Below, piece by piece: positions 1 to 64,000 of a stretch of DNA of 64,000 bases (position 1 is its first letter; each line of letters starts with the position of its first letter). A model generated the notes under the pieces. That model was not told the origin of the DNA, searched no databases, and was given only the letters and a program-made list of their open reading frames with translations. The position numbers and the translations under genes are program-made. The DNA comes from Micromonospora sp. NBC_01796 (GTDB lineage: Bacteria; Actinomycetota; Actinomycetes; Mycobacteriales; Micromonosporaceae): NCBI RefSeq assembly GCF_035917455.1, contig NZ_CP109078.1, positions 7,610,001-7,674,000 on the forward strand. Direction: 5' to 3'.

Positions 1-569
1 GAACAAGCCCGCTACACCGCCATCATGGGACCCAGCGGCTCCGGCAAATCCACCCTCATGCACTGCCTCGCCGGACTCGACTCCGTCACCCGCGGCACCA
101 TCCACATCGGCGACACCACCGTCACCGGACTCAACGACAACGGACTCACCAAACTCCGCCGCGACAAAGTCGGCTTCATCTTCCAACAATTCAACCTCCT
201 CCCCACCCTCACCGCCGAAGAAAACATCCTCCTCCCCCTCTCCATCGCCGGCCGCAAACCAAACCCCGACTGGTACAACACCGTCATCAAAACCGTCGGA
301 CTAGCCGACCGACTCCACCACCGACCCAACCAACTCTCCGGCGGCCAACAACAACGCGTCGCCTGCGCCCGCGCCCTCGTCGCCAAACCCGACGTCATCT
401 TCGCCGACGAACCCACCGGAAACCTCGACAGCCGAGCCGGCGCAGAAGTCCTCACCTTCCTCCGCGACAGCGTCCGCAACCACCACCAAACCATCGTCAT
501 GGTCACCCACGACCCCGTCGCCGCCAGCTACGCCGACCGCGTCATCTTCCTCGCCGACGGCGCCATCGT
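1..569 (+). repeat. Long direct repeat, copy A (569 bp, ABC ATPase core)
   Basis: Direct repeat of 3674-4242 at an offset of 3673 bp. By eye I find no difference between copies until position 570, after which both sequence and codon style diverge. The left end is cut by the window, so the true repeat may be longer. Confidence 0.88.
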
Positions 570-657
570 GGACGAGTTGACCGACCCCACGGCGGAGGCG
601 GTGCTCGACACCCTCAAGCACCTGGACGTGCTGGCCCACCAGGCCGAGGTGGCGTGA
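1..657 (+). CDS. ABC transporter ATP-binding protein (5' partial)
   Basis: ATPase of a MacB/LolD-type exporter; it powers the FtsX-like permease encoded immediately downstream. The reading frame is open from base 1, so the N-terminus lies outside the window. Visible are Walker A GPSGSGKST, Q-loop QQFN, signature LSGGQQQR, Walker B VIFADEP and the H-loop histidine in MVTHD. By comparison with the paralogue at 3557 about 39 residues are missing. The stop overlaps the permease start (TGATG), indicating translational coupling. Bases 1-569 appear identical to 3674-4242 and use CAA, AAA, GGA and C-ending codons, whereas the last ~30 codons and the permease use CAG, AAG and CTG. Function class is certain; substrate unknown. 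Confidence 0.93.
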   Translation, partial: EQARYTAIMGPSGSGKSTLMHCLAGLDSVTRGTIHIGDTTVTGLNDNGLTKLRRDKVGFIFQQFNLLPTLTAEENILLPLSIAGRKPNPDWYNTVIKTVGLADRLHHRPNQLSGGQQQRVACARALVAKPDVIFADEPTGNLDSRAGAEVLTFLRDSVRNHHQTIVMVTHDPVAASYADRVIFLADGAIVDELTDPTAEAVLDTLKHLDVLAHQAEVA

Positions 658-3215
658 TGCTGCGTGCCACGCTGAAGAGCCTGCTCTCACGCAAGCTCCG
701 GCTGGTCCTGTCCGGTTTCGCGATCATCCTCGGCGTGATGTTCGTGGCCAGCGCCTTCGTGCTCACCGACAGCCTCGGCGGCCGGTTCGAGCAGCTGTTC
801 CAGACCATCAACAAGGACGTCGCGGTCCAGGTGCAGGCCACCGACGAGGCGCGGGAGGAGGTGACTCCGCCGCTGCTGACCGAGGCCGACCTGGATCGGC
901 TGGCCGCGGTCGACGGGGTCCGCGCGGTCGCCGGGGACGCCAGTTCGGAGGGGATAACCCCGTTCCGCAAGGACAACGGCAAGGCACTGCCTGCCGGCGC
1001 CCCGCACCTCGGGATCGGGCTGGCCGACGACGACTTCGTCGCCGACGGTCTGCTGCACGTGGCGGAGGGTCGGGCCGCACAGGCCGACAGCGAGGTCACC
1101 CTGACCCGCTACACGGCCGAGCAGACCGGTCACAAGATCGGTGACCGGATCAAGATCTACGTGCCGCGGAGCGCCACCAGCCCGGAGTGGACCGTGGTCG
1201 GTCTGCTGGAGTACTCGGGCGGGCGGACGTCGCTCGGCGGCGAGACGATGGTCGGGTTCACCGTGCCGGAGGCGCAGCGCCTCTTCTACGGCACCACCGG
1301 GGTGTTCGGCGCCGCCCAGCTCGAGGCCGAGCCGGGGGTGTCGCAGGAGACCCTGAAGCAGCGGGTCGCCACGGCCACCCCGGCCGGGTTCGAGGCGATC
1401 ACCGGTCAGGAGGCGGCCGACGAGCAGGCGTCCCAGCTCAAGCAACTGCTCACCTTCGTGAACTGGTTCTTCCTCGGCTTCGCGTTGATCGCCCTGCTGG
1501 TCGGGATGTTCCTGATCTTCAACACCTTCAACATCATCATTGCCCAGCGGTCGCGGGAACTGGCACTGCTGCGGGCACTCGGGGCGAGCTGGCGGCAGGT
1601 CACCGGCAGCGTGCTGGTCGAGGCAGTGGTGGTGGGCGTGATCGCGTCCACTCTGGGCCTGGGCGCGGGCATCGCGGTCGCGGCGGGGCTGCAGGCGCTC
1701 ACCGGTGCCCTCGGTTTCCCCCTGCCCGAGGGCGGGCTCACCGTCAGCGGCACCGCCATTCTGGCGTCGTACCTGGTCGGCGTCGTGATGACGGTGATCG
1801 CGGCGCTGGTCCCGGCGGTCCGGGCCGCAGGAGTGCCGCCGATCGCGGCCATGCGCGACGTGGTCCGGCCGGACAAGTCACTGCGCGGGCTGACCATCAC
1901 CGGTGGGGTGATCACCGCGATCAGCGTCGCGCTGCTCAGCATCGGGCTGGTCGGCGTGGAAGGGCTGACCGCGGTGGCGCTCGGCGGTGGCGTACTGCTC
2001 GCCGTGGTCGGGGTGGCGCTGCTCTCCCCGGCGCTGACCCGCCCGGTCGCCGGGACGATCGGGCTCCTGGTGAGCTGGGGCACCGCGACCGGGATCGGCC
2101 GGCGCAACACGCTGCGCAATCCGCGCCGGACCGCGGTGACCGCCGCCGCGCTGATGGTCGGCGTGACCCTGGTCAGTGCGGTCAGCGTGATCGGCGCGTC
2201 GCTGAAGGCCAGCGTGACGGACCTGGTGGAGAACGACCTGAGCGCCGCGGTCATCGTGACCACGGGCGTGGTGGCGCCGCCGACCGGCAAGGAGGGATTC
2301 GATCCGGCCCGGCTGGACCAGGCGGCCCGGATTCCGGGCGTCACGGCGGTCCTCGCGACCCACCTCGCGGTGCTGCCGGTCGACGGCAACGCGAACTCGT
2401 ACGTCCAGGCGGCGGATCTGCCGACCGCCCGGTCCCTGATGTCGATGGAGCAGGTGTCCGGCACGTTGACCCCGACCGGGCAGAACGAGGCGATCGTCGA
2501 CGACGGCACCGCGGAGACCAACGGCTGGAAGCTCGGCAGCACCTTCGTGGTCACCATGCCGGTGGGCGGCGACCGGACGTACACGATCGCCGGGATCTAC
2601 CAGCGGACGACGGTGGCCAACGGCGTGATCCTGCCCCCGTCGCAGGTGAAGTACTTCGCCGGGCCGCTGGCCTTCCAGGGCCTGGTCCAGGTTTCCGAGG
2701 GTACCGACGTGATCGCGGTGACCCGCCAGGTCGAGCAGCTCATGGCCGACTACCCGCTGGTCAGCGTGGTCGACCAGGCGAGCTTCATCAAGCAGCAGAC
2801 CTCGGCGGTGGACCAACTGCTGGTGATCTTCTACGTGCTGCTGGCGCTGGCCGTACTGGTGGCGTTCCTCGGCATCATCAACACCCTGGTGCTCAGCATC
2901 TACGAACGCACCCGGGAGTTGGGTCTGCTGCGGGCGGTGGGCATGGGCCGCCGGCAGATCATGGCGATGGTGGGTGTGGAGTCACTGCTGATGGCCGTCT
3001 TCGGCTGCCTGCTCGGGGTCGGACTCGGGGTGGCGCTCGGGGTCACGGTCACCGAGGTGCTGCGCAACCTGGACGCGATCTCGATCGTCGCGCTGCCGTA
3101 CCTTCAGCTCGTCGGTTTCCTGGTCGCGGCCGCGCTGGCCGGGGTACTGGCCGCCGCGTGGCCGGCCTGGCGGGCGTCGCGGCTCAACGTGCTGCAGGCG
3201 ATCTCGTACGAGTAA
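657..3215 (+). CDS. FtsX-like ABC transporter permease (unit 1)
   Basis: Large permease of the MacB/FtsX superfamily, 852 aa. It has an N-terminal membrane helix (about residues 15-40), a periplasmic-type MacB core domain, three helices around 270-390, a central hydrophobic pair and second extracytoplasmic domain, and three C-terminal helices ending in the typical WRASRLNVLQAISYE tail. Two FtsX repeats in one chain are usual for actinobacterial members. ATG at 657 was chosen over the GTG three bases upstream because the paralogue at 4324 begins with the same MLRATLKSLL at the same TGATG junction. It pairs with the upstream ATPase. Transported substrate cannot be inferred. Confidence 0.93.
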   Translation: MLRATLKSLLSRKLRLVLSGFAIILGVMFVASAFVLTDSLGGRFEQLFQTINKDVAVQVQATDEAREEVTPPLLTEADLDRLAAVDGVRAVAGDASSEGITPFRKDNGKALPAGAPHLGIGLADDDFVADGLLHVAEGRAAQADSEVTLTRYTAEQTGHKIGDRIKIYVPRSATSPEWTVVGLLEYSGGRTSLGGETMVGFTVPEAQRLFYGTTGVFGAAQLEAEPGVSQETLKQRVATATPAGFEAITGQEAADEQASQLKQLLTFVNWFFLGFALIALLVGMFLIFNTFNIIIAQRSRELALLRALGASWRQVTGSVLVEAVVVGVIASTLGLGAGIAVAAGLQALTGALGFPLPEGGLTVSGTAILASYLVGVVMTVIAALVPAVRAAGVPPIAAMRDVVRPDKSLRGLTITGGVITAISVALLSIGLVGVEGLTAVALGGGVLLAVVGVALLSPALTRPVAGTIGLLVSWGTATGIGRRNTLRNPRRTAVTAAALMVGVTLVSAVSVIGASLKASVTDLVENDLSAAVIVTTGVVAPPTGKEGFDPARLDQAARIPGVTAVLATHLAVLPVDGNANSYVQAADLPTARSLMSMEQVSGTLTPTGQNEAIVDDGTAETNGWKLGSTFVVTMPVGGDRTYTIAGIYQRTTVANGVILPPSQVKYFAGPLAFQGLVQVSEGTDVIAVTRQVEQLMADYPLVSVVDQASFIKQQTSAVDQLLVIFYVLLALAVLVAFLGIINTLVLSIYERTRELGLLRAVGMGRRQIMAMVGVESLLMAVFGCLLGVGLGVALGVTVTEVLRNLDAISIVALPYLQLVGFLVAAALAGVLAAAWPAWRASRLNVLQAISYE

Positions 3216-3230
3216 GCAACCGCCGGTACG

Positions 3231-3264
3231 AGTGCGGGGTGGGCGTTCGCGCCCGCCCCGCACT
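3231..3264 (+). terminator. GC-rich hairpin with UUCG loop after unit 1
   Basis: A 15-bp stem (AGTGCGGGGTGGGCG with CGCCCGCCCCGCACT, one G-T wobble) closes a TTCG loop 15 bp after the permease stop. There is no T-tract, as is common in high-GC actinobacteria. It separates the two exporter units. Confidence 0.7.
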
Positions 3265-3427
3265 GCCATTTCTGCCGGTGAAGGCGCTCGGTGACCGGGT
3301 CGGGCATGCTCGACGATCCGGTCAAATCACCACACGAAGCGCTCCGTTGCGGAAAGATCCGGTAGGGCGATCGGAATGGGTCGCCAGCAGTCAGGGGCAA
3401 CCCTGAGTGGGCATCCGGGCCGACCCG

Positions 3428-3444
3428 CAGCGGAATATCCGCTG
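3428..3444. promoter_or_regulatory. Palindrome in the leader of exporter unit 2
   Basis: CAGCGGAATATCCGCTG has 7-bp perfect arms around a 3-bp centre, in the 292-bp gap between the hairpin and the unit-2 ATPase start. Position fits an operator, but no candidate regulator is encoded next to it. Inference only. Confidence 0.35.
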
Positions 3445-3556
3445 TGGCTCCACCCAGGGGTGGACGAGTCGGGCTTCGGCGGCACCGACGATGGAGACTG
3501 CCGGCCGGACCAGGGGTGCCCGGACGGATCAGACTTTTCATCGAAGGAGAATTCGA

Positions 3557-4324
3557 GTGACCGCGACGGTAGGCCAGAACACGCAGGCGGCTGCGCGTGC
3601 CAACGAGGTTTGGAAGGTGTACGGCAGCGGTGAAGCGCAGGTCATCGCCCTACGCGGAGTCACCGCCGAATTCGAACAAGCCCGCTACACCGCCATCATG
3701 GGACCCAGCGGCTCCGGCAAATCCACCCTCATGCACTGCCTCGCCGGACTCGACTCCGTCACCCGCGGCACCATCCACATCGGCGACACCACCGTCACCG
3801 GACTCAACGACAACGGACTCACCAAACTCCGCCGCGACAAAGTCGGCTTCATCTTCCAACAATTCAACCTCCTCCCCACCCTCACCGCCGAAGAAAACAT
3901 CCTCCTCCCCCTCTCCATCGCCGGCCGCAAACCAAACCCCGACTGGTACAACACCGTCATCAAAACCGTCGGACTAGCCGACCGACTCCACCACCGACCC
4001 AACCAACTCTCCGGCGGCCAACAACAACGCGTCGCCTGCGCCCGCGCCCTCGTCGCCAAACCCGACGTCATCTTCGCCGACGAACCCACCGGAAACCTCG
4101 ACAGCCGAGCCGGCGCAGAAGTCCTCACCTTCCTCCGCGACAGCGTCCGCAACCACCACCAAACCATCGTCATGGTCACCCACGACCCCGTCGCCGCCAG
4201 CTACGCCGACCGCGTCATCTTCCTCGCCGACGGCGCCATCGTCTCCGAACTGATCGAACCGACCCCGGAGACCGTGCTCGACACGATGAAGAAGCTCGAC
4301 GGGCTCGCCGAGGCGGGGATCTGA
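3557..4324 (+). CDS. ABC transporter ATP-binding protein (unit 2)
   Basis: Complete 255-aa ATPase for the following permease. Walker A spans residues 49-57, signature LSGGQQQR 151-158, Walker B VIFADEP 171-177 and the H-loop H209. GTG at 3557 is preferred because a clear Shine-Dalgarno GAAGGAG lies 7 bp upstream; longer versions of the frame have no ribosome site and poor composition. The stop overlaps the permease start (TGATG). Residues from about 40 to 229 are identical to the unit-1 ATPase and are encoded by the same C-rich, CAA/AAA/GGA-preferring DNA, unlike the ends of the gene. MacB/LolD subfamily by the Q-loop and signature context; substrate unknown. Confidence 0.95.
   Translation: MTATVGQNTQAAARANEVWKVYGSGEAQVIALRGVTAEFEQARYTAIMGPSGSGKSTLMHCLAGLDSVTRGTIHIGDTTVTGLNDNGLTKLRRDKVGFIFQQFNLLPTLTAEENILLPLSIAGRKPNPDWYNTVIKTVGLADRLHHRPNQLSGGQQQRVACARALVAKPDVIFADEPTGNLDSRAGAEVLTFLRDSVRNHHQTIVMVTHDPVAASYADRVIFLADGAIVSELIEPTPETVLDTMKKLDGLAEAGI
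3674..4242 (+). repeat. Long direct repeat, copy B (569 bp, ABC ATPase core)
   Basis: Second copy of bases 1-569. The foreign codon style begins slightly earlier, near 3640, and stops abruptly at 4242, where the two ATPase genes become different. This is what gene conversion or recent segmental duplication would leave. Confidence 0.88.
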
Positions 4325-6876
4325 TGCTGCGCGCAACCCTGAAGAGCCTGCTCGCCCGCAAGGTCAGGTTGATCCTGTCCGGGCTGGCCGTGGTGCTGGG
4401 CGTCATGTTCGTCTCCGGCTCGTTCGTGCTCACCGACACCCTCGGGCGTTCCTTCGACTCGGTGTTCAGCGACGCGTACGCCAACACCGACGTGAACGTG
4501 GCGGCGAAACCGAAGATCGCGATGAACGAGTTCGAGGGCGAGCAGCTCGCGAACCCGCTGCCGGCGGCCACCCTGGACGCCGTACGGAAGGTGCCCGGTG
4601 TTGCCGAGGCGACCGGGGTGGTGGCGACCGACGGTGCCCGCCTGATCGGCAGCAACGGCAAGGTCGTCACCTCGTTCGGGCCGCCGCAACTCGGCGAGAA
4701 CTGGACCGGCGAGGACGACCTGGTGAAGTTGCGCGAGGGCCGCGCCCCGACCGCCGACACCGAGATCGTGATCAACGCCGGGCTGGCCAAGGCGGCCAAG
4801 GTCAAGGTCGGCGACCGGGTCGGCGTACTGGTCGACCTGGCGCCGAAACAGGAGTTCACCCTGGTCGGGGTCTTCGGTTACAGCGGTGACCGGGACAGCC
4901 TCGGCGGGGTCAACGAGGTGGCGTTCACCGACCCGGTCGCCCAGCGGCTGATGCTCGGGGAGACCAACGTCTTCACCAACATCGCCGTACGCGCCCAGGA
5001 CGGGGTCGACCAGGCCACGCTGCGCGACCGGGTCGCGGCGGCGGTCGGCGACGGGTACGAGGTGAAGACCGGCAAGCAACTCTCCGCCGACTCCTCGGCC
5101 GGGTTGAAGGAGGGACTGGCCTTCTTCAACCAGATCCTGCTCGGCTTCGCCGGGGTGGCGCTGCTGGTCGGCACCTTCCTGATCCTCAACACCTTCTCGA
5201 TCATCGTGGCGCAGCGCACCCGTGAGCTGGCCCTGATGCGGGCGATCGGGGCCAGCGGCAGGCAGGTGATCCGCTCGGTCCTGGTCGAGGCGGTGGCGAT
5301 CGGCCTGGTCGCCTCGATCCTGGGCCTGGGCGCCGGGATCGGGGTCGGTGCCCTGCTGGCGTACGCTTTCGGGCAGTTCGGCGGCGGCCTGGAACTGGCC
5401 GGCGTGGGTGTGCCACCGATCGCGGTGATCAGCTCGTTCGCGGTCGGGATCCTGATCACGGTGGTCGCCGCGCTGATCCCGGCGATGCGCGCCTCCCGGA
5501 TCCCGCCGATCGCGGCGATGCAGGACGTGGCCACCCCGGATCGCCCCCTGACCAAGCTCACGGTAGCCGGAGCGGTGGTGTCGGTACTCGGTGCCGGGCT
5601 GCTGACCCTGGGTCTGACCGGTACGGCCGGCGACGCGATCCTCGGCACCATCCTGGGTGGTGTGCTGCTCGCGTTCATCGGGGTGGCCCTGCTGACCCCG
5701 GTGATCAGCCGGCCGGTGGTGTCCCTGCTCGGCCGGATCTTCTCCTGGTCGGTGCCGGGCAAGCTCGGCCGGCTCAACTCCGGTCGCAACCCGCGTCGGA
5801 CCGCGATCACCGCCGCCGCCCTGATGATCGGCATCGCGCTGGTCACCGGAGTGACGATCATCCTGGACTCGGCCAAGTCGAGCATCTCGGGGCTGGCCGA
5901 GGACACCATCAGCGCCGACCTGGTGATCTCCGGTGCGCAGTCCGGGCCCCGGCCGCCGACCTTCGACCCGGTGGTCCTGGACCGGGCCGCCGCCCTGCCC
6001 GGCGTGAAGGCCGTCGCCGGTTTCTGGGGCGACATGGCGCTGGTCAACGGGAAGCGCGAATTTGTCAACGCGACCAACGACGTGCCGGCGATGCGGGACA
6101 TCTACGGGCTGAAGGCGACCGCCGGCAGCATCGACTCGCTCACCCCGGACCAGGTGCTGGTCGACGCCGACACCGCGCGGGACCTCGGCCTCGCCGTCGG
6201 CTCCACCGTGCCGGTGCAACTGTCCCGGGGTGACCCGCACACCTACGCGATCAGCGGCATCTATGCCGATTCGGAGCTGTACAGCGGCTTCCTGCTGCCG
6301 CCGGCCGCGACGAAGGACTTCGCCATTCCCCGGCCGTCGCAGGGCTACGTGCAACTGGACCCGGGCACGTCGGTCGGGCAGGTGCTGCCGGCGGTCGAGT
6401 CGCTGCTCGCGGACAGTCCCGAGGTGTCGGTGGCCGACCGGGCTGCGTTCATCAAGCAGCAGACCGGGCAGTTCGACACCCTGCTCCGGATGATCCAGAT
6501 CCTGCTGGCGCTGGCGATCCTGATCGCCGTACTCGGGATCGTGAACACGCTGGCGTTGTCGGTGCTGGAGCGGACCCGCGAGTTGGGGCTGCTCCGGGCG
6601 ATCGGGCTGAACCGGGCCCGGACCATGTGGATGGTGACCGTGGAGGCCGTGGTGATCTCGGTCTTCGGCGCGCTGCTCGGGATGGCCGTCGGCACCGGTC
6701 TCGGTGCGGCTGTGGTCCGCGCGCTACGCGACGACGGCATCACCGATCTGGTCCTGCCGTGGGCGCAGCTCGGCGTACTGATCGGCCTGGCCGCGGTGGT
6801 CGGCGTGGTCGCGGCGGTGCTGCCGGCGATCCGTGCCGCCCGGATCAACGTGTTGGGGGCCATCGCGCACGAATAG
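4324..6876 (+). CDS. FtsX-like ABC transporter permease (unit 2)
   Basis: 850-aa paralogue of the permease at 657. N-terminal MLRATLKSLLARKVRLILSG membrane anchor, MacB core domain, three helices around 265-390, second extracytoplasmic domain, and three C-terminal helices with the ending ARINVLGAIAHE. The start codon overlaps the ATPase stop. Unlike the ATPases, the two permeases are clearly diverged along their whole length and have ordinary high-GC codon use, so they probably export or handle different substrates while sharing nearly the same motor. Confidence 0.94.
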   Translation: MLRATLKSLLARKVRLILSGLAVVLGVMFVSGSFVLTDTLGRSFDSVFSDAYANTDVNVAAKPKIAMNEFEGEQLANPLPAATLDAVRKVPGVAEATGVVATDGARLIGSNGKVVTSFGPPQLGENWTGEDDLVKLREGRAPTADTEIVINAGLAKAAKVKVGDRVGVLVDLAPKQEFTLVGVFGYSGDRDSLGGVNEVAFTDPVAQRLMLGETNVFTNIAVRAQDGVDQATLRDRVAAAVGDGYEVKTGKQLSADSSAGLKEGLAFFNQILLGFAGVALLVGTFLILNTFSIIVAQRTRELALMRAIGASGRQVIRSVLVEAVAIGLVASILGLGAGIGVGALLAYAFGQFGGGLELAGVGVPPIAVISSFAVGILITVVAALIPAMRASRIPPIAAMQDVATPDRPLTKLTVAGAVVSVLGAGLLTLGLTGTAGDAILGTILGGVLLAFIGVALLTPVISRPVVSLLGRIFSWSVPGKLGRLNSGRNPRRTAITAAALMIGIALVTGVTIILDSAKSSISGLAEDTISADLVISGAQSGPRPPTFDPVVLDRAAALPGVKAVAGFWGDMALVNGKREFVNATNDVPAMRDIYGLKATAGSIDSLTPDQVLVDADTARDLGLAVGSTVPVQLSRGDPHTYAISGIYADSELYSGFLLPPAATKDFAIPRPSQGYVQLDPGTSVGQVLPAVESLLADSPEVSVADRAAFIKQQTGQFDTLLRMIQILLALAILIAVLGIVNTLALSVLERTRELGLLRAIGLNRARTMWMVTVEAVVISVFGALLGMAVGTGLGAAVVRALRDDGITDLVLPWAQLGVLIGLAAVVGVVAAVLPAIRAARINVLGAIAHE

Positions 6877-6897
6877 CCGCTCCGGGGGACGGGGGGT

Positions 6898-6931
6898 GGT
6901 GGGGCGGCGTCCGGGGGGACGCCGCCCCACC
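6898..6931. terminator. Bidirectional terminator hairpin
   Basis: Perfect 15-bp stem (GGTGGGGCGGCGTCC with its complement) and GGGG loop between the convergent permease and HAD genes; it sits 21 bp after one stop and 7 bp from the other, so it can serve both strands. Confidence 0.8.
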
Positions 6932-6938
6932 GCACGTC

Positions 6939-7598
6939 TCAGGCCGGCGTGGTGGGCAGGTCCAGCGGGGCCACCAGGCGGGCCAGCAGGTCCAGGTCCG
7001 CACCGGTCAGGCTCTCCAACAGGTGTACGCCGTCCACCCGGCCCAGCGGCACCTCGCTGGGCACCGCGAGTACGGCGGCACCGGCGGCAACCGCACTGGC
7101 CACCCCGGCCGGCGAGTCCTCGATCGCCACACACCGCTCGATCGGCACCCCGAGCATCCGGGCGGCGGTCAGGTACGGCTCCGGATCCGGTTTCGTCGCC
7201 AGCACCTCGTCACCGCAGACCACCACGTCGAACCGGTCCCGTCCGAGGGTTTCGAGGGCGACCTCGACCAGTTGCCGAGCGGTGGAGGTGACCAGCGCGG
7301 TCGGGATCCCGGCGGCCCGGACCAGGTCCAGCAGCCCGACAGCGCCGGGACGCCAGGGCAGTCCGGCGACGAAGAGCTCGGCCATCCGCTTCTCCAGCCA
7401 GGCCGCGCCGTACGCGGGGTCCCGGTCCTGGGCGAGGTCGGTGTTCAGGATCGCCATCGAGCTGGCCATGCTGGAGCCGATCATCGCCAACCGGGCGGGC
7501 TCGGAGAGCCGACCGCCGTAGTGGGCGGCCAGTTCGTGCAGGGCGACGTCCCACAGCTTCTCGCTGTCGACGAGCGTGCCGTCCATGTCGAAGAGCAC
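6939..7598 (-). CDS. HAD-family hydrolase (beta-phosphoglucomutase/phosphatase type)
   Basis: 219-aa subclass-I HAD enzyme. Motif I DMDGT begins at residue 4, motif II is the threonine/serine in TALVTSTAR, motif III lysine in VLATKPDPEPY and motif IV in IEDSPAGVASA. This pattern is that of sugar-phosphate phosphatases and beta-phosphoglucomutase-like proteins; substrate cannot be told. GTG at 7598 puts the DMDGT motif unusually close to the N-terminus. A GGGAGGAT ribosome site lies before an in-frame CTG at 7622, so translation might begin there and add eight residues. Single gene, convergent with the exporter. Confidence 0.9.
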   Translation of the reverse strand: MLFDMDGTLVDSEKLWDVALHELAAHYGGRLSEPARLAMIGSSMASSMAILNTDLAQDRDPAYGAAWLEKRMAELFVAGLPWRPGAVGLLDLVRAAGIPTALVTSTARQLVEVALETLGRDRFDVVVCGDEVLATKPDPEPYLTAARMLGVPIERCVAIEDSPAGVASAVAAGAAVLAVPSEVPLGRVDGVHLLESLTGADLDLLARLVAPLDLPTTPA

Positions 7599-7730
7599 GG
7601 CGGCGGGATGCTGGCCAGTCAGGGGATCCTCCCGGGTACGAGCGCTGATCCCCCGATCATGCCAAGCACGGGTCGGGGCGGTGCGCGTACTCGGGGTGAA
7701 CTGTGGCCGATCCCTCAGGTGCCGGCGGGG

Positions 7731-8462
7731 TCAGGTCAGGTCGCAGGCGGCGAAGGAGCGCTCGTAGCCACGGAAGAAGGAGTCGATCCGCTGCTCGGCG
7801 GTGCCGTGCGAGCCCTCGGCGAACCACGGCTGGTCCGGGTCGTCGCCGACCGCCACCAGCCCGGCCCGGAACTCGTCCAGGTCACCGTCCTGGAGGTCGA
7901 GCTGCCGCTCCTGGACCGAGTCACCGATGTACGCCCCGGCCATGCAGTCGGCCTGTAGCTCCGCCTGGATCGTGAACTGGTGCTGGATGCCGAGTCGCGC
8001 CTGGATCGCGTGGGCGTACTCGTGGCCGAGCAGGAAGAACAGGAACGCGTCCCCAATCTGCCGGAAGGCGGCGACCGCCCAGTTCACGTCGTACGCGATG
8101 AAGTCCCCGGCCGGGCAGTAGACCGCGTTGTTGCGCGGTACCGCCTGCTCACCGCAGGAGACCTCCCCGTCGCGGGAGTACGCGAACACCCGCCGGACCG
8201 GCTGGAACCGCTGCCGGGACTCGGTGAACCGCTCGTCCCAGTACTGCTCGGCGAGCCGGACCGCGCCGGGGATGTCCCGCTCGAACTCCTCGACCGTGCC
8301 CGACCCGTCGACCGGTTCGCCGGATGACGGCGCCGGAGCCGGAGCGGGCTCCTCCCCCGGCGTCGTGGGTCCGATCGCGCAGGCGAGCGTGACCACCAGC
8401 ACCGTAACCAGGCCGAGCAGACCTGCGCCCCGACCGGATCGGTACCCGGTTGCTGTCTGCAT
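7731..8462 (-). CDS. Neutral zinc metallopeptidase, lipoprotein-like
   Basis: 243-aa protein of the neutral zinc metallopeptidase family (YpfJ/KPN_02809-like). The zinc-binding HEYAH motif is at residues 147-151; further metal and fold motifs include the AELQADCMAG and later EGSHGTAEQRI segments. A hydrophobic N-terminus ends in VTLAC, so C28 may be lipidated, although position -3 is not ideal for a lipobox. A Pro/Ala/Glu linker follows. ATG 8462 was chosen because GAGGAGG lies 7 bp upstream; the frame itself continues to 8618. Probably an extracellular membrane-attached peptidase; target unknown. Confidence 0.88.
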   Translation of the reverse strand: MQTATGYRSGRGAGLLGLVTVLVVTLACAIGPTTPGEEPAPAPAPSSGEPVDGSGTVEEFERDIPGAVRLAEQYWDERFTESRQRFQPVRRVFAYSRDGEVSCGEQAVPRNNAVYCPAGDFIAYDVNWAVAAFRQIGDAFLFFLLGHEYAHAIQARLGIQHQFTIQAELQADCMAGAYIGDSVQERQLDLQDGDLDEFRAGLVAVGDDPDQPWFAEGSHGTAEQRIDSFFRGYERSFAACDLT

Positions 8463-8619
8463 GGCGGCCTCCTCGGCGATCGTGGCCGCCCGACGTCCGG
8501 CGGTGGTTCCATAATTCCCGCCCGACCGGTTCCTGACCACGATCCACATTGGCACGTGCCGACCGGAGTGCCGAGCCCGGGGCCCCACGGTCGACGAAGG
8601 GCCCGGCGGGCCGACCACA

Positions 8620-8654
8620 AAGCCGGCTGGCCGTACGACACGGCCAGCCGGCTT
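8620..8654 (-). terminator. Terminator hairpin after the MFS gene
   Basis: Perfect 15-bp stem (AAGCCGGCTGGCCGT and complement) with an ACGAC loop, 20 bp downstream of the MFS stop. Confidence 0.75.
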
Positions 8655-8673
8655 CTCGTCACCGCCCGGGTGT

Positions 8674-10128
8674 CTACCGGCTGCCGGCGCCGATCGGTGT
8701 CGGCGTTACCAGCGGGGTCGACGTCTGGTCGGCGACCGGACGGGGCGTACGCCGGATGGTGGGTACGAGCAGCGCCGCCGCGACGGCGAGCACGGAGAGC
8801 CCGGCCAGCAGGGCGAACCCGTGGGTGTAACCGGCCTCCCGGGGCAGCCCGCTCGTCTGGAGGTTGCTGGTGACGATGCTGCTCATCATGGCCGCGCCGA
8901 TCGCGCCGCCGATCGTACGGATGTTGGCGTTCATTCCAACCGCGGCGCCGGTGTGGTGGGCGGGCACGCTCTTCACGATCAGGTTCGTCATCGCCGAGTA
9001 GGCCAGGCCGATACCGAGGCCGAAGACGGCCGCGGCGGCGCCGAGTTGCCAGCGCTCGTCATGTGCCACGACGAGCGCGGCACAGGCCACCACGCTGAAC
9101 GCCGACCCGGTGATGAGCTGCGCCTTCGCGCTGAAGACTCCTTCGAGACGTCCGCTGAGCAGGCCGGCGACGAACATGGTGACCAGCATCGGCAGCATCA
9201 GCAGGCCGGCCTCGGAGACGCTGGCGCCGAAGCCGTACCCGGCCGACGCGGGGGTCTGGGTGAACTGCGGGAGGAAGCCGTAGAGGGCGAACATCGCGCC
9301 ACCGAACAGGAGCGCGACCAGGTTGGTCGCCCGGACGGCCGGCAGCCGCATGATCCGCATGTCGATCAGGGGGTTGGTCGAACGGACCTCGGTGGCGGCC
9401 CAGGCGGCGAAGACCACGACCGCGACCACCAGCAGCCCGATCACCTTCGTCGACGTCCAGCCCCACTTCGGCGCCTCGCTCACCGCCAGCAGCAGCGCGA
9501 CGAGCCAGCCGGACATCAGTGCCGCGGAGAGCAGGTTGATCCGGCCCCGGTTCCGTACCGGCGACTCCGGCACCAGCAGGTACGCCGCCAACGCCGTCAG
9601 CGCCACGATCATCAGCGGGATCCAGAACAGCCACCGGTACCCGAGCAGGCCGACGATCGGTCCGGCGAGCACGACGCCCAGGCCGCCGCCGACCGCGATG
9701 ATGGCCGACATCGCTCCGATCGCGGAGGACATCCGGGACGCCGGGAACTCGTCCCGGATGATGCCGAACGACAGCGGGAAGACCGCACCGCCGACGCCCT
9801 GGATGAGCCGGGCGATGATCAGCACGGTGATGTTGGGCGCGATCGCGGCCAGCAGGCAGCCGACCGCGAGGCCGACCAGGGTGAGGACCAGGATGCGTTC
9901 CTTGCCGACCATGTCGCCGACCCGGCCGAGGATCGGGGTGAAGATCGCGGCGGAGAGCAGGTACGCGGTCAGCACCCAGGTGACCGTGCTCTGTGAGGTG
10001 TGCAGGTCGTGCTGGATCGTGGAGAGCACCGGGCTGATCAGCGACTGCATCATCGCGAAGAAGCCGGCCCCGGCCGCGAGTACGGCAAAGGTCAACTGCC
10101 GAGGGGTACGTCTGGTGGTCGATGCCAC
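8674..10128 (-). CDS. MFS drug:H+ antiporter, DHA2 type
   Basis: 484-aa, about 14-helix major facilitator of the DHA2 (EmrB/QacA) family, typically exporting drugs or cationic compounds. The first helix is followed by the conserved STVTWVLTAYLLSAAIFTPI motif-C/A region and GRVGDMVGKERIL (motif A, loop 2-3). GTG 10128 is the start because AAGGAAG sits 6 bp upstream and helix 1 follows directly; upstream sequence in frame is non-coding and holds the palindromes. Divergent from a TetR gene and separated from it by three palindromes, the classic layout of a repressor-controlled efflux pump. Substrate unknown. Confidence 0.93.
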   Translation of the reverse strand: MASTTRRTPRQLTFAVLAAGAGFFAMMQSLISPVLSTIQHDLHTSQSTVTWVLTAYLLSAAIFTPILGRVGDMVGKERILVLTLVGLAVGCLLAAIAPNITVLIIARLIQGVGGAVFPLSFGIIRDEFPASRMSSAIGAMSAIIAVGGGLGVVLAGPIVGLLGYRWLFWIPLMIVALTALAAYLLVPESPVRNRGRINLLSAALMSGWLVALLLAVSEAPKWGWTSTKVIGLLVVAVVVFAAWAATEVRSTNPLIDMRIMRLPAVRATNLVALLFGGAMFALYGFLPQFTQTPASAGYGFGASVSEAGLLMLPMLVTMFVAGLLSGRLEGVFSAKAQLITGSAFSVVACAALVVAHDERWQLGAAAAVFGLGIGLAYSAMTNLIVKSVPAHHTGAAVGMNANIRTIGGAIGAAMMSSIVTSNLQTSGLPREAGYTHGFALLAGLSVLAVAAALLVPTIRRTPRPVADQTSTPLVTPTPIGAGSR

Positions 10129-10255
10129 GAGAACTTCCTTATGGAGTAGCTGGAATAGATCCTGCCGATGGCCCGATCGGCGCGCCTGGTCGTCCGGCGG
10201 GCGGACATCGAGCGAACGTGCTGCGCCACCCCGTTCCGACGGGGAGGTAGAGTAT

Positions 10256-10328
10256 CTGGAGGGCTCCCTCCGGACATTCCGATACCGGAGGGGTGCCTCC
10301 GAAAACATTACCGGAGGGATACCTCCGG
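10256..10328. promoter_or_regulatory. Triple palindromic operator between MFS and TetR genes
   Basis: Three related 18-bp palindromes at 10256-10273, 10285-10302 and 10311-10328, spaced 29 and 26 bp. The best is CCGGAGGGATACCTCCGG (7-4-7); the others differ by one or a few bases. They lie just upstream of the tetR start and within the shared promoter region, so binding would repress both genes. Sites are seen; TetR binding is inferred. Confidence 0.75.
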
Positions 10329-10355
10329 TCGCAACAGAAGTAGGGAGACCCGGCT

Positions 10356-10937
10356 GTGACGAGCGCCGCACAGGTACCCGAGACCCTCTCCCGACGCCCG
10401 AAGCGGGCCGACGCGCTGCGCAACTACGAGAACCTGGTCTCCGCCGCGCGCGACGCCTTCGCCGAGCACGGGTCGTCGGCGTCGCTGGAGGACATCGCCC
10501 GACGGGCACAGGTCGGCATCGGAACGCTCTACCGGCACTTCCCGACCCGCCGGGACCTCTTCGAGGCCGTCTACGTCGAGGAGGTCGAGGCGCTGTCCCG
10601 CTCCGCCAACGACCTGGCCGACGCACCACCGTGGGACGCGCTGGTGGGCTGGTTGCACCGGCTGGTCGGATACATCGCCACGAAGCGGGCGCTGGCCGAG
10701 GAACTGCTGCACGACTCCGAGATCTTCCAGCGGTGCCGTACCGAGGTCTACGACGCGGGCCGGCCGCTGCTCGTACGCGCCCAGTCGGCCGGGGTGGTGC
10801 GCCCCGACACCAACATCGACGACGTGATGCGGCTGGTCAGCGGCATCACGATGATCAAGGTGAGCGAGCCGGGTCAGCTCGACCGGGTGCTCGACATGGC
10901 CCTCGACGGCCTGCGCCCCCAGACACCGAAGGGCTGA
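10356..10937 (+). CDS. TetR/AcrR-family transcriptional regulator
   Basis: 193-aa TetR repressor. The helix-turn-helix is in residues about 25-65 (AFAEHGSSASLEDIARRAQVGIGTLYRHFPTRRDLFEAV), with a ligand-binding helical domain after it containing LLHDSEIF, seen in the SbtR/YcdC-like actinobacterial group. GTG 10356 has AGGGAGA upstream. It starts 28 bp after the last of three palindromes, and is divergent from the MFS pump, so autoregulation and control of the pump are the likely roles. Inducer unknown. Confidence 0.93.
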   Translation: MTSAAQVPETLSRRPKRADALRNYENLVSAARDAFAEHGSSASLEDIARRAQVGIGTLYRHFPTRRDLFEAVYVEEVEALSRSANDLADAPPWDALVGWLHRLVGYIATKRALAEELLHDSEIFQRCRTEVYDAGRPLLVRAQSAGVVRPDTNIDDVMRLVSGITMIKVSEPGQLDRVLDMALDGLRPQTPKG

Positions 10938-10938
10938 C

Positions 10939-11664
10939 TCAGTCCCCAGGCAGGTGCGTCACCGAGTTGTACTCGGCCAGCACCAGCCGCCCGGTATCGC
11001 CGGTCCAACGGGTGATCGAGGCGTTCGCCACCATGCCGGCCCGGACGACCGATTCCAGGTCCGGCAGCGACAGCCCTTCGACCAGGTGGCGCAACATCAA
11101 CACCACCGAGTCGTGCGCCACCAGGAGCACCCGTGCTCCGGCATGCTCCCGGCGTACGTCATCGAGCAGTGTCCGGAGGCGGGCGGCGACGTCCAGCAGC
11201 GACTCCCCGCCCGGCGGACGCCAGTGAAACCCGCCGACGGCGGCCCGGCGGGCCGCCTCGGCCGGGTACCGCGCCGCGATCGCCGCGCCGGTCAGCAGCT
11301 CCAGCTCACCCATGACCCGGTCCCGCAGCCGGTCGTCGATCCTCGGCGCCGGTAGGTCCGGGCCGCCCGCCGCCCGCGCCGCGTCCGCCGCCAACCGCCA
11401 GGTCTGCACGGCCCGGAGGTACGGCGAACAGAGCACCACCTGCGGCCGGTGCTCCATCGCGAGCGCCCCGAACCGGTGCCCGAGCCCCACCGCCTGTGCC
11501 TGCCCGAGCGGCGAGAGTGCGATGTCCGCGTCCCGGCCGGTGACCCCGCTCTCGACCCTGCCCGCCGCTTCGGCCAGGGCGAACGCCGCGTTGGCGGTGC
11601 TCTGCCCGTGCCGGACCACCGTCAGTTCCGCGATCTCGGCGGGTGGGGATCGACGGTCCACCAC
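10939..11664 (-). CDS. Histidine phosphatase family protein
   Basis: 241-aa branch-1 histidine phosphatase (phosphoglycerate-mutase-like). The RHG motif lies at residues 18-20 (LTVVRHGQSTAN), with the second arginine/glutamate region RYLRAVQTW and the late histidine in LLVAHDSVV. GTG 11664 is used because GGAGG lies 12 bp upstream. Its stop is two bases from the tetR stop, so the two genes converge with almost no spacer. Substrate unknown; a second, different family member is encoded at 47374. Confidence 0.9.
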   Translation of the reverse strand: MVDRRSPPAEIAELTVVRHGQSTANAAFALAEAAGRVESGVTGRDADIALSPLGQAQAVGLGHRFGALAMEHRPQVVLCSPYLRAVQTWRLAADAARAAGGPDLPAPRIDDRLRDRVMGELELLTGAAIAARYPAEAARRAAVGGFHWRPPGGESLLDVAARLRTLLDDVRREHAGARVLLVAHDSVVLMLRHLVEGLSLPDLESVVRAGMVANASITRWTGDTGRLVLAEYNSVTHLPGD

Positions 11665-11695
11665 ATCACCCCGTTTCCTCCGGCAGCTACCAGGG

Positions 11696-11815
11696 TCAAC
11701 GGTTGCGGCGGCGACGGGACATCGCCCAGAGGACCCCACCGAGCGTCGCGACGAACAGCGGCAGCAGGCAGACGATCGACAGTACGACCACATGCCACGG
11801 CTTGATTGCACCCAT
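11696..11815 (-). CDS. 39-aa single-pass membrane protein
   Basis: Starts MGAIKPWHVVVL, has one hydrophobic helix of about 23 residues (WHVVVLSIVCLLPL to VLW), and ends with a basic SRRRRNR tail, so the C-terminus is predicted to be cytoplasmic. It fills the gap upstream of the histidine phosphatase in the same direction. Small proteins of this build are frequent in actinomycetes. No function can be assigned. Confidence 0.6.
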   Translation of the reverse strand: MGAIKPWHVVVLSIVCLLPLFVATLGGVLWAMSRRRRNR

Positions 11816-11869
11816 TCGCCGTACCCTACGGTGATCTTCCCTCCGTCGGGTCCCCGGATCCGCCCGGCC

Positions 11870-12661
11870 TCACAGGACGCCGTCGAGCTGGGCGAACAAC
11901 TCCGCCGGTACGGCGCGGTCGTGCCGCCGGGCCAACTCGATCCAGTACTGCCGCCCGTGTTCCCAGGCCGCGCGCAACCCCGCCCGTACGCCGTCCTCGT
12001 CCGCGCGGACCGTGGTGTCCAACAGTGCGGACACGGCCCGCGACGACAGTTCGTCCTCGGCCCGGCGCGACGGGGTCAACCAGTGCGCGGTGCTCTGCTC
12101 GGCCAGCCGCGCCATCCACGTCAGGTGCCGGTGCGCGTGGCCCAACGCGTCCCACGCTCGCAGCGTCTCACCCCGACTCGCGACGTGGTGGGCCAGGACC
12201 AGCCAGTTCGCGAACCGGCCACAGAGCGTCTCGATCTCCTCGGCGTCGATCGGCACGACCGGCTGCCGGGGCACCGCGTCCAGGACCGGACGCAGTGCCC
12301 CGCCCCGATCCAGCACGATCATCCGGTCCGTCGCCGCACCACGGGCCGGCCAACTCCGCACGCTCGGGATGTCGTCGGTGGTGGCGAAGTGGAACTCGCC
12401 GCGTACCAGGTCGGGGAAGAACACCACGTCGGTGCCGAACTCGTTGCGTACCACGTGGGTCACCGGGGCGATCCGCTCGCACCAGCCACGCCGGTCGACC
12501 GCGTCGCGCAGGTCCGGCCGGAAGAACAACCAGAACTCCACATCGCTGTACGCGTCCGCCTCACCGATCGCGAACGACCCGTACATCAGTGCCGCGTCGA
12601 GGCGCTCGTCGGCCAGACAAACCTCACGCGTACGCGCGATCAACCGTTCCTGGACCAGCAC
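11870..12661 (-). CDS. Nucleotidyltransferase, Lnu(B)/Lnu(F)-like
   Basis: 263-aa member of the DNA polymerase beta-like nucleotidyltransferase superfamily. The signature GSF-AIGEADAYSDVE is at residues 28-42 with acidic metal ligands D40 and E42. Length, the single N-terminal catalytic motif and the C-terminal helical part resemble lincosamide nucleotidyltransferases such as Lnu(B) and Lnu(F), which adenylylate lincomycin or clindamycin. GTG 12661 gives the expected N-terminus; an in-frame TTG at 12700 is an alternative. It stands alone and could equally act on an unknown native substrate; resistance is inference. Confidence 0.78.
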   Translation of the reverse strand: MLVQERLIARTREVCLADERLDAALMYGSFAIGEADAYSDVEFWLFFRPDLRDAVDRRGWCERIAPVTHVVRNEFGTDVVFFPDLVRGEFHFATTDDIPSVRSWPARGAATDRMIVLDRGGALRPVLDAVPRQPVVPIDAEEIETLCGRFANWLVLAHHVASRGETLRAWDALGHAHRHLTWMARLAEQSTAHWLTPSRRAEDELSSRAVSALLDTTVRADEDGVRAGLRAAWEHGRQYWIELARRHDRAVPAELFAQLDGVL

Positions 12662-12733
12662 CGGACCAACGTACTCCGGCAGCGCGACGCCGATGCCCAA
12701 GCAGGGGGCTCGGCGCTCCGATCAGGTCGATAG

Positions 12734-12793
12734 GCAACCAATGGTTGCGCAAAGGTGGGCGGACGGCTAGCGTGAAGCGCAACCAAACGTTGC
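12734..12793. promoter_or_regulatory. Twin 15-bp palindromes upstream of the SRPBCC-ArsR operon
   Basis: GCAACCAATGGTTGC at 12734-12748 is a perfect palindrome around one base; GCAACCAAACGTTGC at 12779-12793 has 5-bp arms. The sites start 45 bp apart and the second ends 13 bp before the GTG. Likely operators of the ArsR protein encoded second in the operon. Confidence 0.65.
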
Positions 12794-12806
12794 ACATCGA
12801 GGAAGA

Positions 12807-13268
12807 GTGACGAGCATGGAGTACGGCAGCATCGAACGGGAGATCCACGTCGACGCCCCACCCGAGGTGGTCTTCGAGGTCGTCAGCAGCCCCGAGCACA
12901 TCTCGCAGTGGTGGACCGACGACGCCGAGTTCGAAGCGACTCCCGGAGCGGTCGGTGAGCTCGTCTGGGGCGATCGGGCAACGGTCGTCCCGATGCGTGT
13001 GGTGACCGCCGAGCCGCCTCGACTGTTCTCGTTCCGCTGGTGCTACCCCGAGGGAACGGTCGAAGATTCCGCGAACTCGCTGCTGATCACCTTCGAACTC
13101 ACCCCGTCGGGCACGGGGACCAGAATTCGGCTCACCGAGACCGGGTTCCGGGAGATGGGCTGGGAGGCCGCAAAGGTGGCGGAGCAGTACCTCGACCACG
13201 TCCGCGGCTGGGACACCTTTGTCCCCCAACTCGGGGAGTACCTCGCGCGCCTGGTGTCGACTCCGTGA
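12807..13268 (+). CDS. SRPBCC (AHSA1-like) domain protein
   Basis: 153-aa START/SRPBCC-fold protein: REIHVDAPPEVVFEVVSSPEHISQWW at the N-terminus and a C-terminal long helix with WDTFVPQLGEYL. AHSA1-type single-domain proteins bind hydrophobic ligands in a cavity and are commonly encoded with ArsR regulators, as here. Starts at GTG 12807 or at ATG 12816, both near GAGGAAGAG. The stop overlaps the arsR start by GTGA. Ligand unknown. Confidence 0.85.
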   Translation: MTSMEYGSIEREIHVDAPPEVVFEVVSSPEHISQWWTDDAEFEATPGAVGELVWGDRATVVPMRVVTAEPPRLFSFRWCYPEGTVEDSANSLLITFELTPSGTGTRIRLTETGFREMGWEAAKVAEQYLDHVRGWDTFVPQLGEYLARLVSTP

Positions 13269-13618
13269 CCGCTGCCGTCGACGACGACCTGTGGTCCGCG
13301 GTCGGCGATCCGACCCGTCGGCGGATGCTCGACCTGCTCCTGGCGGACGGCGACGGCACCGCCACCAGCCTCAGCGAGCAACTTCCCGTGACCCGGCAGG
13401 CCATCGCGAAACATCTCGGCGTGCTCGACCGTGTCGGCCTGGTGCATGCCACGCCCGCGGGGCGCGAGCGGCGGTACCGGGTGGACGAGGCCCAGCTTGC
13501 CCGCGCGGTCGCGCAGTTGTCCTCGGTGGGGGCGGCGTGGGACGCCAGGCTCCGGCGCATCAAGCGGATCGCCGAGGCCATCCAGCGCGGGAGAGAGCAG
13601 CGCGGTTTGTCGCAGTGA
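13265..13618 (+). CDS. ArsR-family transcriptional regulator
   Basis: 117-aa winged-helix regulator: LWSAVGDPTRRRMLDLLLADGDGTATSLSEQLPVTRQAIAKHLGVLDRVGLV is the ArsR helix-turn-helix. No Cys-rich metal site is visible, so it belongs to the non-metal SdpR-like group that accompanies SRPBCC genes. Translationally coupled to the gene before it through GTGA. Probably binds the twin palindromes at 12734-12793 and represses its own operon. Confidence 0.92.
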   Translation: MTAAVDDDLWSAVGDPTRRRMLDLLLADGDGTATSLSEQLPVTRQAIAKHLGVLDRVGLVHATPAGRERRYRVDEAQLARAVAQLSSVGAAWDARLRRIKRIAEAIQRGREQRGLSQ

Positions 13619-13665
13619 CTTCATGAAGATCGGACGAGAGCCAACACCGGAAAGAGGGATCAAAA

Positions 13666-14109
13666 ATGGTGGACATCCTGCACCGGGTCGGAATCAGGTC
13701 GTCGGTGGCCGAGGTCTACGGGGCCTTGACGACCACCGAGGGACTCGCCGGCTGGTGGACGACCAACACCCGGAGCGAAGGCGACAACCTCGACCGCGTA
13801 CTCCGGTTCCGGTTCAGCGCCGGTGGTTTCGACATGAAGGTCCTCGAGCTCGACCCGGGCAAGCGGGTGCTGTGGGAGGTGGTCGACGGACCCGAGGAGT
13901 GGATCGGCACCCAGGTGGACTGGGGCCTCGACCAGGCCGACGACTACGCCGTCGTTCTGTTCAAGCATCAGGGCTGGAAGGAGCCGGTGGAATTCATGCA
14001 CCACTGCAGCACCAAGTGGGCGCTCTACCTGATGAGCCTCAAGTCCCTGGTCGAAACCGGGAAAGGCGCACCGGATCCCCATGATGTCAAGATCGATAAT
14101 TGGAACTGA
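13666..14109 (+). CDS. SRPBCC (AHSA1-like) domain protein
   Basis: 147-aa second START-fold protein of the operon: ILHRVGIRSSVAEVYGALTTTEGLAGWWTTNT then the beta-sheet core with WEVVDGPEEWIGTQVDW and a C-terminal helix. It is 47 bp after arsR with an AGAGGGAT ribosome site, thus probably co-transcribed. Only distantly similar to the first SRPBCC protein. Role unknown; proteins of this type are often annotated as polyketide cyclase/ATPase-activator-like without evidence. Confidence 0.85.
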   Translation: MVDILHRVGIRSSVAEVYGALTTTEGLAGWWTTNTRSEGDNLDRVLRFRFSAGGFDMKVLELDPGKRVLWEVVDGPEEWIGTQVDWGLDQADDYAVVLFKHQGWKEPVEFMHHCSTKWALYLMSLKSLVETGKGAPDPHDVKIDNWN

Positions 14110-14178
14110 CTTCCGCTGCTCCGGAAGGGGATCCAAGGGTGACCTGAGCCAACCGGTGCACTGATCCGGGAAATAGGT

Positions 14179-14216
14179 TCGGCGCCTCGTGGAGATCATT
14201 CGCCACGAGGCGCCGA
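14179..14216. terminator. Bidirectional terminator hairpin
   Basis: A 14-bp perfect stem (TCGGCGCCTCGTGG and complement) with a 10-nt loop between convergent genes at 14109 and 14259. Confidence 0.75.
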
Positions 14217-14258
14217 CCCTGCCGCTGCCGTCAGTCGAGCAGCCACCGTGGAGGATGG

Positions 14259-15029
14259 CTAGGCGTCCCGGCGGCGAATGCTCCAGTAGCCGGCGGTGAC
14301 GGCGATTACCGTCCAGCCGAGCAGCACCAGCAGTCCCTGGTTCTGGGTGAGTTCGCCGGCCCCGACCGTCGCCTCCATCGCCCGCATACCGGCCTGGTCC
14401 GGCAGGAAACGCGCCGCCGACCTGGTCGCGGGAATGATCCAGAGCGCGGGCGAGACGACGAAGAAGAACGGGATGAGGATGCCCAGCGACAGGGCGGTGC
14501 TCCGCAGGACGGCGGCCACGGCAGCGGCGAAGACACCGAGCAGGGTCACGTACGCGAGCCCACCGAGCACCGCTCGGACGGCGCCGGGAGCGTTGAGGTC
14601 CACCCCGTACGGACCGAGCGCGACCTGAGTCACCAGGAACGACCCGAGCACGGTGGCGCCACCCACGATCAGGCAGACCAGCCCGGCCACCCCGAGTTTG
14701 CACAGGTAGAACAGGCCACGTCGGGGCACCGCCGCGAGCGAGGCCCGGATCGTGCCGCTGGTGTACTCGGAGCTGACCACGAGCACGGCGAACACGGTGA
14801 AGGCCAGGTTGCCGTAGAGCAGGGCACCGAAGCCGGCGTCGATCGGGTGGAAGTCGGGCCGGAGCGCGTCGCTGCTCCGGTCGATGGCGGCCCGGATCGA
14901 GAGGCCGCTGGCCAGCGCGAGCCCGAAGCTGACCACGACGCCGACCGACAGCGTGATCATGGTTGCCAGGGTGGACCTGGCCTTGATCCACTCCGATGCG
15001 AGGACCGGGCGTACCGCCGTGCCGTTCAT
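14259..15029 (-). CDS. ABC-2 type transporter permease
   Basis: 256-aa membrane component with six predicted helices: ATMITLSVGVVVSFGLALASG, a pair around 55-125 with EYTSGTIRASLAAVPRR between them (the ABC-2 EYxxGTxR loop), then three C-terminal helices ending GYWSIRRRDA. It is last in the kinase-regulator-ATPase-permease operon and its ATG overlaps the ATPase stop by four bases. Such units generally export antibiotics or lantibiotic-like peptides in response to envelope stress; substrate not readable here. Confidence 0.92.
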   Translation of the reverse strand: MNGTAVRPVLASEWIKARSTLATMITLSVGVVVSFGLALASGLSIRAAIDRSSDALRPDFHPIDAGFGALLYGNLAFTVFAVLVVSSEYTSGTIRASLAAVPRRGLFYLCKLGVAGLVCLIVGGATVLGSFLVTQVALGPYGVDLNAPGAVRAVLGGLAYVTLLGVFAAAVAAVLRSTALSLGILIPFFFVVSPALWIIPATRSAARFLPDQAGMRAMEATVGAGELTQNQGLLVLLGWTVIAVTAGYWSIRRRDA

Positions 15030-15949
15030 CGGTTCACCTCCACTTCCTGATGGCCCCGGTACTCGACCGCCTGCGCGGTCAACTGCATGAACGCCTCTTC
15101 CAGCGAGGCCGAGCAGGGGGTCAGCTCGGTCACGGTGAGATGTTCGGTGTGGACGATCGCGCCGATCTCCTCCATTCGGGCGTCGATCACGTGCAGCGCG
15201 CCCTCCGAGCCGTCCTCGACGCTGAGCCCGCCGGCCACGAGGGCGTGCCGCAGGCGCTCCCGCTCCGGCGACCGCACCCGCACGTACGACCCGGCGTGCC
15301 GGGCGACGAAGTCGGCCGTGCTCAGGTCGGCGAGGAGCCGACCCTGCCCGATGATGACCAGATGCTCGGCGGTGACCGCCATCTCGTTCATCAGATGGCT
15401 GGAGAGGAAGACCGTCCGCCCCTCCCGAGCCAGCCGGGTGAGCAGGTCACGCATCCACTTGACTCCCTCCGGGTCCAGCCCGTTCACCGGCTCGTCCAGG
15501 ATCAGGACGGGCGGGTCGCCGAGCAGGGCGGCGGCCAACCCGAGGCGCTGGCTCATGCCGAGCGAGAAGCCGCGTACCCGTTTGCGGGCCACGCTCTCCA
15601 GCCCGACCAGACCGATCACCTCCCGGACCCGCCGCCGGCCGATCCGGTTGCTGGCGGCCAGGCCGAGCAGGTGGTCGTACGCGGACCGGCCCGGATGGGC
15701 CGCCTTCGCGTCCAGCAGCGCACCCACCTGCCGCAACGGCTCCACCAACCGGCCGTACGACCTGCCGTCGATCATGGCGCTACCCGAGGTGGGCCGGTCC
15801 AGCTCCAGCAGCAACCGCATGGTGGTCGACTTGCCCGCGCCGTTGGGGCCGAGAAATCCGGTGATGCGGCCGGGATGCACGGTGAACGACAGTTCGTCCA
15901 CCGCCACCCGCCGGCCGTAATGCTTGGTCAACTGCGCTATCTCGATCAC
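15026..15949 (-). CDS. ABC transporter ATP-binding protein (BcrA/NatA type)
   Basis: 307-aa drug-resistance-type ATPase: Walker A GPNGAGKST near residue 36, Q-loop replaced by the usual GALLDAKAAHPGRSAYDHL segment, signature FSLGMSQRLGLA, Walker B LILDEPVNGLDPEGV and H-loop SSHLMNEM. The C-terminal ~80 residues form the regulatory extension typical of BcrA/CcmA-like proteins. It overlaps the permease gene and lies 69 bp downstream of the response regulator, so one transcript is likely. Powers the ABC-2 exporter. Confidence 0.94.
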   Translation of the reverse strand: MIEIAQLTKHYGRRVAVDELSFTVHPGRITGFLGPNGAGKSTTMRLLLELDRPTSGSAMIDGRSYGRLVEPLRQVGALLDAKAAHPGRSAYDHLLGLAASNRIGRRRVREVIGLVGLESVARKRVRGFSLGMSQRLGLAAALLGDPPVLILDEPVNGLDPEGVKWMRDLLTRLAREGRTVFLSSHLMNEMAVTAEHLVIIGQGRLLADLSTADFVARHAGSYVRVRSPERERLRHALVAGGLSVEDGSEGALHVIDARMEEIGAIVHTEHLTVTELTPCSASLEEAFMQLTAQAVEYRGHQEVEVNR

Positions 15950-16018
15950 CGGACCAACATCCCAGCCGAGGGCCGGGCGGCGCGTCAGACCGAGGTTTGA
16001 TCCTGTTTGCTCGACGCG

Positions 16019-16729
16019 TCAGACCGGAGTCTGACCCGGCACGCCACCGGTCGGGAGCCGGCCGCCGCCCAACGGGACCAACCCGCTTTCGTACGCGACG
16101 ATGACCAACTGGGCCCGGTCCCGGGCGCCGAGCTTGGCCAGGAGCCGGGTCAGGTGGGTCTTCACCGTGGCCATGCTGATCTGCTCGTGACCGGCGATCT
16201 CGGTGTTGGACAACCCGGCGGCCACCAGGGCGAGGATCTCCCGCTCCCGATTGGTCAGCCCGTCCAGCCGGGTTCCGTCGGTCCGGGCCGGCTCGGCCCG
16301 CCCGAACTCGGCGACCAGTCGCCGGGTCACCGTCGGAGCGAACAACGCATGCCCGCTCGCCACCACCCGCACCGCGTCGAGCAGGTCGGCCGGTGGGGTG
16401 TCCTTGAGCAGGAAGCCGCTTGCCCCGGCCCGCAGTGCGCCGAAGACGTACGGGTCCAGGTCGAACATGGTCAGGATCAGCACCCGTACGTCCGAGGTCG
16501 CCGGGTCGGCGCAGATCCGGCGGGTTGCCTCGATCCCGTCCAGGTCGGGCATCCGGATGTCCATCAGCATCACGTCGGGGCGTTCCCGGGCGGCGAGCCC
16601 CACCGCGGCGGCGCCGGTCGCCGCCTCCCCCACCACCACGCAGCGCGGGTCGGATTCGAGCAGGAGCCGGAAGCCGCCGCGCAGCAACGCCTGGTCGTCG
16701 GCGATCGCGACCCGGATCGGGTCCGTCAC
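16019..16729 (-). CDS. NarL/LuxR-type response regulator
   Basis: 236-aa two-component regulator. Receiver domain residues about 5-120 with acidic pocket DD at 11-12, phospho-acceptor D57 in VMLMDIRMPDLDG and K108-region LLKDTPP. LuxR helix-turn-helix at about 165-215 (LTNREREILALVAAGLSNTEIA). Start overlaps the kinase stop by four bases. It is expected to be phosphorylated by the kinase at 16726 and to regulate the downstream exporter genes and probably its own operon. Confidence 0.95.
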   Translation of the reverse strand: MTDPIRVAIADDQALLRGGFRLLLESDPRCVVVGEAATGAAAVGLAARERPDVMLMDIRMPDLDGIEATRRICADPATSDVRVLILTMFDLDPYVFGALRAGASGFLLKDTPPADLLDAVRVVASGHALFAPTVTRRLVAEFGRAEPARTDGTRLDGLTNREREILALVAAGLSNTEIAGHEQISMATVKTHLTRLLAKLGARDRAQLVIVAYESGLVPLGGGRLPTGGVPGQTPV

Positions 16730-18099
16730 GAGGAGGTCCCGGCCGGTCGCCGGTCGCCCCGCTGGAGGCGATCGGGCATCGGGTACGGCAGGCGGGCGCG
16801 GAGGTGGAAGCCGCCCTGCTGACGCGGTCCCGCAGTCAGCTCACCGCCGTGCATGGCGACCCGCTCCCGCATCCCGAGCAGGCCGTGCCCGCTGCCGGCG
16901 ACCGGGGTACGGCCCCCGCCCCGCCGGTGTTCCGGCCCCTCGTCCAGCACCTCGATGACCACGTCTGCCTCGGCGCACCGCACGGTGACCTGGCAGCGGG
17001 TCAGCCCGGCATGCTTGATCACGTTCGTCAGCGCCTCCTGGAGAATCCGGTACGCCGAAACCGCCGTCCCCTCCGGCAGCCGATCCGTACCGGTGATGTC
17101 GGCCCGCAGGTCGAGGCCGGCCGCCGCGGCCCGTGTCACCAGCAGGTTCAGATCCCCCACCGTCGGGGCCAACTCCGCCTCGACCCCGGTGTCCGCTGGG
17201 ACCGCTCCCCTGCCATCGCCGCCGCTCGGGTCGACGCCCTGCGTCGGAGCGCTGCCGTCCGGGTCGGCGCCGTGCGTCAGAGCGTCGCCGTCCGGGCCGG
17301 CGCCGTGCGTCAGAGCGTCGCCGTTCGGGTCGGTGCCGTCGGCCGGGTCGGTCCGCAGCACGTACAGGACCTGGCGCATGTCGGTGAGGGCCGAGCGACC
17401 TACCCGCTCGATCAGTTCGAGGGCGTCGGTCGCCGCGCCCGGCTGGGTGTCTGCGACGTGCCGGGCCACCGCGGCCCGTACGGTGATGATCCCGAGGTTG
17501 TGCGTGACGATGTCGTGCACCTCCCGAGCGATGCGCAGCCGCTCGTCGGCGACCGCGCGGGCGGTCTGTTCCGCGTTGCTCCGAGCCTGGTACACCCGGC
17601 GTTCGCGGACCGCGACCCCGGCCGTCCACGCCGCCCCGACCAGCGCCAAGCCGGGAAGCAGCACACCGAAGGCCTCCGCACCGGTGGGGGTCGGGCCGGC
17701 GGAGACACTGAGCAGCAGCAGGACCAGGGTGAACACGCCCAGCATCCGCCACCGGATCCGGGTGAGTGGCCGGCCGGCGAGCGCGGCCGTGTAACCGGTC
17801 AGGGCGGCGGCCAGGAACGGCTCGTACAGCACCCCGGACGCCAGGGCCAGCACCGAGGCTGCCGCGACAACCAGGAACACCGGCACCGGCCAGAGCCGGC
17901 GTACCGCCACCGGGAGGGCCATGAGGAGCACGACCAGGCAGAGCGTGAGCGCGGTCGAGCCGATCACGGGGCTCCCCGAGGGGGCACGGGTCATCGGGAC
18001 GAACGCGTACCACAGGCCGAGGACCAGCGCGAGCAGCCCGTCGAGCGCGATCAGCTCCCGACGGCGCAGCGGGCGGGTAGGAAGCGACGAGGCGGTCAC
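16726..18099 (-). CDS. Two-component sensor histidine kinase with repeat-expanded linker
   Basis: 457-aa HisKA_3-type kinase. About six N-terminal membrane helices (residues 20-165), dimerisation/phosphoacceptor helix with H195 in REVHDIVTHNLG, and an HATPase_c domain from about 310 ending GSGHGLLGMRERVAMHGGEL. Between them (residues 257-292) lies an 11-residue repeat, DALTHGAxPDG, encoded by a 33-bp minisatellite, which is not part of the family fold. GTG 18099 has GGAGAAGGG upstream. First gene of the kinase-regulator-ABC exporter operon; likely senses membrane perturbation or a membrane-active compound. Confidence 0.95.
   Translation of the reverse strand: MTASSLPTRPLRRRELIALDGLLALVLGLWYAFVPMTRAPSGSPVIGSTALTLCLVVLLMALPVAVRRLWPVPVFLVVAAASVLALASGVLYEPFLAAALTGYTAALAGRPLTRIRWRMLGVFTLVLLLLSVSAGPTPTGAEAFGVLLPGLALVGAAWTAGVAVRERRVYQARSNAEQTARAVADERLRIAREVHDIVTHNLGIITVRAAVARHVADTQPGAATDALELIERVGRSALTDMRQVLYVLRTDPADGTDPNGDALTHGAGPDGDALTHGADPDGSAPTQGVDPSGGDGRGAVPADTGVEAELAPTVGDLNLLVTRAAAAGLDLRADITGTDRLPEGTAVSAYRILQEALTNVIKHAGLTRCQVTVRCAEADVVIEVLDEGPEHRRGGGRTPVAGSGHGLLGMRERVAMHGGELTAGPRQQGGFHLRARLPYPMPDRLQRGDRRPAGTSS
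17229..17340. repeat. 33-bp tandem repeat inside the histidine kinase gene
   Basis: Three units of 33 bp (17229-17261, 17262-17294, 17295-17327) and a partial fourth. Units 2 and 3 differ at only about two bases; unit 1 is more diverged. Period divisible by three keeps the frame, so copy number can vary without killing the kinase. Confidence 0.85.
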
Positions 18100-18197
18100 C
18101 GCACACCCTTCTCCGACCACGACTTTCCCCGGAGCCTATCCGGCCCCGCTGTTCGCCCTCGTCGGCGCAGCAAGGTCGACGTGACGCCTGCGCCAGT

Positions 18198-18641
18198 TCA
18201 GGCGGCGCGGGTGTCGTACGTCGCGCGGTTGGCGAGCACGTCGTCCATGTGCGTCTCGGCCCAGGTCTTGAGGCCGCGCATCATCTGGTGCAGGGACAGG
18301 CCGAGGTCGGTCAACTCGTAGGCGACCGTGACCGGCACGGTCGGCGTCACGGTACGGGTGACCAGACCGTCACGCTCCAGGGAGCGCAGCGTCTGGGTGA
18401 GCATCTTCTGGCTGACGCCGGCCAGCAGGCGGGACAACTCGGAGTAGCGCATCGACCGGGGCTCACCGGCACAGTCGGCGCCGAACCGGTGCGAGCCGTC
18501 GCTGCCCAGCGCGGCCAGGACCAGCGTCACCCACTTGTCGGAGAGCCGGTCGAGCAGCTTGCGGCTGGGACATCCGGCCAGGAAGGCGTCATATTCCGCC
18601 TTGGTCTGTGCCCTCTGCTGGGCCACCGTCATCGTCGCCAT
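18198..18641 (-). CDS. HxlR-family transcriptional regulator
   Basis: 147-aa MarR-like winged-helix regulator of the HxlR family: a conserved cysteine (C29 in LAGCPSRKLLDRLSDKWVTLVLAAL) precedes the helix-turn-helix, followed by MRYSELSRLLAGVSQKMLTQTLRSLERDGLVTR and the wing. Such single-Cys proteins often respond to aldehydes, quinones or oxidation. GGAGGAG lies 6 bp before the ATG. Divergent from an aldo/keto reductase and separated by overlapping palindromes, suggesting that the reductase is its target. Confidence 0.93.
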   Translation of the reverse strand: MATMTVAQQRAQTKAEYDAFLAGCPSRKLLDRLSDKWVTLVLAALGSDGSHRFGADCAGEPRSMRYSELSRLLAGVSQKMLTQTLRSLERDGLVTRTVTPTVPVTVAYELTDLGLSLHQMMRGLKTWAETHMDDVLANRATYDTRAA

Positions 18642-18677
18642 CGACCGCTCCTCCCACGATGGGTGCGTTACGCACTC

Positions 18678-18704
18678 GGAAGTGCCTACTTCCTACCAGG
18701 AAGT
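18678..18704. promoter_or_regulatory. Overlapping palindromes, probable HxlR operator
   Basis: GGAAGTGCCTACTTCC (18678-18693, 6-4-6) overlaps ACTTCCTACCAGGAAGT (18688-18704, 6-5-6), so three alternating half-sites GGAAGT/ACTTCC are stacked. The site lies 37 bp upstream of hxlR and 72 bp upstream of the reductase ATG. Confidence 0.7.
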
Positions 18705-18775
18705 TACCCCTCGATAGTGAAGCAGGCATCCGTCAGGTAACCAGGACGGCCCGATTCCACCCGAAAGTCAGGGGT

Positions 18776-19648
18776 ATGAGCATGCTCCCCACTTCCCTTC
18801 CCGGCGGCACCTGGACACTGGGCGACCTGACCGTCACCCGGTTCGGCTACGGCGCCATGCAGCTCGCCGGACCCTGGGTCATGGGACCTCCCGCCGATCA
18901 CGACGGCGCACTCGCCGTCCTCAGGGAGGTCGTCGACCTCGGCATCACCCACATCGACACCAGCGACGCATACGGGCCACACGTCACGAACCGGCTGATC
19001 CGTGAAGCGCTGCACCCGTACCCCGAATCGCTGCACGTGGTGACCAAGGTCGGCGCGAACCGCGACCAGCAGGGCGGCTGGCCGCCGGCTCGAGAGCCGG
19101 AGGACCTGCGTCGGGCAGTTCACGAGAACCTCGAGAACCTCGGCCTCGAGGTGCTCGATCTGGTCAACCTCCGACTCGGCAACGCCGAGGGACCCGTGCC
19201 CGGCTCGCTCGCCGAGCCGTTCGAGACTCTCGTCGAACTCCAGCAGCAGGGCCTGATCCGGCACCTCGGGGTGAGCACCGCGACGGCGGACCAGGTCGCC
19301 GAGGCACAGGCGATCGCGCCGATCGTGTGCGTGCAGAACCTGTACAACCTCGCGCACCGCCAGGACGACGGACTGATCGACGCGCTCACCGAACAGGGCA
19401 TCGCCTACGTGCCGTACTTCCCGCTCGGCGGCTTCAGTCCACTGCAGTCCTCGGTGCTCTCGACCGTGGCCGCCCGGTTGGGCGCGACGCCGATGTCCGT
19501 CGCCCTGGCCTGGCTGCTGCAGCGGTCACCGAACATCCTGCTCATCCCCGGCACCTCGTCCACCACGCACCTGCGCGAGAACATCGCCGGCGCGGCACTT
19601 CCGCTCTCCGCCGAGGACCTGGCCGACCTGGACAAGATCGGCCGTTGA
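18776..19648 (+). CDS. Aldo/keto reductase
   Basis: 290-aa NADPH-dependent oxidoreductase with the (beta/alpha)8 AKR fold. Catalytic tetrad: D in ITHIDTSDAYG, Y in the same DAYG segment, K in VVTKVGANR and H replaced in the region LVNLRLGN, where most AKRs carry H; thus the classical histidine appears to be asparagine. C-terminal cofactor motif IPGTSSTTHLRENIAGA. ATG 18776 gives the family N-terminus; longer frames run into the operator. Divergent from HxlR, so probably induced by reactive carbonyls. Substrate unknown. Confidence 0.92.
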   Translation: MSMLPTSLPGGTWTLGDLTVTRFGYGAMQLAGPWVMGPPADHDGALAVLREVVDLGITHIDTSDAYGPHVTNRLIREALHPYPESLHVVTKVGANRDQQGGWPPAREPEDLRRAVHENLENLGLEVLDLVNLRLGNAEGPVPGSLAEPFETLVELQQQGLIRHLGVSTATADQVAEAQAIAPIVCVQNLYNLAHRQDDGLIDALTEQGIAYVPYFPLGGFSPLQSSVLSTVAARLGATPMSVALAWLLQRSPNILLIPGTSSTTHLRENIAGAALPLSAEDLADLDKIGR

Positions 19649-19770
19649 CGAGGCAGTCTGCCGCGTGGAGGCGGCTACTTCGCGCTCGGCCTGATCAGAT
19701 ACCGGCGCCGTCCGGGAGTCGGCGGCGCCGGTCGTGAACGAGCACAATGGATGGGCGGCACGGGGCGTGG

Positions 19771-20517
19771 TCAGAGTTGCCGGCTGATGCCCAGTGCCAC
19801 GGTCCGGACGGCCGGGCCGACCGCGCGCAGGTCCAGCCGGTCGGCCCAGCCCGATACGGAGACAGCCCCGGCCGGGCGCCCGTCGGCGTACAGGACGGCG
19901 CTGGCGACGCACCCGACCCCGGCACCGGATTCCTCGCTCTCGTACGCCACCCCGCACTCCCGGATCCGCGCCAACTGCCGTCGTAGCAGGCCGGGAGCGG
20001 TGATCGTACGCGGGCCGACCATCCTCAGTGGCTGGTCGCAGACGAGGGAGATCGCGGGCTCACCACTGAACGCCAGCAGTGCCTTGCCGACCGCCGAGGC
20101 GTGCGCGGGCAACCGACCGCCCACCTCGGACGGCATCGACGGCGCGTCCCGCCCCCGCAGAACCTCGACGTAGACAACGTCGGTGGCCTCGAGGACCGCC
20201 AGGTGCACACTCAGCCCCGTCGCCTCGCGCAGGTCAGCAAGGTACGGCGGGGCGATCGTCCGCAGGTCACGCCGACGAGCGGCGAACTCCCCGATCTCGA
20301 ACACCCGGACGCCTATCCGCAGCGACGGTCCGGTGCGTTCCAGGAACCCGTACGTCACCAGGTCGGCCACCAGCCGCGAGGTTGTCGACATCGGCAGTCC
20401 GGCACGACGACTGACCTCGGACACCCGCAGTTCGCGGTGTCGTGCGTCGAACGCGCCGAGGACCGCCGACACCCGGGCGACGGCCATGTCGGGGATGTTC
20501 CGCTCAGCGGCACGCAC
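19771..20517 (-). CDS. IclR-family transcriptional regulator
   Basis: 248-aa IclR regulator: N-terminal winged helix (VARVSAVLGAFDARHRELRVSEVSRRAGLPMSTTSRLVADLVTYGFLERT) and C-terminal effector domain with VEVLRGRDAP and GVGCVASAVLYADGRPAGAVSVSG. Family members PcaR, PobR and PcaU control aromatic-acid catabolism, fitting the divergent dehydrogenase. GTG 20517 or TTG 20520 both follow AAGGAG. A palindrome at 20560-20573, matching one before the tetR gene, lies in its promoter region. Confidence 0.93.
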   Translation of the reverse strand: MRAAERNIPDMAVARVSAVLGAFDARHRELRVSEVSRRAGLPMSTTSRLVADLVTYGFLERTGPSLRIGVRVFEIGEFAARRRDLRTIAPPYLADLREATGLSVHLAVLEATDVVYVEVLRGRDAPSMPSEVGGRLPAHASAVGKALLAFSGEPAISLVCDQPLRMVGPRTITAPGLLRRQLARIRECGVAYESEESGAGVGCVASAVLYADGRPAGAVSVSGWADRLDLRAVGPAVRTVALGISRQL

Positions 20518-20559
20518 CAATGCAGCTCCTTGACAGGTCCGCCGAATCGTAGCTTACTA

Positions 20560-20573
20560 ACGGACCAGTTCGT
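20560..20573. promoter_or_regulatory. 14-bp palindrome shared with the tetR-qsuB promoter
   Basis: ACGGACCAGTTCGT (6-2-6, one mismatch) between divergent iclR and dehydrogenase genes. The same pattern ACGNAC-NA-GTNCGT, followed by ACAT, occurs at 25798-25811. Likely operator of the TetR protein encoded at 25061. Confidence 0.6.
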
Positions 20574-20629
20574 ACATTCACTGTCGCGGATCGTCCACGG
20601 CGGTGGGCGATGACGGGAGTCTCACCCCC

Positions 20630-21502
20630 ATGCAACCTTGCCGGTACGGCCTGATCGGTGCGGGGATCGGGGCATCGCTGTCGCCGGTGCTGCACGAGAC
20701 CGAAGGTCGTCATCACGGTCTGGACCTGTCGTACCGGCTGATCGATGTGGACGAGCCGGGGACCCCGTCCGACCTCGGCCGCCTGTTGGACGACGCCGAG
20801 GCGGATCGGCTCGCCGGCCTCAACATCACCCACCCGTTCAAGCAGCAGGTCATCGACCTGCTCGACGACCTCTCCCCGCAGGCTCGCGACATCGGGGCGG
20901 TCAACACCGTCGTGTTCCGCGACGGTCGACGGCTTGGTTTCAACACCGACGCGTACGGGTTCGCCGAGTCGTTCCGGCGGGGACTGCCGGACGCGCCGGT
21001 CGACCGGGTGGTGCAGCTCGGCGCCGGTGGCGCGGGCGCGGCCTGCGCGTACGCCCAACTGAGCGCGGGCGTCGGGCACCTCACCGTGGTCGATCCGGAC
21101 ACCGAGCGGCGCGGTGCCCTGGGTGAGGCGTTGGAGGGACGGTTCGACATCCACCGGATCGCGGTGGCCGCACCCGACGAGTTACCCGCCGCTCTGGAGC
21201 ACGCCGACGGCCTGGTCAACACCAGCCCGGTCGGCATGCGGACGCACCCGGGGATCCCGCTGCCCGTCGGGTTGCTGCACCCGGGGCTGTGGGTGGTCGA
21301 CGTCATCTACATGCCGGTCGAGACCCAACTGCTGCGCTCCGCCCGGGCGAACGGGCTGCGTGCCATCGGTGGCGCGGCGATGTGCGTGTTCCAGGCCGCG
21401 GCGGCGTTCGAGCTGCTCACCGGCCGTACGCCGGACACCGAACGGATGCTCGGCCACCTCGACCGGCTGCTGAACGGCAGTGGACACCATGTCCGGGCCT
21501 GA
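20630..21502 (+). CDS. Quinate/shikimate dehydrogenase (AroE/QsuD-like)
   Basis: 290-aa member of the shikimate dehydrogenase family. Substrate domain: SLSP at 16-19, GLNITHPFKQ with catalytic K71, GAVNTVV and D107 in FNTDAYGF. Nucleotide domain: glycine-rich VVQLGAGGAG near 130, then VVDPDTER with an acidic residue after the second strand, which favours NAD+ rather than NADP+. The NITHPFKQ form and P-V-E-T-Q-L-L motif match catabolic quinate/shikimate dehydrogenases better than biosynthetic AroE. Expected reaction: shikimate to 3-dehydroshikimate (or quinate to 3-dehydroquinate). GGGAG precedes the ATG by 10 bp; a GTG at 20603 is the alternative. Transporter gene follows. Confidence 0.85.
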   Translation: MQPCRYGLIGAGIGASLSPVLHETEGRHHGLDLSYRLIDVDEPGTPSDLGRLLDDAEADRLAGLNITHPFKQQVIDLLDDLSPQARDIGAVNTVVFRDGRRLGFNTDAYGFAESFRRGLPDAPVDRVVQLGAGGAGAACAYAQLSAGVGHLTVVDPDTERRGALGEALEGRFDIHRIAVAAPDELPAALEHADGLVNTSPVGMRTHPGIPLPVGLLHPGLWVVDVIYMPVETQLLRSARANGLRAIGGAAMCVFQAAAAFELLTGRTPDTERMLGHLDRLLNGSGHHVRA

Positions 21503-21667
21503 ACGGGTGCGACCCGCTCCCCCACCGAACCACGCCCGCGCCACCCACACCTCGGTGCTCCCCCGCGGCGTGGTCGTCGCGGCGAGGCGGCCCACCGCCG
21601 ACGTGCACCGGCAGCGCCCGAGGGCGCTGGAACCCCCTCTCCACCACCACACCCCTGGAGTTTCCCG

Positions 21668-23092
21668 ATGAGTCAACCAGCAACACGACCGGAAACAGCC
21701 GCCCCACCCGACGGCGGCACCGTCACCCAGCAACTACCGGAACCCATGTCGCTACGCCGGATGGTCGGCCCCGGCGTCGTGGCGGTCGGGATCGGCATGG
21801 CGGCCGGAGAGATCATTCTCTGGCCGTACCTCACCGCGATCGGTGGACTGGGCCTGCTGTGGTTGGCGTTCGCCACGCTCGCCGTCCAGTTCGTCATCAA
21901 CATGGAGATCGAGCGCTACACCCTCGCCACCGGACAGACCGCCGTCGCCGGGTTCTCCCGCTGGTGGAAAGGTTGGGGCATCGTCATCTGCCTGGCCGGG
22001 GCGTTCCAGTACGTCTGGCCGGGCTGGGCCACCGGCGGGTCCACCGTCTTCACGTACCTGGTCGGGGGCGGTGACGCCGTCTGGATCACGGTCGCCGTGC
22101 TGGTCGTCATCGGCGGACTGCTGTCCGCCTCGAAGGTCATCTACAAGACCGTCGAGCGGGTCGAGGTCGTGAAGGTCGCACTCACGCTGTTCTTCCTCGC
22201 CGTCATCGTGGTTTTTGTCATCTCGCTGTCCACCTGGGGAGAGGGCGCGAAGGAGACGGTTCTCGGGTTCGGCCAGATCCCCGCCGGCATCACCTTCACC
22301 CTGCTGCTCAGCGCGATCGGTGCCGCAGGCGCGGGCGGTGTGCACAACCTGGTGCTCAGCAACTGGATCCGGGACAAGCGGTACGGGATGGGCGCACACG
22401 TACCGCGACTCATCTCCCCGATCACGGGCCGGGAGGAGGCATCGGGCGCCGACCGCTACACGTTCCCCCAGGACGAGCAGAACCTCGCCCGTTGGAAGAC
22501 GTGGTGGAAGCGCGCCAACACCGAGCACTTCTTCGCCTTCCTCCTGGTCTGCTTCGTGACCATCACGATCATGAGCCTGCTCGCGTACGAGACCCTCTTC
22601 GGGCGGGACGACCTCAAGAACGACACGACGTTCCTGCGGATCGAGGGCGATATCCTCGCCTCCCAGGTCGGCGAATGGCTCAAGCTGCTGTTCTTCGCGA
22701 TCGCCGCCGTCTCGCTGTGGGCCGCCGCGATGGGGCTGCTCGACGTCATCGGCCGGGTGGCGAGCGACTTCCTCCGCCGCAACTACCTCGCCGACTCGGC
22801 CCGGTGGACCGAGGCCCGCCTGTACCTGGCGATCGTCTGGGCCGAGATCGTCCTCGGCTCGATCATCCTGCTCTCCGGTTTCACCCAACCGATCGGCCTG
22901 CTGCTCGTCTCGACCTGCGCCGCGTCGGTGGTCACCCTGCTGTACTCGATCCTGCTCGTACGCCTCAACACCAGGGACCTCCCCACCGCGATCCGGCTGC
23001 GCGGATGGCGGCTCGGCGGCATGGTGACGGCGATCGGCTTCTACGGGTTCTTCGCCATCGCCATGGTGGTCACCCAGATCCAGAAGCTCTGA
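21668..23092 (+). CDS. Nramp-fold transporter lacking canonical metal-site residues
   Basis: 474-aa membrane protein with about eleven helices. The repeat structure and GPGVVAV start of helix 1, ATGQ after helix 2 and G..HNLVLSN in helix 6 place it in the Nramp (natural resistance-associated macrophage protein) superfamily. Canonical Nramps coordinate Mn/Fe through DPGN in helix 1 and MPH in helix 6; here those positions read AAGE (45-48) and GVH (224-226). The metal site is thus absent, and divalent-metal transport is doubtful. It lies 165 bp after the dehydrogenase in the same direction, where related clusters have an MFS shikimate importer, so uptake of shikimate, quinate or a related acid is a reasonable inference. 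No direct proof. Confidence 0.82.
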   Translation: MSQPATRPETAAPPDGGTVTQQLPEPMSLRRMVGPGVVAVGIGMAAGEIILWPYLTAIGGLGLLWLAFATLAVQFVINMEIERYTLATGQTAVAGFSRWWKGWGIVICLAGAFQYVWPGWATGGSTVFTYLVGGGDAVWITVAVLVVIGGLLSASKVIYKTVERVEVVKVALTLFFLAVIVVFVISLSTWGEGAKETVLGFGQIPAGITFTLLLSAIGAAGAGGVHNLVLSNWIRDKRYGMGAHVPRLISPITGREEASGADRYTFPQDEQNLARWKTWWKRANTEHFFAFLLVCFVTITIMSLLAYETLFGRDDLKNDTTFLRIEGDILASQVGEWLKLLFFAIAAVSLWAAAMGLLDVIGRVASDFLRRNYLADSARWTEARLYLAIVWAEIVLGSIILLSGFTQPIGLLLVSTCAASVVTLLYSILLVRLNTRDLPTAIRLRGWRLGGMVTAIGFYGFFAIAMVVTQIQKL

Positions 23093-23154
23093 CCCGACAC
23101 GCTCTGAGCAACGCGCTACCCGGTCGGGACCGACGCCATCGGCTCCCGGCCGGG

Positions 23155-25035
23155 TCAGCTCCCGGACAGGCGCAGGTGACGGTGGGCGGCCATCCGGACG
23201 GGTGCGTTCGACTCGCCGAAGCCGTCGTACCCGCCCCGGCGCTGCACGATCTCGAAGAAGACCCTTCCCCCGTACACCGGGGTGTAGAGGTGGAGCAGTT
23301 CACCGCCGCGCTGGTCGCGATCGTAGAGGATGCCGTGCCGGCGCAGGCGCGCGACCAGGTCGTCGGCGAGGGCGAACCGGGCGACCAGGTCGGCGTAGTA
23401 GTTCTCGGGTACGTGCAGCGTGGTGCCGCCGAGCCGGTCGATCGCCGCCGCGGTGGCGAAGATGTCGGCGGTGGCGAAGGCGACGTGCTGCGGGTCGACA
23501 ACGGCGGGAGCCCACTCGCCACGACGCAGCAGCGCCACGGTCAACGCGAGCCGTACCGCCCGGTCCGGGGTGGCGTAGGCGCGCGAGCGCATGAGCCCGA
23601 ACGGTGCCGCGTACTCCTCGGTGCTCAGCCGGTCGAGCCCGAGCACGGAGTGGTAGAACAGCCCGGCCTCGTCGAAGTGGTCGAAGGGCTGCGCCAGCCC
23701 GAGATGGTCCGTGGCGGTGAGGCCGGCGTCGCCCGCGACCTCGTCCCCCGTGGGCAGGAAGTCGGCCCGCCAGTCGTTGTCGTCCCGGCTGAGGAACACC
23801 GACGTACCGTCGGGGGCCGCGACGGCGGGCAGGTCCGCCTCGCGCGGACCCCGGACACGCGGAAGTGCCGGCGCGAGCAACGCCTCCGCCCGCGCCCGCG
23901 ACCGTTCTGGATCCTCGGTCGTCAACGCGAAGGCGCTCATCGCGGCGGTCCCCGGGGTCTGCGGGCGGGTCACCGCACTGTTGAGGATCACCCGGCAGGT
24001 GCCCTGCTCCCACAGCTCCACCGGCTTGGACCGGTGCTGCCCGGTGTGGGCGAAACCCAGACCCCGCAGCGCGGCCTGCAACACCGGCCCCGACCGGCCG
24101 TCCACCGCAAACTCACTGAAACCGTGTACGGACAACGCCGGCGCCTCCGGTAGCCGACGAACCTCGACGCCCGACCCGCCCGCCGGTCGAAGGCTGTCCT
24201 CCAGGGCGATCAGCGACCGCATCCCGTCGACGGCGGTACGCACCGGATCGGCCTGCCGGAAGACGTCGTTGAACACCTCGAGCGACAGCGGTCCGGTGTA
24301 ACCCGCGGCGAGCACCCGGTGGACGAACGAGGTCAGGTCGAACGATCCCTGTCCGGGGAAGAGCCGGTGGTGCCGGCTCCACTGCAGGACGTCCATGCTC
24401 AGATGGGGTGCGTCGGCAAGCTGAAGGAAGAAGATCTTGCCCGGGGTGATGTCGGCGATGCCGGCCGGGCTGACGTCGCGCGACAGCACGTGGAAGGAAT
24501 CCAGGCACAGCCCGAGCGCGGGATGGTCGGCCCCACGCACGATCCGCCACGAGTGGTCCCATGTGGACACGTGCCGTCCCCACGCCAATGCCTCGTACGC
24601 GATCCTCATCCCCCTGGTCTGGGCGCGGTCGGCCAGCAGCGCGAGCTGCTCGGCCGCCAGATCGTCGTCGTCGACGGCCGCCGGTGCGACCGACGAGCAG
24701 ACCAGCATGGTGTCGACACCCAGCTCGGCCATCACGTCGAACTTGTGTTCCGCCCGCGCCAGATTGGCCTTCAGCAGCGCCGGTGGCACCGCCTCGAAGT
24801 CACGAAACGGCTGGTAGAGGTCGATGCTGAGACCGAGGTCGGCGCACCGGGCGCGGACCTCACCCGGCGACCAGGGCGCCACCACGAGATCGTTCTCGAA
24901 CAGCTCGATCCCGTCGAACCCGGCGGCGGCAGCAGCCGCGATCTTGTTGTCGAGGGTGCCGGAGATGCACACCGTCGCCACCGACCGGCGCAGCGCGCCA
25001 CGTCCGGCCGAGGTAAATGCGCGGTCGCTACTCAT
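23155..25035 (-). CDS. qsuB: 3-dehydroshikimate dehydratase fused to HPPD-like domain (QsuB-like)
   Basis: 626-aa two-domain enzyme. Residues about 15-290 form a xylose-isomerase-like TIM barrel (sugar phosphate isomerase/epimerase family) with metal-binding positions in GFDGIELFENDL, CLDSFHVLSRD, FLQLADAP and SLEVFND; this is the dehydratase part, converting 3-dehydroshikimate to protocatechuate. Residues about 320-626 are a vicinal-oxygen-chelate/4-hydroxyphenylpyruvate-dioxygenase-like domain with GLGFAHTGQHRSK and the late VFFEIVQRR metal glutamate. This fusion and length match Corynebacterium QsuB. GGAAGG lies 7 bp before the ATG. It is 25 bp downstream of tetR, so probably co-transcribed, and converges with the transporter. 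Confidence 0.88.
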   Translation of the reverse strand: MSSDRAFTSAGRGALRRSVATVCISGTLDNKIAAAAAAGFDGIELFENDLVVAPWSPGEVRARCADLGLSIDLYQPFRDFEAVPPALLKANLARAEHKFDVMAELGVDTMLVCSSVAPAAVDDDDLAAEQLALLADRAQTRGMRIAYEALAWGRHVSTWDHSWRIVRGADHPALGLCLDSFHVLSRDVSPAGIADITPGKIFFLQLADAPHLSMDVLQWSRHHRLFPGQGSFDLTSFVHRVLAAGYTGPLSLEVFNDVFRQADPVRTAVDGMRSLIALEDSLRPAGGSGVEVRRLPEAPALSVHGFSEFAVDGRSGPVLQAALRGLGFAHTGQHRSKPVELWEQGTCRVILNSAVTRPQTPGTAAMSAFALTTEDPERSRARAEALLAPALPRVRGPREADLPAVAAPDGTSVFLSRDDNDWRADFLPTGDEVAGDAGLTATDHLGLAQPFDHFDEAGLFYHSVLGLDRLSTEEYAAPFGLMRSRAYATPDRAVRLALTVALLRRGEWAPAVVDPQHVAFATADIFATAAAIDRLGGTTLHVPENYYADLVARFALADDLVARLRRHGILYDRDQRGGELLHLYTPVYGGRVFFEIVQRRGGYDGFGESNAPVRMAAHRHLRLSGS

Positions 25036-25060
25036 GGCTCACCTTCCGGGGGTACGGGGG

Positions 25061-25714
25061 TCAGCGCTGGCCGAGGTAGCCGACCACCATGTCGGCGAGC
25101 ATCGTGCGGTAGTGCTCGCGTGACGCCGGATCGAGCAGGTCCCGACCGAACAGCGCGCCGAAGGTGTGGCGGTTCGCGACCCGGAAGAAGCAGAAGGCGC
25201 TGATCATCATGTGTACGTCCAGCGCGTCGACGTCGGTGCGGAACGTACCGGCCTGCTGTCCACGGGCGAGCACCCCGCGCAGTACGTCGACCGCCGAGCT
25301 GTTGAGGTCCACCAGCCGGGCGACGTGACTCATGTTCTCGGCCCGCTGGCCGTTCTCGACGCCGACGAGCTTGATGAACGCTGGGTGCGCCTCATGATGG
25401 TCGAAGGTGACGTCGGCGATCCGGCGGATGGCGGCGACCGGATCGAGCTGGTCGACGTCGATGGCCCGCTCGGCCGCCCGGATCTCGGCGTACGCACGCT
25501 CCAGCACGGCGAGGTAGAGCTGCTCCTTGCCACCGAAGTAGTAGTAGATCATCCGCTTGGTGGTACGCGTACGCGCCGCGATCTCGTCCACCCGCGCCCC
25601 GCTGTAACCCTGGTTGGCGAACTCCTCCGTAGCGACGTCGAGGATGTCGACCCTGGTCCGCTCGGCGTCACGCCGACGATCGACCTCGGGCTCTGGTGCC
25701 GCCTGCCGGCTCAC
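25061..25714 (-). CDS. TetR-family regulator of the dehydratase operon
   Basis: 217-aa TetR protein. Helix-turn-helix region residues about 25-70 (ILDVATEEFANQGYSGARVDEIAARTRTTKRMIYYYFGGKEQLY), then a helical C-terminal domain of the type found in the AcrR C-terminal family 17/RutR-like regulators. GTG 25714 has AGAAGGAG 5 bp upstream. It is the first gene of a two-gene unit with qsuB and has a palindrome at 25798-25811 ahead of it. Likely a repressor released by a pathway intermediate. Confidence 0.92.
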   Translation of the reverse strand: MSRQAAPEPEVDRRRDAERTRVDILDVATEEFANQGYSGARVDEIAARTRTTKRMIYYYFGGKEQLYLAVLERAYAEIRAAERAIDVDQLDPVAAIRRIADVTFDHHEAHPAFIKLVGVENGQRAENMSHVARLVDLNSSAVDVLRGVLARGQQAGTFRTDVDALDVHMMISAFCFFRVANRHTFGALFGRDLLDPASREHYRTMLADMVVGYLGQR

Positions 25715-25797
25715 GAAACTCCTTCTCCCGTCGGGCTTCGGGTCGGTACGGACACTCTGTCGACACCGAACCCGGCTGCCACCCGCCAGCATAACGA

Positions 25798-25811
25798 ACG
25801 TACTAGTGCGT
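25798..25811. promoter_or_regulatory. 14-bp palindrome upstream of tetR-qsuB
   Basis: ACGTACTAGTGCGT (6-2-6, one mismatch), 84 bp before the tetR start, same layout and flanks as 20560-20573 (both followed by ACAT). Confidence 0.6.
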
Positions 25812-25946
25812 ACATCCGTGCCACGGACCCGCCGCGATGTATCGCGAGCGGCCACGTTGACGGCACGATGGTGAACGCCGTGTTTTCAGGGGTCGGTCAG
25901 CAGGTGCCATGGTGTGTCGTTCGCCCGGGAGAGCTGAGGGATTCGG

Positions 25947-26264
25947 ATGTTGCACCTGCTGTACCTGCGGTACACGGGGTCGGAGCAGGAAGCGGAGCCG
26001 TTCGTCCCCGGTCATGTCCTCTTCTTGGAGCGCTACCACCATGAGGGGACGTTCTTGGTGTCCGGGCAGGCGCTGCCCTCGATGGAGGGCGGCGCCATCG
26101 TGGCCTGCGCCGCCGATCGCGCAGCAATCGAGCGGGTCGTTGCGGAAGACCCGTTCGTCAAGGCGGGGGTCGCGACGTACGCGGTTACGACGATCGATCC
26201 GGGGCGGGTTCACCCGGCGCTGGCGGGCATGCTCGGAGTCGACGCTTCCCGAGTACGCGGCTGA
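25947..26264 (+). CDS. YCII-related domain protein
   Basis: 105-aa YciI-like ferredoxin-fold protein: MLHLLYLRYTGSEQEAEPFVPGHVLFLERYHHEGTFLVSGQALPS carries the conserved H-x-F region; then GGAIVACAADRAAIERVVAEDPFVKAGVATYAVTTID. The His and Asp residues of the fold (H31/H32 and D69-type positions) are proposed catalytic or ligand-binding residues in this family. Function of the family is mostly unknown; it could be a small enzyme or accessory domain. Single gene. Confidence 0.85.
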   Translation: MLHLLYLRYTGSEQEAEPFVPGHVLFLERYHHEGTFLVSGQALPSMEGGAIVACAADRAAIERVVAEDPFVKAGVATYAVTTIDPGRVHPALAGMLGVDASRVRG

Positions 26265-26340
26265 TACACGGGTACGGATCCAGCACGCCACCGAAGCCAG
26301 CACTGTTGTGAAAATTAGGGGTGCCGCGACTGCTATACCA

Positions 26341-26655
26341 CTAGTCGAAGAAGGCCGCCTGCATCAGGGTTCCTGCCACCATGGAAGCATTATCGTCAGG
26401 CGCGAGGAAACGGTAGATCTCGAATTCAGCAGCCGGGCCATCGACGTAGAATGACAGCTTGTCCTCCAAGCCATGCATGTGCCCCGCTAACACCTCTCCT
26501 ATGTGGTCGCAGTCAGACTTCGACGCTACACCGATAATCACTCCCCTATCCGACAAGACGGACTGGATCCCGTATGCCGACAGGCGCCCCCGCAGCTCGG
26601 AATCCGTCTCCTCCTTCGATCGTACGTTTATCCTAATCGTCAGGTGAACCATCAT
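26341..26655 (-). CDS. Hypothetical protein, lower-GC accessory gene
   Basis: 104 aa starting MMVHLTIRINVRSKEE, with alternating beta strands and helices (ELRGRLSAYGIQSVLSDRGVIIGVASKSDCDHIGEVLAGHMHGLEDKLSFYVDG) that suggest a small ferredoxin-like alpha/beta fold. AAGGAAAGAGG immediately upstream of the ATG is a strong ribosome site and the main reason to accept the gene. Base composition is visibly lower in GC than the neighbours, and rare codons such as ATA and TTA-like triplets occur, pointing to transfer. I do not recognise the family. Confidence 0.6.
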   Translation of the reverse strand: MMVHLTIRINVRSKEETDSELRGRLSAYGIQSVLSDRGVIIGVASKSDCDHIGEVLAGHMHGLEDKLSFYVDGPAAEFEIYRFLAPDDNASMVAGTLMQAAFFD

Positions 26656-27279
26656 GACCTCTTTCCTTGAGCGGTGAACCTCTCCGTTACTCACTTCGCT
26701 CACCGGGGGCATGGCGACAGTTCCCCGGCCACGGTCAGCGTTACCGTACCGGTCCTGGACACCCCACAAACCCTGCAATCCCCCGTTGCGCCGTCAATCC
26801 GCACTACGTGGCCGCAGCCCCGGGACGTCCTTCGTCGTCCACTGAAGGTCTACCAGGCCGCCCACCGGCGCAAGAAGGAGCCGGAGGGAGCGCCAATGCC
26901 TCCTTCTCGACTGAGCCAGGACCGGCAAGACGAACCTCGACGGTTACGTCGAGCGCATCGCCACCATTCTCCCACTCGTGCTCCCACTGAACTTGAGCAC
27001 AACGGCCACTGTGGCCACGAGCAGCACCAGGGCGCCCACCACACGCAACCACTTCGCTCTGTGCTCCACCCGATCATGATCGCAACTGCCCGCCACCTGC
27101 GGACAGCCCCGATCTTGGTGACTGACCCATCGGCGACACGGTGCGCAGCACCGGCACGACGCCACCCAACAGGATGTAGTACCCGTCACCCCCCGCCTGC
27201 GCGCCGTGCGCGCCTCGTCCGGCTGTCAGGCCACACGATCGCCAATGAGAATGTTGCCCATTGGACCTACGCTCGCGTA
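26656..27279. other. 624-bp gap with no intact gene; possible remnant on the minus strand
   Basis: No convincing complete gene. On the minus strand a GTG at 27069 opens a 41-codon frame beginning with a transmembrane helix (WLRVVGALVLLVATVAVVLKFSG). One frame over, to about 26804, the sequence reads as a hydrophilic, Glu/Val-rich segment (ALDVTVEVRLAGPGSVEKE). Together they look like a single-pass membrane protein broken by a frameshift, but this is a weak reading. Composition is lower-GC, as in the rest of 26.3-28.2 kb. Confidence 0.35.
26804..27069 (-). pseudogene. Possible frameshifted small membrane protein
   Basis: See the gap entry: transmembrane part in one frame (27069-26944), extracytoplasmic-like part in the next frame (about 26980-26804). 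No domain recognised, no clear ribosome site. Could be chance. Confidence 0.25.
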
Positions 27280-27510
27280 ATGACGCGTGCACGCCGCCAC
27301 CACCTACTGACCCTCGTAGGCTGCATGCTCTTCCTCGCGGCGGGCGTCGGGTTGTGGCTCGATTGGGGCGTGGGAGTTTGGCTACTTCAGGGTGCCGCCC
27401 TCCTCGCCATCCACCTGTCACTTCGTTTCAATCGTCCTGCAGTGGAGGCGCCGCAGGACGGCCCGCAGTCAGCGGAGAGGGTCCTGAGATGGTATCCAAA
27501 GTGGTGGTAA
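27280..27510 (+). CDS. Small two-helix membrane protein
   Basis: 76 aa from MTRARRHHLLTLVGCMLFLAAGVGLWLDWGVGVWLLQGAALLAIHLSL: a positive N-terminus and two closely spaced hydrophobic helices, then a soluble tail rich in Pro, Gln and Glu ending RWYPKWW. ATG 27280 is chosen because everything upstream in frame is His/Pro/Arg-rich shadow sequence. No recognisable family. The next gene also encodes a membrane protein in the same direction. Confidence 0.5.
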   Translation: MTRARRHHLLTLVGCMLFLAAGVGLWLDWGVGVWLLQGAALLAIHLSLRFNRPAVEAPQDGPQSAERVLRWYPKWW

Positions 27511-27675
27511 TTCCGATTCGTACCCTTCGACACCGCCCCCGGTTGGAGGGGCGTGATCAGCAACTCACCCTGCTGCTTGCCTCGACCACTCGCGCTGACC
27601 TCGGCAGCCACCTGTGAGGTCGACCGGCTGGCTGTCGACCGACAGGATTTGATCCTCCATGGCAGAATCTTTCGC

Positions 27676-28248
27676 GTGATCAAGGGTTGGCTGAAGCGGT
27701 GTCGAGATGCCCGATACCCCTTCTACTGCCTGGGGATCTTGGCTGGCCTCGCACTTATCTGGTGGCCGTACTCCACTCAACGCAACCTGGACGAGTGGGC
27801 TGTGCAACTGCGCCAGCAGGGCACTCCCGCTGAGGCGGTGATCTACGACCAGGTGACCAAATCAGGCGGCAACAGGTCGCCCAACAGTGAGACGATGCAC
27901 GTCCGCTACGACTTCGCCGACCAAACCCGTGTCGGCGAGGTGGGATGTTGGGACGTCTGCTGGCCGGCGGGAACACCGGTACGGATCTGGGTCAATCCCG
28001 CCGACCCAGGCGACTTCGTTGCCGAATTCGGCACGTTGAGCGGTAACCGCGGCAGGATCCAAGGGGGCTTCGGGGCGGCGGGGTTCGTACTCACCGTCGT
28101 TTCCATCGGGGCGACCATCCTCCGGCTGAACCAGGGACGCGACAACCGCCTCGACCGTCGGCGCAAAACGGTGCTGGCGACACATCAGCCCGCTCGCACC
28201 GAGTCAACCCGGCGTCGAACCAGCGCGCGGCGCAAACACAAGTCGTGA
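27676..28248 (+). CDS. DUF3592-like membrane protein
   Basis: 190 aa: one N-terminal helix (YPFYCLGILAGLALIWWPY), an extracytoplasmic domain with TPAEAVIYDQV, MHVRYDFAD and WPAGTPVRIWVNPADPGDF, a second helix near 130-150 (GAAGFVLTVVSIGATILRL) and a basic tail. Two helices flanking a beta domain with an A-x-V and V-x-Y-x-P-x-x-P pattern are typical of DUF3592 proteins. GTG 27676 is used; no strong ribosome site is visible. Function unknown. Confidence 0.65.
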   Translation: MIKGWLKRCRDARYPFYCLGILAGLALIWWPYSTQRNLDEWAVQLRQQGTPAEAVIYDQVTKSGGNRSPNSETMHVRYDFADQTRVGEVGCWDVCWPAGTPVRIWVNPADPGDFVAEFGTLSGNRGRIQGGFGAAGFVLTVVSIGATILRLNQGRDNRLDRRRKTVLATHQPARTESTRRRTSARRKHKS

Positions 28249-28357
28249 CGCCATGACCGGCGTCGGTTGGACCTGCCTCCGGGACGGAGATGGGGGCGGC
28301 CGATAGGTTGGGCGTGCTGCGCCCTACCGACATCCCCTGACTCGAAGGACAACTCCG

Positions 28358-28972
28358 ATGGCGAAGATCATTTCCACGTTGTTCATCTCGGCCGACGGTG
28401 TGGCCGAGATCGACCCCGATTGGCATTTCCCGTACTTCGACGCGAACATGGGGCGCGCCGTCGGCGAGGACTACGACACCGCCGACGTGCTGCTCATCGG
28501 CCGGGAGACCTACGACAGCTTCGCCGGGGCCTGGCCAGACCGCGAGGCCGCGGGCGGGGACGACGCACCGTTCGCCAAGCAACTCGGGGACGTACGCAAG
28601 GTGGTCGTCTCGCGCCAGCCGCTGGAGTTCTCCTGGCGCAATTCCGAGCTGATCAACGGCGATCTCCTCGACGCCGCGAGTGCGCTTAAGGCCGATGCCG
28701 GCGTCAAGGGCATCCTCATCCCCGGATCGATCTCCGTGGTGCAGCAACTGCTCGCCGCAGGGCTGGTGGATGAGCTGCGCCTGTTGGTGCATCCGGTGGC
28801 GGCACGCAAGGGCCGCAGGCTGTTCGACGACGGCGATGCGCCGTACCACCTGAAGATGACGGCGACCGAGGCGTTCCCGACGGGCGTGATCCGCGTGATC
28901 TACTCGCCGACCGCAGAACCCGCCAAGGTCGGCTACGACGAGGTCAAGGACCAGGTTCCCGCTGGTGGCTGA
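28358..28972 (+). CDS. Dihydrofolate reductase/RibD C-terminal-like protein
   Basis: 204-aa protein with the RibD C-terminal/DHFR-like fold: KIISTLFISADGVAE at the N-terminus, LLIGRETYDSFAGAWP (NADPH-binding G-R-x-T/Y motif), KVVVSRQPLEF, GSISVVQQLLAAGLVDELRLLVHPVAARKGRRLF. Family members reduce pteridine- or pyrimidine-like substrates with NADPH, though many stand-alone copies have no known role. AAGGA lies 9 bp before the ATG. Single gene; not the housekeeping folA. Confidence 0.9.
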   Translation: MAKIISTLFISADGVAEIDPDWHFPYFDANMGRAVGEDYDTADVLLIGRETYDSFAGAWPDREAAGGDDAPFAKQLGDVRKVVVSRQPLEFSWRNSELINGDLLDAASALKADAGVKGILIPGSISVVQQLLAAGLVDELRLLVHPVAARKGRRLFDDGDAPYHLKMTATEAFPTGVIRVIYSPTAEPAKVGYDEVKDQVPAGG

Positions 28973-29070
28973 ACAACCCGACGCCCGAGACTCACCGAGG
29001 GGCGCCTCAATGACCACGGTCGGCAGGTTGCGGCGATCTGCCCGACAGCGCCAGAGGAGGTCCTGACGAT

Positions 29071-29973
29071 ATGCACAATCTGCCGTTCGACCGACCCGGC
29101 CGGTTCTGGCGGGGCAACCTGCACACCCACTCCGACCGGTCGGACGGAGGATTGCCACCCGACCAGATCAGCCGTCTCTACCATGAGGCCGGCTACGACT
29201 TCGTGGCCATCACCGATCACTTCCGACCCGAGTACGGATTCCCGGTCACCGACACCCGGCCGCTTCGAACGTCCACGTTCACCACTCTGATCGGCGCCGA
29301 ACTGCACGCGCCTCGTACCGAGTTCTCCGAGGAATGGCACATCGTCGCGGTCGGCCTGCCACTCGGTTTCTCACCGCCCACCTCCGCAGAGTCCGGACCG
29401 GAGCTGGCCCGCCGAGCCCGCGCAGCCGGGGCGTTCATCGGTATGGCGCACCCGGCGGCATCCCTGCTCACCCTCGCCGACGCGGAGAGCCTGGAGGCCG
29501 CACACGCCGTCGAGGTGTACAACGCCCTGTCGGCATGGGAGGACCGAGGCGACAGCTGGCACCTCTGCGATCTGCTCCTGGGCCGAGGTCACCGGCTCAG
29601 CGTCTACGCAGCCGACGACGCCCATTTCCAACCCCAGGACCCGCCAGCCCACGCAGCCTGGGTGCAGGTGCGCGCCGAGTCGCTCGACCCCGCCGCGTTG
29701 CTTGCCGCCCTGAAGGCCGGCCACTACTACGCCAGCACCGGACCCGAGATCCATGCGATTCAGCTCGATGACGACAGCATCACGGTCCGCTGCTCACCGG
29801 CCGGCCGGGTGCTGGTCACCGGCTGCGTACCCGGTAAGCGGGTACGGGCAGGCCACGGACGCACCGAGTGCTCACTTCCACTCGACATGTTCCGGGAAAG
29901 CGCCTACGTCCGAGTGACCGTCATCGACGCGAACGGCGGACGGGCCTGGAGCAACCCGATCTGGCTGAGCTGA
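29071..29973 (+). CDS. PHP-domain metallohydrolase (CehA/McbA-like)
   Basis: 300 aa. The PHP motifs are plain: HTHS at about 16-19 (NLHTHSDRSDG), AITDHFRPEYG, the GAELHA strand, MAHPAAS and the late DDAHF; these histidines and aspartates bind two or three metals. C-terminal beta-rich domain (SITVRCSPAGRVLVTG). CehA/McbA-type enzymes cleave esters, carbamates or phosphodiesters. GGAGG lies 11 bp before the ATG. Substrate unknown; no partner gene apparent. Confidence 0.88.
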   Translation: MHNLPFDRPGRFWRGNLHTHSDRSDGGLPPDQISRLYHEAGYDFVAITDHFRPEYGFPVTDTRPLRTSTFTTLIGAELHAPRTEFSEEWHIVAVGLPLGFSPPTSAESGPELARRARAAGAFIGMAHPAASLLTLADAESLEAAHAVEVYNALSAWEDRGDSWHLCDLLLGRGHRLSVYAADDAHFQPQDPPAHAAWVQVRAESLDPAALLAALKAGHYYASTGPEIHAIQLDDDSITVRCSPAGRVLVTGCVPGKRVRAGHGRTECSLPLDMFRESAYVRVTVIDANGGRAWSNPIWLS

Positions 29974-30052
29974 GCCAAACTTCCCGCATCGGGTCCCAAC
30001 AGATGTCCCGCTCCCCACACTGCCAGAGCTCCGGCTCGCGTACGTTAGCGCC

Positions 30053-30436
30053 ATGGCGACCCATTGGACCCTGGGATGCGACGCCGACAATCCGCAGCGG
30101 CTCGCCGCCTTCTGGGCGCTTGCCCTGGCGTACGTCAAGGAGCCCGGTTTCGAGGAGCCCGACAACGCGTCCATCATCGACCCGGATGGCCACGGTCCCG
30201 CGATCAGTTTCCTGAAGGTGCCCGAGGGAAAGACGGCCAAGAACCGGATGCACGTCGACGTCCGGGTGGCGGGTCCGGGTCCCTGGGACATGACCGAGCG
30301 GGCACGACTGATCCGGCGAAGGGTGCCCGAGTTGGTGTCCGCCGGTGCGACGGTGGTCCGCGAGGAGTGGTACGGCGACGTCCTGGGGCACGTCGTCATG
30401 CAGGACCCCGAGGGCAACGAGTTCTGCGTCGCCTGA
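30053..30436 (+). CDS. VOC/glyoxalase-like domain protein
   Basis: 127-aa vicinal-oxygen-chelate protein: WTLGCDADNPQRLAAFWALALAY at the N-terminus, ISFLKVPEGKTAKNRMHVDVRV in the middle and VMQDPEGNEFCVA at the end, the last being the usual VOC metal-binding strand with its glutamate. The FWALAL... and PEGK-KNR-HxD pattern is that of the glyoxalase-like/PhnB-type subfamily in actinomycetes, often antibiotic-binding or of unknown role. Single gene. Confidence 0.88.
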   Translation: MATHWTLGCDADNPQRLAAFWALALAYVKEPGFEEPDNASIIDPDGHGPAISFLKVPEGKTAKNRMHVDVRVAGPGPWDMTERARLIRRRVPELVSAGATVVREEWYGDVLGHVVMQDPEGNEFCVA

Positions 30437-30547
30437 CGCCGTGGTGGGTTGTGGGTTCGGGGGCGGTGGAGATGACGAGACACGTCGCCGTACCCCTGGT
30501 GACACTCCCACCGACCTGTCGCCCGGTGTCTCTGGCAGCCTGAGGAG

Positions 30548-30949
30548 ATGCGTTTCCTTGGTTGGCCGTACGACTTCCGCGGAGAGCCGTGGGCGGACAT
30601 CGCGACACGGCTGCACGCCGTCCTCGACAGCAGCACGACCTACCAACCGGTGCTCGACATCGTCGACAGCGTCATCGCGTTCGAGGCCGAGAACCTTCTG
30701 GCGGGCACCACCTCGATGACCGACCTCATCGTCACAGCCGTACCCGTCACACCAGCACCGGTCGACGTCATCGTGGTCCGGTCGGCCCACGACTGGGTGA
30801 CCATCGAACACCTCGCACACACCGGCCGCAACGACCGGATAGCCAGGCCGGCTCGGGACGGGGTCGCCTTGTTCTGGCGATTCGTGATTGAAAAATTCGG
30901 AATTCACCCCACGCCGACCGGTGCACCACCTGAACAGCCAGCACGCTGA
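30548..30949 (+). CDS. Hypothetical protein (133 aa)
   Basis: Mixed alpha/beta protein starting MRFLGWPYDFRGEPWADIATRLHAVLDSS and containing VDVIVVRSAHDWVTIEHLAHTGRNDRI; Pro-rich C-terminus. No transmembrane helix or signal peptide. Ordinary high-GC codon use with strong third-position GC supports coding. Family not recognised; may be an accessory-region gene, as it precedes the XRE regulators. Confidence 0.6.
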   Translation: MRFLGWPYDFRGEPWADIATRLHAVLDSSTTYQPVLDIVDSVIAFEAENLLAGTTSMTDLIVTAVPVTPAPVDVIVVRSAHDWVTIEHLAHTGRNDRIARPARDGVALFWRFVIEKFGIHPTPTGAPPEQPAR

Positions 30950-31083
30950 CGGACCCGATCGAGTCATCCCGAGCTCACCATGTCCTGTAGCGATGAGGCG
31001 AGATCCTGCCATCGCGCTGCACCGCCTGCGGCTGCGTCCGGGTGAGCTGCGTCCCCTCGATCGTGCGTCGGGCGTACCGTCGG

Positions 31084-31098
31084 GGTACACCGTGTACC
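31084..31098. promoter_or_regulatory. 15-bp perfect palindrome upstream of XRE gene
   Basis: GGTACACCGTGTACC, 26 bp before the ATG at 31125. Probable operator for autoregulation; the gene's 3' end carries further GTAC palindromes (32335-32372). Confidence 0.55.
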
Positions 31099-31124
31099 AA
31101 ATCTCAACCCCGGTGAGGTGTCAG

Positions 31125-32336
31125 ATGGCCGAGCAGGCGCAGCCCACGCCAGGACAGCGAGTCGAGCGTCTACGCCGGGCTGCCGGCCTCTCACGGGAGA
31201 GGCTCGCCGGACTGGCCAGCCTCTCGGCCACCACCATCAAGTTCATCGAGAACGGCAAGCGGAGCCTGACCCTACGGGCGGCCCAGCAGCTTGCTCCACA
31301 CCTCGGCGTTCGGGACCTTGGTGACCTGTTCGGGCCGGCGGTCACCCTGTCGCTTGACGGCCACCCCAGCCACCCTGCGGTCGAGGACGTCCGCCGGGCG
31401 TTGACCTCATGGCACGTGACGGTCACCGGGGAGCCCGCCACCACCGAGTACCTACGCGGCACAACCGACTCCGCATGGCAGACGTGGCACACCTCGCGCC
31501 AGCAGCGAACCGAGATCGGAGCCCTGCTACCCGGCCTGCTCAACGCCACCCAGCGGGCGGCACGACTCCACGAGGGACCCGACCGACGTACCGCCCTGGC
31601 CCTGCTCGCCCAGTCGTACCACTTGGCCCAGGCATACCTGGCATGGCACGGCGACCGCGAACTGTGCTGGCTGACCGTCGACCGGGGCATGGCCGCGGCC
31701 ATGGACGCGGACGACCCGCTCGCCCTGGCACAGGCCATCTGGTACGCGGCGCACCTGCTCCGGTCCACCGGTCGGAGTGACGAAGCGGTGGAGCGGCTAC
31801 GAGAGGCGCGCAACCTGATCGAGCCAAGGGTTGCGGACGGCCCGGCCGAGTACGCCGAAATGCTGGCCGATCTGCATCTCTGCGCGGCGTTGACGCGTGC
31901 ACGCAACGGCGACCAGGGCGCCTGGGCGGATTGGGAGTCCGCCCGGAACATCGTGCACCGGGCGCTACCGGCGGACTTCGTCGGCCTCCGGACCCGGGTG
32001 TCCCGGCCGCTGGTCGAGGTGTACGCGGTGATGTGCGCCGTCGACCTCGGTGACCCGGACGAAGCGCAGCGGCGGGCACATGCCCTCGACTCGCTGACCA
32101 TTCCCTCCACTGAGCGCCGAGGTCGGCACTACGTCGAGCTGGCCCGCAGCGCCGATCTTGAGGGCGCTCGCGAGGCGACCCTGCACCTGCTGACGAAGGC
32201 GGATGCCACTTCACCCGAGACGGTGCGGTTTTCACCGGCAGCCAGGGACATGCTGACCCGGCTGGCAACGGAGGCGCCCGCGTCGGTTCGCGGCGACGCG
32301 GTCGAGCTGGCCGAACGAGCGGGCGTCAACCTGTAG
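31125..32336 (+). CDS. XRE-family regulator with TPR-like domain
   Basis: 403 aa. N-terminal helix-turn-helix at residues about 8-65 (PGQRVERLRRAAGLSRERLAGLASLSATTIKFIENGKRSLTLRAAQQLAPHLGV). The rest is all-helical with repeated A-x-x-L-x-x-x-Y and W-Y-A-A-H-L motifs, as in TPR-containing actinobacterial XRE regulators (BldD/WhiJ-neighbour or Rgg/PlcR-like), which often sense peptides or small ligands. GGTGAGG lies 8 bp before the ATG. Convergent with a second XRE-TPR gene at 32532. Confidence 0.88.
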   Translation: MAEQAQPTPGQRVERLRRAAGLSRERLAGLASLSATTIKFIENGKRSLTLRAAQQLAPHLGVRDLGDLFGPAVTLSLDGHPSHPAVEDVRRALTSWHVTVTGEPATTEYLRGTTDSAWQTWHTSRQQRTEIGALLPGLLNATQRAARLHEGPDRRTALALLAQSYHLAQAYLAWHGDRELCWLTVDRGMAAAMDADDPLALAQAIWYAAHLLRSTGRSDEAVERLREARNLIEPRVADGPAEYAEMLADLHLCAALTRARNGDQGAWADWESARNIVHRALPADFVGLRTRVSRPLVEVYAVMCAVDLGDPDEAQRRAHALDSLTIPSTERRGRHYVELARSADLEGAREATLHLLTKADATSPETVRFSPAARDMLTRLATEAPASVRGDAVELAERAGVNL

Positions 32337-32372
32337 GGGTACATGCCGTAACCGGGTACATCGCGTACCCCT
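32335..32372. repeat. GTAC-rich nested inverted repeat between convergent XRE genes
   Basis: Outer arms AGGGGTAC/GTACCCCT (32335-32342, 32365-32372) share the right arm with an inner GGGTAC-ATCGC-GTACCC (32354-32370). It overlaps the stop codon. Either a terminator or a further regulator site related to the palindrome at 31084. Confidence 0.5.
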
Positions 32373-32531
32373 CAGCACCTTCGCTTATACCTACCGTGAC
32401 TCCATGGTCGCGGCAAGGTGTCGCACCGACTGCGCCCGTGGTACCTCGTAGCCGTTCACCTCGCCCCACCTACCGATCGCGCCGGTACGGGTTGAGCTTC
32501 GCGGGACGCCGCTCGGACCCGGTGCGGCGGT

Positions 32532-33737
32532 CTACGACCCGATACCGAGCCTTTCGCAGAGCCCACGCAGCTCCGTCCAGCCAGTGCCCCGGCGGGACCG
32601 CTCCAGCAGGCTCCGTACGGTCTCAACCATGATCGGATTTCGCATCCGCTGGGGCGCCAGGCGGTCCGCCGCCAGGAGCATCCGCAACGCTTCGGCGTCC
32701 CGACCGGTTCTTGCCAACGCCCGACCGGTGTCCGAGTAGAACGCGAACTGTCGGGAGATCGAATCCACCGCGTGCGGCGTGGTGCCCCGTGCAATCTCCA
32801 CAGCCCGCCCCGGCGAATCGCCATCCGCTTCCATCGCTATTCGCCAGAAGTTGATGTTCGTCGGGCCGAACATGAGCCGGAGGGCGTCGGAGTCGCCCGT
32901 GTCGGCGGCGATCCGCTCCGCCAGTGCGACGGGCTCCATGGCGTCTTCGGCCCGTCCGAGCGCGTACAGCGCGTACGCCTGGGTCATGTAGAGCTGCCCC
33001 AGCATCTCGCGGCCATCAGGCAGGTTGGTGTGCGCCTCCAGATCGCGGGCCGCGTGGTCGGCGATTGTCAGCGCCCGCTCGTACAGGCCGCAGCCCGTCG
33101 CGGCGTGGGATCGGGCGAACGCGGCAAGGCCGAGCATGACCGGCTGGTCGAGCGCCTCGGCAGCCTGCTGCGCCCGGTCGGCGACAAGGCATGCGGCGGC
33201 AGGGTTGCCGGCGTACCTGACCACGAACGAAGCGGTGTCCTCGGCGATGACAAGTGCCCGTAGCGCCTCGGCACGCTCACTGCCGTAGGCCGCGAGATGG
33301 AGGCCGCGAAGCAGACTCGGGATGCGGGTTGTCGCGCCGGCGTAGTCGCACCGGGCACGAAGATCGCGGATCAGGTCCAGTTCATGAGTGAGCGCGGTTA
33401 TGGGAAGGGCATCCGCCTGTGCCGGCCGGTATTGGAGGTCTGCCTCAATGACGGCACGCAGTGTCTCGTACACGGAACCGCTGACCTGTGCATCGCCGTG
33501 GTCGACAGGCGCGGCCGGCTGGCCGGTGAGGTCGGTGACCGGGCAGCGGAGCCCCTGGGCGATGGACGCGAGGGTGAACCGGTTGTCGGCGCTGATCTCA
33601 CCGCGTTCGATTCGCGACAGCGTGGAATGGTGGATCCCGGCCAGGTCGGCAACGACCCGAACCGTGAGTTTGAGCAGCTTACGGCGATCGCGAATCCGCT
33701 GACCGATGGCGGCGTCCGGAGTGGATCTGCGCGGCAT
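32532..33737 (-). CDS. XRE-family regulator with TPR domain
   Basis: 401 aa. Helix-turn-helix residues about 8-65 (IGQRIRDRRKLLKLTVRVVADLAGIHHSTLSRIERGEISADNRFTLASIAQGL), followed by about 300 residues of TPR-like helices (LAAFARSHAATGCGLYERALTIADHAARDLEAH, AYALYALGRAEDAMEPVALAERIA, ALARTGRDAEALRMLLAADRLAP). ATG 33737 follows GGGAGGACGTC. It is divergent from a four-gene cassette and shares with it a promoter region carrying two GGTG...CACC palindromes. Probably represses or activates that cassette; ligand unknown. Confidence 0.9.
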   Translation of the reverse strand: MPRRSTPDAAIGQRIRDRRKLLKLTVRVVADLAGIHHSTLSRIERGEISADNRFTLASIAQGLRCPVTDLTGQPAAPVDHGDAQVSGSVYETLRAVIEADLQYRPAQADALPITALTHELDLIRDLRARCDYAGATTRIPSLLRGLHLAAYGSERAEALRALVIAEDTASFVVRYAGNPAAACLVADRAQQAAEALDQPVMLGLAAFARSHAATGCGLYERALTIADHAARDLEAHTNLPDGREMLGQLYMTQAYALYALGRAEDAMEPVALAERIAADTGDSDALRLMFGPTNINFWRIAMEADGDSPGRAVEIARGTTPHAVDSISRQFAFYSDTGRALARTGRDAEALRMLLAADRLAPQRMRNPIMVETVRSLLERSRRGTGWTELRGLCERLGIGS

Positions 33738-33781
33738 GACGTCCTCCCTGAGGGGATGCTGCCACCCACGGTACGACCCAT

Positions 33782-33853
33782 GGTGCACGTACGCACCAAC
33801 CTAGGTATTCATCGCCCTACTGTCCGCTTAACAGCACGGTGTGTGAGCACACC
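33782..33853. promoter_or_regulatory. Two 16-bp palindromes between XRE regulator and small-gene cassette
   Basis: GGTGCACGTACGCACC (33782-33797, one mismatch) and GGTGTGTGAGCACACC (33838-33853, perfect 6-4-6), start-to-start 56 bp. They flank the shared promoter region and end 27 bp before the cassette's first ATG. Confidence 0.6.
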
Positions 33854-33880
33854 ATTGCTTTCCGAGCTTGGAGGTACGCG

Positions 33881-34354
33881 ATGGCGATCAACAGCACCAG
33901 ACGAAAGTGGTTCGCGTCGGGTGTCGATCCGGCTCCAGCCCCAGTGGTTCCCCTCCCCGTCTCGGAGCCAGACATTGCCGGGCGCGAGCGACCACTCGTG
34001 GCGTTGGTCGCGGCGGCAGAATGCGACCCTGGGCCGGTCGAGCAGGTGACCCCCGGCCCCGCACCGGAACCGGTCGAGCCGACCCGCACGGTAGGCCAGC
34101 GTCCGGCTCTGGCGGTCGGGGCGGCGATGGTTGGACGGTCCTACCGGTCGGACCCCGCGACACGGAGGCGGCTCAACTCTCGGCAAGCCGCCTGGTGGGG
34201 GGCCGTCATGAGCGACGCTGCTCAAATGATCCGGGACGCGCTGCGGGTGGTTGCCGAGCACCGGGACAGCACGTGCGAACAGTGCAAGGAAGACGGATCG
34301 TGCCGAGCACTCGACCGGGCACGGAGCCTCGTCGCGACGCCGAGCGAGTGGTGA
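33881..34354 (+). CDS. Small cassette gene 1: Cys-motif hypothetical protein
   Basis: 157 aa. Residues 1-95 are Pro/Val/Ala-rich and probably disordered; the conserved-looking part is SDAAQMIRDALRVVAEHRDSTCEQCKEDGSCRALDRARS, with a CEQCKEDGSC motif that could hold a metal or a disulphide. GGAGG is 6 bp before the ATG, a strong ribosome site; the other three cassette genes have none and depend on coupling. Divergent from the XRE-TPR regulator. Family unknown to me. Confidence 0.7.
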   Translation: MAINSTRRKWFASGVDPAPAPVVPLPVSEPDIAGRERPLVALVAAAECDPGPVEQVTPGPAPEPVEPTRTVGQRPALAVGAAMVGRSYRSDPATRRRLNSRQAAWWGAVMSDAAQMIRDALRVVAEHRDSTCEQCKEDGSCRALDRARSLVATPSEW

Positions 34355-34629
34355 CCGCCACCCTGCCGCCCGTCCCGCGCGGCCTGCTCCTCCGGCTCCA
34401 ACCGGGCGAGTGGTACGACGACGGCAGGCCGGCCACGACGGCAACGACCGTGCGGGTGTTCGCGATAGACCGGATGGCGCCCCGGCTACGCGGACTCGAC
34501 TACGAGTTCTGGGTATCCGCTCACACGCTGAGATGCACCCCAGCGGAGGCGTTGAAGCACCCGCCCTGCGCGAGTTCCTACGTCCCGCGCGCGGCAATCG
34601 AGCGGCATCTCAGGGAGCCGACGCGGTGA
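34351..34629 (+). CDS. Small cassette gene 2: hypothetical protein
   Basis: 92 aa: VTATLPPVPRGLLLRLQPGEWYDDGRPATTATTVRVFAIDRMAPRLRGLDYEFWVSAHTLRC, a short beta-barrel-like pattern (R-L-x-P-G-E-W-Y / T-V-R-V) followed by a helical tail. GTG start overlaps the preceding stop by GTGA; the end overlaps the next gene the same way. No motif with known function. Confidence 0.65.
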   Translation: MTATLPPVPRGLLLRLQPGEWYDDGRPATTATTVRVFAIDRMAPRLRGLDYEFWVSAHTLRCTPAEALKHPPCASSYVPRAAIERHLREPTR

Positions 34630-34826
34630 GCCGGCAGGACGAGCGACTCACTCCGGCCGCGATCTGGTGGGCGGCGACCCGGACCCTCGACGCCCACCTC
34701 AACGGCCGCCAGTGCCCACAGTGCAAGGGCGCCGAGTGCGAGCAACTGGCGTGGGCCATTCGGCAGCGGCCCGCCGGGCGGTCGGCGTCGGTGGTGCCGG
34801 TCCTCCTCGCTGGCGTGACCCCGTGA
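34626..34826 (+). CDS. Small cassette gene 3: Cys-motif hypothetical protein
   Basis: 66 aa: SRQDERLTPAAIWWAATRTLDAHLNGRQCPQCKGAECEQLAWAIRQR. The CPQCKGAEC motif in a helical context repeats the CEQCKEDGSC arrangement of cassette gene 1 (C-x2-C-K-x2/3-C), so the two are probably related domains. GTGA overlaps at both ends. Function unknown. Confidence 0.65.
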   Translation: MSRQDERLTPAAIWWAATRTLDAHLNGRQCPQCKGAECEQLAWAIRQRPAGRSASVVPVLLAGVTP

Positions 34827-35065
34827 CCAATCCGGAGGCGGGTACGGGGACGACGCGGGCGCTGGTCAAGGTCACCGTCAACCTCACGCCTCGGGCGGTC
34901 AACGCCCTCGACACGGCGTGCGCGCGGACCAGGGACACGAAAACGGACACGATCAACCGGGCACTCGTCGTTTACAACCTGGTGCACGACCTGATGGAGC
35001 ACGGCGGCGGCAACCTCACCGTGCAGCGCCCGGACGGCAGCACCGAGCGAGTCCACCTGTTGTGA
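34823..35065 (+). CDS. Small cassette gene 4: ribbon-helix-helix-like protein
   Basis: 80 aa. ALVKVTVNLTPRAVNALDTACARTRDTKTDTINRALVVYNLVHDLM has the beta strand (VKVTVNLTP), helix and TKTDTINRAL second helix of RHH/CopG DNA-binding proteins; a short acidic C-terminus follows. It could be an antitoxin-like or plasmid/transfer-type regulator, but no toxin gene follows. Starts by GTGA overlap with gene 3. Confidence 0.72.
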   Translation: MTNPEAGTGTTRALVKVTVNLTPRAVNALDTACARTRDTKTDTINRALVVYNLVHDLMEHGGGNLTVQRPDGSTERVHLL

Positions 35066-35251
35066 CCAGTCCGGGTCGGCGGCAACCGGCTCCGGACAGC
35101 AAGACGTCGCCCCGGACCATCGCGGTCCGGGGCGACGTCTATCTGCACGGTGGGCACGGTCTCGGGATATGGGTGGCAGATCGGTGCAGGCGTGACACTC
35201 CGCCGAATGCGGGTGAGCGATATCCGAAGCTTGCCGGAGGCAGCGGATAGT

Positions 35252-35845
35252 GTGTCGAGCATGGTGGACCTTGAGGACGTGATCAGGTCTCTATTCCGGC
35301 AACCCACAGGGCCGACGCACGAGAATCGCTCTGTCGAACGGCTCGACAATGGAGCCTTCCATCTCGACTACTACGACCCTGACCACGTATACCTGGTGAC
35401 GGTGCGCCAAGTCCCACGGATCCGGCTAACGCTTGAACGCCCGTTGCTGGTAGGCAGCGTCGCCGGGGTGCGTGCCGAGCTTGTGCAGGTCAGCCTGGCC
35501 AACCACATCGAGGTGGTACTCGACGCGGAACAAGGTCCGCCTCGGGAGGCTGCATCCAGCAGCTTCATGGCCTCGTACCGACAATGGGAGGGGCAAGCCG
35601 AGCGCGGTTCACGGCCGCCACCGTGGCCCGCGGAACACTTTAGGAGAATCGCTCTCACCGTCTCCGACGACATCGGCACGCCTTACCACCTCGCCTCAGG
35701 GCTGATTGGAGGTACCAGGACGGAGTGGGAAGTACGTTGGTTGTTCCGCCCGACGCCACCTGTGACAGCGCGTCGGCTGACACTGGAATTCACACCTCCG
35801 ACCGGAGCCCCCGTAAAGATCGATCTCTCACTGCCTTCTCCCTGA
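35252..35845 (+). CDS. Hypothetical protein (about 197 aa)
   Basis: Soluble protein: MVDLEDVIRSLFRQPTGPTHENRSVERLDNGAFHLDYYDPDHVYLVTVRQVPRIRLTLERP, then a beta-rich C-terminal half (TRTEWEVRWLFRPTPPVTARRLTLEFTPP). GTG 35252 follows GGAGG at 11 bp; ATG 35261 is the alternative. GC is lower than in neighbours, and the IS5-like element is inserted 33 bp after its stop. Family not recognised. Confidence 0.6.
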   Translation: MSSMVDLEDVIRSLFRQPTGPTHENRSVERLDNGAFHLDYYDPDHVYLVTVRQVPRIRLTLERPLLVGSVAGVRAELVQVSLANHIEVVLDAEQGPPREAASSSFMASYRQWEGQAERGSRPPPWPAEHFRRIALTVSDDIGTPYHLASGLIGGTRTEWEVRWLFRPTPPVTARRLTLEFTPPTGAPVKIDLSLPSP

Positions 35846-35877
35846 GAGCCGACGCTAAACTGATGTGACGAAAGCGG

Positions 35878-35900
35878 CCTAAAGGACGTCTCGTAACTCG
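35878..35900 (+). repeat. IS terminal inverted repeat, left
   Basis: 23 bp, perfect complement of 36741-36763. Confidence 0.88.
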
Positions 35901-35931
35901 GTGAAGGCGTGGCCGGGTAAGGCTGCTGGTG

Positions 35932-36729
35932 TCACCCCGTCAGGATGATGTTGTGGATGTGGGCGATACCGGATGCGGTGTCGGCCAATGTGCGGGCGGC
36001 GCGGCGGTAGTCACGCAGGATCTTGAAACACTTCATGCGGGCCAGGGCGTGTTCGACCTGCGCCCGGACGGTGCGGTGCTGCTTGTTCAGGTTGGCCTTC
36101 CACTCGGGTAGCTCGCTGCCGTCGGTGGGCTTGCGGTACGGGATGATCACCTCGGGGTTGCCGCGGTAGGCGCCGTCGGCCATGACCGGGCGTCCGGCCA
36201 GCTTCTGGTCGATACCGGAGGTGCGGTAGACGATCGTGTCGTTGCGGTTGCCGGGTTGCGGGTCGCCGAGGGCGACGACGAGGCGGGTGTGGGCGTCGAT
36301 GGCGACCTGCAGGTTCGTGCTGTAGCGGTAGTTCTTGCTCGGGGCGGCCAGGCGGTGGTCTCGGGTCGGGATGAGAGTGCCGTCGACGATCGCGATCTGG
36401 TCGATCCGACGCCGCCGCACCGGGGCCAGGGCGAGGAGGGGGCCGAGGGTGTCGATGACCCGGTGTGCGGCGGAGTGCGATACCCCGAACAGTGGGCCGA
36501 TCTGGCGCATCGTCAGGTTCGTGCGCCAGTACGCGGCCACCAGCAGTACCCGGTCCGGCAGGTCGAGAGACCACTGCCGGCCCGGCCGGCCGTCAGCGAT
36601 CGCGTCCCCGCCACGCTCGGCGACCAGCGTGACGAGTCTGCGGAACTGGACGGGCTGCAGCCCGGTGAACGGGAAGATCCACTCCGGGCGAGCTGCCGAG
36701 ATCACCTGCACCCCGACATGATCCACCAT
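35932..36729 (-). CDS. IS5-family DDE transposase
   Basis: 265-aa transposase. N-terminal HTH part (TNLTMRQIGPLFGVSHSAAHRVIDTLG) and DDE catalytic region: first Asp in IAIVDGTLIPTRDH, second in RPVMADGAYRGN, and Glu in VRAQVEHALARMK with the IS5/DDE_Tnp_4-type spacing. Frame is uninterrupted from ATG 36729 to the stop at 35932, both inside the terminal repeats. It resembles the Streptomyces IS112-type group. Confidence 0.93.
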   Translation of the reverse strand: MVDHVGVQVISAARPEWIFPFTGLQPVQFRRLVTLVAERGGDAIADGRPGRQWSLDLPDRVLLVAAYWRTNLTMRQIGPLFGVSHSAAHRVIDTLGPLLALAPVRRRRIDQIAIVDGTLIPTRDHRLAAPSKNYRYSTNLQVAIDAHTRLVVALGDPQPGNRNDTIVYRTSGIDQKLAGRPVMADGAYRGNPEVIIPYRKPTDGSELPEWKANLNKQHRTVRAQVEHALARMKCFKILRDYRRAARTLADTASGIAHIHNIILTG

Positions 36730-36740
36730 GGACCACCTAT

Positions 36741-36763
36741 CGAGTTACGAGACGTCCTTTAGG
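36741..36763 (-). repeat. IS terminal inverted repeat, right
   Basis: 23 bp, perfect complement of 35878-35900, ending 12 bp upstream of the transposase start. Confidence 0.88.
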
Positions 36764-36888
36764 CAAGACCTGACGCCTTGGAGCGCAATCGCGCCATCGA
36801 TGCTCGTCGTGTCTCACCGGTTACTGAGGATCGCTTCGCTGCTCCCCGCTGCCTTTCCAGTGTTGCCACCTGTTGAGACGATGGCGCC

Positions 36889-37383
36889 ATGACGCCAGAC
36901 CCAACTGCTATCCCGGTCGACGGTCGGGCATCCGAAGGGGCGATTGTGGCGGCCTACGCCATCGTCGGCGCCCGCAGAACATCGTTCGACACGATGATGT
37001 GGCAAGTACCTGCCCTAGCGACCGCAGCCCAGGCGTTCCTTCTCACGATCGCCCTCGGTCCGGACAGCCAACGCGCGGCTCAAACCGTGGCAGCTACACT
37101 CGGTGCCATCCTGGCCGGGCTGTCCGCGCAATTGATGGCCAAGTACCGGCATCTGGAAACGAGCGACAGCCGCCTCGCAGAACGGATCGAGCGTCAGCTA
37201 GGCCTTGATGGAAGCCTTGGAGCACCTCCCCATGCCCCCGCCCGCATCCGTCTAGGCGACAAACTGCCCTGGTGGGTCCGCATGTCGTCGTACCGACTCT
37301 GGATCCTCGGTATAGCAGCATTCGGCGTTGCAGACTTGGCCGTAGCCCTCGACGCAGTGGCGGGCATCGGCCTTTTCGACTGA
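36889..37383 (+). CDS. Hypothetical membrane protein (164 aa)
   Basis: Two N-terminal helices (MMWQVPALATAAQAFLLTIAL and AAQTVAATLGAILAGLSAQLM) with a short loop, a soluble mid-part (YRHLETSDSRLAERIERQLGLDG) and one C-terminal helix (LWILGIAAFGVADLAVALDAVAG). Such three-helix proteins with an RHLE-like segment resemble SLATT/S-2TM-type membrane effectors loosely, but the match is too weak to assign. GC lower than the core genes nearby. Stands alone between the IS and metH. Confidence 0.65.
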   Translation: MTPDPTAIPVDGRASEGAIVAAYAIVGARRTSFDTMMWQVPALATAAQAFLLTIALGPDSQRAAQTVAATLGAILAGLSAQLMAKYRHLETSDSRLAERIERQLGLDGSLGAPPHAPARIRLGDKLPWWVRMSSYRLWILGIAAFGVADLAVALDAVAGIGLFD

Positions 37384-37483
37384 TCCGGAAGGCAGGAACA
37401 TCGCCGGCCAGCAGTAGCACCCAACAGCCTCGTTAGGCTATAGCTCTGGTGTTCAACGCCTCACCTTGACGCTCGAATGTCGA

Positions 37484-40400
37484 CTACTTGGCGTTGAAGT
37501 AGTTGGCGTCGGGGTGGTGGACGATGATGGCGTCGGTGGCCTGCTCCGGTTCGAGTTGGAACTCCTCGGAGAGGCGTACGCCGATGCGGTCGGCGCCGAG
37601 CAGGTCGACGATCTTCGCCCGGTCCTCGAGGTCGGGGCAGGCCGTGTAGCCGAGCGCGTACCGGCAGCCTCGGTAGTCGTTGTGCAGCAGGCCGGCGAGG
37701 TCCGTCGGGTCGTCGGTGCCGAGCGTACGGCCGCCGGGCAGGACCAGCTCGTTGCGGACCCGGCGGTGCCAGTATTCGGCGAGGGCCTCGGTGAGCTGTA
37801 CGGACAGGCCGTGCACCTCGAGGTAGTCGCGGTACTCGTTTCGGGCGAACATCTTCGCGGTGTACTCGCTGACCGGTTGGCCGACGGTGACCAGTTGCAG
37901 GGCCACCACGTCCAACTGCTCACCGCGCGGCTTGAAGAAGTCGGCCAGGCAGAGGCGGCGTTCCTGGCGCTGACGGGGGAAGGTGAAGCGGGCCCGTTCG
38001 GTGTTCCCGTTCTCGTCCAGCACCACCAGGTCGTTGCCTTCGGAGTACGCCGGGAAGTAGCCGTAGACCACTGCGGCTTCGAGCACCTTGTCGGCGATCA
38101 GCCGGTCCAGCCAGTAGCGCAGCCGGGGCCGTCCTTCGGTTTCGACCAGTTCCTCGTACGTCGGGCCGTTGCCGCCCCGGGCACCGCGCAGCCCCCACTG
38201 GCCGACGAACGTCGCCCGCTCGTCCAGGACGGCCGAGTAGTCCGCCAACGGCACACCCTTGATGACGCGGGTGCCGAAGAACGGTGGTGCGGGCACCTCG
38301 ACGTCGGTGGCGACATCGGAGCGGACCGAGGAGTCGTTGATGTCCGGCAGGGCGTCGCCGACCATGGTCCGTTGGCGCTCCCGTCGTGCCCGCCGCGCCG
38401 CCAGGGCCGCCTCCCGTTCCGGGTCGACCACTGCGGCGCCACCGCGTTTGGCAATCATCACCCGGTCCATCAGGGACAGTCCCTCGAACGCGTCGCGGGC
38501 GTAGTGCACCTGGCCGGCGTACATCGAACGGAGATCGTCCTCGACGTAGGCCCGGGTGAGCGCGGCCCCGCCGAGCAGCACCGGCCAGCGTTCGGCGACC
38601 CCGCGGGAGACCATCTCCTGGAGGTTCTCCTTCATGATGACGGTGCTCTTGACCAGCAACCCGGACATGCCGATGGCGTCTGCCCGGTGTTCCTCGGCGG
38701 CGTCGAGGATCGCGGTGATGGGCTGCTTGATGCCGATGTTGACAACCTCGTAGCCGTTGTTGGACAGGATGATGTCGACCAGGTTCTTGCCGATGTCGTG
38801 CACGTCGCCCTTGACCGTGGCCAGCACGATCTTGCCCTTGCCGCCGTCGTCGGCCTTCTCCATGTGCGGTTCCAGGTACGCGACCGCGGTCTTCATCACC
38901 TCGGCCGACTGGAGCACGAACGGGAGCTGCATCTGGCCGGAGCCGAACAGCTCGCCGACGACCTTCATCCCGTCGAGCAGGGTGTCGTTGATGATCGCCA
39001 GCGCGGGGCGCTCGGTCAGGGCGTCGTCCAGGTCGGCTTCCAGGCCCTTGCGTTCGCCGTCGACGATCCGGCGCTTGAGTCGCTCGTCCAGCGGCAGCCC
39101 GGCCAGTTCCTCGGCCCGGGTGGCACGGGCCGAAGCGGCGTCGACGCCCTCGAAGACCTGGATGAAGCGCTGCACCGGGTCGTACGCGGGCTGGTCGTCG
39201 GTGGCCGGGCGGCGCCGGTCGTAGACCAGGTCGAGGGCCGCCTCGCGCTGCTCCTGCGGGATCTTCGACATCGGCAGGATCTTGCTGGCGTGCACGATCG
39301 CGCTGGTCAGCCCGGCCTGCACGCATTCGTGCAGGAAGACCGAGTTGAGCACCTGGCGGGCGGCGGGGTTGAGTCCGAAGGAGACGTTGGACAGCCCGAG
39401 GGTGAAGTTGACGCCGGGGTAGCGCTGGGCGATCTCTCGGATCGCGTTGATGGTCTCGATGCCGTCGCGGCGGGTTTCCTCCTGGCCCGTGGCGATCGGG
39501 AAGGTCAGCGTGTCGACCATGATGTCGCCCAGCGAGAGTCCCCACCGGCCGGTGAGGTCGTCGATCAGCCGGGACGCGACCCGGACCTTCCACTCGGCCG
39601 TACGGGCCTGGCCCTCCTCGTCGATGGTCAGTGCCACCACGGCGGCGCCGTGCTCCTTGATGATCGGCATCACCCGGGCGTACCGGGATTCGGGGCCGTC
39701 GCCGTCCTCGAAGTTGACCGAGTTGACCACGCACCGGCCGCCGAGCATCTCCAACCCCGCCTCGATCACCTGGGGCTCGGTCGAGTCGAGCATGATCGGC
39801 AGGGTGGACGCGGTGGCGAACCGGCTGGCGAGTTGGCGCATGTCCTCGGCGCCGTCGCGGCCGACGTAGTCGACGCAGAGGTCGAGCAGGTGCGAGCCGT
39901 CGCGGGCCTGGCTGCGGGCGATCTCCACGCACGCCTGCCAGTCGCCGGCGAGCATCGCCTCCCGGAACGCCTTGGAGCCGTTGGCGTTGGTCCGCTCCCC
40001 CACCATCAGGACGCTGGCGTCCTGGGCGAACGGGACGTGGTGGTAGATCGACGCGACCCCGGCCTCCGGCTGGGGCTGGCGCACGACCGGGGTGGCTCCG
40101 GTCAGCCGCTCGGAGACGGCCCGGATGTGCTCGGGGGTGGTGCCGCAGCAGCCACCGACGAGCGAGACGCCGTACTCGTTGACGAACCGGTCGAGCGCGT
40201 CGGCAAGTTCCTGCGGGGTCAGCGGGTAGTAGGCGCCGTCGGCGGTGAGCTGTGGCAGGCCGGCGTTCGGCATCACCGACAGCGGGACCCGGGCGTGCTG
40301 GGAGAGGTACCGCAGGTGCTCGCTCATCTCGGCCGGGCCGGTGGCACAGTTGAGCCCGATCAGGTCGATGCCGAGCGGTTCGAGGGCGGTCAGCGCGGCA

Positions 40401-41014
40401 CCGATCTCGCTGCCGAGCAGCATGGTCCCGGTGGTCTCGACGGTGACGTGGCAGATCAACGGCACCGTACGGCCGGCCTGCATCATCGCCCGCCGGGCAC
40501 CGACCACAGCGGACTTGACCTGGAGCAGGTCCTGGCAGGTCTCGATGATCAACGCGTCGACACCGCCGGTGAGCAGCCCGGTCGCGTTCTCCAGGTACGC
40601 CTGGCGCAGGGTGTCGTACCGGCTGTGTCCGAGGGTGGGGAGCTTGGTGCCGGGCCCGATCGACCCGAGTACGAACCGGGGCCGCTCCGGCGTCGACCAG
40701 TGGTCGGCGGACTGCCGGGCGATCCGGGCGCCGGCCTCGGCCAGCTCGACGATCCGGTGCTGGATGTCGTACTCGCCGAGGTTGCCGAGGTTGGTGCCGA
40801 AGGTGTTCGTCTCGACGCAGTCCGCACCGGCCTCGAAGTACGCGTCGTGCACCGACCGGACGACCTCGGGCCGGGTGACGTTCAGGACCTCGTTGCAGCC
40901 CTCGTAGCCCTCGAAGTCGTCCAGGCTCAGATCGGCTGCCTGCAACATGGTCCCCATCGCACCGTCGGCGATCAGGATCCGGGTCGCGAGAGCGTCCAGC
41001 AGCGAAATAGGCAC
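37484..41014 (-). CDS. metH: Cobalamin-dependent methionine synthase
   Basis: 1176-aa enzyme that methylates homocysteine with 5-methyltetrahydrofolate through cobalamin. Homocysteine domain residues about 5-325 with zinc ligands C223 (GLNCATGP) and C289-C290 (GGCCGTTPEH); pterin domain about 335-600; cobalamin cap and Rossmann modules with the base-off ligand H739 in DVHDIG, then SGLLVKS and PVLLGGAAL; C-terminal AdoMet activation domain from about 880. Length is usual for actinobacterial MetH. No cobalamin riboswitch is visible in the 365-bp upstream gap. Divergent from the PAC2 gene. Confidence 0.97.
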   Translation of the reverse strand: MPISLLDALATRILIADGAMGTMLQAADLSLDDFEGYEGCNEVLNVTRPEVVRSVHDAYFEAGADCVETNTFGTNLGNLGEYDIQHRIVELAEAGARIARQSADHWSTPERPRFVLGSIGPGTKLPTLGHSRYDTLRQAYLENATGLLTGGVDALIIETCQDLLQVKSAVVGARRAMMQAGRTVPLICHVTVETTGTMLLGSEIGAALTALEPLGIDLIGLNCATGPAEMSEHLRYLSQHARVPLSVMPNAGLPQLTADGAYYPLTPQELADALDRFVNEYGVSLVGGCCGTTPEHIRAVSERLTGATPVVRQPQPEAGVASIYHHVPFAQDASVLMVGERTNANGSKAFREAMLAGDWQACVEIARSQARDGSHLLDLCVDYVGRDGAEDMRQLASRFATASTLPIMLDSTEPQVIEAGLEMLGGRCVVNSVNFEDGDGPESRYARVMPIIKEHGAAVVALTIDEEGQARTAEWKVRVASRLIDDLTGRWGLSLGDIMVDTLTFPIATGQEETRRDGIETINAIREIAQRYPGVNFTLGLSNVSFGLNPAARQVLNSVFLHECVQAGLTSAIVHASKILPMSKIPQEQREAALDLVYDRRRPATDDQPAYDPVQRFIQVFEGVDAASARATRAEELAGLPLDERLKRRIVDGERKGLEADLDDALTERPALAIINDTLLDGMKVVGELFGSGQMQLPFVLQSAEVMKTAVAYLEPHMEKADDGGKGKIVLATVKGDVHDIGKNLVDIILSNNGYEVVNIGIKQPITAILDAAEEHRADAIGMSGLLVKSTVIMKENLQEMVSRGVAERWPVLLGGAALTRAYVEDDLRSMYAGQVHYARDAFEGLSLMDRVMIAKRGGAAVVDPEREAALAARRARRERQRTMVGDALPDINDSSVRSDVATDVEVPAPPFFGTRVIKGVPLADYSAVLDERATFVGQWGLRGARGGNGPTYEELVETEGRPRLRYWLDRLIADKVLEAAVVYGYFPAYSEGNDLVVLDENGNTERARFTFPRQRQERRLCLADFFKPRGEQLDVVALQLVTVGQPVSEYTAKMFARNEYRDYLEVHGLSVQLTEALAEYWHRRVRNELVLPGGRTLGTDDPTDLAGLLHNDYRGCRYALGYTACPDLEDRAKIVDLLGADRIGVRLSEEFQLEPEQATDAIIVHHPDANYFNAK

Positions 41015-41379
41015 CCATCCAGGCTAATGCGGATCGAGCCCACTGACGGTTGCACAACACACACTCCCACATTATGTGATTCGCGTCGCCTGGTGTGGTC
41101 CGTACCGGGTTGTCCGACCTGCGGTGATCCAAACGGCCGTACCGGTCGGTTCGACCTGGCCGGACGGCGCCGTAACGGGCGAGGTCGCGTGCGAGCGTGG
41201 GGTGTCGGCGCGGCCGGCGGGCCCCATCCCGCGCAGAGACGTAGGCTGACGGACGTGAGGGACATCAGGGACAGCGCCACCGGGCCCGGCGCGGGGACGG
41301 CCGGGCTCAGCATCAACCGGTCAAGCGTTATCCGGCTCGACATCGCCCAGCGCGGTGACGGTGACGGCGAGGTGCTCGC
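41015..41379. other. Divergent metH/PAC2 intergenic region
   Basis: 365 bp. Holds both promoters; about 41060-41110 is relatively AT-rich. A 42-codon frame on the plus strand (GTG 41255 to stop 41383, overlapping PAC2 by GTGA) may be a short leader peptide, but its sequence is uninformative. No riboswitch, tRNA or repeat seen. Confidence 0.35.
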
Positions 41380-42249
41380 GTGACCGAGTTCGACGGCCTG
41401 CCCACGTTGCGCTCGCCGGTGGCCATCGCCGCCTTCGAGGGCTGGAACGACGCCGCCGACGCCTCGACCGCGGCGGTCGAGCATCTGGAGCAGGTCTGGC
41501 AGGCCCGGCAGATCGCCGAACTCGACCCGGAGGACTTCTACGACTTCCAGGTGAGCCGGCCGACGATCACGATGGCCGAGGGCGAGACCCGCCGGGTCGA
41601 GTGGCCGACCACCCGGTTCATGTTGGCCAGTCCGGAGGGGACCGACCGCGATGTGGTGCTGATCCGCGGGATCGAGCCGAGCATGCGGTGGCGGACCTTC
41701 TGCGAGCAGATCCTGGAGCTGTGCCACAGCCTGGAGATCAACCGGATCGTGCTGCTCGGGGCGTTGCTCGCCGATGTGCCGTACACCCGGCCGTTGCCGA
41801 TCAGCGGGAGCGCGTCGGACAAGGACGCGGCCGAGCGCTACCAGCTCACCCCGACCCGGTACGACGGACCGACCGGGATCGTCGGTGTGCTGCAGGATGC
41901 CTGCACCCGCGCCGAGGTCGACGCGGTGTCGTTCTGGGTGCACGTGCCGCACTACGCCAACAACCCGCCCTGCCCGAAGGCGACCCTGGCCCTGCTGCAC
42001 CGGGTCGAGGAGGTGCTCGACCTGCCGGTGCCCATGGCCGACCTGGCCGAGGAGGCCGCCGAGTGGGAGCAGCGGGTGCGCTCCGCCGCCGAGCAGGACG
42101 CCGAACTCGGCGAGTACGTCCGGGAGTTGGAGGAGCGGGTCGGCGACGCCGGTATCCAGCCGTTGACCGGGGACGAGATCGCCCAGGAGTTCGAGAAGTA
42201 CCTGCGTCGTCGGGGTGGTTCCGCCGGCCCGACCGCCGGCTCCTGGTAA
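41380..42249 (+). CDS. PAC2-family protein
   Basis: 289 aa, PAC2 (proteasome assembly chaperone 2-like) fold: SPVAIAAFEGWNDAADASTAAVEHL at the N-terminus, FMLASPEGTDRDVVLIRGIEPSMRWRTF, GALLADVPYTRPLPISGSASD and YDGPTGIVGVLQDACTRAEVDAVSFWVHVPHYANNPPCPKA. C-terminal coiled-coil-like acidic helix (LAEEAAEWEQRVRSAAEQDAELGEYVRELEERVGDA). Conserved in actinobacteria, which have proteasomes; a link to proteasome or protein quality control is suspected but unproved. GTG start. Confidence 0.9.
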   Translation: MTEFDGLPTLRSPVAIAAFEGWNDAADASTAAVEHLEQVWQARQIAELDPEDFYDFQVSRPTITMAEGETRRVEWPTTRFMLASPEGTDRDVVLIRGIEPSMRWRTFCEQILELCHSLEINRIVLLGALLADVPYTRPLPISGSASDKDAAERYQLTPTRYDGPTGIVGVLQDACTRAEVDAVSFWVHVPHYANNPPCPKATLALLHRVEEVLDLPVPMADLAEEAAEWEQRVRSAAEQDAELGEYVRELEERVGDAGIQPLTGDEIAQEFEKYLRRRGGSAGPTAGSW

Positions 42250-42278
42250 GGGTTCACACATCGGTAACAAAGGGGCAT

Positions 42279-42296
42279 CTGTCGGATAGCTGACAG
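42279..42296. promoter_or_regulatory. Inverted repeat upstream of the O-methyltransferase
   Basis: CTGTCGGATAGCTGACAG: 5-bp arms, 8-nt centre; 40 bp before the methyltransferase ATG. Possible operator, maybe for the GntR protein at 43504. Weak. Confidence 0.35.
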
Positions 42297-42336
42297 ATAA
42301 GGCGCGACACATCGATCTGAATGATCATATGTCGGG

Positions 42337-43353
42337 ATGATCACCCCTACCCCGCTTATGGGGCTCGTGACCGGTTTCTGGAGCTTCAAGACCTTCGCGG
42401 CGGCGGTCGAACTCGGCCTGTTCACCCGGATCGCCGGTGGGCAGGTGCTGACGGTGCAGACCGCCAGCACCGAGTTCGGCCTCGCCGCACGCCCGGCCGA
42501 CCTGCTGCTCTCGGCCTGCGCCTCGCTGGGCCTGCTGGAGAAGACCGACGGCGGCTACCGCAACTCCGCGCTGGCCGAGGAGTTCCTGGTCGCCGGGAAG
42601 CCGTACTACTTCGGCGGCCAGGTGCGCTACTGCGACGAGCGTACGTACCTGCCCTGGCACCGCATCGGAGAGGCGCTGCGCACCGACAAGCCGCTCACCT
42701 GGGACCCCCAGGCGAAGGGGTCGGTGTTCGACGCCGACGACCCGGAGATGCTCGCCCTGTTCTGGGAGGCGATGTACTCCACCTCGATCTTCACCGCCCG
42801 GGCGCTGGCCGGCGCATACGACTTCAGCGGGCACCGGCGGCTGCTCGACGTCGGCGGTGGGGCGGGCGCCTTCTCGATCGAACTCTGCCGGCAGTACCCC
42901 GATCTGCGGGCCACCGTCCTCGACCTGCCGCACGTCTGCGCCCAGGCCGACGGGAAGATCGCCGCAGCCGGGCTGACCGGCACGGTGGACGCCGTCAGCG
43001 GGGACTTCCTCGCCGACCCGGCACTACCCGAGGGCTACGACGCGGTCCTGCTGAGCATGATCCTGCACGACTGGGACGAGCCGACCAACGAGCTGATCCT
43101 GGCCAAGTGCTTCGCCGCGCTCTCCCCCGGCGGCACGATCATCATCTCCGAGTTGCTGCTCAACGACGACCGGACCGGGCCGCCGGAAGCCGCCCTGATG
43201 GGGATGAACATGCTGGTGGAGACCGAGGGCGGGAAGAACTACTCCGGCGCGGAGTACCGCGAGTGGCTGGGCCGGGCCGGGTTCACCGACATCCGTACGC
43301 TCGCCTTCGAGGCACCGGGCGCGAACGGCGTGGTGCTCGGCCGCAAGCCGTGA
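42337..43353 (+). CDS. SAM-dependent O-methyltransferase (small-molecule type)
   Basis: 338 aa. N-terminal winged-helix dimerisation domain (AAVELGLFTRIAGG... ARPADLLLSACASLGLLEKTDGGYRNSALAEEFLV) and C-terminal Rossmann domain with SAM motif LLDVGGGAGAF near 168, the acidic VLDLPHV, GDFLADP and the catalytic-histidine region LHDWDEPT. Architecture of plant-type and antibiotic O-methyltransferases (hydroxyindole/TcmN-like). No biosynthetic cluster is adjacent, so the acceptor is unknown. The GntR gene follows. Confidence 0.9.
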   Translation: MITPTPLMGLVTGFWSFKTFAAAVELGLFTRIAGGQVLTVQTASTEFGLAARPADLLLSACASLGLLEKTDGGYRNSALAEEFLVAGKPYYFGGQVRYCDERTYLPWHRIGEALRTDKPLTWDPQAKGSVFDADDPEMLALFWEAMYSTSIFTARALAGAYDFSGHRRLLDVGGGAGAFSIELCRQYPDLRATVLDLPHVCAQADGKIAAAGLTGTVDAVSGDFLADPALPEGYDAVLLSMILHDWDEPTNELILAKCFAALSPGGTIIISELLLNDDRTGPPEAALMGMNMLVETEGGKNYSGAEYREWLGRAGFTDIRTLAFEAPGANGVVLGRKP

Positions 43354-43503
43354 TCCGTCACCTGCCGAACGCGTAGGAGTTTCGCGGAAGGTCCGGCCCT
43401 CGGCGTGTCGCTGTGGGCCGGACCACCACGCGTAGGGCATCCTAGGAACCTAGTCGTGCTGGTAGGGGTAGGAACCTCGTTGGGCTGGCAGAGGGAGGAC
43501 CAG

Positions 43504-44295
43504 GTGCAGATCAACCCGGGGGCCGCCGAGTTCCCGCACCGGCAGATCGCGAGCCAACTGCGTACCCGGGTCCGTCAGGGCGACTGGGCGGCCGGTGAGC
43601 GGCTGCCGAGCATCCCGGCCATCGCGGAGATGTTCGGGGTGGCCAAGCAGACCGTGCAGCGCGCCATCGACCAGCTCCGGGTCGAGGGCGTACTGATCAC
43701 CAAGCCCGGCTCCGGCACCTACGTACGCGGCACCCGACGCCGGCTCAACCGGCTCTCCCGGGGCCGCTACGGCGGTCACCGGGGCTACCACGCCGACCTC
43801 GCAGCCCGTTACCGCCAGCACCTGATCCAGGTCGGCCGGGCACCGGCACCGCCGGAGGTGGCCGACGCGTTCGGGGTGCCGGACGGCACCGAACTGGTCA
43901 TCCGGCGGCACCTGGTCCGGACCGAGGAGGTGCCGGTCGAGGTGGGTGCCTCCTGGTTCCGGGTCGCCGACGCCGCCGGCACCAGCCTGGAACGGATGGA
44001 GTCCTTCGGCCGGCCGCTCTACCAGGAGGCCGAGGAGGCCATCGGGCGCGGGTACGCCTCCGCCACCGACACCATCAGCGCCCGGCAGCCGAGCCGGGAG
44101 GAGGCGGAGATCCTCCAGATCCGGCCGGACACCCCGGTCCTGCACCTGCTGCACGTCGCGTACGACGACCGGCACAAGCCGATCGAGGTGGCCCAGGCGA
44201 CCTGGCCCGGACCGATGACCACGCTGACCGAGGAGTACCGGATCCCCGGACCCGCGGCCGACCCCGAACCCGATCCCGGCCTGGTGCTCGGCTGA
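43504..44295 (+). CDS. GntR-family regulator (HutC/UTRA subfamily)
   Basis: 263 aa. GntR winged helix residues about 8-75 (EFPHRQIASQLRTRVRQGDWAAGERLPSIPAIAEMFGVAKQTVQRAIDQLRVEGVLITKPGSGTYVRG) and C-terminal UTRA ligand-binding domain (LVIRRHLVRTEEVPVEVGASWFRVADAAG... LHLLHVAYDDRHKPIEVAQATWPG). GTG 43504 follows GGGAGGACCAG. Same direction as the methyltransferase with 150 bp between. Ligand probably a sugar or small metabolite; targets not known. Confidence 0.92.
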   Translation: MQINPGAAEFPHRQIASQLRTRVRQGDWAAGERLPSIPAIAEMFGVAKQTVQRAIDQLRVEGVLITKPGSGTYVRGTRRRLNRLSRGRYGGHRGYHADLAARYRQHLIQVGRAPAPPEVADAFGVPDGTELVIRRHLVRTEEVPVEVGASWFRVADAAGTSLERMESFGRPLYQEAEEAIGRGYASATDTISARQPSREEAEILQIRPDTPVLHLLHVAYDDRHKPIEVAQATWPGPMTTLTEEYRIPGPAADPEPDPGLVLG

Positions 44296-44325
44296 CCCTG
44301 AACGACCTGCTGCCCGCGTTCATGG

Positions 44326-44369
44326 TCGCGAAGAGTTCGGCCGGTCCTGGCGAGCCGAACTCTTCGCGA
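44326..44369. terminator. 16-bp perfect hairpin between convergent gntR and mshC
   Basis: Arms TCGCGAAGAGTTCGGC (44326-44341) and complement (44354-44369), 12-nt loop. Works as a bidirectional terminator; its sequence also looks like a dispersed repeat rather than a plain terminator. Confidence 0.7.
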
Positions 44370-44395
44370 TCGTGGAAGTGCCCCGGGACGGGAGG

Positions 44396-45634
44396 CTAGA
44401 GCTTCACGCCGAGCAGGGCGTCGACGGTGTCGGCGAACAGCGCCGGGGCGGCCGGGTCGTCGCCGTCACCGGCGAGGGTGCTGTCCACCCAGTCGTCCAC
44501 CAGCGCCAGCGCACCCGGAGTGTCCAGGTCGTCGGCGAGCCGGGCCCGTACGCCGGCAAGCAGCTCGGCCCCGGACGGCCCGGCGGGCGCGGCGGCGGCC
44601 TCCCGCCACCGGGCCAGCCGCTGTTGTGCGGTCTTGAGCACCTCGTCGGTCCAGGTCCGGTCCGACCGGTAGTGGTCGACGACCAGACCCAGGCGCAGCG
44701 CCATCGGGTCGACCCGGTCGGCCCGCAGCCGGGACACGAAGACCAGGTTCCCCTTGGACTTCGACATCTTCTCGCCGTCCAGGCCGATCATGCCGGCGTG
44801 TACGTAGTGCCGGGCGAACGGCGACTCGCCGGTCAACCGCTCCGCGTGCGCGGCCGAACACTCGTGATGGGGGAAGAGCAGGTCGTTGCCGCCGCCCTGC
44901 ACGTCGATGGTGTTGCCGAGCAGGTCCAGGGCGATCGAGGCGCACTCGATGTGCCAGCCCGGTCGGCCCGGCCCGAGGGGTCCCCCGTCCCAGGCCGGCT
45001 CGCCCTCGCGGGCCCCACGCCAGAGCAGCGGGTCGAGCGGGTCGCGCTTGCCCGGCCGGTCGGGGTCGCCGCCCCGCTCGGCGGACAGGACGAGCATCTC
45101 CTCACGGGAGAGGTTCGACTCGTAACCGAACCGGGGCGCGGCGGTGAGGTCGAAGTACACGTCCCCGGTCCCGTCCTCCAGCCGGTACGCGGCACCGTCG
45201 TCGTAGAGGGCGCAGACCTTGCCGACGATCGCCGGGATCGACTCGACCGCGCCGACGTAGTGCGCCGGGGGGATGATCCGCAGCGCCTCCATGTCCTCGC
45301 GGAACAGGGCCGTCTCCCGCATCGCCAGGACGATCCAGTCCTCGCCGTCGCGCTGGGCCCGCTCCAGTAGTGGATCGTCGATGTCGGTGACGTTCTGGAC
45401 GTAACGCACCTCGTGCCCGTTGTCCCGCCACATCCGCTGCACCAGATCAAAAGTGATCATGGTGGCGGCGTGACCGAGGTGGGTCGCGTCGTACGGCGTG
45501 ATGCCACAGACGTACATCGTCGCCGGCCCGGTGGGGCGGCTCGGGTGGGCGGCGCCGCGCGCCGAGTCGAACAACGCCAGTGGCTCACCGGTTCCCGGCA
45601 GCCGTGGCACCTGATGCCCCGTCCATGCGTCCAT
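44396..45634 (-). CDS. mshC: Cysteine:1-D-myo-inosityl 2-amino-2-deoxy-alpha-D-glucopyranoside ligase
   Basis: 412-aa ATP-dependent ligase that joins cysteine to GlcN-inositol in mycothiol synthesis. Class-I tRNA-synthetase-like fold derived from CysRS: HIGH-type motif HLGH at 52-55 ([14 protein letters not shown]), catalytic/zinc region [39 protein letters not shown] and KMSKS at 289-293. The anticodon-binding part of CysRS is replaced by the short MshC C-terminal domain. Last in the block LLM-uppP-phosphatase-DUF3090-SCO1664-mshC. Confidence 0.97.
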
Positions 45635-45757
45635 GACGGCCAGCCTAGCCAGCCCGGCCCGGTCGATCGGGACAGCCCGAGGTGATCAATGCGACAGGGC
45701 GTGCACCCGGACCGGCGGAAACGGCTCGGATGCCTGGTCAGGCGCGGTGGGTCGGGC

Positions 45758-46576
45758 TCAGATCGGTGGCCACGGGATCGCCGGCCAGTCCTCGGGCGGG
45801 ACCGGGAACCGGGCCGTCTCCAGCAACCGGTTCACCCGCGCCGAGACCTCCGCGACCTCGCTGATGGTCAGGTGTTCGGCCAGTTCCTCGCCGAGCGCCC
45901 CGACGAGGCCGGCGGCGAGCTCGCTCAGGACCTCGATCGCGTCCGGCGGCAGGGCCCGCCGGGACCAGCCCCAGAGCACCGTACGGAGCTTGTCCTCGAC
46001 GTGGAAGCTGACCCCGTGGTCGACGCCGTAGATCCGGTCGTCGGGGCCGATCAGCACGTGGCCGCCCTTGCGGTCGGCGTTGTTAATCACGGCGTCGAAG
46101 ACCGCCATCCGGGCCAACCGGGGGTCGTCGGCGTGTGCGAGCGCGTACGGCACGCCGTCGTCGTCCTGGGCGGCGGCGACCCGGAACCACCGGGGCGGGA
46201 GGCTGCCCGCCGGGACGAACCCGACGAGCGGTTCGGCGTCGGCGGGCTCGTCGATCCAGAGCTGACAGGCGCCGGGGCCGAACGGGCCGTCGCGCAGCAC
46301 CGTCGGCGGGACCACGTCCCAGCCCGTGGCCCGGGAGACCAGGTAGGCGCTCACCTCGCGGCCGGCGAGGGTGCCGTCGGGGAAGTCCCACAGCGGTCGC
46401 TCCCCGCGTACCGGCTTGTAGACGCACCGGGCGGTCACCCCGTCGAGGGTCAGGAAGCCCCGCAGGGTGGTGTTGGAGGCGTCGGTGAGCCGCCCCTCCA
46501 GCTCGAACTCACCGCCCCGAAGCAGGCGTAGCGCGTCGCTCTCGTCGAGCACCGGCTGCACGTCGGACGAGGTCAC
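45758..46576 (-). CDS. SCO1664-family protein (phosphatidylinositol-kinase-like fold)
   Basis: 272-aa conserved actinobacterial protein. CVYKPVRGERPLWDFPDGTLAGREVSAYLVSRATGWDVVPPTV (lysine and glutamate of a kinase-like N-lobe) and MAVFDAVINNADRKGGHVLIGPDDRIYGVDHGVSF, in which N-N-A-D-R-K and GVDHG resemble the catalytic loop and metal motif of PI3/4-kinase-like and HipA-like kinases. A kinase activity is thus plausible but not shown. Neighbours are DUF3090 and mshC, an arrangement that recurs in actinobacteria including Mycobacterium. Confidence 0.88.
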   Translation of the reverse strand: MTSSDVQPVLDESDALRLLRGGEFELEGRLTDASNTTLRGFLTLDGVTARCVYKPVRGERPLWDFPDGTLAGREVSAYLVSRATGWDVVPPTVLRDGPFGPGACQLWIDEPADAEPLVGFVPAGSLPPRWFRVAAAQDDDGVPYALAHADDPRLARMAVFDAVINNADRKGGHVLIGPDDRIYGVDHGVSFHVEDKLRTVLWGWSRRALPPDAIEVLSELAAGLVGALGEELAEHLTISEVAEVSARVNRLLETARFPVPPEDWPAIPWPPI

Positions 46577-46634
46577 CGCAGCGGCACCCGGCCGCTCGGG
46601 GCCCGGCCGATCCGGGTCGTCGGGGTGCCGACCA

Positions 46635-47219
46635 TCAGCGGTGGTAGCCGTTGTGACGTGGGCAAAGGTGACCGGCGGGGTCGAGGGGCTGGCCGCAGAG
46701 CGGGCACGGCGGCCGGCCGGCGTTCACCACCCGGCGGGCCCGCTCGATGAACTCCCGCGCCGCCTGTGGGGTCAACCGCACCCGCAGTCGGTCGAGGTCG
46801 TCATCGGGCTCCTCGTCCTCCTCGTCGGTCTCGTCCACCTCGTCCGGCTCACCCAGCTCGACCTCCGCCTCGGCCTCACCGGCCGCGATCGCCTCGATGA
46901 CCACCGTGGCGGTGTCGACGTCGAAGGCGAGGCCCAGGGTGCCGACGCGGAACTCCTCGTCGACCGGGTTGTCCAGCGGGTCGTTGTCGGAGGTGACCAC
47001 CACCGGCTCGGGCAGCTCGACGCCGAAGCGGCGCTGCGCCTCGGTCAGCAGCTCTTCCAGCTTCTCGGCCAGCAGCGACACCTGGACCTTCTCCAGGGCG
47101 ACACTGACCACCCGGCCGCCGCCCTTGGCCTGGAGAAAGAACGTCCGCTCTCCGGGCGGGCCCACGGTCCCAGCGACGAACCGCTCTGGCGGCTCGAAGG
47201 CGTGCACCTGGTGGGTCAT
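46635..47219 (-). CDS. DUF3090-family protein
   Basis: 194-aa conserved actinobacterial protein: MTHQVHAFEPPERFVAGTVGPPGERTFFLQAKGGGRVVSVALEKVQVSLLAEKLEELL, an acidic insertion (DEVDETDEEDEEPDDD), a region QAAREFIERARRVVNAGRPPCPLCGQPLDPAGHLCPRHNGYHR with a zinc-ribbon-like CPLC...C..H tail. ATG 47219 is used. Found nearly always beside SCO1664 and the MSMEG_4193-type phosphatase, implying a shared pathway. Function unknown. Confidence 0.9.
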   Translation of the reverse strand: MTHQVHAFEPPERFVAGTVGPPGERTFFLQAKGGGRVVSVALEKVQVSLLAEKLEELLTEAQRRFGVELPEPVVVTSDNDPLDNPVDEEFRVGTLGLAFDVDTATVVIEAIAAGEAEAEVELGEPDEVDETDEEDEEPDDDLDRLRVRLTPQAAREFIERARRVVNAGRPPCPLCGQPLDPAGHLCPRHNGYHR

Positions 47220-47373
47220 ACCCACGACCCTATCCGGCCCGATCCGCCGCCGCGCAGCGCACCGACCCGAATCGCCGGGCACCCCCGGCGCGCCCGCCCG
47301 TGCGGCCCTGTCGTGCCTGGTGGAACGGCTACCGGGGCCCGATCGGCGGGGCCGGTGGTGAGGTCGGCCGGGG

Positions 47374-48090
47374 TCATCGTTGCAGTCCCGGTTCGCCGCT
47401 GCCGGCACCGCCGCCGACCGCGGCGTCGGAGTCGGCCGCGCGGGGCCGCCGCCGCCGGGTCCGGCGAGGGGGTACGAGGTTGCCCAGGTCGCCGGCCGAG
47501 TCGTTGAGCCGGAGCACGAACGGGCGGGTCGGGGTGTAGCGGATCGCGGTCACCGAGGCCGGGTCGGCCACGATCCGCTGGAAAAGATCAAGATGTACGC
47601 CGAGCGCGTCCGCCACGATGGCCTTGATCACATCGCCGTGGCTGCAGGCCAGCCAGATCGCCTCCGGCCCGTGCTCGGCGGTGACCCTGGCGTCCCAGCG
47701 GCGTACCGCCGACACGGCGCGGGTCGCCATCGCGGCCATCGCCTCGCCACCGGGGAAGACCACCGAACTCGGGTGCTGCTGCACCACGGGCCACAGTGGA
47801 TCCTTGGCCAGCTTCTTCAGCGGCTGCCCCTCCCAGTCGCCGTACCCGCACTCGATCAGGTCGTCCTCGAGGGTGGGCGGGACCTGCGGCAGCGCCAGTT
47901 CCAGGGTCTGCAGGCAGCGGATGAGCGGGCTGCTGACCACGGCCGCCAGCGGGAGCGGGCGCAGCCGGGCACCGGCCGCCACGGCCTGCGCCCGACCGGT
48001 CTCGTCCAGCTCGACCGGCTGGCGCCCGGCCAGGCCACCGCTGGCGTTCGCGGTGGTCCGACCGTGTCGCAGAAGTAGGAGGGTTGCCAC
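47374..48090 (-). CDS. Histidine phosphatase, MSMEG_4193 family
   Basis: 238 aa, branch-1 histidine phosphatase: LLLLRHGRTTANASGGLAGR at the N-terminus, SSPLIRCLQTLELA, IECGYGDWEGQPLKKLAKDPLWP and IWLACSHGDVIKAIVADALGVHLDLFQRI, with the second catalytic histidine in ACSHGD. This set matches the MSMEG_4193-type putative phosphomutases. GTG 48090 or 48099 can start it. Positioned before DUF3090 and SCO1664; with a kinase-like and a phosphatase gene together, a phosphorylated intermediate may be involved. Confidence 0.92.
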   Translation of the reverse strand: MATLLLLRHGRTTANASGGLAGRQPVELDETGRAQAVAAGARLRPLPLAAVVSSPLIRCLQTLELALPQVPPTLEDDLIECGYGDWEGQPLKKLAKDPLWPVVQQHPSSVVFPGGEAMAAMATRAVSAVRRWDARVTAEHGPEAIWLACSHGDVIKAIVADALGVHLDLFQRIVADPASVTAIRYTPTRPFVLRLNDSAGDLGNLVPPRRTRRRRPRAADSDAAVGGGAGSGEPGLQR

Positions 48091-48158
48091 GAGACCCACC
48101 CTACGGTGCCGTCCCTTACCGGCGGATCAGGTGGCGCCTGAACGGTGGCTCAGAGGAC

Positions 48159-48202
48159 GCTCACCGGCGGCTCAGGTGGCGCTCACCGGCGGCTCAGGTG
48201 GC
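48159..48202. repeat. 22-bp perfect tandem duplication at the uppP 3' end
   Basis: GCTCACCGGCGGCTCAGGTG plus GC, present twice (48159-48180, 48181-48202); the second covers the uppP stop codon, and degenerate copies extend to about 48118. Possible slippage. Confidence 0.7.
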
Positions 48203-49027
48203 GGTGATGGTGCCGGTGATGAGCAGGGCCAGGACCAGGCTGCCCAGGGCGACCCGGTAGAGCACGAAGGCGTACAGGGTGTGGTGGGCGACATAACGCA
48301 GCAGCCAGGCGATGGAGACGTACCCGACCGCGAACGCGAGCACGGTGGCCACGATCATCTGGGCGACGGTCGGGATGGAGCCGTCGCCGCTGTTGTCGAA
48401 GACGTCCGGGATGCTGAACAGGCCGGACATCACCACCGCCGGGATGGCCAGCAGGAACGAGTACCGGGCGGCGGCCTCGCGGGTCAGGTTCAGGAAGAGG
48501 CCGGCGGTGAGGGTGCCGCCGGAGCGGGACACGCCGGGGACCAGCGCCGCCGCCTGGGCCAGCCCCATCACGACGCCGTCCCGCATGGTGAAGTCCTTGA
48601 TCGTCCGGGTCTGCCGGCCCCAGTACTCGGCGAAGGCGAGCACAAAGGCGAAGACGATCAAGACGGTGGCGACCAACCACAGGTTCCGGGCGGCGGTCCG
48701 GATCTGGTCCTTCAACACCAGTCCGAAGACCCCGATCGGGATCGAGCCGACGATGACGTACCAGCCCATCCGGTAGTCCAGGCTGCCGCGTACGGAACGG
48801 TCCCAGATCCCGACCACCCAGATCCGGGTGATCCGCCAGATGTCCCTGGCGAAGTAGACCAGCACGGCCGCCTCGGTGCCGAGCTGGGTGACCGCGGTGA
48901 ACGAGGCCCCGGCGTCCCGGTCGAAGAAGATCGCCGAGGTGATCCGCAGGTGCGCCGACGAACTCACCGGCAGGAACTCGGTCAGCCCCTGTACGAGGCC
49001 GAGCACGATCGCCTCGATCCAGCTCAT
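48194..49027 (-). CDS. uppP: Undecaprenyl-diphosphate phosphatase
   Basis: 277-aa membrane enzyme of the BacA/UppP family: recycles undecaprenyl diphosphate for peptidoglycan synthesis and gives bacitracin resistance. Motif 1 [14 protein letters not shown] at residues about 13-26 with the catalytic glutamate, motif 2 [11 protein letters not shown] near 160, and eight predicted helices. It lies 16 bp after the LLM gene in one direction, and upstream of the phosphatase-DUF3090-SCO1664-mshC block as in mycobacteria. A 22-bp duplication abuts the stop codon. Confidence 0.96.
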
Positions 49028-49043
49028 CCGCTCACCGCCCCGC

Positions 49044-50096
49044 TCACTCGCCCACCCCGGACAGGTCCAGCGCCTCGGCGGCGGTCCGCAACGCCTGCAC
49101 CCCGCTCTCGACGTCGGCGACGAAGAGGGTGACCGACAGGGTGGTCACCCCGGACGCGGCGTACTCGCGCATCCGGTCGGCGATCCGCTCCTTGGGGCCG
49201 AGCAGCGAGGTCCGGTCGATGAACTCCAGCGGCACCGCCGCCGCCGCGTCCCGCTGCCGCTTGGCCAGGTACAGCTCCTGCACCTCGCGGGCGGCGTCGC
49301 CGTACCCCATCCGGGTGGCGAGCTGGTTGTAGAAGTTCTGCTCCCGACTGCCCATGCCACCGACGTAGAGCGCGGCGTACCAGCGGACGAGTTCGGCGGA
49401 GGCGGCGATGTCGTCGCCGAGCACCAGCGGGACGCTCGGTACGACGTCGAAGCCGGCCAGTTCCCTGCCTGCCTTGGCCCTGCCGGCGGCGACCGCGGCC
49501 AACTGCTCGGCGGCGAACTCGGGCGCGAAGAAGACCGCCAACCACCCGTCGGCGATCTCACCGGCGAGTTCCAGGTTCTTCGGCCCGACCGCGGCGAGAT
49601 AGATCGGCACGTGCTCGCGGTACGGGTGGAAGCCGAGCCGGAGCGCCTTGCCCGGTCCGTCGGGCAGCGGGAGCTGGTAGTGGACCCCGTCGTACTCGAC
49701 CTGCTTGCGGCCGAGCGCGAGCTTGACGATGTCGACGTACTCCCGGGTGCGGGCCAGCGGCTTGGCGAAACGTACGCCGTGCCAGCCCTCGGAGACCTGT
49801 GGCCCGGAGACGCCGAGCCCGAGCCGGAACCGGCCACCGGAGAGGGTGTCGATGGTCGCCGCGGTCATCGCGGTCGCCGCCGGGGTACGCGCCGGGATCT
49901 GCATCACCGCCGCACCGAGGTCGATCCGCTCGGTCTGCCCCGCCATCCAGGCGAGCATGCTGGGTGAGTCCGACCCGTACGCCTCGGCGGCCCAGACCAC
50001 CGAATAGCCGAGCCGGTCCGCCTCCTGCGCCAGGAGGAGGTGGTCGGCGGGTGTGCTCCACGCCGTCTGGTAGCCGAGGCTGAGCCCGAGTCGCAC
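49044..50096 (-). CDS. LLM-class F420-dependent oxidoreductase
   Basis: 350-aa luciferase-like monooxygenase fold enzyme: [13 protein letters not shown], the [89 protein letters not shown] core is characteristic of the actinobacterial F420 subfamily. Predicted to use reduced or oxidised F420. GTG 50096 has GGGGAGGACCA before it. First of the series of minus-strand genes leading to mshC. Substrate unknown. Confidence 0.93.
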
Positions 50097-50306
50097 TGGT
50101 CCTCCCCATCCGCGTGCCAAGTCGCATCAGGGTACGCAATGACCGGGAACAGCCCGGTCACCCGGTGGGCAACGCGCCGTCGGAATGGTGCAGTGGTGTC
50201 GGAAGGCCGTCATTCGGGCGTTCATGCAGGTCCGAAACACGCGGCGCGGCACACATCAGCGGGAGCGAGGATATCGGTTCGGCGATGTTCTGAATAAGGT
50301 TCACCC

Positions 50307-51278
50307 ATGCAACAGCGACCGCTCGGCCGAAGCGGGCTGGCGGTTTCGCGGCTCGCGCTCGGCACCATGACCTGGGGTCGGGACACCGACGCCGACGATG
50401 CGGCCGCCCAACTGAAGAGCTTTCTCGATGCCGGCGGGAACCTGGTCGACACCGCCGACGTGTATTCCGACGGCGACGCGGAGTCGGTGATCGGGTCTCT
50501 GCTCGGCACCCTGGTCCCCCGCGAGGACCTGCTGATCGCGACCAAGGCGGGGCTGCGGCCGGGGTCGTCGCGCCGACGCGACGGCTCACGGGGTCATCTG
50601 CTGCGGACCCTGGACGCCTCGCTGCGCCGGCTGGGCACCGACCACGTGGACCTGTGGCAGGTGCACGGTTACGACCCGGACACCCCGATCGAGGAGACCC
50701 TCGCCGCCATGGACCACGCGGTGAACAGCGGCCGGGTCCGGTACGTCGGGGTGTCGAACTTCTCCGGCTGGCAGACCGCGCGGGCCGCCACCTGGCAGGC
50801 GGCGTTCCCCGGGCGGGCGCCGGTGATCGCCGCCCAGGTGGAGTACTCGCTGCTGGAGCGCGGGATCGAACGCGAGGTGCTGCCCGCCTGTGAGGGCCTG
50901 GGGCTGGGTGTCCTGCCCTGGTCGCCGCTGGGTCGGGGGGTGCTGACCGGCAAGTACCGGCACGGGCGGCCGGCCGACTCGCGGGCCGCCTCGCCGCACT
51001 TCGAGCGCTTCGTCGCCAGTTACCTGGAGCCCCGCTGCTCCAGCATCGTGGAGGCGGTCGCCACGGCGGCCGGCGGACTGGGCGTGTCACCCCTGGAGGT
51101 GGCCCTGGCCTGGGTGCGCGACCGGCCCGGTGTGGTCGCCCCGATCCTGGGCGCCCGTACGGTCGGCCAACTGCTCGGCGCGCTGGCGGTCGAACGGATG
51201 ACCCTGCCGGGGGAGATCGCCCGTGCCCTGGACGACGTGTCGGCCGTACCGGTCGGCTATCCGGAGCGGGACGGCTGA
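50307..51278 (+). CDS. Aldo/keto reductase
   Basis: 323-aa AKR: LALGTMTWGRDTDADDAAAQLKSFLDAGGNLVDTADVYSDG (D of the tetrad in VDTADVYSD, then Y), IATKAG (K), DLWQVHGYDPDTPIEETLAAMDHAVNSGRVRYVGVSNFSGWQ (H in QVHGYD) and APILGARTVGQLLGAL for the cofactor. All four catalytic residues are present, in contrast to the AKR at 18776. NADPH-dependent carbonyl reductase; substrate unknown. Single gene. Confidence 0.93.
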   Translation: MQQRPLGRSGLAVSRLALGTMTWGRDTDADDAAAQLKSFLDAGGNLVDTADVYSDGDAESVIGSLLGTLVPREDLLIATKAGLRPGSSRRRDGSRGHLLRTLDASLRRLGTDHVDLWQVHGYDPDTPIEETLAAMDHAVNSGRVRYVGVSNFSGWQTARAATWQAAFPGRAPVIAAQVEYSLLERGIEREVLPACEGLGLGVLPWSPLGRGVLTGKYRHGRPADSRAASPHFERFVASYLEPRCSSIVEAVATAAGGLGVSPLEVALAWVRDRPGVVAPILGARTVGQLLGALAVERMTLPGEIARALDDVSAVPVGYPERDG

Positions 51279-51341
51279 CCGGGTAGTCGTCCCGATCTCA
51301 AGGACTGGTGTCTCCGGACGGGCGTGGGCAGGATAGGGGGC

Positions 51342-51533
51342 ATGGACTACGAATACGCCCCGCTACGGTTGCCGTCGAACGTCGATCGGATGACCGCCGC
51401 GGCTCAACTGGCGATCCAGGCCGAATTCTCCGGTTGGGAGCTGGCCCGGGTGCGACTGTTCCGGGACGGTACGCGGCAGGTGGTGCTGCGTCGCCGCCTG
51501 GCACAAACGTCGCAACCGGGCCTCTCCTACTGA
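51342..51533 (+). CDS. DUF5703-family small protein
   Basis: 63 aa: MDYEYAPLRLPSNVDRMTAAAQLAIQAEFSGWELARVRLFRDGTRQVVLRRR. Amphipathic alpha/beta protein conserved in actinobacteria next to aldo/keto reductase and M20 genes. An earlier in-frame ATG at 51324 exists, but the family begins at MDYEY. Function unknown. Confidence 0.75.
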   Translation: MDYEYAPLRLPSNVDRMTAAAQLAIQAEFSGWELARVRLFRDGTRQVVLRRRLAQTSQPGLSY

Positions 51534-51551
51534 TTCGCGACTGCCGGCCGA

Positions 51552-52238
51552 CTATCGGGCCGAGTGCTCGTGGTCGTGATCGTGGTCGTGCTCGGCGTCG
51601 GTCGGCAGGAACGGGTGTTCGTCGAGCCGGCCGACGAGTTGGTCCTCGGCACCCGGCTGGAACGGCCCGGCGCTGTCGTCGTCGTCGAACGACTCGAGGT
51701 TGAGCGGCTCCGCCACCTCGCTGACGATCACCAGACCGTCGAGCGGCTCCAGCTCCGGGATGTCGAGGGCGCCGAGCGAGCCGTCGCCGGTCTGGAGCAG
51801 CTCCAGGACCGCTTCGCCGACCCCCTCGACCGGCTCGGACTCCTCGTCCTCGCCGGCGGCGGCGCGACGGGCGGCCTCGGCCACCCTGATCAGTGCCGCG
51901 ACGCTGGGCACCCGGTAGTCGCGCCGCTGGCGGACCGAGAGCACCCGGGGGTGCGGGTCGGTCGGCTCGTTGCCGTCGACGCCGCCCAGGCCGACACCGA
52001 ACCGCTCGTCGGCCTCGTTCGGGTCGATCGATTCCACGTCCCAGGGAGTGACCTCGCCGAACGCGTCGAGCAGCCGCTCGTCGTACTCGAACGAGGCGTT
52101 GTTGAGCGCGACGTACGCCTGCCAGACGTCGTCGTCGTCGATCCGGCCCTCGGCGGCCTTGACCGCGGCGAGGTGGGCCCGAGCGGTCGAGATGACCCGC
52201 TCCAGGGCGGCGTCCAGCTCGGCGTGCTGGTCGGTCAT
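51552..52238 (-). CDS. Acidic hypothetical protein with His-Asp tail
   Basis: 228 aa. N-terminal helical part (MTDQHAELDAALERVISTARAHLAAVKAAEGRIDDDDVWQAYVALNNASFEYDERLLDAFGEVTPWDVESI), a middle segment [35 protein letters not shown], and a strongly acidic C-terminus ending EHDHDHDHEHSAR, which could bind metal ions. Conserved in actinobacteria between DUF5703 and M20 genes. Function not known. Confidence 0.8.
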   Translation of the reverse strand: MTDQHAELDAALERVISTARAHLAAVKAAEGRIDDDDVWQAYVALNNASFEYDERLLDAFGEVTPWDVESIDPNEADERFGVGLGGVDGNEPTDPHPRVLSVRQRRDYRVPSVAALIRVAEAARRAAAGEDEESEPVEGVGEAVLELLQTGDGSLGALDIPELEPLDGLVIVSEVAEPLNLESFDDDDSAGPFQPGAEDQLVGRLDEHPFLPTDAEHDHDHDHEHSAR

Positions 52239-52331
52239 GGTGTGGCTTTCCCTTCGAGGTGGCATAACGCGGGACATGATGGACCCGCGGCGTGTCGGTA
52301 ACGCCCCGGTTTGCGAACTGCTCCGGCGCGG

Positions 52332-53672
52332 CTAGCTGCCGCGCAGGAACCGGTCGAGTACCCGCACGCCGAACTGTAGTCCGTCGACCGGTACGCGCTC
52401 GTCAATGCCATGGAACAACGCGGAGAAGTTCAGGTCCGCGGGCAGGCGCAGCGGGGCGAAGCCGAAGCAGCGGATACCCAGCCGTTCGAACGCCTTGGCG
52501 TCGGTGCCACCGGAGAGCATGTACGGCACCGGCCGGGCACCCGGATCCTCGGCCCGCAGCGCGGCCGACATCGCGTCGACCAGGTCCCCGTCGAAGGTGG
52601 TCTCGACGGCCGGCTGCCGGTGGGTGTACTCCACCTCGATCTCCGGGCCGATGACCTGGCGCAACTGCTCCAGCAGCAGCTCGGACTGGCCCGGCAGGCT
52701 GCGGCAGTCGATGGTCGCGCTGGCCCGGCTGGGGATCACGTTGTCCTTGTACCCGGCCTCGAGCCGGGTCGGGTTGGCGGTGTTGCGGATGGTCGCACCG
52801 ACGATGTTCGCGATCGGGCCGAGCTTGGCGATCGCCAGCTCCGGATCGTTCGGGTCGAACTCGATTCCGAGCAGCTCGGAGACCTGCTCCAGGAAGGTCC
52901 GTACGGTCGGGGTCAGCACGACCGGGAAGGTGTGCCGGCCGACCCGCGCGACCGCCTCGGCCAGCGTGGTGACCGCGTTGTCGTCGTGGACCATCGAACC
53001 GTGACCCGGTCGCCCCTTCGCGTGCAGGCGCAGCCAGTCCAGGCCCTTCTCGGCCGTCTGGATCAGGTAGAGCCGCAGGTCGTCGTTGACCGAGTAGGAG
53101 AACCCGCCGACCTCGCCGATCGCCTCGGTGCACCCGTCGAACAGCTCCCGGTGCCGGTCGACCAGGAAGTGGGCGCCGTAGTCGCCGCCGGCCTCCTCGT
53201 CGGCGGTGTACGCGAGCACGATGTCGCGCGGTGGGCGCACGCCGGTGCGCTGCCACTGGCGGACCACCGCCAGGACCATCGCGTCGAAGTCCTTCATGTC
53301 GATGGCACCCCGGCCCCAGAGGTAGCCGTCCCGGATCTCGCCGGAGAACGGGTGCACGGACCACTCGCTGGCGTCGGCGGGCACCACGTCGAGGTGCCCG
53401 TGCACGAGTAGCGCACCGCGACCGGGATCGGTGCCCGGGATCCGGGCCACCAGGCTGGTCCGGCCGGGCGCCGACTCGCGCAACTCGGACGCGATGCCGA
53501 CCTCGGCGAGCTGGCCGGCCACGTACTCCGCGGCCACCCGCTCGCCGGCGCTGGTGGCGTTGTCCCCGGTATTGCTGGTGTCGATGCGCAGCAGGTCACG
53601 GCAGATGTCGACGACCTCGTCGGTGGCGCTGGGATGGTTGGGAGCGGCATGGCTGGTCATGCGTTTCTTCAT
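52332..53672 (-). CDS. M20/M25/M40-family metallopeptidase
   Basis: 446 aa, dinuclear zinc hydrolase of the M20 family: LLVHGHLDVVPADASEW (His and Asp ligands), GRGAIDMKDFDAMVL, AYTADEEAGGDYGA (catalytic E and bridging E), GGTDAKAFERLGIRCFGFAP with the last histidine in LFHGIDERVPV. Inner dimerisation domain in the middle. Cleaves short peptides or N-acyl amino acids; ArgE/DapE-type or dipeptidase specificity cannot be told. ATG 53672; 53660 also possible. Confidence 0.93.
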   Translation of the reverse strand: MKKRMTSHAAPNHPSATDEVVDICRDLLRIDTSNTGDNATSAGERVAAEYVAGQLAEVGIASELRESAPGRTSLVARIPGTDPGRGALLVHGHLDVVPADASEWSVHPFSGEIRDGYLWGRGAIDMKDFDAMVLAVVRQWQRTGVRPPRDIVLAYTADEEAGGDYGAHFLVDRHRELFDGCTEAIGEVGGFSYSVNDDLRLYLIQTAEKGLDWLRLHAKGRPGHGSMVHDDNAVTTLAEAVARVGRHTFPVVLTPTVRTFLEQVSELLGIEFDPNDPELAIAKLGPIANIVGATIRNTANPTRLEAGYKDNVIPSRASATIDCRSLPGQSELLLEQLRQVIGPEIEVEYTHRQPAVETTFDGDLVDAMSAALRAEDPGARPVPYMLSGGTDAKAFERLGIRCFGFAPLRLPADLNFSALFHGIDERVPVDGLQFGVRVLDRFLRGS

Positions 53673-53888
53673 ACCAGCCCACCCCGGTGGTGGGTCGGGT
53701 CGGCCCGCCCTGTGGTCGTACCGACCCGGCCGCCGCATCCCGCACGACCGACTACCGAGGGTGACGGGATCGGGGGACGCCGGCCCGAGACATCGACCGC
53801 CGGGTTTGGCCCGTCACGGGTACGGGTACCGCCGTCGGCGTCCCCACATCCACTACCTCACCGCAGTGCCGCTCCCAGGAGGATCGCC

Positions 53889-54536
53889 GTGACCGTGCCC
53901 CTACCCCCGCTGCCGCCCACCGCAGGCGTCGACGACGATCACTACCGTCCCGGCGGGCTCAGCATGGTCGAGCTGCTCGCCCAGGAGCACGAGCAGATCG
54001 GCGCCCTGTGCCGGGAACTGGCCGACCCGGCGCTGCCGGCCGACCAGCGGCACCGGGTCGCCGAGGTGCTCACCGCGACCCTCACCCGGCACCTGTCGGC
54101 CGAGGAGCAGTACCTGTACCCGAGCGTGCGCAGCGCCCTGCCGGACGGCGAGCCGGTCGCGGACCGGGAGATCGCCGCCGACGCGGCGCTGCTGCGCTCG
54201 CTCGTGGACCTGTCCGCCGCGACGACCGGGGACCCGGAGTTCGAGCGGACCCTCAGCGAGATCACCGAGCAGGTGGGCCGACACAACGAGGTCGCGGCGA
54301 CGGAGATCTTCCCGGCCCTGCACTCGATCGCCACCGAGGCGGACCTGATCCGGCTCGGCAACCGGGTGCAGATCGCCGAGGAGGCGGCGCCCACCCGCCC
54401 GCACCCGACCACCCCGGCCACGCCGCCGTGGAACCGGATCGTCGAACCCGCGGTGGGCGTGGTCGACAAGGTCCGCGACGCGGTCAGCGGACGGCAGACG
54501 TACGTTGAGGATCTGCCCGAGGCGCAGCGGCCCTGA
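53889..54536 (+). CDS. Hemerythrin HHE cation-binding domain protein
   Basis: 215 aa. MVELLAQEHEQIGALCRELADPALPADQRHRVAEVLTATLTRHLSAEEQYLYPSVRSALPDGEPVADREIAADAALLRSLVDL has the H..E.. and H..E repeated His/Glu helices of HHE domains that hold a di-iron site (H in QEHEQ, H in RHLSAEEQYLYP, later GRHNEVAATEIFP). C-terminal 60 residues are Pro-rich. GGAGGATCGCC precedes GTG 53889. Possible oxygen, NO or iron sensor/store. Confidence 0.88.
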   Translation: MTVPLPPLPPTAGVDDDHYRPGGLSMVELLAQEHEQIGALCRELADPALPADQRHRVAEVLTATLTRHLSAEEQYLYPSVRSALPDGEPVADREIAADAALLRSLVDLSAATTGDPEFERTLSEITEQVGRHNEVAATEIFPALHSIATEADLIRLGNRVQIAEEAAPTRPHPTTPATPPWNRIVEPAVGVVDKVRDAVSGRQTYVEDLPEAQRP

Positions 54537-54580
54537 CCGGACCCGCCGCCGCGGGGTGTCCACCGGGGACGGGAGCAGCG

Positions 54581-55258
54581 GTGCGGGACGCGATCGTGGT
54601 GCGTGGTGGCTGGGACGGGCACGTCCCGGTCCAGGCGACGGAGTTGTTCGCCCCGTTCCTTCGGGAGCGGGGCTTCGCCGTGCAGGTCCACGAGGACCTC
54701 GACGTCTACACCGACGCCGACCGGCTGGCCGCCGCCGACCTGATCGTGCAGTGCTGGTCGATCGGCACCATCACCGACGCGCAGGCGACCGGTCTGGCCG
54801 ACGCGGTGCGGGCAGGTACGGGGTTCGCCGGTTGGCACGGCGGGATCGTCGGCGCCTTCCACCACACCACCTACCACCAACTCACCGGCGGCGTCTTCGT
54901 ACACCACCCACCCGGCTTCGTCCACCACGAGCTGACGGTGGTGCCGGAACGGGCCGGGCACCCGGTTGTCGCCGGCATCGGCTCGGTGGCCCTGCGCACG
55001 GAGAAGTACTGGGTGCTGTCCGACCCGCTCAACGACGTACTCGCCACGGTGACCTTCGATCCCGAGCCGGCCGACCCGGCGGCGGCCGGTCCATCGGGGA
55101 CAGCGTGGCACCGACCGGTCACCCTGCCCGCAATATGGACTCGAAACTGGGGTTCGGGCCGGATATTCGTATCGACCGTCGGCCATAAGCTGGACGATTT
55201 TGAGGTACCCGAGGTTCGGGCCATCACCGAGCGTGGGCTGCTCTGGGCGGCGCGTTAG
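54581..55258 (+). CDS. ThuA-domain protein
   Basis: 225 aa, type-1 glutamine-amidotransferase-like ThuA domain: VVRGGWDGHVPVQATELFAPFLRERGFAVQVHEDLDVYTDADRLAAADLIVQCWSIGTI, then GTGFAGWHGGIVGAF, VHHELTVVPERAGHPVVAGIG and TRNWGSGRIFVSTVGHKLDDF. No catalytic Cys triad is seen, as expected. ThuA proteins act in sugar (trehalose-type) utilisation; exact role unknown. Starts at GTG 54581. Confidence 0.9.
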   Translation: MRDAIVVRGGWDGHVPVQATELFAPFLRERGFAVQVHEDLDVYTDADRLAAADLIVQCWSIGTITDAQATGLADAVRAGTGFAGWHGGIVGAFHHTTYHQLTGGVFVHHPPGFVHHELTVVPERAGHPVVAGIGSVALRTEKYWVLSDPLNDVLATVTFDPEPADPAAAGPSGTAWHRPVTLPAIWTRNWGSGRIFVSTVGHKLDDFEVPEVRAITERGLLWAAR

Positions 55259-55358
55259 CCCTGGTGGACCGTTCGGTTGCTCTTTACTTTTCGTTTGGGG
55301 GATCTTTCACTGGCCGAAGGTCTTCCCGTAGATCCCGTCATAGTCCTACCGTCACGCT

Positions 55359-56330
55359 ATGAACCTGGAGCTGCGGCACCTGAAGGTGGTCTGCGCGATC
55401 GCGGAGACCGGCAGCGTGACCAAAGCTGCGTCCACGCTGGGACTGGCGCAACCCGCCCTCACCGCACAGCTCCAGCGCATCGAGCGCACGCTCGGCGGGC
55501 CACTGTTCGAGCGGGACCGCCGGGGCGCCCGGCCGACCGCTCTCGGGGAGCTGGTGCTCGCCCGCGCCCGGGTGCTGCTGCCGGCGATGAAGGGGCTCCA
55601 GGACGAGGCGGCCCGACTCGCCGGCACCGGTACGACCCTGAGCCGGTACCGGTTCGGCGGGGTGAACAGCCCGCTGGTGGGCCGGCTGGTACACCGGCTC
55701 GCGGCCGACCAGCCGCACGCCCAGATCAGCACCTACGCCTCCTGGTACGTCGACGAGCTGGCCCAGATGGTGCTCAGTGGCCGGCTCGACTACGCCCTGG
55801 CCGGAGTCTGCGGCGACGCCACCCCGTCGGCGGAGTTCGGGCTGACCTGGCGGGCGATCGCGGTCGACGCGGTGTTCGTCGTCCTGCCCGAGGCGCATCC
55901 GCTCGCCGCCGTCGACGAGGTCAAGCTGGAGATGCTGCGCGACGAACAGTGGGCGGTGGCACCCGGTGACGGCTGCTTCGGCGACTGCTTCGCGGCTGCC
56001 TGCGCGCGGGCCGGCTTCACCCCGCGCAAGATGTACGAGACCGACATCCGGGGCTGTCTGGACCTGGTCGACGCCGGTGAGGCGGTGGCGCTGGCGCAGG
56101 CCACCTTCCGTCCGGTCTCCGGTCTGGTGACCCGACCGTTGGCCGGTGCGCCGCTGCGGTGGCGGTTGCTGCTCGGCTGGCACCCGGAGGCACCGGCGGC
56201 CGGGATCGCCGACCGGGTGCTCGGGCACGCGGTGGCCGCGTACACCGATTCCCTGCACCGCAACCCCGACTATCTCGCCTGGCTCGCCCGCAACCCGGCC
56301 TTCGGACCGCAGCAGATGGCCGCCGCCTGA
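55359..56330 (+). CDS. LysR-family transcriptional regulator
   Basis: 323 aa. N-terminal winged helix residues 1-65 (MNLELRHLKVVCAIAETGSVTKAASTLGLAQPALTAQLQRIERTLGGPLFERDRRG) and a periplasmic-binding-protein-like effector domain. Promoter region between ThuA and this gene holds AT-rich sequence (TTTACTTTTCG) consistent with its own promoter. The target genes are not evident: neither neighbour is divergent. Effector unknown. Confidence 0.92.
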   Translation: MNLELRHLKVVCAIAETGSVTKAASTLGLAQPALTAQLQRIERTLGGPLFERDRRGARPTALGELVLARARVLLPAMKGLQDEAARLAGTGTTLSRYRFGGVNSPLVGRLVHRLAADQPHAQISTYASWYVDELAQMVLSGRLDYALAGVCGDATPSAEFGLTWRAIAVDAVFVVLPEAHPLAAVDEVKLEMLRDEQWAVAPGDGCFGDCFAAACARAGFTPRKMYETDIRGCLDLVDAGEAVALAQATFRPVSGLVTRPLAGAPLRWRLLLGWHPEAPAAGIADRVLGHAVAAYTDSLHRNPDYLAWLARNPAFGPQQMAAA

Positions 56331-56687
56331 CCGATCCACCCGCCGGTGCGGGCCGGCTCCACCCCAGGCCCGTACCGTGGCGGGAGCGTGCCCGGTGACC
56401 GTCCGGTCGGGCGGTCACCGGTCCGCGCGGTATGAGCTAGGTGATATATACCTGCGTCGATTATGTGGCCGATAGGTTAAGCCTGCCCCGCCCGATCCGG
56501 TCCCGGCGGGCGGCCGACGGCCGTCCGGTACCGGAACCGACCCCCGATCGGCAGGGCACCGGACCATCCACATCGCCGGGTCACCGGGCTGGACGCGCCC
56601 GCGTCGCCACGGCGTGGTGAAGCAACCCCCATGTTCCCGCTTCGCCCGCCGTGCCGGGAGCCGGCATACCCCCAAGGAGACGAACGG
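56331..56687. other. Leader region of the secreted protease gene
   Basis: 357 bp without a gene. Contains a GC-rich inverted repeat (GGTGACCG...CGGTCACC, near 56396-56420), then a notably AT-rich stretch 56435-56480 holding the palindrome at 56439-56453, which probably marks the protease promoter. Confidence 0.5.
56439..56453. promoter_or_regulatory. AT-rich palindrome in the protease promoter
   Basis: AGGTGATATATACCT, two mismatches to a perfect palindrome, in the only AT-rich part of the leader; resembles PadR/GntR-type sites. Weak. Confidence 0.4.
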
Positions 56688-58172
56688 ATGAAGCGAAGAC
56701 TCGCCGCGGTGGCAGCGGTGATCCTGCTGCCCACGGGTGTCCTCACGACCGTGGCCCTACCCGCGACCGCGGCCCCCGGCACCGCATCGACGAGCGCGGC
56801 GGACACCGCCGCGGCGCCGGAGATGCTCGCCGCCATGCAACGTGACCTCGGACTGACCGCCACCGAGGCGAAGGACCGGATCACCCGCGACGACAAGGCC
56901 AGCCGGACCGACGCCAACCTGCGCAAGTCCCTCGGCCGGGCGTACGCGGGTGGTTGGGTGAGCGCCGACGGCGGTGCCCTGGTCGTCGCGATCACCGACG
57001 CCGCGCTCGCCGACCGGGTCACCGGCGCGGGCGCCCAGGCGAAGGTGGTGGCGCGCAGCGCGGCCCAACTCGACGGCGTCAAGAACGGGCTGGACCGGGC
57101 CGCCACCAAGGCGACCCACGAGTCGGTCGCCGGCTGGTACGTCGACGTGGCCACCAACACCGTGGTCGTACTGGCCAAGGACAGCACCGCGGCGGGCACG
57201 TTCGTGAAGGCGAGCGGGGTCGACGCGAAGGCGGTCCGGCTGGTCCCCACCACCGAGTCCCCGGTCCCGTTCTACGACGTACGCGGCGGCGACGCCTACT
57301 ACATGGGCGGCGGACGCTGCTCGGTCGGCTTCCCGGTGACCGGCGGCTATGTGACGGCCGGCCACTGTGGCACCACCGGCACCGCGACCCAGGGCTTCAA
57401 CCAGGTCGCCTCGGGCACCTTCCGGGGCTCCTCGTTCCCGGGCAACGACTACGCCTGGGTGCAGACCAACTCGAACTGGACCCCGCAGCCGTGGGTGAAC
57501 AACTACGCCGGAGGCAACGTGACCGTGGCCGGCTCCACCGAGTCGGCGGTCGGCGCGGCCATCTGCCGTTCCGGCTCCACCACCGGATGGAAGTGCGGCA
57601 CCGTCCAGGCGAAGAACTCGTCGGTGACGTACCCGCAGGGCACCGTCTCCGGGCTGACCCGGACCAACGCCTGCGCCGAACCGGGTGACTCGGGCGGCTC
57701 CTGGCTCTCCGGCCAGCAGGCGCAGGGTGTCACCTCCGGCGGCTCCGGCAACTGCACCTCCGGTGGGACCACGTACTTCCAGCCGGTCAACGAGATCCTC
57801 TCGGTGTACGGCCTGACGCTGCGTACCGGGAGCGGCGGCCCCGGCGAGCCGCCGCCGACCGGGTGCACCGGTTACGAGGCGACCTACACCGGCTCGGTGA
57901 CCAGCGGAAACAGCCAGTTCCAGCCGGGCGGCAGCTACTACCAGTCGACCGTCTCCGGCACCCACCGCGGCTGCCTCGACGGGCCGTCCGGGGTGGACTT
58001 CGACCTCTACCTGCAGAAGTGGAACGGCAGCGCCTGGGTCGACGTGGCCGCGGGCGAGACCGCCAGTTCGGACGAGACGATCACGTACAACGGCACCGCC
58101 GGCTACTACCGCTACGACGTGTACGCGTACAGCGGCTCGGGCAGCTACTCGCTCGGCATCACCAACCCGTAA
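56688..58172 (+). CDS. Secreted S1 serine protease, streptogrisin type, with C-terminal domain
   Basis: 494 aa preproenzyme. Signal peptide residues 1-29 (MKRRLAAVAAVILLPTGVLTTVALPATA), pro-domain about 30-190 of the alpha-lytic protease type, mature protease from about 192 with catalytic H226 (TAGHCGT), D254 (PGNDYAWV) and S335 (GDSGGSW), Cys pairs C211/C227 and C303/C329-type. A Gly/Pro linker (GSGGPGEPPPTG) leads to a C-terminal PPC-like/carbohydrate- or substrate-binding domain (GCTGYEATYTGSVTSGNSQFQPGGSYYQS...FDLYLQKW). AAGGAGA precedes ATG 56688. Secreted to the medium or cell surface. Confidence 0.95.
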   Translation: MKRRLAAVAAVILLPTGVLTTVALPATAAPGTASTSAADTAAAPEMLAAMQRDLGLTATEAKDRITRDDKASRTDANLRKSLGRAYAGGWVSADGGALVVAITDAALADRVTGAGAQAKVVARSAAQLDGVKNGLDRAATKATHESVAGWYVDVATNTVVVLAKDSTAAGTFVKASGVDAKAVRLVPTTESPVPFYDVRGGDAYYMGGGRCSVGFPVTGGYVTAGHCGTTGTATQGFNQVASGTFRGSSFPGNDYAWVQTNSNWTPQPWVNNYAGGNVTVAGSTESAVGAAICRSGSTTGWKCGTVQAKNSSVTYPQGTVSGLTRTNACAEPGDSGGSWLSGQQAQGVTSGGSGNCTSGGTTYFQPVNEILSVYGLTLRTGSGGPGEPPPTGCTGYEATYTGSVTSGNSQFQPGGSYYQSTVSGTHRGCLDGPSGVDFDLYLQKWNGSAWVDVAAGETASSDETITYNGTAGYYRYDVYAYSGSGSYSLGITNP

Positions 58173-58320
58173 CCGGAATCCGGCCGGCGCGGGGCAGACC
58201 CGCGTCGGCCGGCGACCGAACGGATCGGGCGGGTTGCGGGGTACGCACCGGACCCCGCACCCCGCCCCTGGACGAGCAATCCCCCACTCTGGCCGGTCGT
58301 CGTAGACACCGCCAGGCGGC

Positions 58321-58399
58321 GCGACGATCTTGCAGTTGTGGTGGGACACAAATCCGGATGAGTGCCGTGATCCGGGCGCCACAAGTGCAAGATCGTCGC
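58321..58399. repeat. Long nested inverted repeat (REP/MITE-like)
   Basis: Outer arms of 21 bp (58321-58341 and 58379-58399; key bases GCGACGATCTTGCA) with one mismatch, 37-nt loop that itself holds a CCGGAT...ATCCGG stem. Not next to a gene end (148 bp after the protease stop) and not a simple terminator. Strand-symmetric dispersed element is likely. The gap 58173-58520 otherwise holds no gene. Confidence 0.75.
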
Positions 58400-58520
58400 G
58401 GGGGGCGGTGGTGCGGCATCGACGGGAGTTGGGAGGTACTCGTCTGGGGTTGACGCTGGCGCAGGCGCGCGGCGACCGCCCGGAGGTGCGAATCGCCTCG
58501 AAGCGGGTACCGGTAGGTAC

Positions 58521-58757
58521 ATGACCGACCTCATTCCGCCCGACGACGACCGGGAGAACGCCCGGCGGATCGCCGCCGCCCACACCGCGGCCTCCCGCGA
58601 CGTGGAGGCGTTCCTGCGCCGGGCGCCCGACCTGCCCACTCCCGCCGACGTCGCCGAGTACGCGGCCCTGCTCGCCCGCGAGGAGGCGTTCCGTGAGGAG
58701 CGCCGGGACGCCGCCGAGTCGGCCGGGTTGGGAGCCCCCAGCATCGGCGGCGAATGA
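58521..58757 (+). CDS. Hypothetical protein (78 aa)
   Basis: MTDLIPPDDDRENARRIAAAHTAASRDVEAFLRRAPDLPTPADVAEYAALLAREEAFREERRDAAESAGL: highly charged, mainly helical, soluble. Strong GC3 supports coding. No ribosome site clearer than GGTAGG. Converges with the DUF3140 gene over a hairpin. Family not recognised. Confidence 0.6.
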   Translation: MTDLIPPDDDRENARRIAAAHTAASRDVEAFLRRAPDLPTPADVAEYAALLAREEAFREERRDAAESAGLGAPSIGGE

Positions 58758-58767
58758 CACGGATCGA

Positions 58768-58812
58768 GAAAGGGCCCCTCGTTATCGCGTTCCGATATCC
58801 GAGGGGCCTTTC
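58768..58812. terminator. Bidirectional terminator hairpin
   Basis: GAAAGGGCCCCTCG (from 58768) pairs with CGAGGGGCCTTTC (58800-58812), one bulged base, loop about 18 nt, with A/T tracts on both flanks. Confidence 0.75.
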
Positions 58813-58849
58813 CGTCGCCTTCGTCGAGGCGGCAGCGGTGGGTCGGGGG

Positions 58850-59200
58850 TCAGCGTTCGAGCAGGGGGTCGTGGCCCAGGTCGAGCAGGGCCCGGCGCCA
58901 GCCCTCGTCGCTCGGCCCGGCATCGGGGCGGGTGTCGAGCAGCCCCTCGATCCCGTCCACCGTCACCCGCATCACGTCGATGTCCTCGGGCGTCAGGTCG
59001 ACCTTGCGCTTGCGCTTCACCGCGAGGATCTGCCGGCCCGGTTCGGGCAGGTCGAGGTCCGGATCGGGGCTGAACGCCTCCTCCCCCGACCCCTGCGTCA
59101 TCAACCAGGTACGCAGTTGCTCCGAGGTGACGTTGACCCGGTCGTGGAAGTCCTGCCAGAGCTGCTCGACCTCGGGTTCGATGCGTTGGTCGCGGGCCAT
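58850..59200 (-). CDS. DUF3140-like protein
   Basis: 116 aa: MARDQRIEPEVEQLWQDFHDRVNVTSEQLRTWLMTQGSGEEAFSPDPDLDLPEPGRQILAVKRKRKVDLTPEDIDVMRVTVDGIEGLL. DUF3140 proteins are small helical proteins of unknown role, found in actinobacteria and fungi. Its ATG overlaps the stop of the upstream small gene (TGATG), so both form one translational unit. Confidence 0.72.
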   Translation of the reverse strand: MARDQRIEPEVEQLWQDFHDRVNVTSEQLRTWLMTQGSGEEAFSPDPDLDLPEPGRQILAVKRKRKVDLTPEDIDVMRVTVDGIEGLLDTRPDAGPSDEGWRRALLDLGHDPLLER

Positions 59201-59397
59201 CACCGCTCCTTCCGGGAGGTCGACGAGGTCCCCGCCGGGTCGTCCTCGCCCGGGTCCCCCTCGTCACGGTCAGCGTCGTCGCGGTCCGGCCGGTCGCGTT
59301 CGCCCCGCAACTGTGTCCGGTCCGGGTTCGCGGTCGGCGGTTGCAGGACCGCATCGGTCTTCGGGCTCTTCTCCCGGCTCTCCTCGGGTTGGCTCAC
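59200..59397 (-). CDS. Short hydrophilic protein upstream of DUF3140 gene
   Basis: 65 aa, Asp/Arg/Glu-rich and disordered (DRPDRDDADRDEGDPGEDDPAGTSSTSRKER). GTG 59397 follows GGGGAG. Its stop overlaps the next ATG. Composition alone would not prove coding in such GC-rich DNA; the coupled start is the main support. Confidence 0.5.
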   Translation of the reverse strand: MSQPEESREKSPKTDAVLQPPTANPDRTQLRGERDRPDRDDADRDEGDPGEDDPAGTSSTSRKER

Positions 59398-59473
59398 CGT
59401 CCGACTCCCCTCGCCGTACCGCCGTCAGGACCGTCCGTGTCCGCACAGGTGAACCCGATCCGGCCGGCGGTGC

Positions 59474-62038
59474 TCATTCGGCCGCCGCCGCGGCCGCCGC
59501 CGTGTTCCGTCCGCTGCTGTGGCCGCTGTCCGACACGTCGAAGGTGAGCGCGCCGTCGGCGACGTCGACCGTCACCCGTTGACCGGGTGAGAGCGAACCG
59601 TCCAGCAACATCCGGGACAACCGGTTGTCGATCTCGCGTTGGATCGTCCGGCGCAGCGGGCGGGCCCCGAACTCCGGCTGGTAACCGTGCTCGGCGATCC
59701 AGTCCACCCCGGCGGTGGTGAAGTCGACGACGATGTCCTGGGCGTGCAGCCGCCGCCGGGTGTCCTCGAGCAGCAACTCGGTGATCTGCCGCAACTGCTC
59801 GCTCTCCAGCCGCCGGAAGATAATCACCTCGTCGATCCGGTTGAGGAACTCGGGGCGGAAGTGTTCCTGCAGCCGGCGCATCAGCCGCTCCCGCAGCTCG
59901 ATGCTCTCGTCCTCTTCCCCGTCGCCGCCGAACCCGACGCTGCGCTGGGTGCCGGTGATCAGCTCCGAACCGAGATTGCTCGTCATGATCAGTACGCTGT
60001 TGCGGAAGTTGACCGTACGGCCCTGGCTGTCGGTGAGCCGGCCGTCGTCGAGGACCTGCAACAGGATGTTGAACACGTCAGGGTGCGCCTTCTCGATCTC
60101 GTCGAGCAGCACCACCGCGTACGGGCGGCGGCGTACCGCCTCGGTGAGCTGGCCCGCCTCCTCGTACCCGACGTACCCGGGCGGGGCGCCGACGAGCCGG
60201 CTGACCGTGTGCCGTTCCTGGAACTCGCTCATGTCGAGCCGGATCATCCGGTCGGACTCGCCGAACAGCGCCTCTGCCAGGGCCCGGGCCAGTTCGGTCT
60301 TGCCGACCCCGGTCGGGCCGAGGAACAGGAAACTGCCCATCGGCCGGTCCGGATCCGCCAGCCCGGTACGCGAGCGCCGCACCGCCTCGGCCACCGCGTT
60401 GACCGCGTCGTCCTGGCCGACGATCCGTTCGTGCAGGTGCCCCTCCAACCGCAGCAGCCTGTCCCGTTCCTCCTCGGTGAGCTGGCTGACCGGGATCCCG
60501 GTCGCGCGGGAGACCACCTCGGCGATCTCCTGTGGCCGTACCTCGGGCACCTGTTGCTGGCCGTTGTCGCCCCGGGACGACTCGATCCGCTCCTGTACGC
60601 CCTGCAACCGGTCGCGCAACTGCGACGCGCGCTCGTACTGCTCGTCGGCGACCGCCTGTTCCTTGTCCCGGCGCAGGTCCTCGAGTTCCCGCTCCAGGTC
60701 GCGTACGTCGTTGTCGGGCGTACGGGTGCGCAGACGTACCCGGGCGCCCGCCTGGTCGAGCAGGTCGATCGCCTTGTCCGGCAGGAACCGGTCGGTCAGG
60801 TAACGGTCGGACAGTTCGGAGGCGGCGACCAGTGCCTCGTCGCTGAACCGCACCTGGTGGTGTGCCTCGTACCGGTCCCGCAGCCCGCGCAGGATCGCCA
60901 CCGTGTCGTCCACCGACGGCTCGGGCACCAGCACCGGCTGGAACCGCCGGGCCAGGGCCGCGTCCTTCTCGATGTGCCGCCGGTACTCGTTCAACGTGGT
61001 CGCCCCGACGACCCGCAACTCGCCCCGGGCCAGGGCGGGCTTGAGCATGTTGCTGGCGTCCATCCCGCCCTCGCTGCCCGCCCCGCCGGCGCCGACCAGG
61101 GTGTGCAGTTCGTCGAGGAAGACGATGAGCTCCTCGCCGTGGGCGCGGATCTCGTCGATCACCTTCTTCAGCCGTTCCTCGAAGTCACCCCGGTAGCGGG
61201 TCCCGGCGACCAGCCCGGCCAGGTCGAGCTGGACCACCCGCTTGCCGAGCAGGGTGCGGGGTACGTCGCCGTCGGCGATCCGCTCCGCCAGCCCTTCGAC
61301 GATCGCGGTCTTGCCGACCCCGGCCTCGCCGATCAGGACCGGGTTGTTCTTGGTCCGGCGGGACAGGATCTCCACCGCCTGTTCGATCTCGTCGGCCCGG
61401 CCGATGACCGGGTCGATCTCGTCGGCGCGGGCCAGGTCGGTGAGGTCCTGGCCGTACTGGTCCAGGGTCGGGGTGCCCCGGTCGGGTTTGGGTCCGGGGG
61501 CACCGGAGCGTTCCGAGTTGGCGTTCTGCAGCGACTGCGGCTGGATCCGGCCGGCGGCGAGCATCCGCCCGGCCGGCGATTCGGGGTTGAGCGGCAGGGC
61601 CATCAGGATGTGCTCGGGGCCGATGTAGGAGGCGCCCATGGCGCGGGAGAGCTGGTGGGCGTCGAGCAGGGCCCGCTTCGCGGCCGGGGTGAGGGAGAGG
61701 TTCGGTGGCACCTGACCCTGCGGTGCCGGCTCGGCCGGGCGCTGCTGGCCGCCGAGGGCACCGGCGAGTGCGTCCGGGTCGGCCCCCGCCCGGCGGACGA
61801 GTTCGCGCAGCGGCTCGCGTTGCAGGGCGGCCCAGAGCAGGTGGTCGGTGTCGAGGTCGCTGCTGGAGGCGGAGGCGGCCCGGCGGGCGGCGTCGGCGAG
61901 CAGTTCCCGGGCATCGGCGGTCATCAGCCGGGTGATGTCCACCCGGTGCGCCGGCCGTCGACCCTCACCGCGCCCGAAGTACCGCGCCAGGAACTCGTCC
62001 CAGGGGTCAACGCCGGAGTCACCGGGTGGCTGCGTCAT
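59474..62038 (-). CDS. ClpC-like AAA+ ATPase (Clp protease ATP-binding subunit)
   Basis: 854 aa with N-domain repeats (about 40-160), two AAA+ modules (Walker A1 GEAGVGKT 237-244, Walker A2 GPTGVGKT 574-581) and a short middle domain with a UVR motif ([22 protein letters not shown], about 458-480) as in ClpC. A VGF tripeptide (701-703) sits where ClpP-interacting ATPases carry their IGF/LGF loop. N-terminus is divergent from housekeeping ClpC, and the C-terminus ends in an alanine-rich AAAAAAAE run. AAGGGG precedes ATG 62038. A second, probably specialised Clp ATPase. Confidence 0.92.
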
Positions 62039-62127
62039 CTCTGGTCCCCTTCGACGGGCAAGACACGGTCGGCGTGGCCTACCCCGCCGTAGGCCCGACA
62101 AACGTGCGCCGGTGGCAGGCTGACCCC

Positions 62128-62508
62128 ATGGAGACCGAGCCGCTGCTGGTGGTGGACGCCGCGAACGTGATGGGTTCCCGGCCCGACGGCTGGTGGCGGG
62201 ACCGGGCCGGGGCGGCCGGTCGGTTGCGGGACGCGCTCGTCCCGATCGCCGAGGCGGGCCTGCCGGACCTGCCCGGCCCCGTCGAGGTGGTGCTGGTGGT
62301 CGAGGGGGCGGCCCGCGACATCCCCGGAGCCGACCCGGTCCGGGTGGTGGCCGCCGCCGGGTCCGGCGACGACCGGATCGTCGAGGTGGTCCGGTCGGAG
62401 GCTCCGGGGCGGCACTGCGTGGTGGTCACCGCCGACCGGGAGCTGCGGGCCCGCGTCCAGGCACTGGGAGCGGAGGTACGCGGGCCGCGCTGGTTGCGTC
62501 CCGACTGA
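62128..62508 (+). CDS. NYN/PIN-like (YacP-type) domain protein
   Basis: 126 aa: LLVVDAANVMGSRPDGWWRDRAGAAGRLRDAL, VEVVLVVEGAARDIP, SGDDRIVEVVRSEAPGRHCVVVTADRELRARVQALGAEV. The three acidic clusters (VDAANV, GDDRIV, TADREL) are those of metal-dependent NYN/PIN ribonucleases such as YacP/Rae1. Divergent from the Clp ATPase with a 89-bp gap. Possible RNase. Confidence 0.82.
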   Translation: METEPLLVVDAANVMGSRPDGWWRDRAGAAGRLRDALVPIAEAGLPDLPGPVEVVLVVEGAARDIPGADPVRVVAAAGSGDDRIVEVVRSEAPGRHCVVVTADRELRARVQALGAEVRGPRWLRPD

Positions 62509-62736
62509 CGGCTGCCGTACGCCGTCTCGGGCGCTGCCGTACCCCCGTCTCGGGCATTCTGTCGGAGATCCGACTCAATGTTGCCCGAAATGGCGACTGC
62601 CGGGGTCCGACCTCGGGCTCCGTCAGAAGCCACGGTGCGCGTCGGAACGGACACTGAGGCGACAACCGCCCACGGGGGTATGTTGACCCCAGAACAAAAC
62701 CAGAGCCCTCCCCGCCCGCCCCCAGGAGGTTCCGCC

Positions 62737-62997
62737 GTGGCGAGCGTCGCCGAGCTGAAAGCAGCCATCGATGCCGCCCTCCAGCAGATCACCGAGGGCC
62801 AGACCGCGGTGCAGGCGGCCAGCGAGAAGCTGACCGAGGCACAGCAGACCCTGGCCGGCGCGCTGGAGGGCAGTGGACACGAGACCGTCAGCGCCGCCCA
62901 GGCCTCGCTCTCCCAGGCCTCCCAGGAACTGGAGGAATGTCTCTCCGCGACCCTGGCCGCGGTGGAGCAGGCGCAGCTCTACGTCTCGACCCTCTGA
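62737..62997 (+). CDS. DUF6244-like coiled-coil protein
   Basis: 86 aa: ASVAELKAAIDAALQQITEGQTAVQAASEKLTEAQQTLAGALEGSGHETVSAAQASLSQASQELEECLSATLAAVEQAQLYVSTL. Long heptad pattern suggests a coiled-coil hairpin. CAGGAGG lies 7 bp before GTG 62737. First of a tight cluster with the next two genes, seen in Micromonosporaceae. Function unknown. Confidence 0.75.
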   Translation: MASVAELKAAIDAALQQITEGQTAVQAASEKLTEAQQTLAGALEGSGHETVSAAQASLSQASQELEECLSATLAAVEQAQLYVSTL

Positions 62998-63004
62998 GCC
63001 GCCG

Positions 63005-63874
63005 ATGTCCATCGTGGAGGAACTGGGCGCGCAGGTACGAGCCGCCGCCGACGAGTTGCCGGTGGCGTTGGTGACGGAGGCGCTGGACCGGCTCCGGCAG
63101 GCCGCCGACCGGCTGCGCTGGGTGCGCCAGGAATCGGCCGATCCGATGGGTGTGCCCGAGCTGTCCGCAGCCACCGAGCACGCGGAGACCGCCGGGCACA
63201 CGCTGCGGGTGGCACAGGACCAGTTCGCCGCGTACCTGGCCGCCATCGGGTTGGCCGGCGACGGCCCACCGGCCGCCGGGCAGCCGCAGCGGCGGGAACC
63301 GGCTGACGATCAGCCGACCGCCGGTCCGGGGCCCGTACCGGAGCCGCAGGGCGAGGCCGGGCCGGTCCACCGGTGGTGGTCGGTCCGGGTGACCGAGCTG
63401 ACCGGCCAGCGGGACTCACCCGAGGCAAAACCGGACCGCGAGATCACCGACGCCGAGGACCTGCTGCGCCGGGTGGCCGAACGCGTACGCGCCGACGACC
63501 GCGGCCAGCTCCACGCCCAGCTCCGGGACGTACCGGCCGACGTGGGGCTGGGGATGGCGGCGGTCGCCCCACCGATGCTGCGCGACCTGGCGGCCGAGCT
63601 GCTCGGGCACCCGCCCCGGGCACAGGACCTGCCCCGACTGCGCGGTGAACTCACCGGCAAGGCCCGCGACCTGCTCCCCGGGCTTCCCGCCGAGGTGCTC
63701 GAAACGGCACTGAGCCGGGTCTGCCGGATGCCACCGCCGAAGAACCCCACCGCCCCACCGCACCCGGCCGATCCGGCGGTGGCCGCCGGGGTGCTCACCG
63801 GCCTGCTACTCAACCGGCTCGGTCGCGACGCCCGGTCGGTGGCCGCCCAGAACCTGCGGGAGTCCGATGGCTGA
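63005..63874 (+). CDS. Hypothetical protein, partner of DUF6244 gene
   Basis: 289 aa. N-terminal helical domain (SIVEELGAQVRAAADELPVALVTEALDRLRQAADRLRWVRQ... TLRVAQDQFAAYLAAI), a disordered Pro/Gly/Glu linker (about 95-120), and a C-terminal helical domain with LLPGLPAEVLETALSRVCRMPPPKN. Starts 7 bp after the preceding stop and overlaps the next gene by 8 bp, so one operon. WXG-like pattern absent. No known family. Confidence 0.68.
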   Translation: MSIVEELGAQVRAAADELPVALVTEALDRLRQAADRLRWVRQESADPMGVPELSAATEHAETAGHTLRVAQDQFAAYLAAIGLAGDGPPAAGQPQRREPADDQPTAGPGPVPEPQGEAGPVHRWWSVRVTELTGQRDSPEAKPDREITDAEDLLRRVAERVRADDRGQLHAQLRDVPADVGLGMAAVAPPMLRDLAAELLGHPPRAQDLPRLRGELTGKARDLLPGLPAEVLETALSRVCRMPPPKNPTAPPHPADPAVAAGVLTGLLLNRLGRDARSVAAQNLRESDG

Positions 63875-64000
63875 CGTTCGGACCCAGCTCGTCACCCGGG
63901 TCCGCGGCATGCTGTCGCACGCGCTCGGCGCGACCCGGGGTCGGCTGACCCAGGCCCGTACCGAACTCGACGGGTCGCGGGACCGGTTGACCCGGACCCG
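63867..64000 (+). CDS. Hypothetical protein, third gene of DUF6244 operon (3' partial)
   Basis: First 44 residues only: MADVRTQLVTRVRGMLSHALGATRGRLTQARTELDGSRDRL, basic and helical. Overlaps the preceding gene by 8 bp and runs off the window. Nature undetermined. Confidence 0.6.
   Translation, partial: MADVRTQLVTRVRGMLSHALGATRGRLTQARTELDGSRDRLTRT

Follow-up and report, generated by a model that had tools for sequence, protein, structure and literature searches.

An Nramp-related protein of a Micromonospora catabolic gene cluster as candidate carrier for the uptake of shikimate or a similar hydroaromatic acid

What cargo is carried by a protein of the Nramp family that is encoded among genes for shikimate catabolism? 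The question is raised by a 64,000-nucleotide stretch of the genome of the soil actinomycete Micromonospora sp. NBC_01796 (the window; contig NZ_CP109078.1, positions 7,610,001 to 7,674,000), in which ORF and domain scans delineate a gene cluster at 19771-25855. An IclR-family regulator (19771..20520, minus strand; Pfam IclR_C and HTH_IclR) is divergent from a QsuD-like shikimate dehydrogenase, SDH, of the PRK12549 subfamily (20603..21502, plus strand), which scores 385.3 bits against the subfamily model (cut-off 235) and only 236.3 bits against the model of NAD quinate/shikimate dehydrogenase, whose own figure is 515 bits. The proposed importer, an Nramp-like membrane protein of 474 aa with AAGE for DPGN, follows at 21668..23092 (plus strand). 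A QsuB/QuiC-type two-domain 3-dehydroshikimate dehydratase (23155..25035, minus strand) combines an AP_endonuc_2 and an HPPD N-terminal-type domain; it is a QuiC homologue and is not called an equivalog, because its 592.3 bits fall below the QuiC model cut-off of 1200. The cluster is completed by a TetR-family regulator (25061..25855, minus strand; Pfam match), the start of which is uncertain. The first-pass annotation had placed the genes at these positions and had described a QsuD-like dehydrogenase and a QsuB-like dehydratase flanking an Nramp-family protein, both of which are borne out by the ORFs and by the domain and model matches. The same two enzymes, an SDH-type protein and a two-domain dehydratase, belong to qsuABCD, described as the quinate/shikimate-use operon of Corynebacterium glutamicum (PMC7442255). 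A 3-dehydroquinate dehydratase was not recognised among the window genes scanned.

The family membership of the 474-aa protein is clear at one level and distant at another. Scoring 480.9 bits, it lies well above the cut-off of 50 for the NCBIfam model NF037982 ("Nramp family divalent metal transporter"), yet no Pfam family, PF01566 included, matches it at E <= 0.001; the canonical Nramp of the host genome scores 302 bits against PF01566 and 175.7 bits against NF037982. Profile alignment to canonical Nramp is colinear by way of a bridging intermediate group, the direct profile match being weak (E 0.009, probability 4.5). The AlphaFold model has a pLDDT of 47 (shallow alignment, 36 close sequences), which leaves the profile alignment as the sole backing for a LeuT-type fold; the PDB, searched by sequence, gave no match. 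A scan of viral contigs returned six stretches fitting a pattern, none of them a relative.

Canonical Nramp/SLC11 proteins (MntH) share NF037982 and the colinear profile with the window protein but carry DPGN on TM1 and MPH on TM6. In the alignments, AAGE (residues 45-48) pairs column by column with DPGN, confirming the loss of this motif claimed at first pass, and the metal-binding Asp is Ala. The further claim that MPH is replaced by GVH stands in part: Met is absent from TM6 in every alignment, while the pairing with GVH is approximate, as the register differs from one alignment to another by a residue or two. The protein therefore has neither of the two canonical marks, and a canonical Mn transporter is ruled out by motif (AAGE, no TM6 Met) and by the absent Pfam match. 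The NRMT magnesium transporters, described as Nramp-related proteins without the canonical site that fall outside the canonical Nramps (PMC8806188, PMC4072509), are given the signature DxxG-TxxA/T (PMC8806188). The window protein likewise lacks the canonical site but has AxxE, not DxxG, on TM1 and does not fit this signature; the window, scanned for Rfam families and tRNAs, gave no match and no riboswitch family. Judged by sequence, the 474-aa protein falls in a branch of NF037982-type, Nramp-related proteins that awaits characterisation; according to a 2026 preprint, the same is wholly true of every Nramp-related group except the NRMT-like one and the one with MntG (PMC12873925).

Conservation of the linkage was followed in a clade set comprising the window and 36 loci from one contig scan, which reached close relatives only, the loci being mutually related and five of them (L034, L050, L060, L064, L065) shortened by contig ends. 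Genes of unannotated loci were called with a codon-bias ORF finder made for this analysis, and their starts are estimates. An SDH homologue lies within 9 kb of the Nramp-like gene in 34/37 loci, and upstream on the same strand likewise in 34/37; the SDH stop is at most 30 nt from the estimated Nramp-like start, or overlaps it, in 27 of 34. A QuiC homologue is found within the same distance in 24 loci and is missing from 13, 11 of the 37 having SDH without QuiC nearby and still the Nramp-like gene. Within 9 kb, TetR homologues (32/37) recur far more than IclR homologues (5/37, window counted), and the SDH/QuiC linkage holds across differing flanks. A chance neighbourhood is ruled out by the 34 loci with SDH, and the possibility raised in the first-pass annotation, that homologues lie mainly beside unrelated genes, is contradicted by SDH and/or QuiC in 35/37 close-clade loci, with neither within 9 kb in two. 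Other proteins with at least five predicted TM segments occur within 7 kb in 19/37 loci, some of them MFS-like by eye (L032, L037), which speaks against the Nramp-like protein as the importer.

The carrier of the C. glutamicum qsuABCD operon is an MFS protein, and the Nramp-like gene had been proposed to stand in place of such an importer. Homologous clusters agree with this proposal. Outside the window, 35 QuiC places were found in 34 genomes. Among the 34 QuiC places without an Nramp-like gene, an MHS-family MFS protein is present in 15 and a TRAP carrier in 10, or in 9, since L155 and L187 share part of one contig, so that one TRAP carrier is apparently counted twice. These calls were made by tblastn (E <= 1e-15) with queries drawn from the loci themselves. 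Of the QuiC places with the Nramp-like gene, 0/25 have a homologue of MHS or TRAP in the surrounding 9 kb, versus 25/34 of those without it (Fisher p 2.2e-9, the loci being related), although this absence is no proof of replacement, because 9/34 of the other QuiC places also have neither. In the MHS-type clusters of other actinomycetes, SDH, QuiC and mostly TetR are homologous to those of the window, but the carrier is an MHS symporter; for the 7 of these 15 symporters that were scanned, the next-best model is ShiA, the E. coli shikimate transporter (267-318 bits). A search of the host genome for these alternative carrier families gave no good match, the best being 37 bits for MHS, 58 of 268 bits for dctM and 85 of 419 bits for aromatic-acid symporters. 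A single carrier type for all SDH-QuiC clusters is rejected, as three types were found. In one locus, L168, whose contig stops just past the Nramp-like gene, SDH and QuiC group with those of MHS-type clusters, which makes a second recruitment likely.

The Nramp-like gene is thus encoded with SDH and the dehydratase in place of other carriers, the context of a shikimate importer. We consider it fairly probable that the 474-aa protein, which occupies the position of the TRAP carriers or ShiA-like MHS symporters of homologous clusters, is the importer of this one, bringing in shikimate or a closely related hydroaromatic acid (e.g. dehydroshikimate, quinate). The protein would carry the acid inward, SDH would convert shikimate to 3-dehydroshikimate, the QuiC-type dehydratase would convert 3-dehydroshikimate to protocatechuate, and ring opening would fall to a protocatechuate 3,4-dioxygenase whose gene lies away from the cluster; pcaH was found in the host genome. 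The basis consists of gene content, kept linkage, a missing metal-ligand motif, the other carriers of homologous clusters and the lack of a good host match to their families; from it we infer that the cargo is an organic acid, which acid it is, in which direction it moves and how its transport is coupled. Of the earlier interpretation as a whole, context linkage, metal-motif loss and the place of an MFS importer stand, and its substrate is likewise of the inferred kind. Sequence gives no direction of transport, so an exporter of a pathway intermediate (e.g. protocatechuate or dehydroshikimate) that protects the cell may be imagined; ShiA-like and TRAP carriers, whose place the Nramp-like protein occupies, are importers, and export is highly improbable.

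The coupling ion may be H+, perhaps through Glu48, which is kept in 46/46 members at the site of the canonical Asn. As an acidic residue it might bind a cation, which counts against organic-acid import. Its invariance would also suit a coupled cargo, a metal-acid complex or a counter-ion moved with Glu48 as cation ligand. TerC-type proteins, relatives of which export Mn, neighbour one other Nramp-related branch (3 of 122 neighbour proteins), but TerC is absent from the recurrent neighbours of the window clade and the support is one of context, and we regard a coupled cargo as very unlikely.

The main rival to acid import is metal supply: the protein would be a divalent-cation importer feeding Co2+, Mg2+ or Mn2+ to the QuiC-type dehydratase, much as MumT has been suggested to serve urea carboxylase, with shikimate entering by an unlinked carrier. 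QsuB is reported to be metal-dependent and activated by these three ions (PMC7442255), and the NCBIfam label of the family is itself that of a divalent metal transporter. Two Nramp-related proteins of catabolic operons, likened to the window gene by published description, are reported Mn importers: MumT of a urea operon, where mumT deletion gave less cellular Mn and poorer growth on urea (PMC5050338), and YcsG/MntG of a 5-oxoproline operon, where ycsG overexpression gave more cellular Mn (PMC10448178). MntG is placed in the "G-motif 3" group (PMC12873925). These reports of Mn uptake lend weight to metal supply (PMC5050338, PMC10448178). It is at odds, however, with the missing metal-binding Asp and Met, and it leaves unexplained why it is the loci with the Nramp-like gene that lack MHS and TRAP carriers, why the gene is kept with SDH but no QuiC nearby in 11/37 loci, and why some Nramp-related branches adjoin FMN-dependent dehydrogenases. 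On balance, we judge metal supply improbable and prefer acid import.

Several other Nramp-related branches adjoin lactate, hydroxy-acid or sugar-acid genes, while a Blastococcus-like branch has no catabolic neighbours and two haloarchaeal loci have an L-lactate permease of their own. Neighbours of these branches were tallied in hand-picked loci, about one per genus: 37 were chosen and six dropped for size (L102, L112, L114, L137, L224, L225), giving 31 loci and 122 proteins of at least 90 aa, two genes each side. Outside this tally stand L101, L103, L105, L106, L115 (gene missed by the ORF finder), L121, L127, L130-L133, L135, L138-L144, L188, L189, L191, L227, L229, L231 and L233. The families LUD (5), FMN_dh (4) and FAD-oxidase_C (3) occur among the 122 proteins, and iron-dependent repressors (4) and FeoA (3) among 120 proteins from 20 canonical Nramp loci, a comparison that is not exactly matched because three genes each side were taken for the latter, and in which families with at most two members may be hidden because each tally gives the 25 commonest families only. 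An xxGE motif on TM1 was seen in NF037982-type proteins of actinomycetes, haloarchaea and Aureimonas. As a broader and tentative proposal, which we hold with less than even confidence, the xxGE branch may consist of hydroxycarboxylate importers (shikimate, lactate, glycolate, four-carbon sugar acids, altronate/galactarate, perhaps oxalate), in which case metal transport by Nramp would have arisen later, by specialisation from a carrier of organic acids.

In the open-licence literature, searched with loose term matching, no title or abstract among the matches listed (best 20 of 113, 25 of 152 and 15 of 248) describes organic-acid transport by a member of the Nramp family. What comes nearest is an older annotation, as cited in PMC10448178, in which YcsG imports 5-oxoproline, and an Nramp outgroup has been suggested as a link between non-metal and metal carriers (PMC4072509). 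The clade described here offers a candidate substrate, homologous clusters with other carriers for comparison, and a growth assay that is simple to perform. Import of shikimate or a close acid, if true, would give what is believed to be the first organic substrate of the Nramp fold and a new job for the family. Many annotations would then need correcting, and one would have to ask how MumT and MntG come by their Mn phenotypes; if the xxGE branch carries hydroxycarboxylates, "divalent metal transporter" would be a misnomer for its proteins.

All five genes listed for this cluster in the first-pass annotation were borne out by ORF calls and domain or family-model matches: an IclR regulator (19771-20520, minus strand), a shikimate dehydrogenase (SDH; 20603-21502, plus), the 474-aa Nramp-like membrane protein (21668-23092, plus), a QsuB/QuiC-type two-domain 3-dehydroshikimate dehydratase (QuiC; 23155-25035, minus), and a TetR regulator (25061-25855, minus, start uncertain). 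The window covers bases 7610001-7674000 of the 8.56-Mb, single-contig host genome. A second, weaker SDH homologue in the host (C1:102977; 34%, 66.5 bits) is probably the biosynthetic AroE. A protocatechuate 3,4-dioxygenase beta subunit is encoded about 135 kb from the cluster (C1:7768897, above the model cut-off) and, given the SDH and dehydratase families, a route from shikimate through 3-dehydroshikimate and protocatechuate to ring opening can be proposed from family functions. Quinate use is less evident, since no 3-dehydroquinate dehydratase was recognized among the scanned cluster genes by domain and family models.

The Nramp-like protein had no match in a Pfam scan and scored 480.9 bits against NF037982, a model that also matches the canonical Nramp of the host (175.7 bits), in which both DPGN and MPH are present. 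In the profile alignment AAGE stands opposite DPGN, so that the metal-binding Asp is replaced by Ala and the Asn by Glu; the Met of TM6 is absent, with the register uncertain by 1-2 residues. AAGE and GVH occur in all 38 clade rows of the alignment (the window, 36 close loci and one duplicate contig), and the other 39 rows have ASGE, SSGE, GSGE, GLGE or similar in TM1. All 46 of the 46 diverse members compared share Gly47 and Glu48. In amino-acid carriers of the APC superfamily, a carboxylate is held by a GSG motif, of which the TM1 stretch (e.g., GSGEYVLWP) is, we presume, reminiscent. Direct profile comparison gives only a weak match to canonical Nramps (E 0.009, probability 4.5); an intermediate group of four proteins, three with GAGD and one with GSGE, bridges the two sides with probabilities of 99 and 98. 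In a tree of 57 proteins, the eight clade members cluster together with support 100; the closest relative in the scan is from Plantactinospora alkalitolerans (90%). The structure predicted from a shallow alignment is of low confidence (pLDDT 47).

Conservation of gene neighborhoods was assessed within 9 kb of the Nramp-like gene at 37 clade loci, comprising the window and 36 loci from a single scan. SDH was found at 34, TetR at 32, QuiC at 24, and SDH and/or QuiC at 35, and this core is kept while the flanks vary from group to group. In 27 of the 34 pairs, SDH and the Nramp-like gene are co-stranded with an estimated gap of at most 30 nt or an overlap (starts uncertain). L065 has QuiC and TetR without SDH, and L043 and L046 have neither SDH nor QuiC. 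At two loci, L042 of Actinomadura rudentiformis and L053 of Streptomyces oryzae, the SDH/Nramp-like pair lies near meta-cleavage-type genes (FAA_hydrolase-type, acetaldehyde dehydrogenase, DmpG-type aldolase) in place of the two-domain QuiC.

Strong QuiC matches were present in 35 of 296 genomes of the class, host included, and carriers were sought within 9 kb of QuiC at 35 places outside the window, from 34 genomes. An MHS-family MFS protein was found at 15 places, TRAP at 10 (two apparently one and the same carrier), the Nramp-like gene at one (L168) and none of these at nine; no place had two of the three types. Seven scanned MHS proteins matched best a metabolite/H+ symporter model (352-383 bits, under the cut-off of 443), with the model of the E. 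coli shikimate transporter ranking second (267-318 bits, under the cut-off of 538); locus L156 has one DctP and one DctM above the cut-offs. No MHS or TRAP homologue occurs within 9 kb at any of the 37 clade loci. Among QuiC places, MHS or TRAP accompanies 0 of 25 with the Nramp-like gene versus 25 of 34 without it (Fisher p = 2.2e-9, a value too small because the loci are related, contigs are short and one TRAP is doubled). In the host genome, matches are poor for MHS (37 bits), for TRAP dctM (58 of 268 bits) and for aromatic-acid symporters (85 of 419 bits). At 19 of the 37 clade loci, further multi-TM proteins are encoded within 7 kb, without conservation across the group, and a few of them appear MFS-like by eye. 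In both the QuiC and SDH trees, L168 is placed with MHS-type clusters, apart from the Actinoplanes group, and therefore two or more separate entries of the Nramp-like gene into such clusters are probable. The L168 contig stops shortly past this gene, so that a further carrier may be present there.

The host encodes two further relatives. One (C1:6813886, ~25%) adjoins a class III CoA transferase and an ADP-forming CoA ligase (L099, G000:C1:6804500-6824400, 5572-12359), and this cluster may, at a guess, be oxalate-type; for the other (C1:8277926, 46%), no catabolic link was seen. Neighbors in other branches are either an FMN-dependent hydroxy-acid dehydrogenase, PfkB kinase, DHDPS-type and mandelate-racemase-type enzymes, or a set with LutB/LutC-type proteins, PdxA, a sugar-acid kinase, altronate/galactarate dehydratase and a lactate racemase domain; those of the GSGE-motif members L223-L226 resemble glycolate oxidase subunits (by eye, from sequence starts). 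A match was present in 12 plasmid records, seven of which were examined, the Nonomuraea record being without annotation. On three of the four haloarchaeal plasmids an FAD- and Fe-S-binding protein is encoded close by, with L-lactate permease in two of those three, and in Halomicrococcus an aldolase/citrate lyase-family gene lies ~7 kb off. The Aureimonas plasmid has isocitrate lyase near the Nramp-related gene. On that of Rubrobacter indicoceani (L141, 3566-17201), a UxaA-family gene is sandwiched between two Nramp-like genes, and beside them are lut genes and genes for a four-carbon acid sugar kinase, PdxA and a lactate racemase domain. At L190 (4143-8069), a GAGD-motif Nramp-related gene has in its vicinity an aldehyde dehydrogenase and a DHDPS-type enzyme that by eye resemble glucarate catabolism. 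In a branch ~25% alike (L136, L137, L232 and L233), the Nramp-like gene belongs to a fixed set with 2-oxoacid oxidoreductase-type genes, a short membrane-like ORF and a TerC-type gene, with a class V aminotransferase in some. Running against this catabolic pattern, at six loci of one branch (L100-L103, L105, L106; genus perhaps Blastococcus) no catabolic neighbor was found, the gene being fixed among housekeeping-looking genes (IF-2-like and ispG-like by eye), and a clear one was not seen at several other loci.

Neighbors tallied in other branches (n=122) were LUD 5, FMN_dh 4, FAD-oxidase_C 3, and GD_AH, SBD_N, DHDPS and PfkB 2 each; for canonical Nramps (n=120), they were iron-dependent repressor 4 and FeoA 3. 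The main rival reading, which we consider unlikely, is that the Nramp-like protein supplies metal. It would account mainly for the metal need of the dehydratase, as described for QsuB in PMC7442255. It also leans on reports that mumT deletion lowers cellular Mn and impairs growth on urea (PMC5050338), and that overexpression of ycsG (MntG) raises cellular Mn (PMC10448178). YcsG was previously annotated as a 5-oxoproline importer (cited in PMC10448178), so both readings have already been proposed for one protein.

The first-pass annotation described an Nramp-like transporter within a shikimate/quinate catabolic module and proposed a substrate other than Mn/Fe; the observation is sound, and the organic-acid reading is supported in part, by linkage, carrier displacement and motif loss. 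Judged from sequence and context, organic-acid import is the most likely function of this protein, and a fairly probable one. If this protein takes up shikimate or a closely related acid, that would account for the kept linkage, for the displaced acid carriers and their absence in the host, for the loss of the metal motif and for the pattern across the family.
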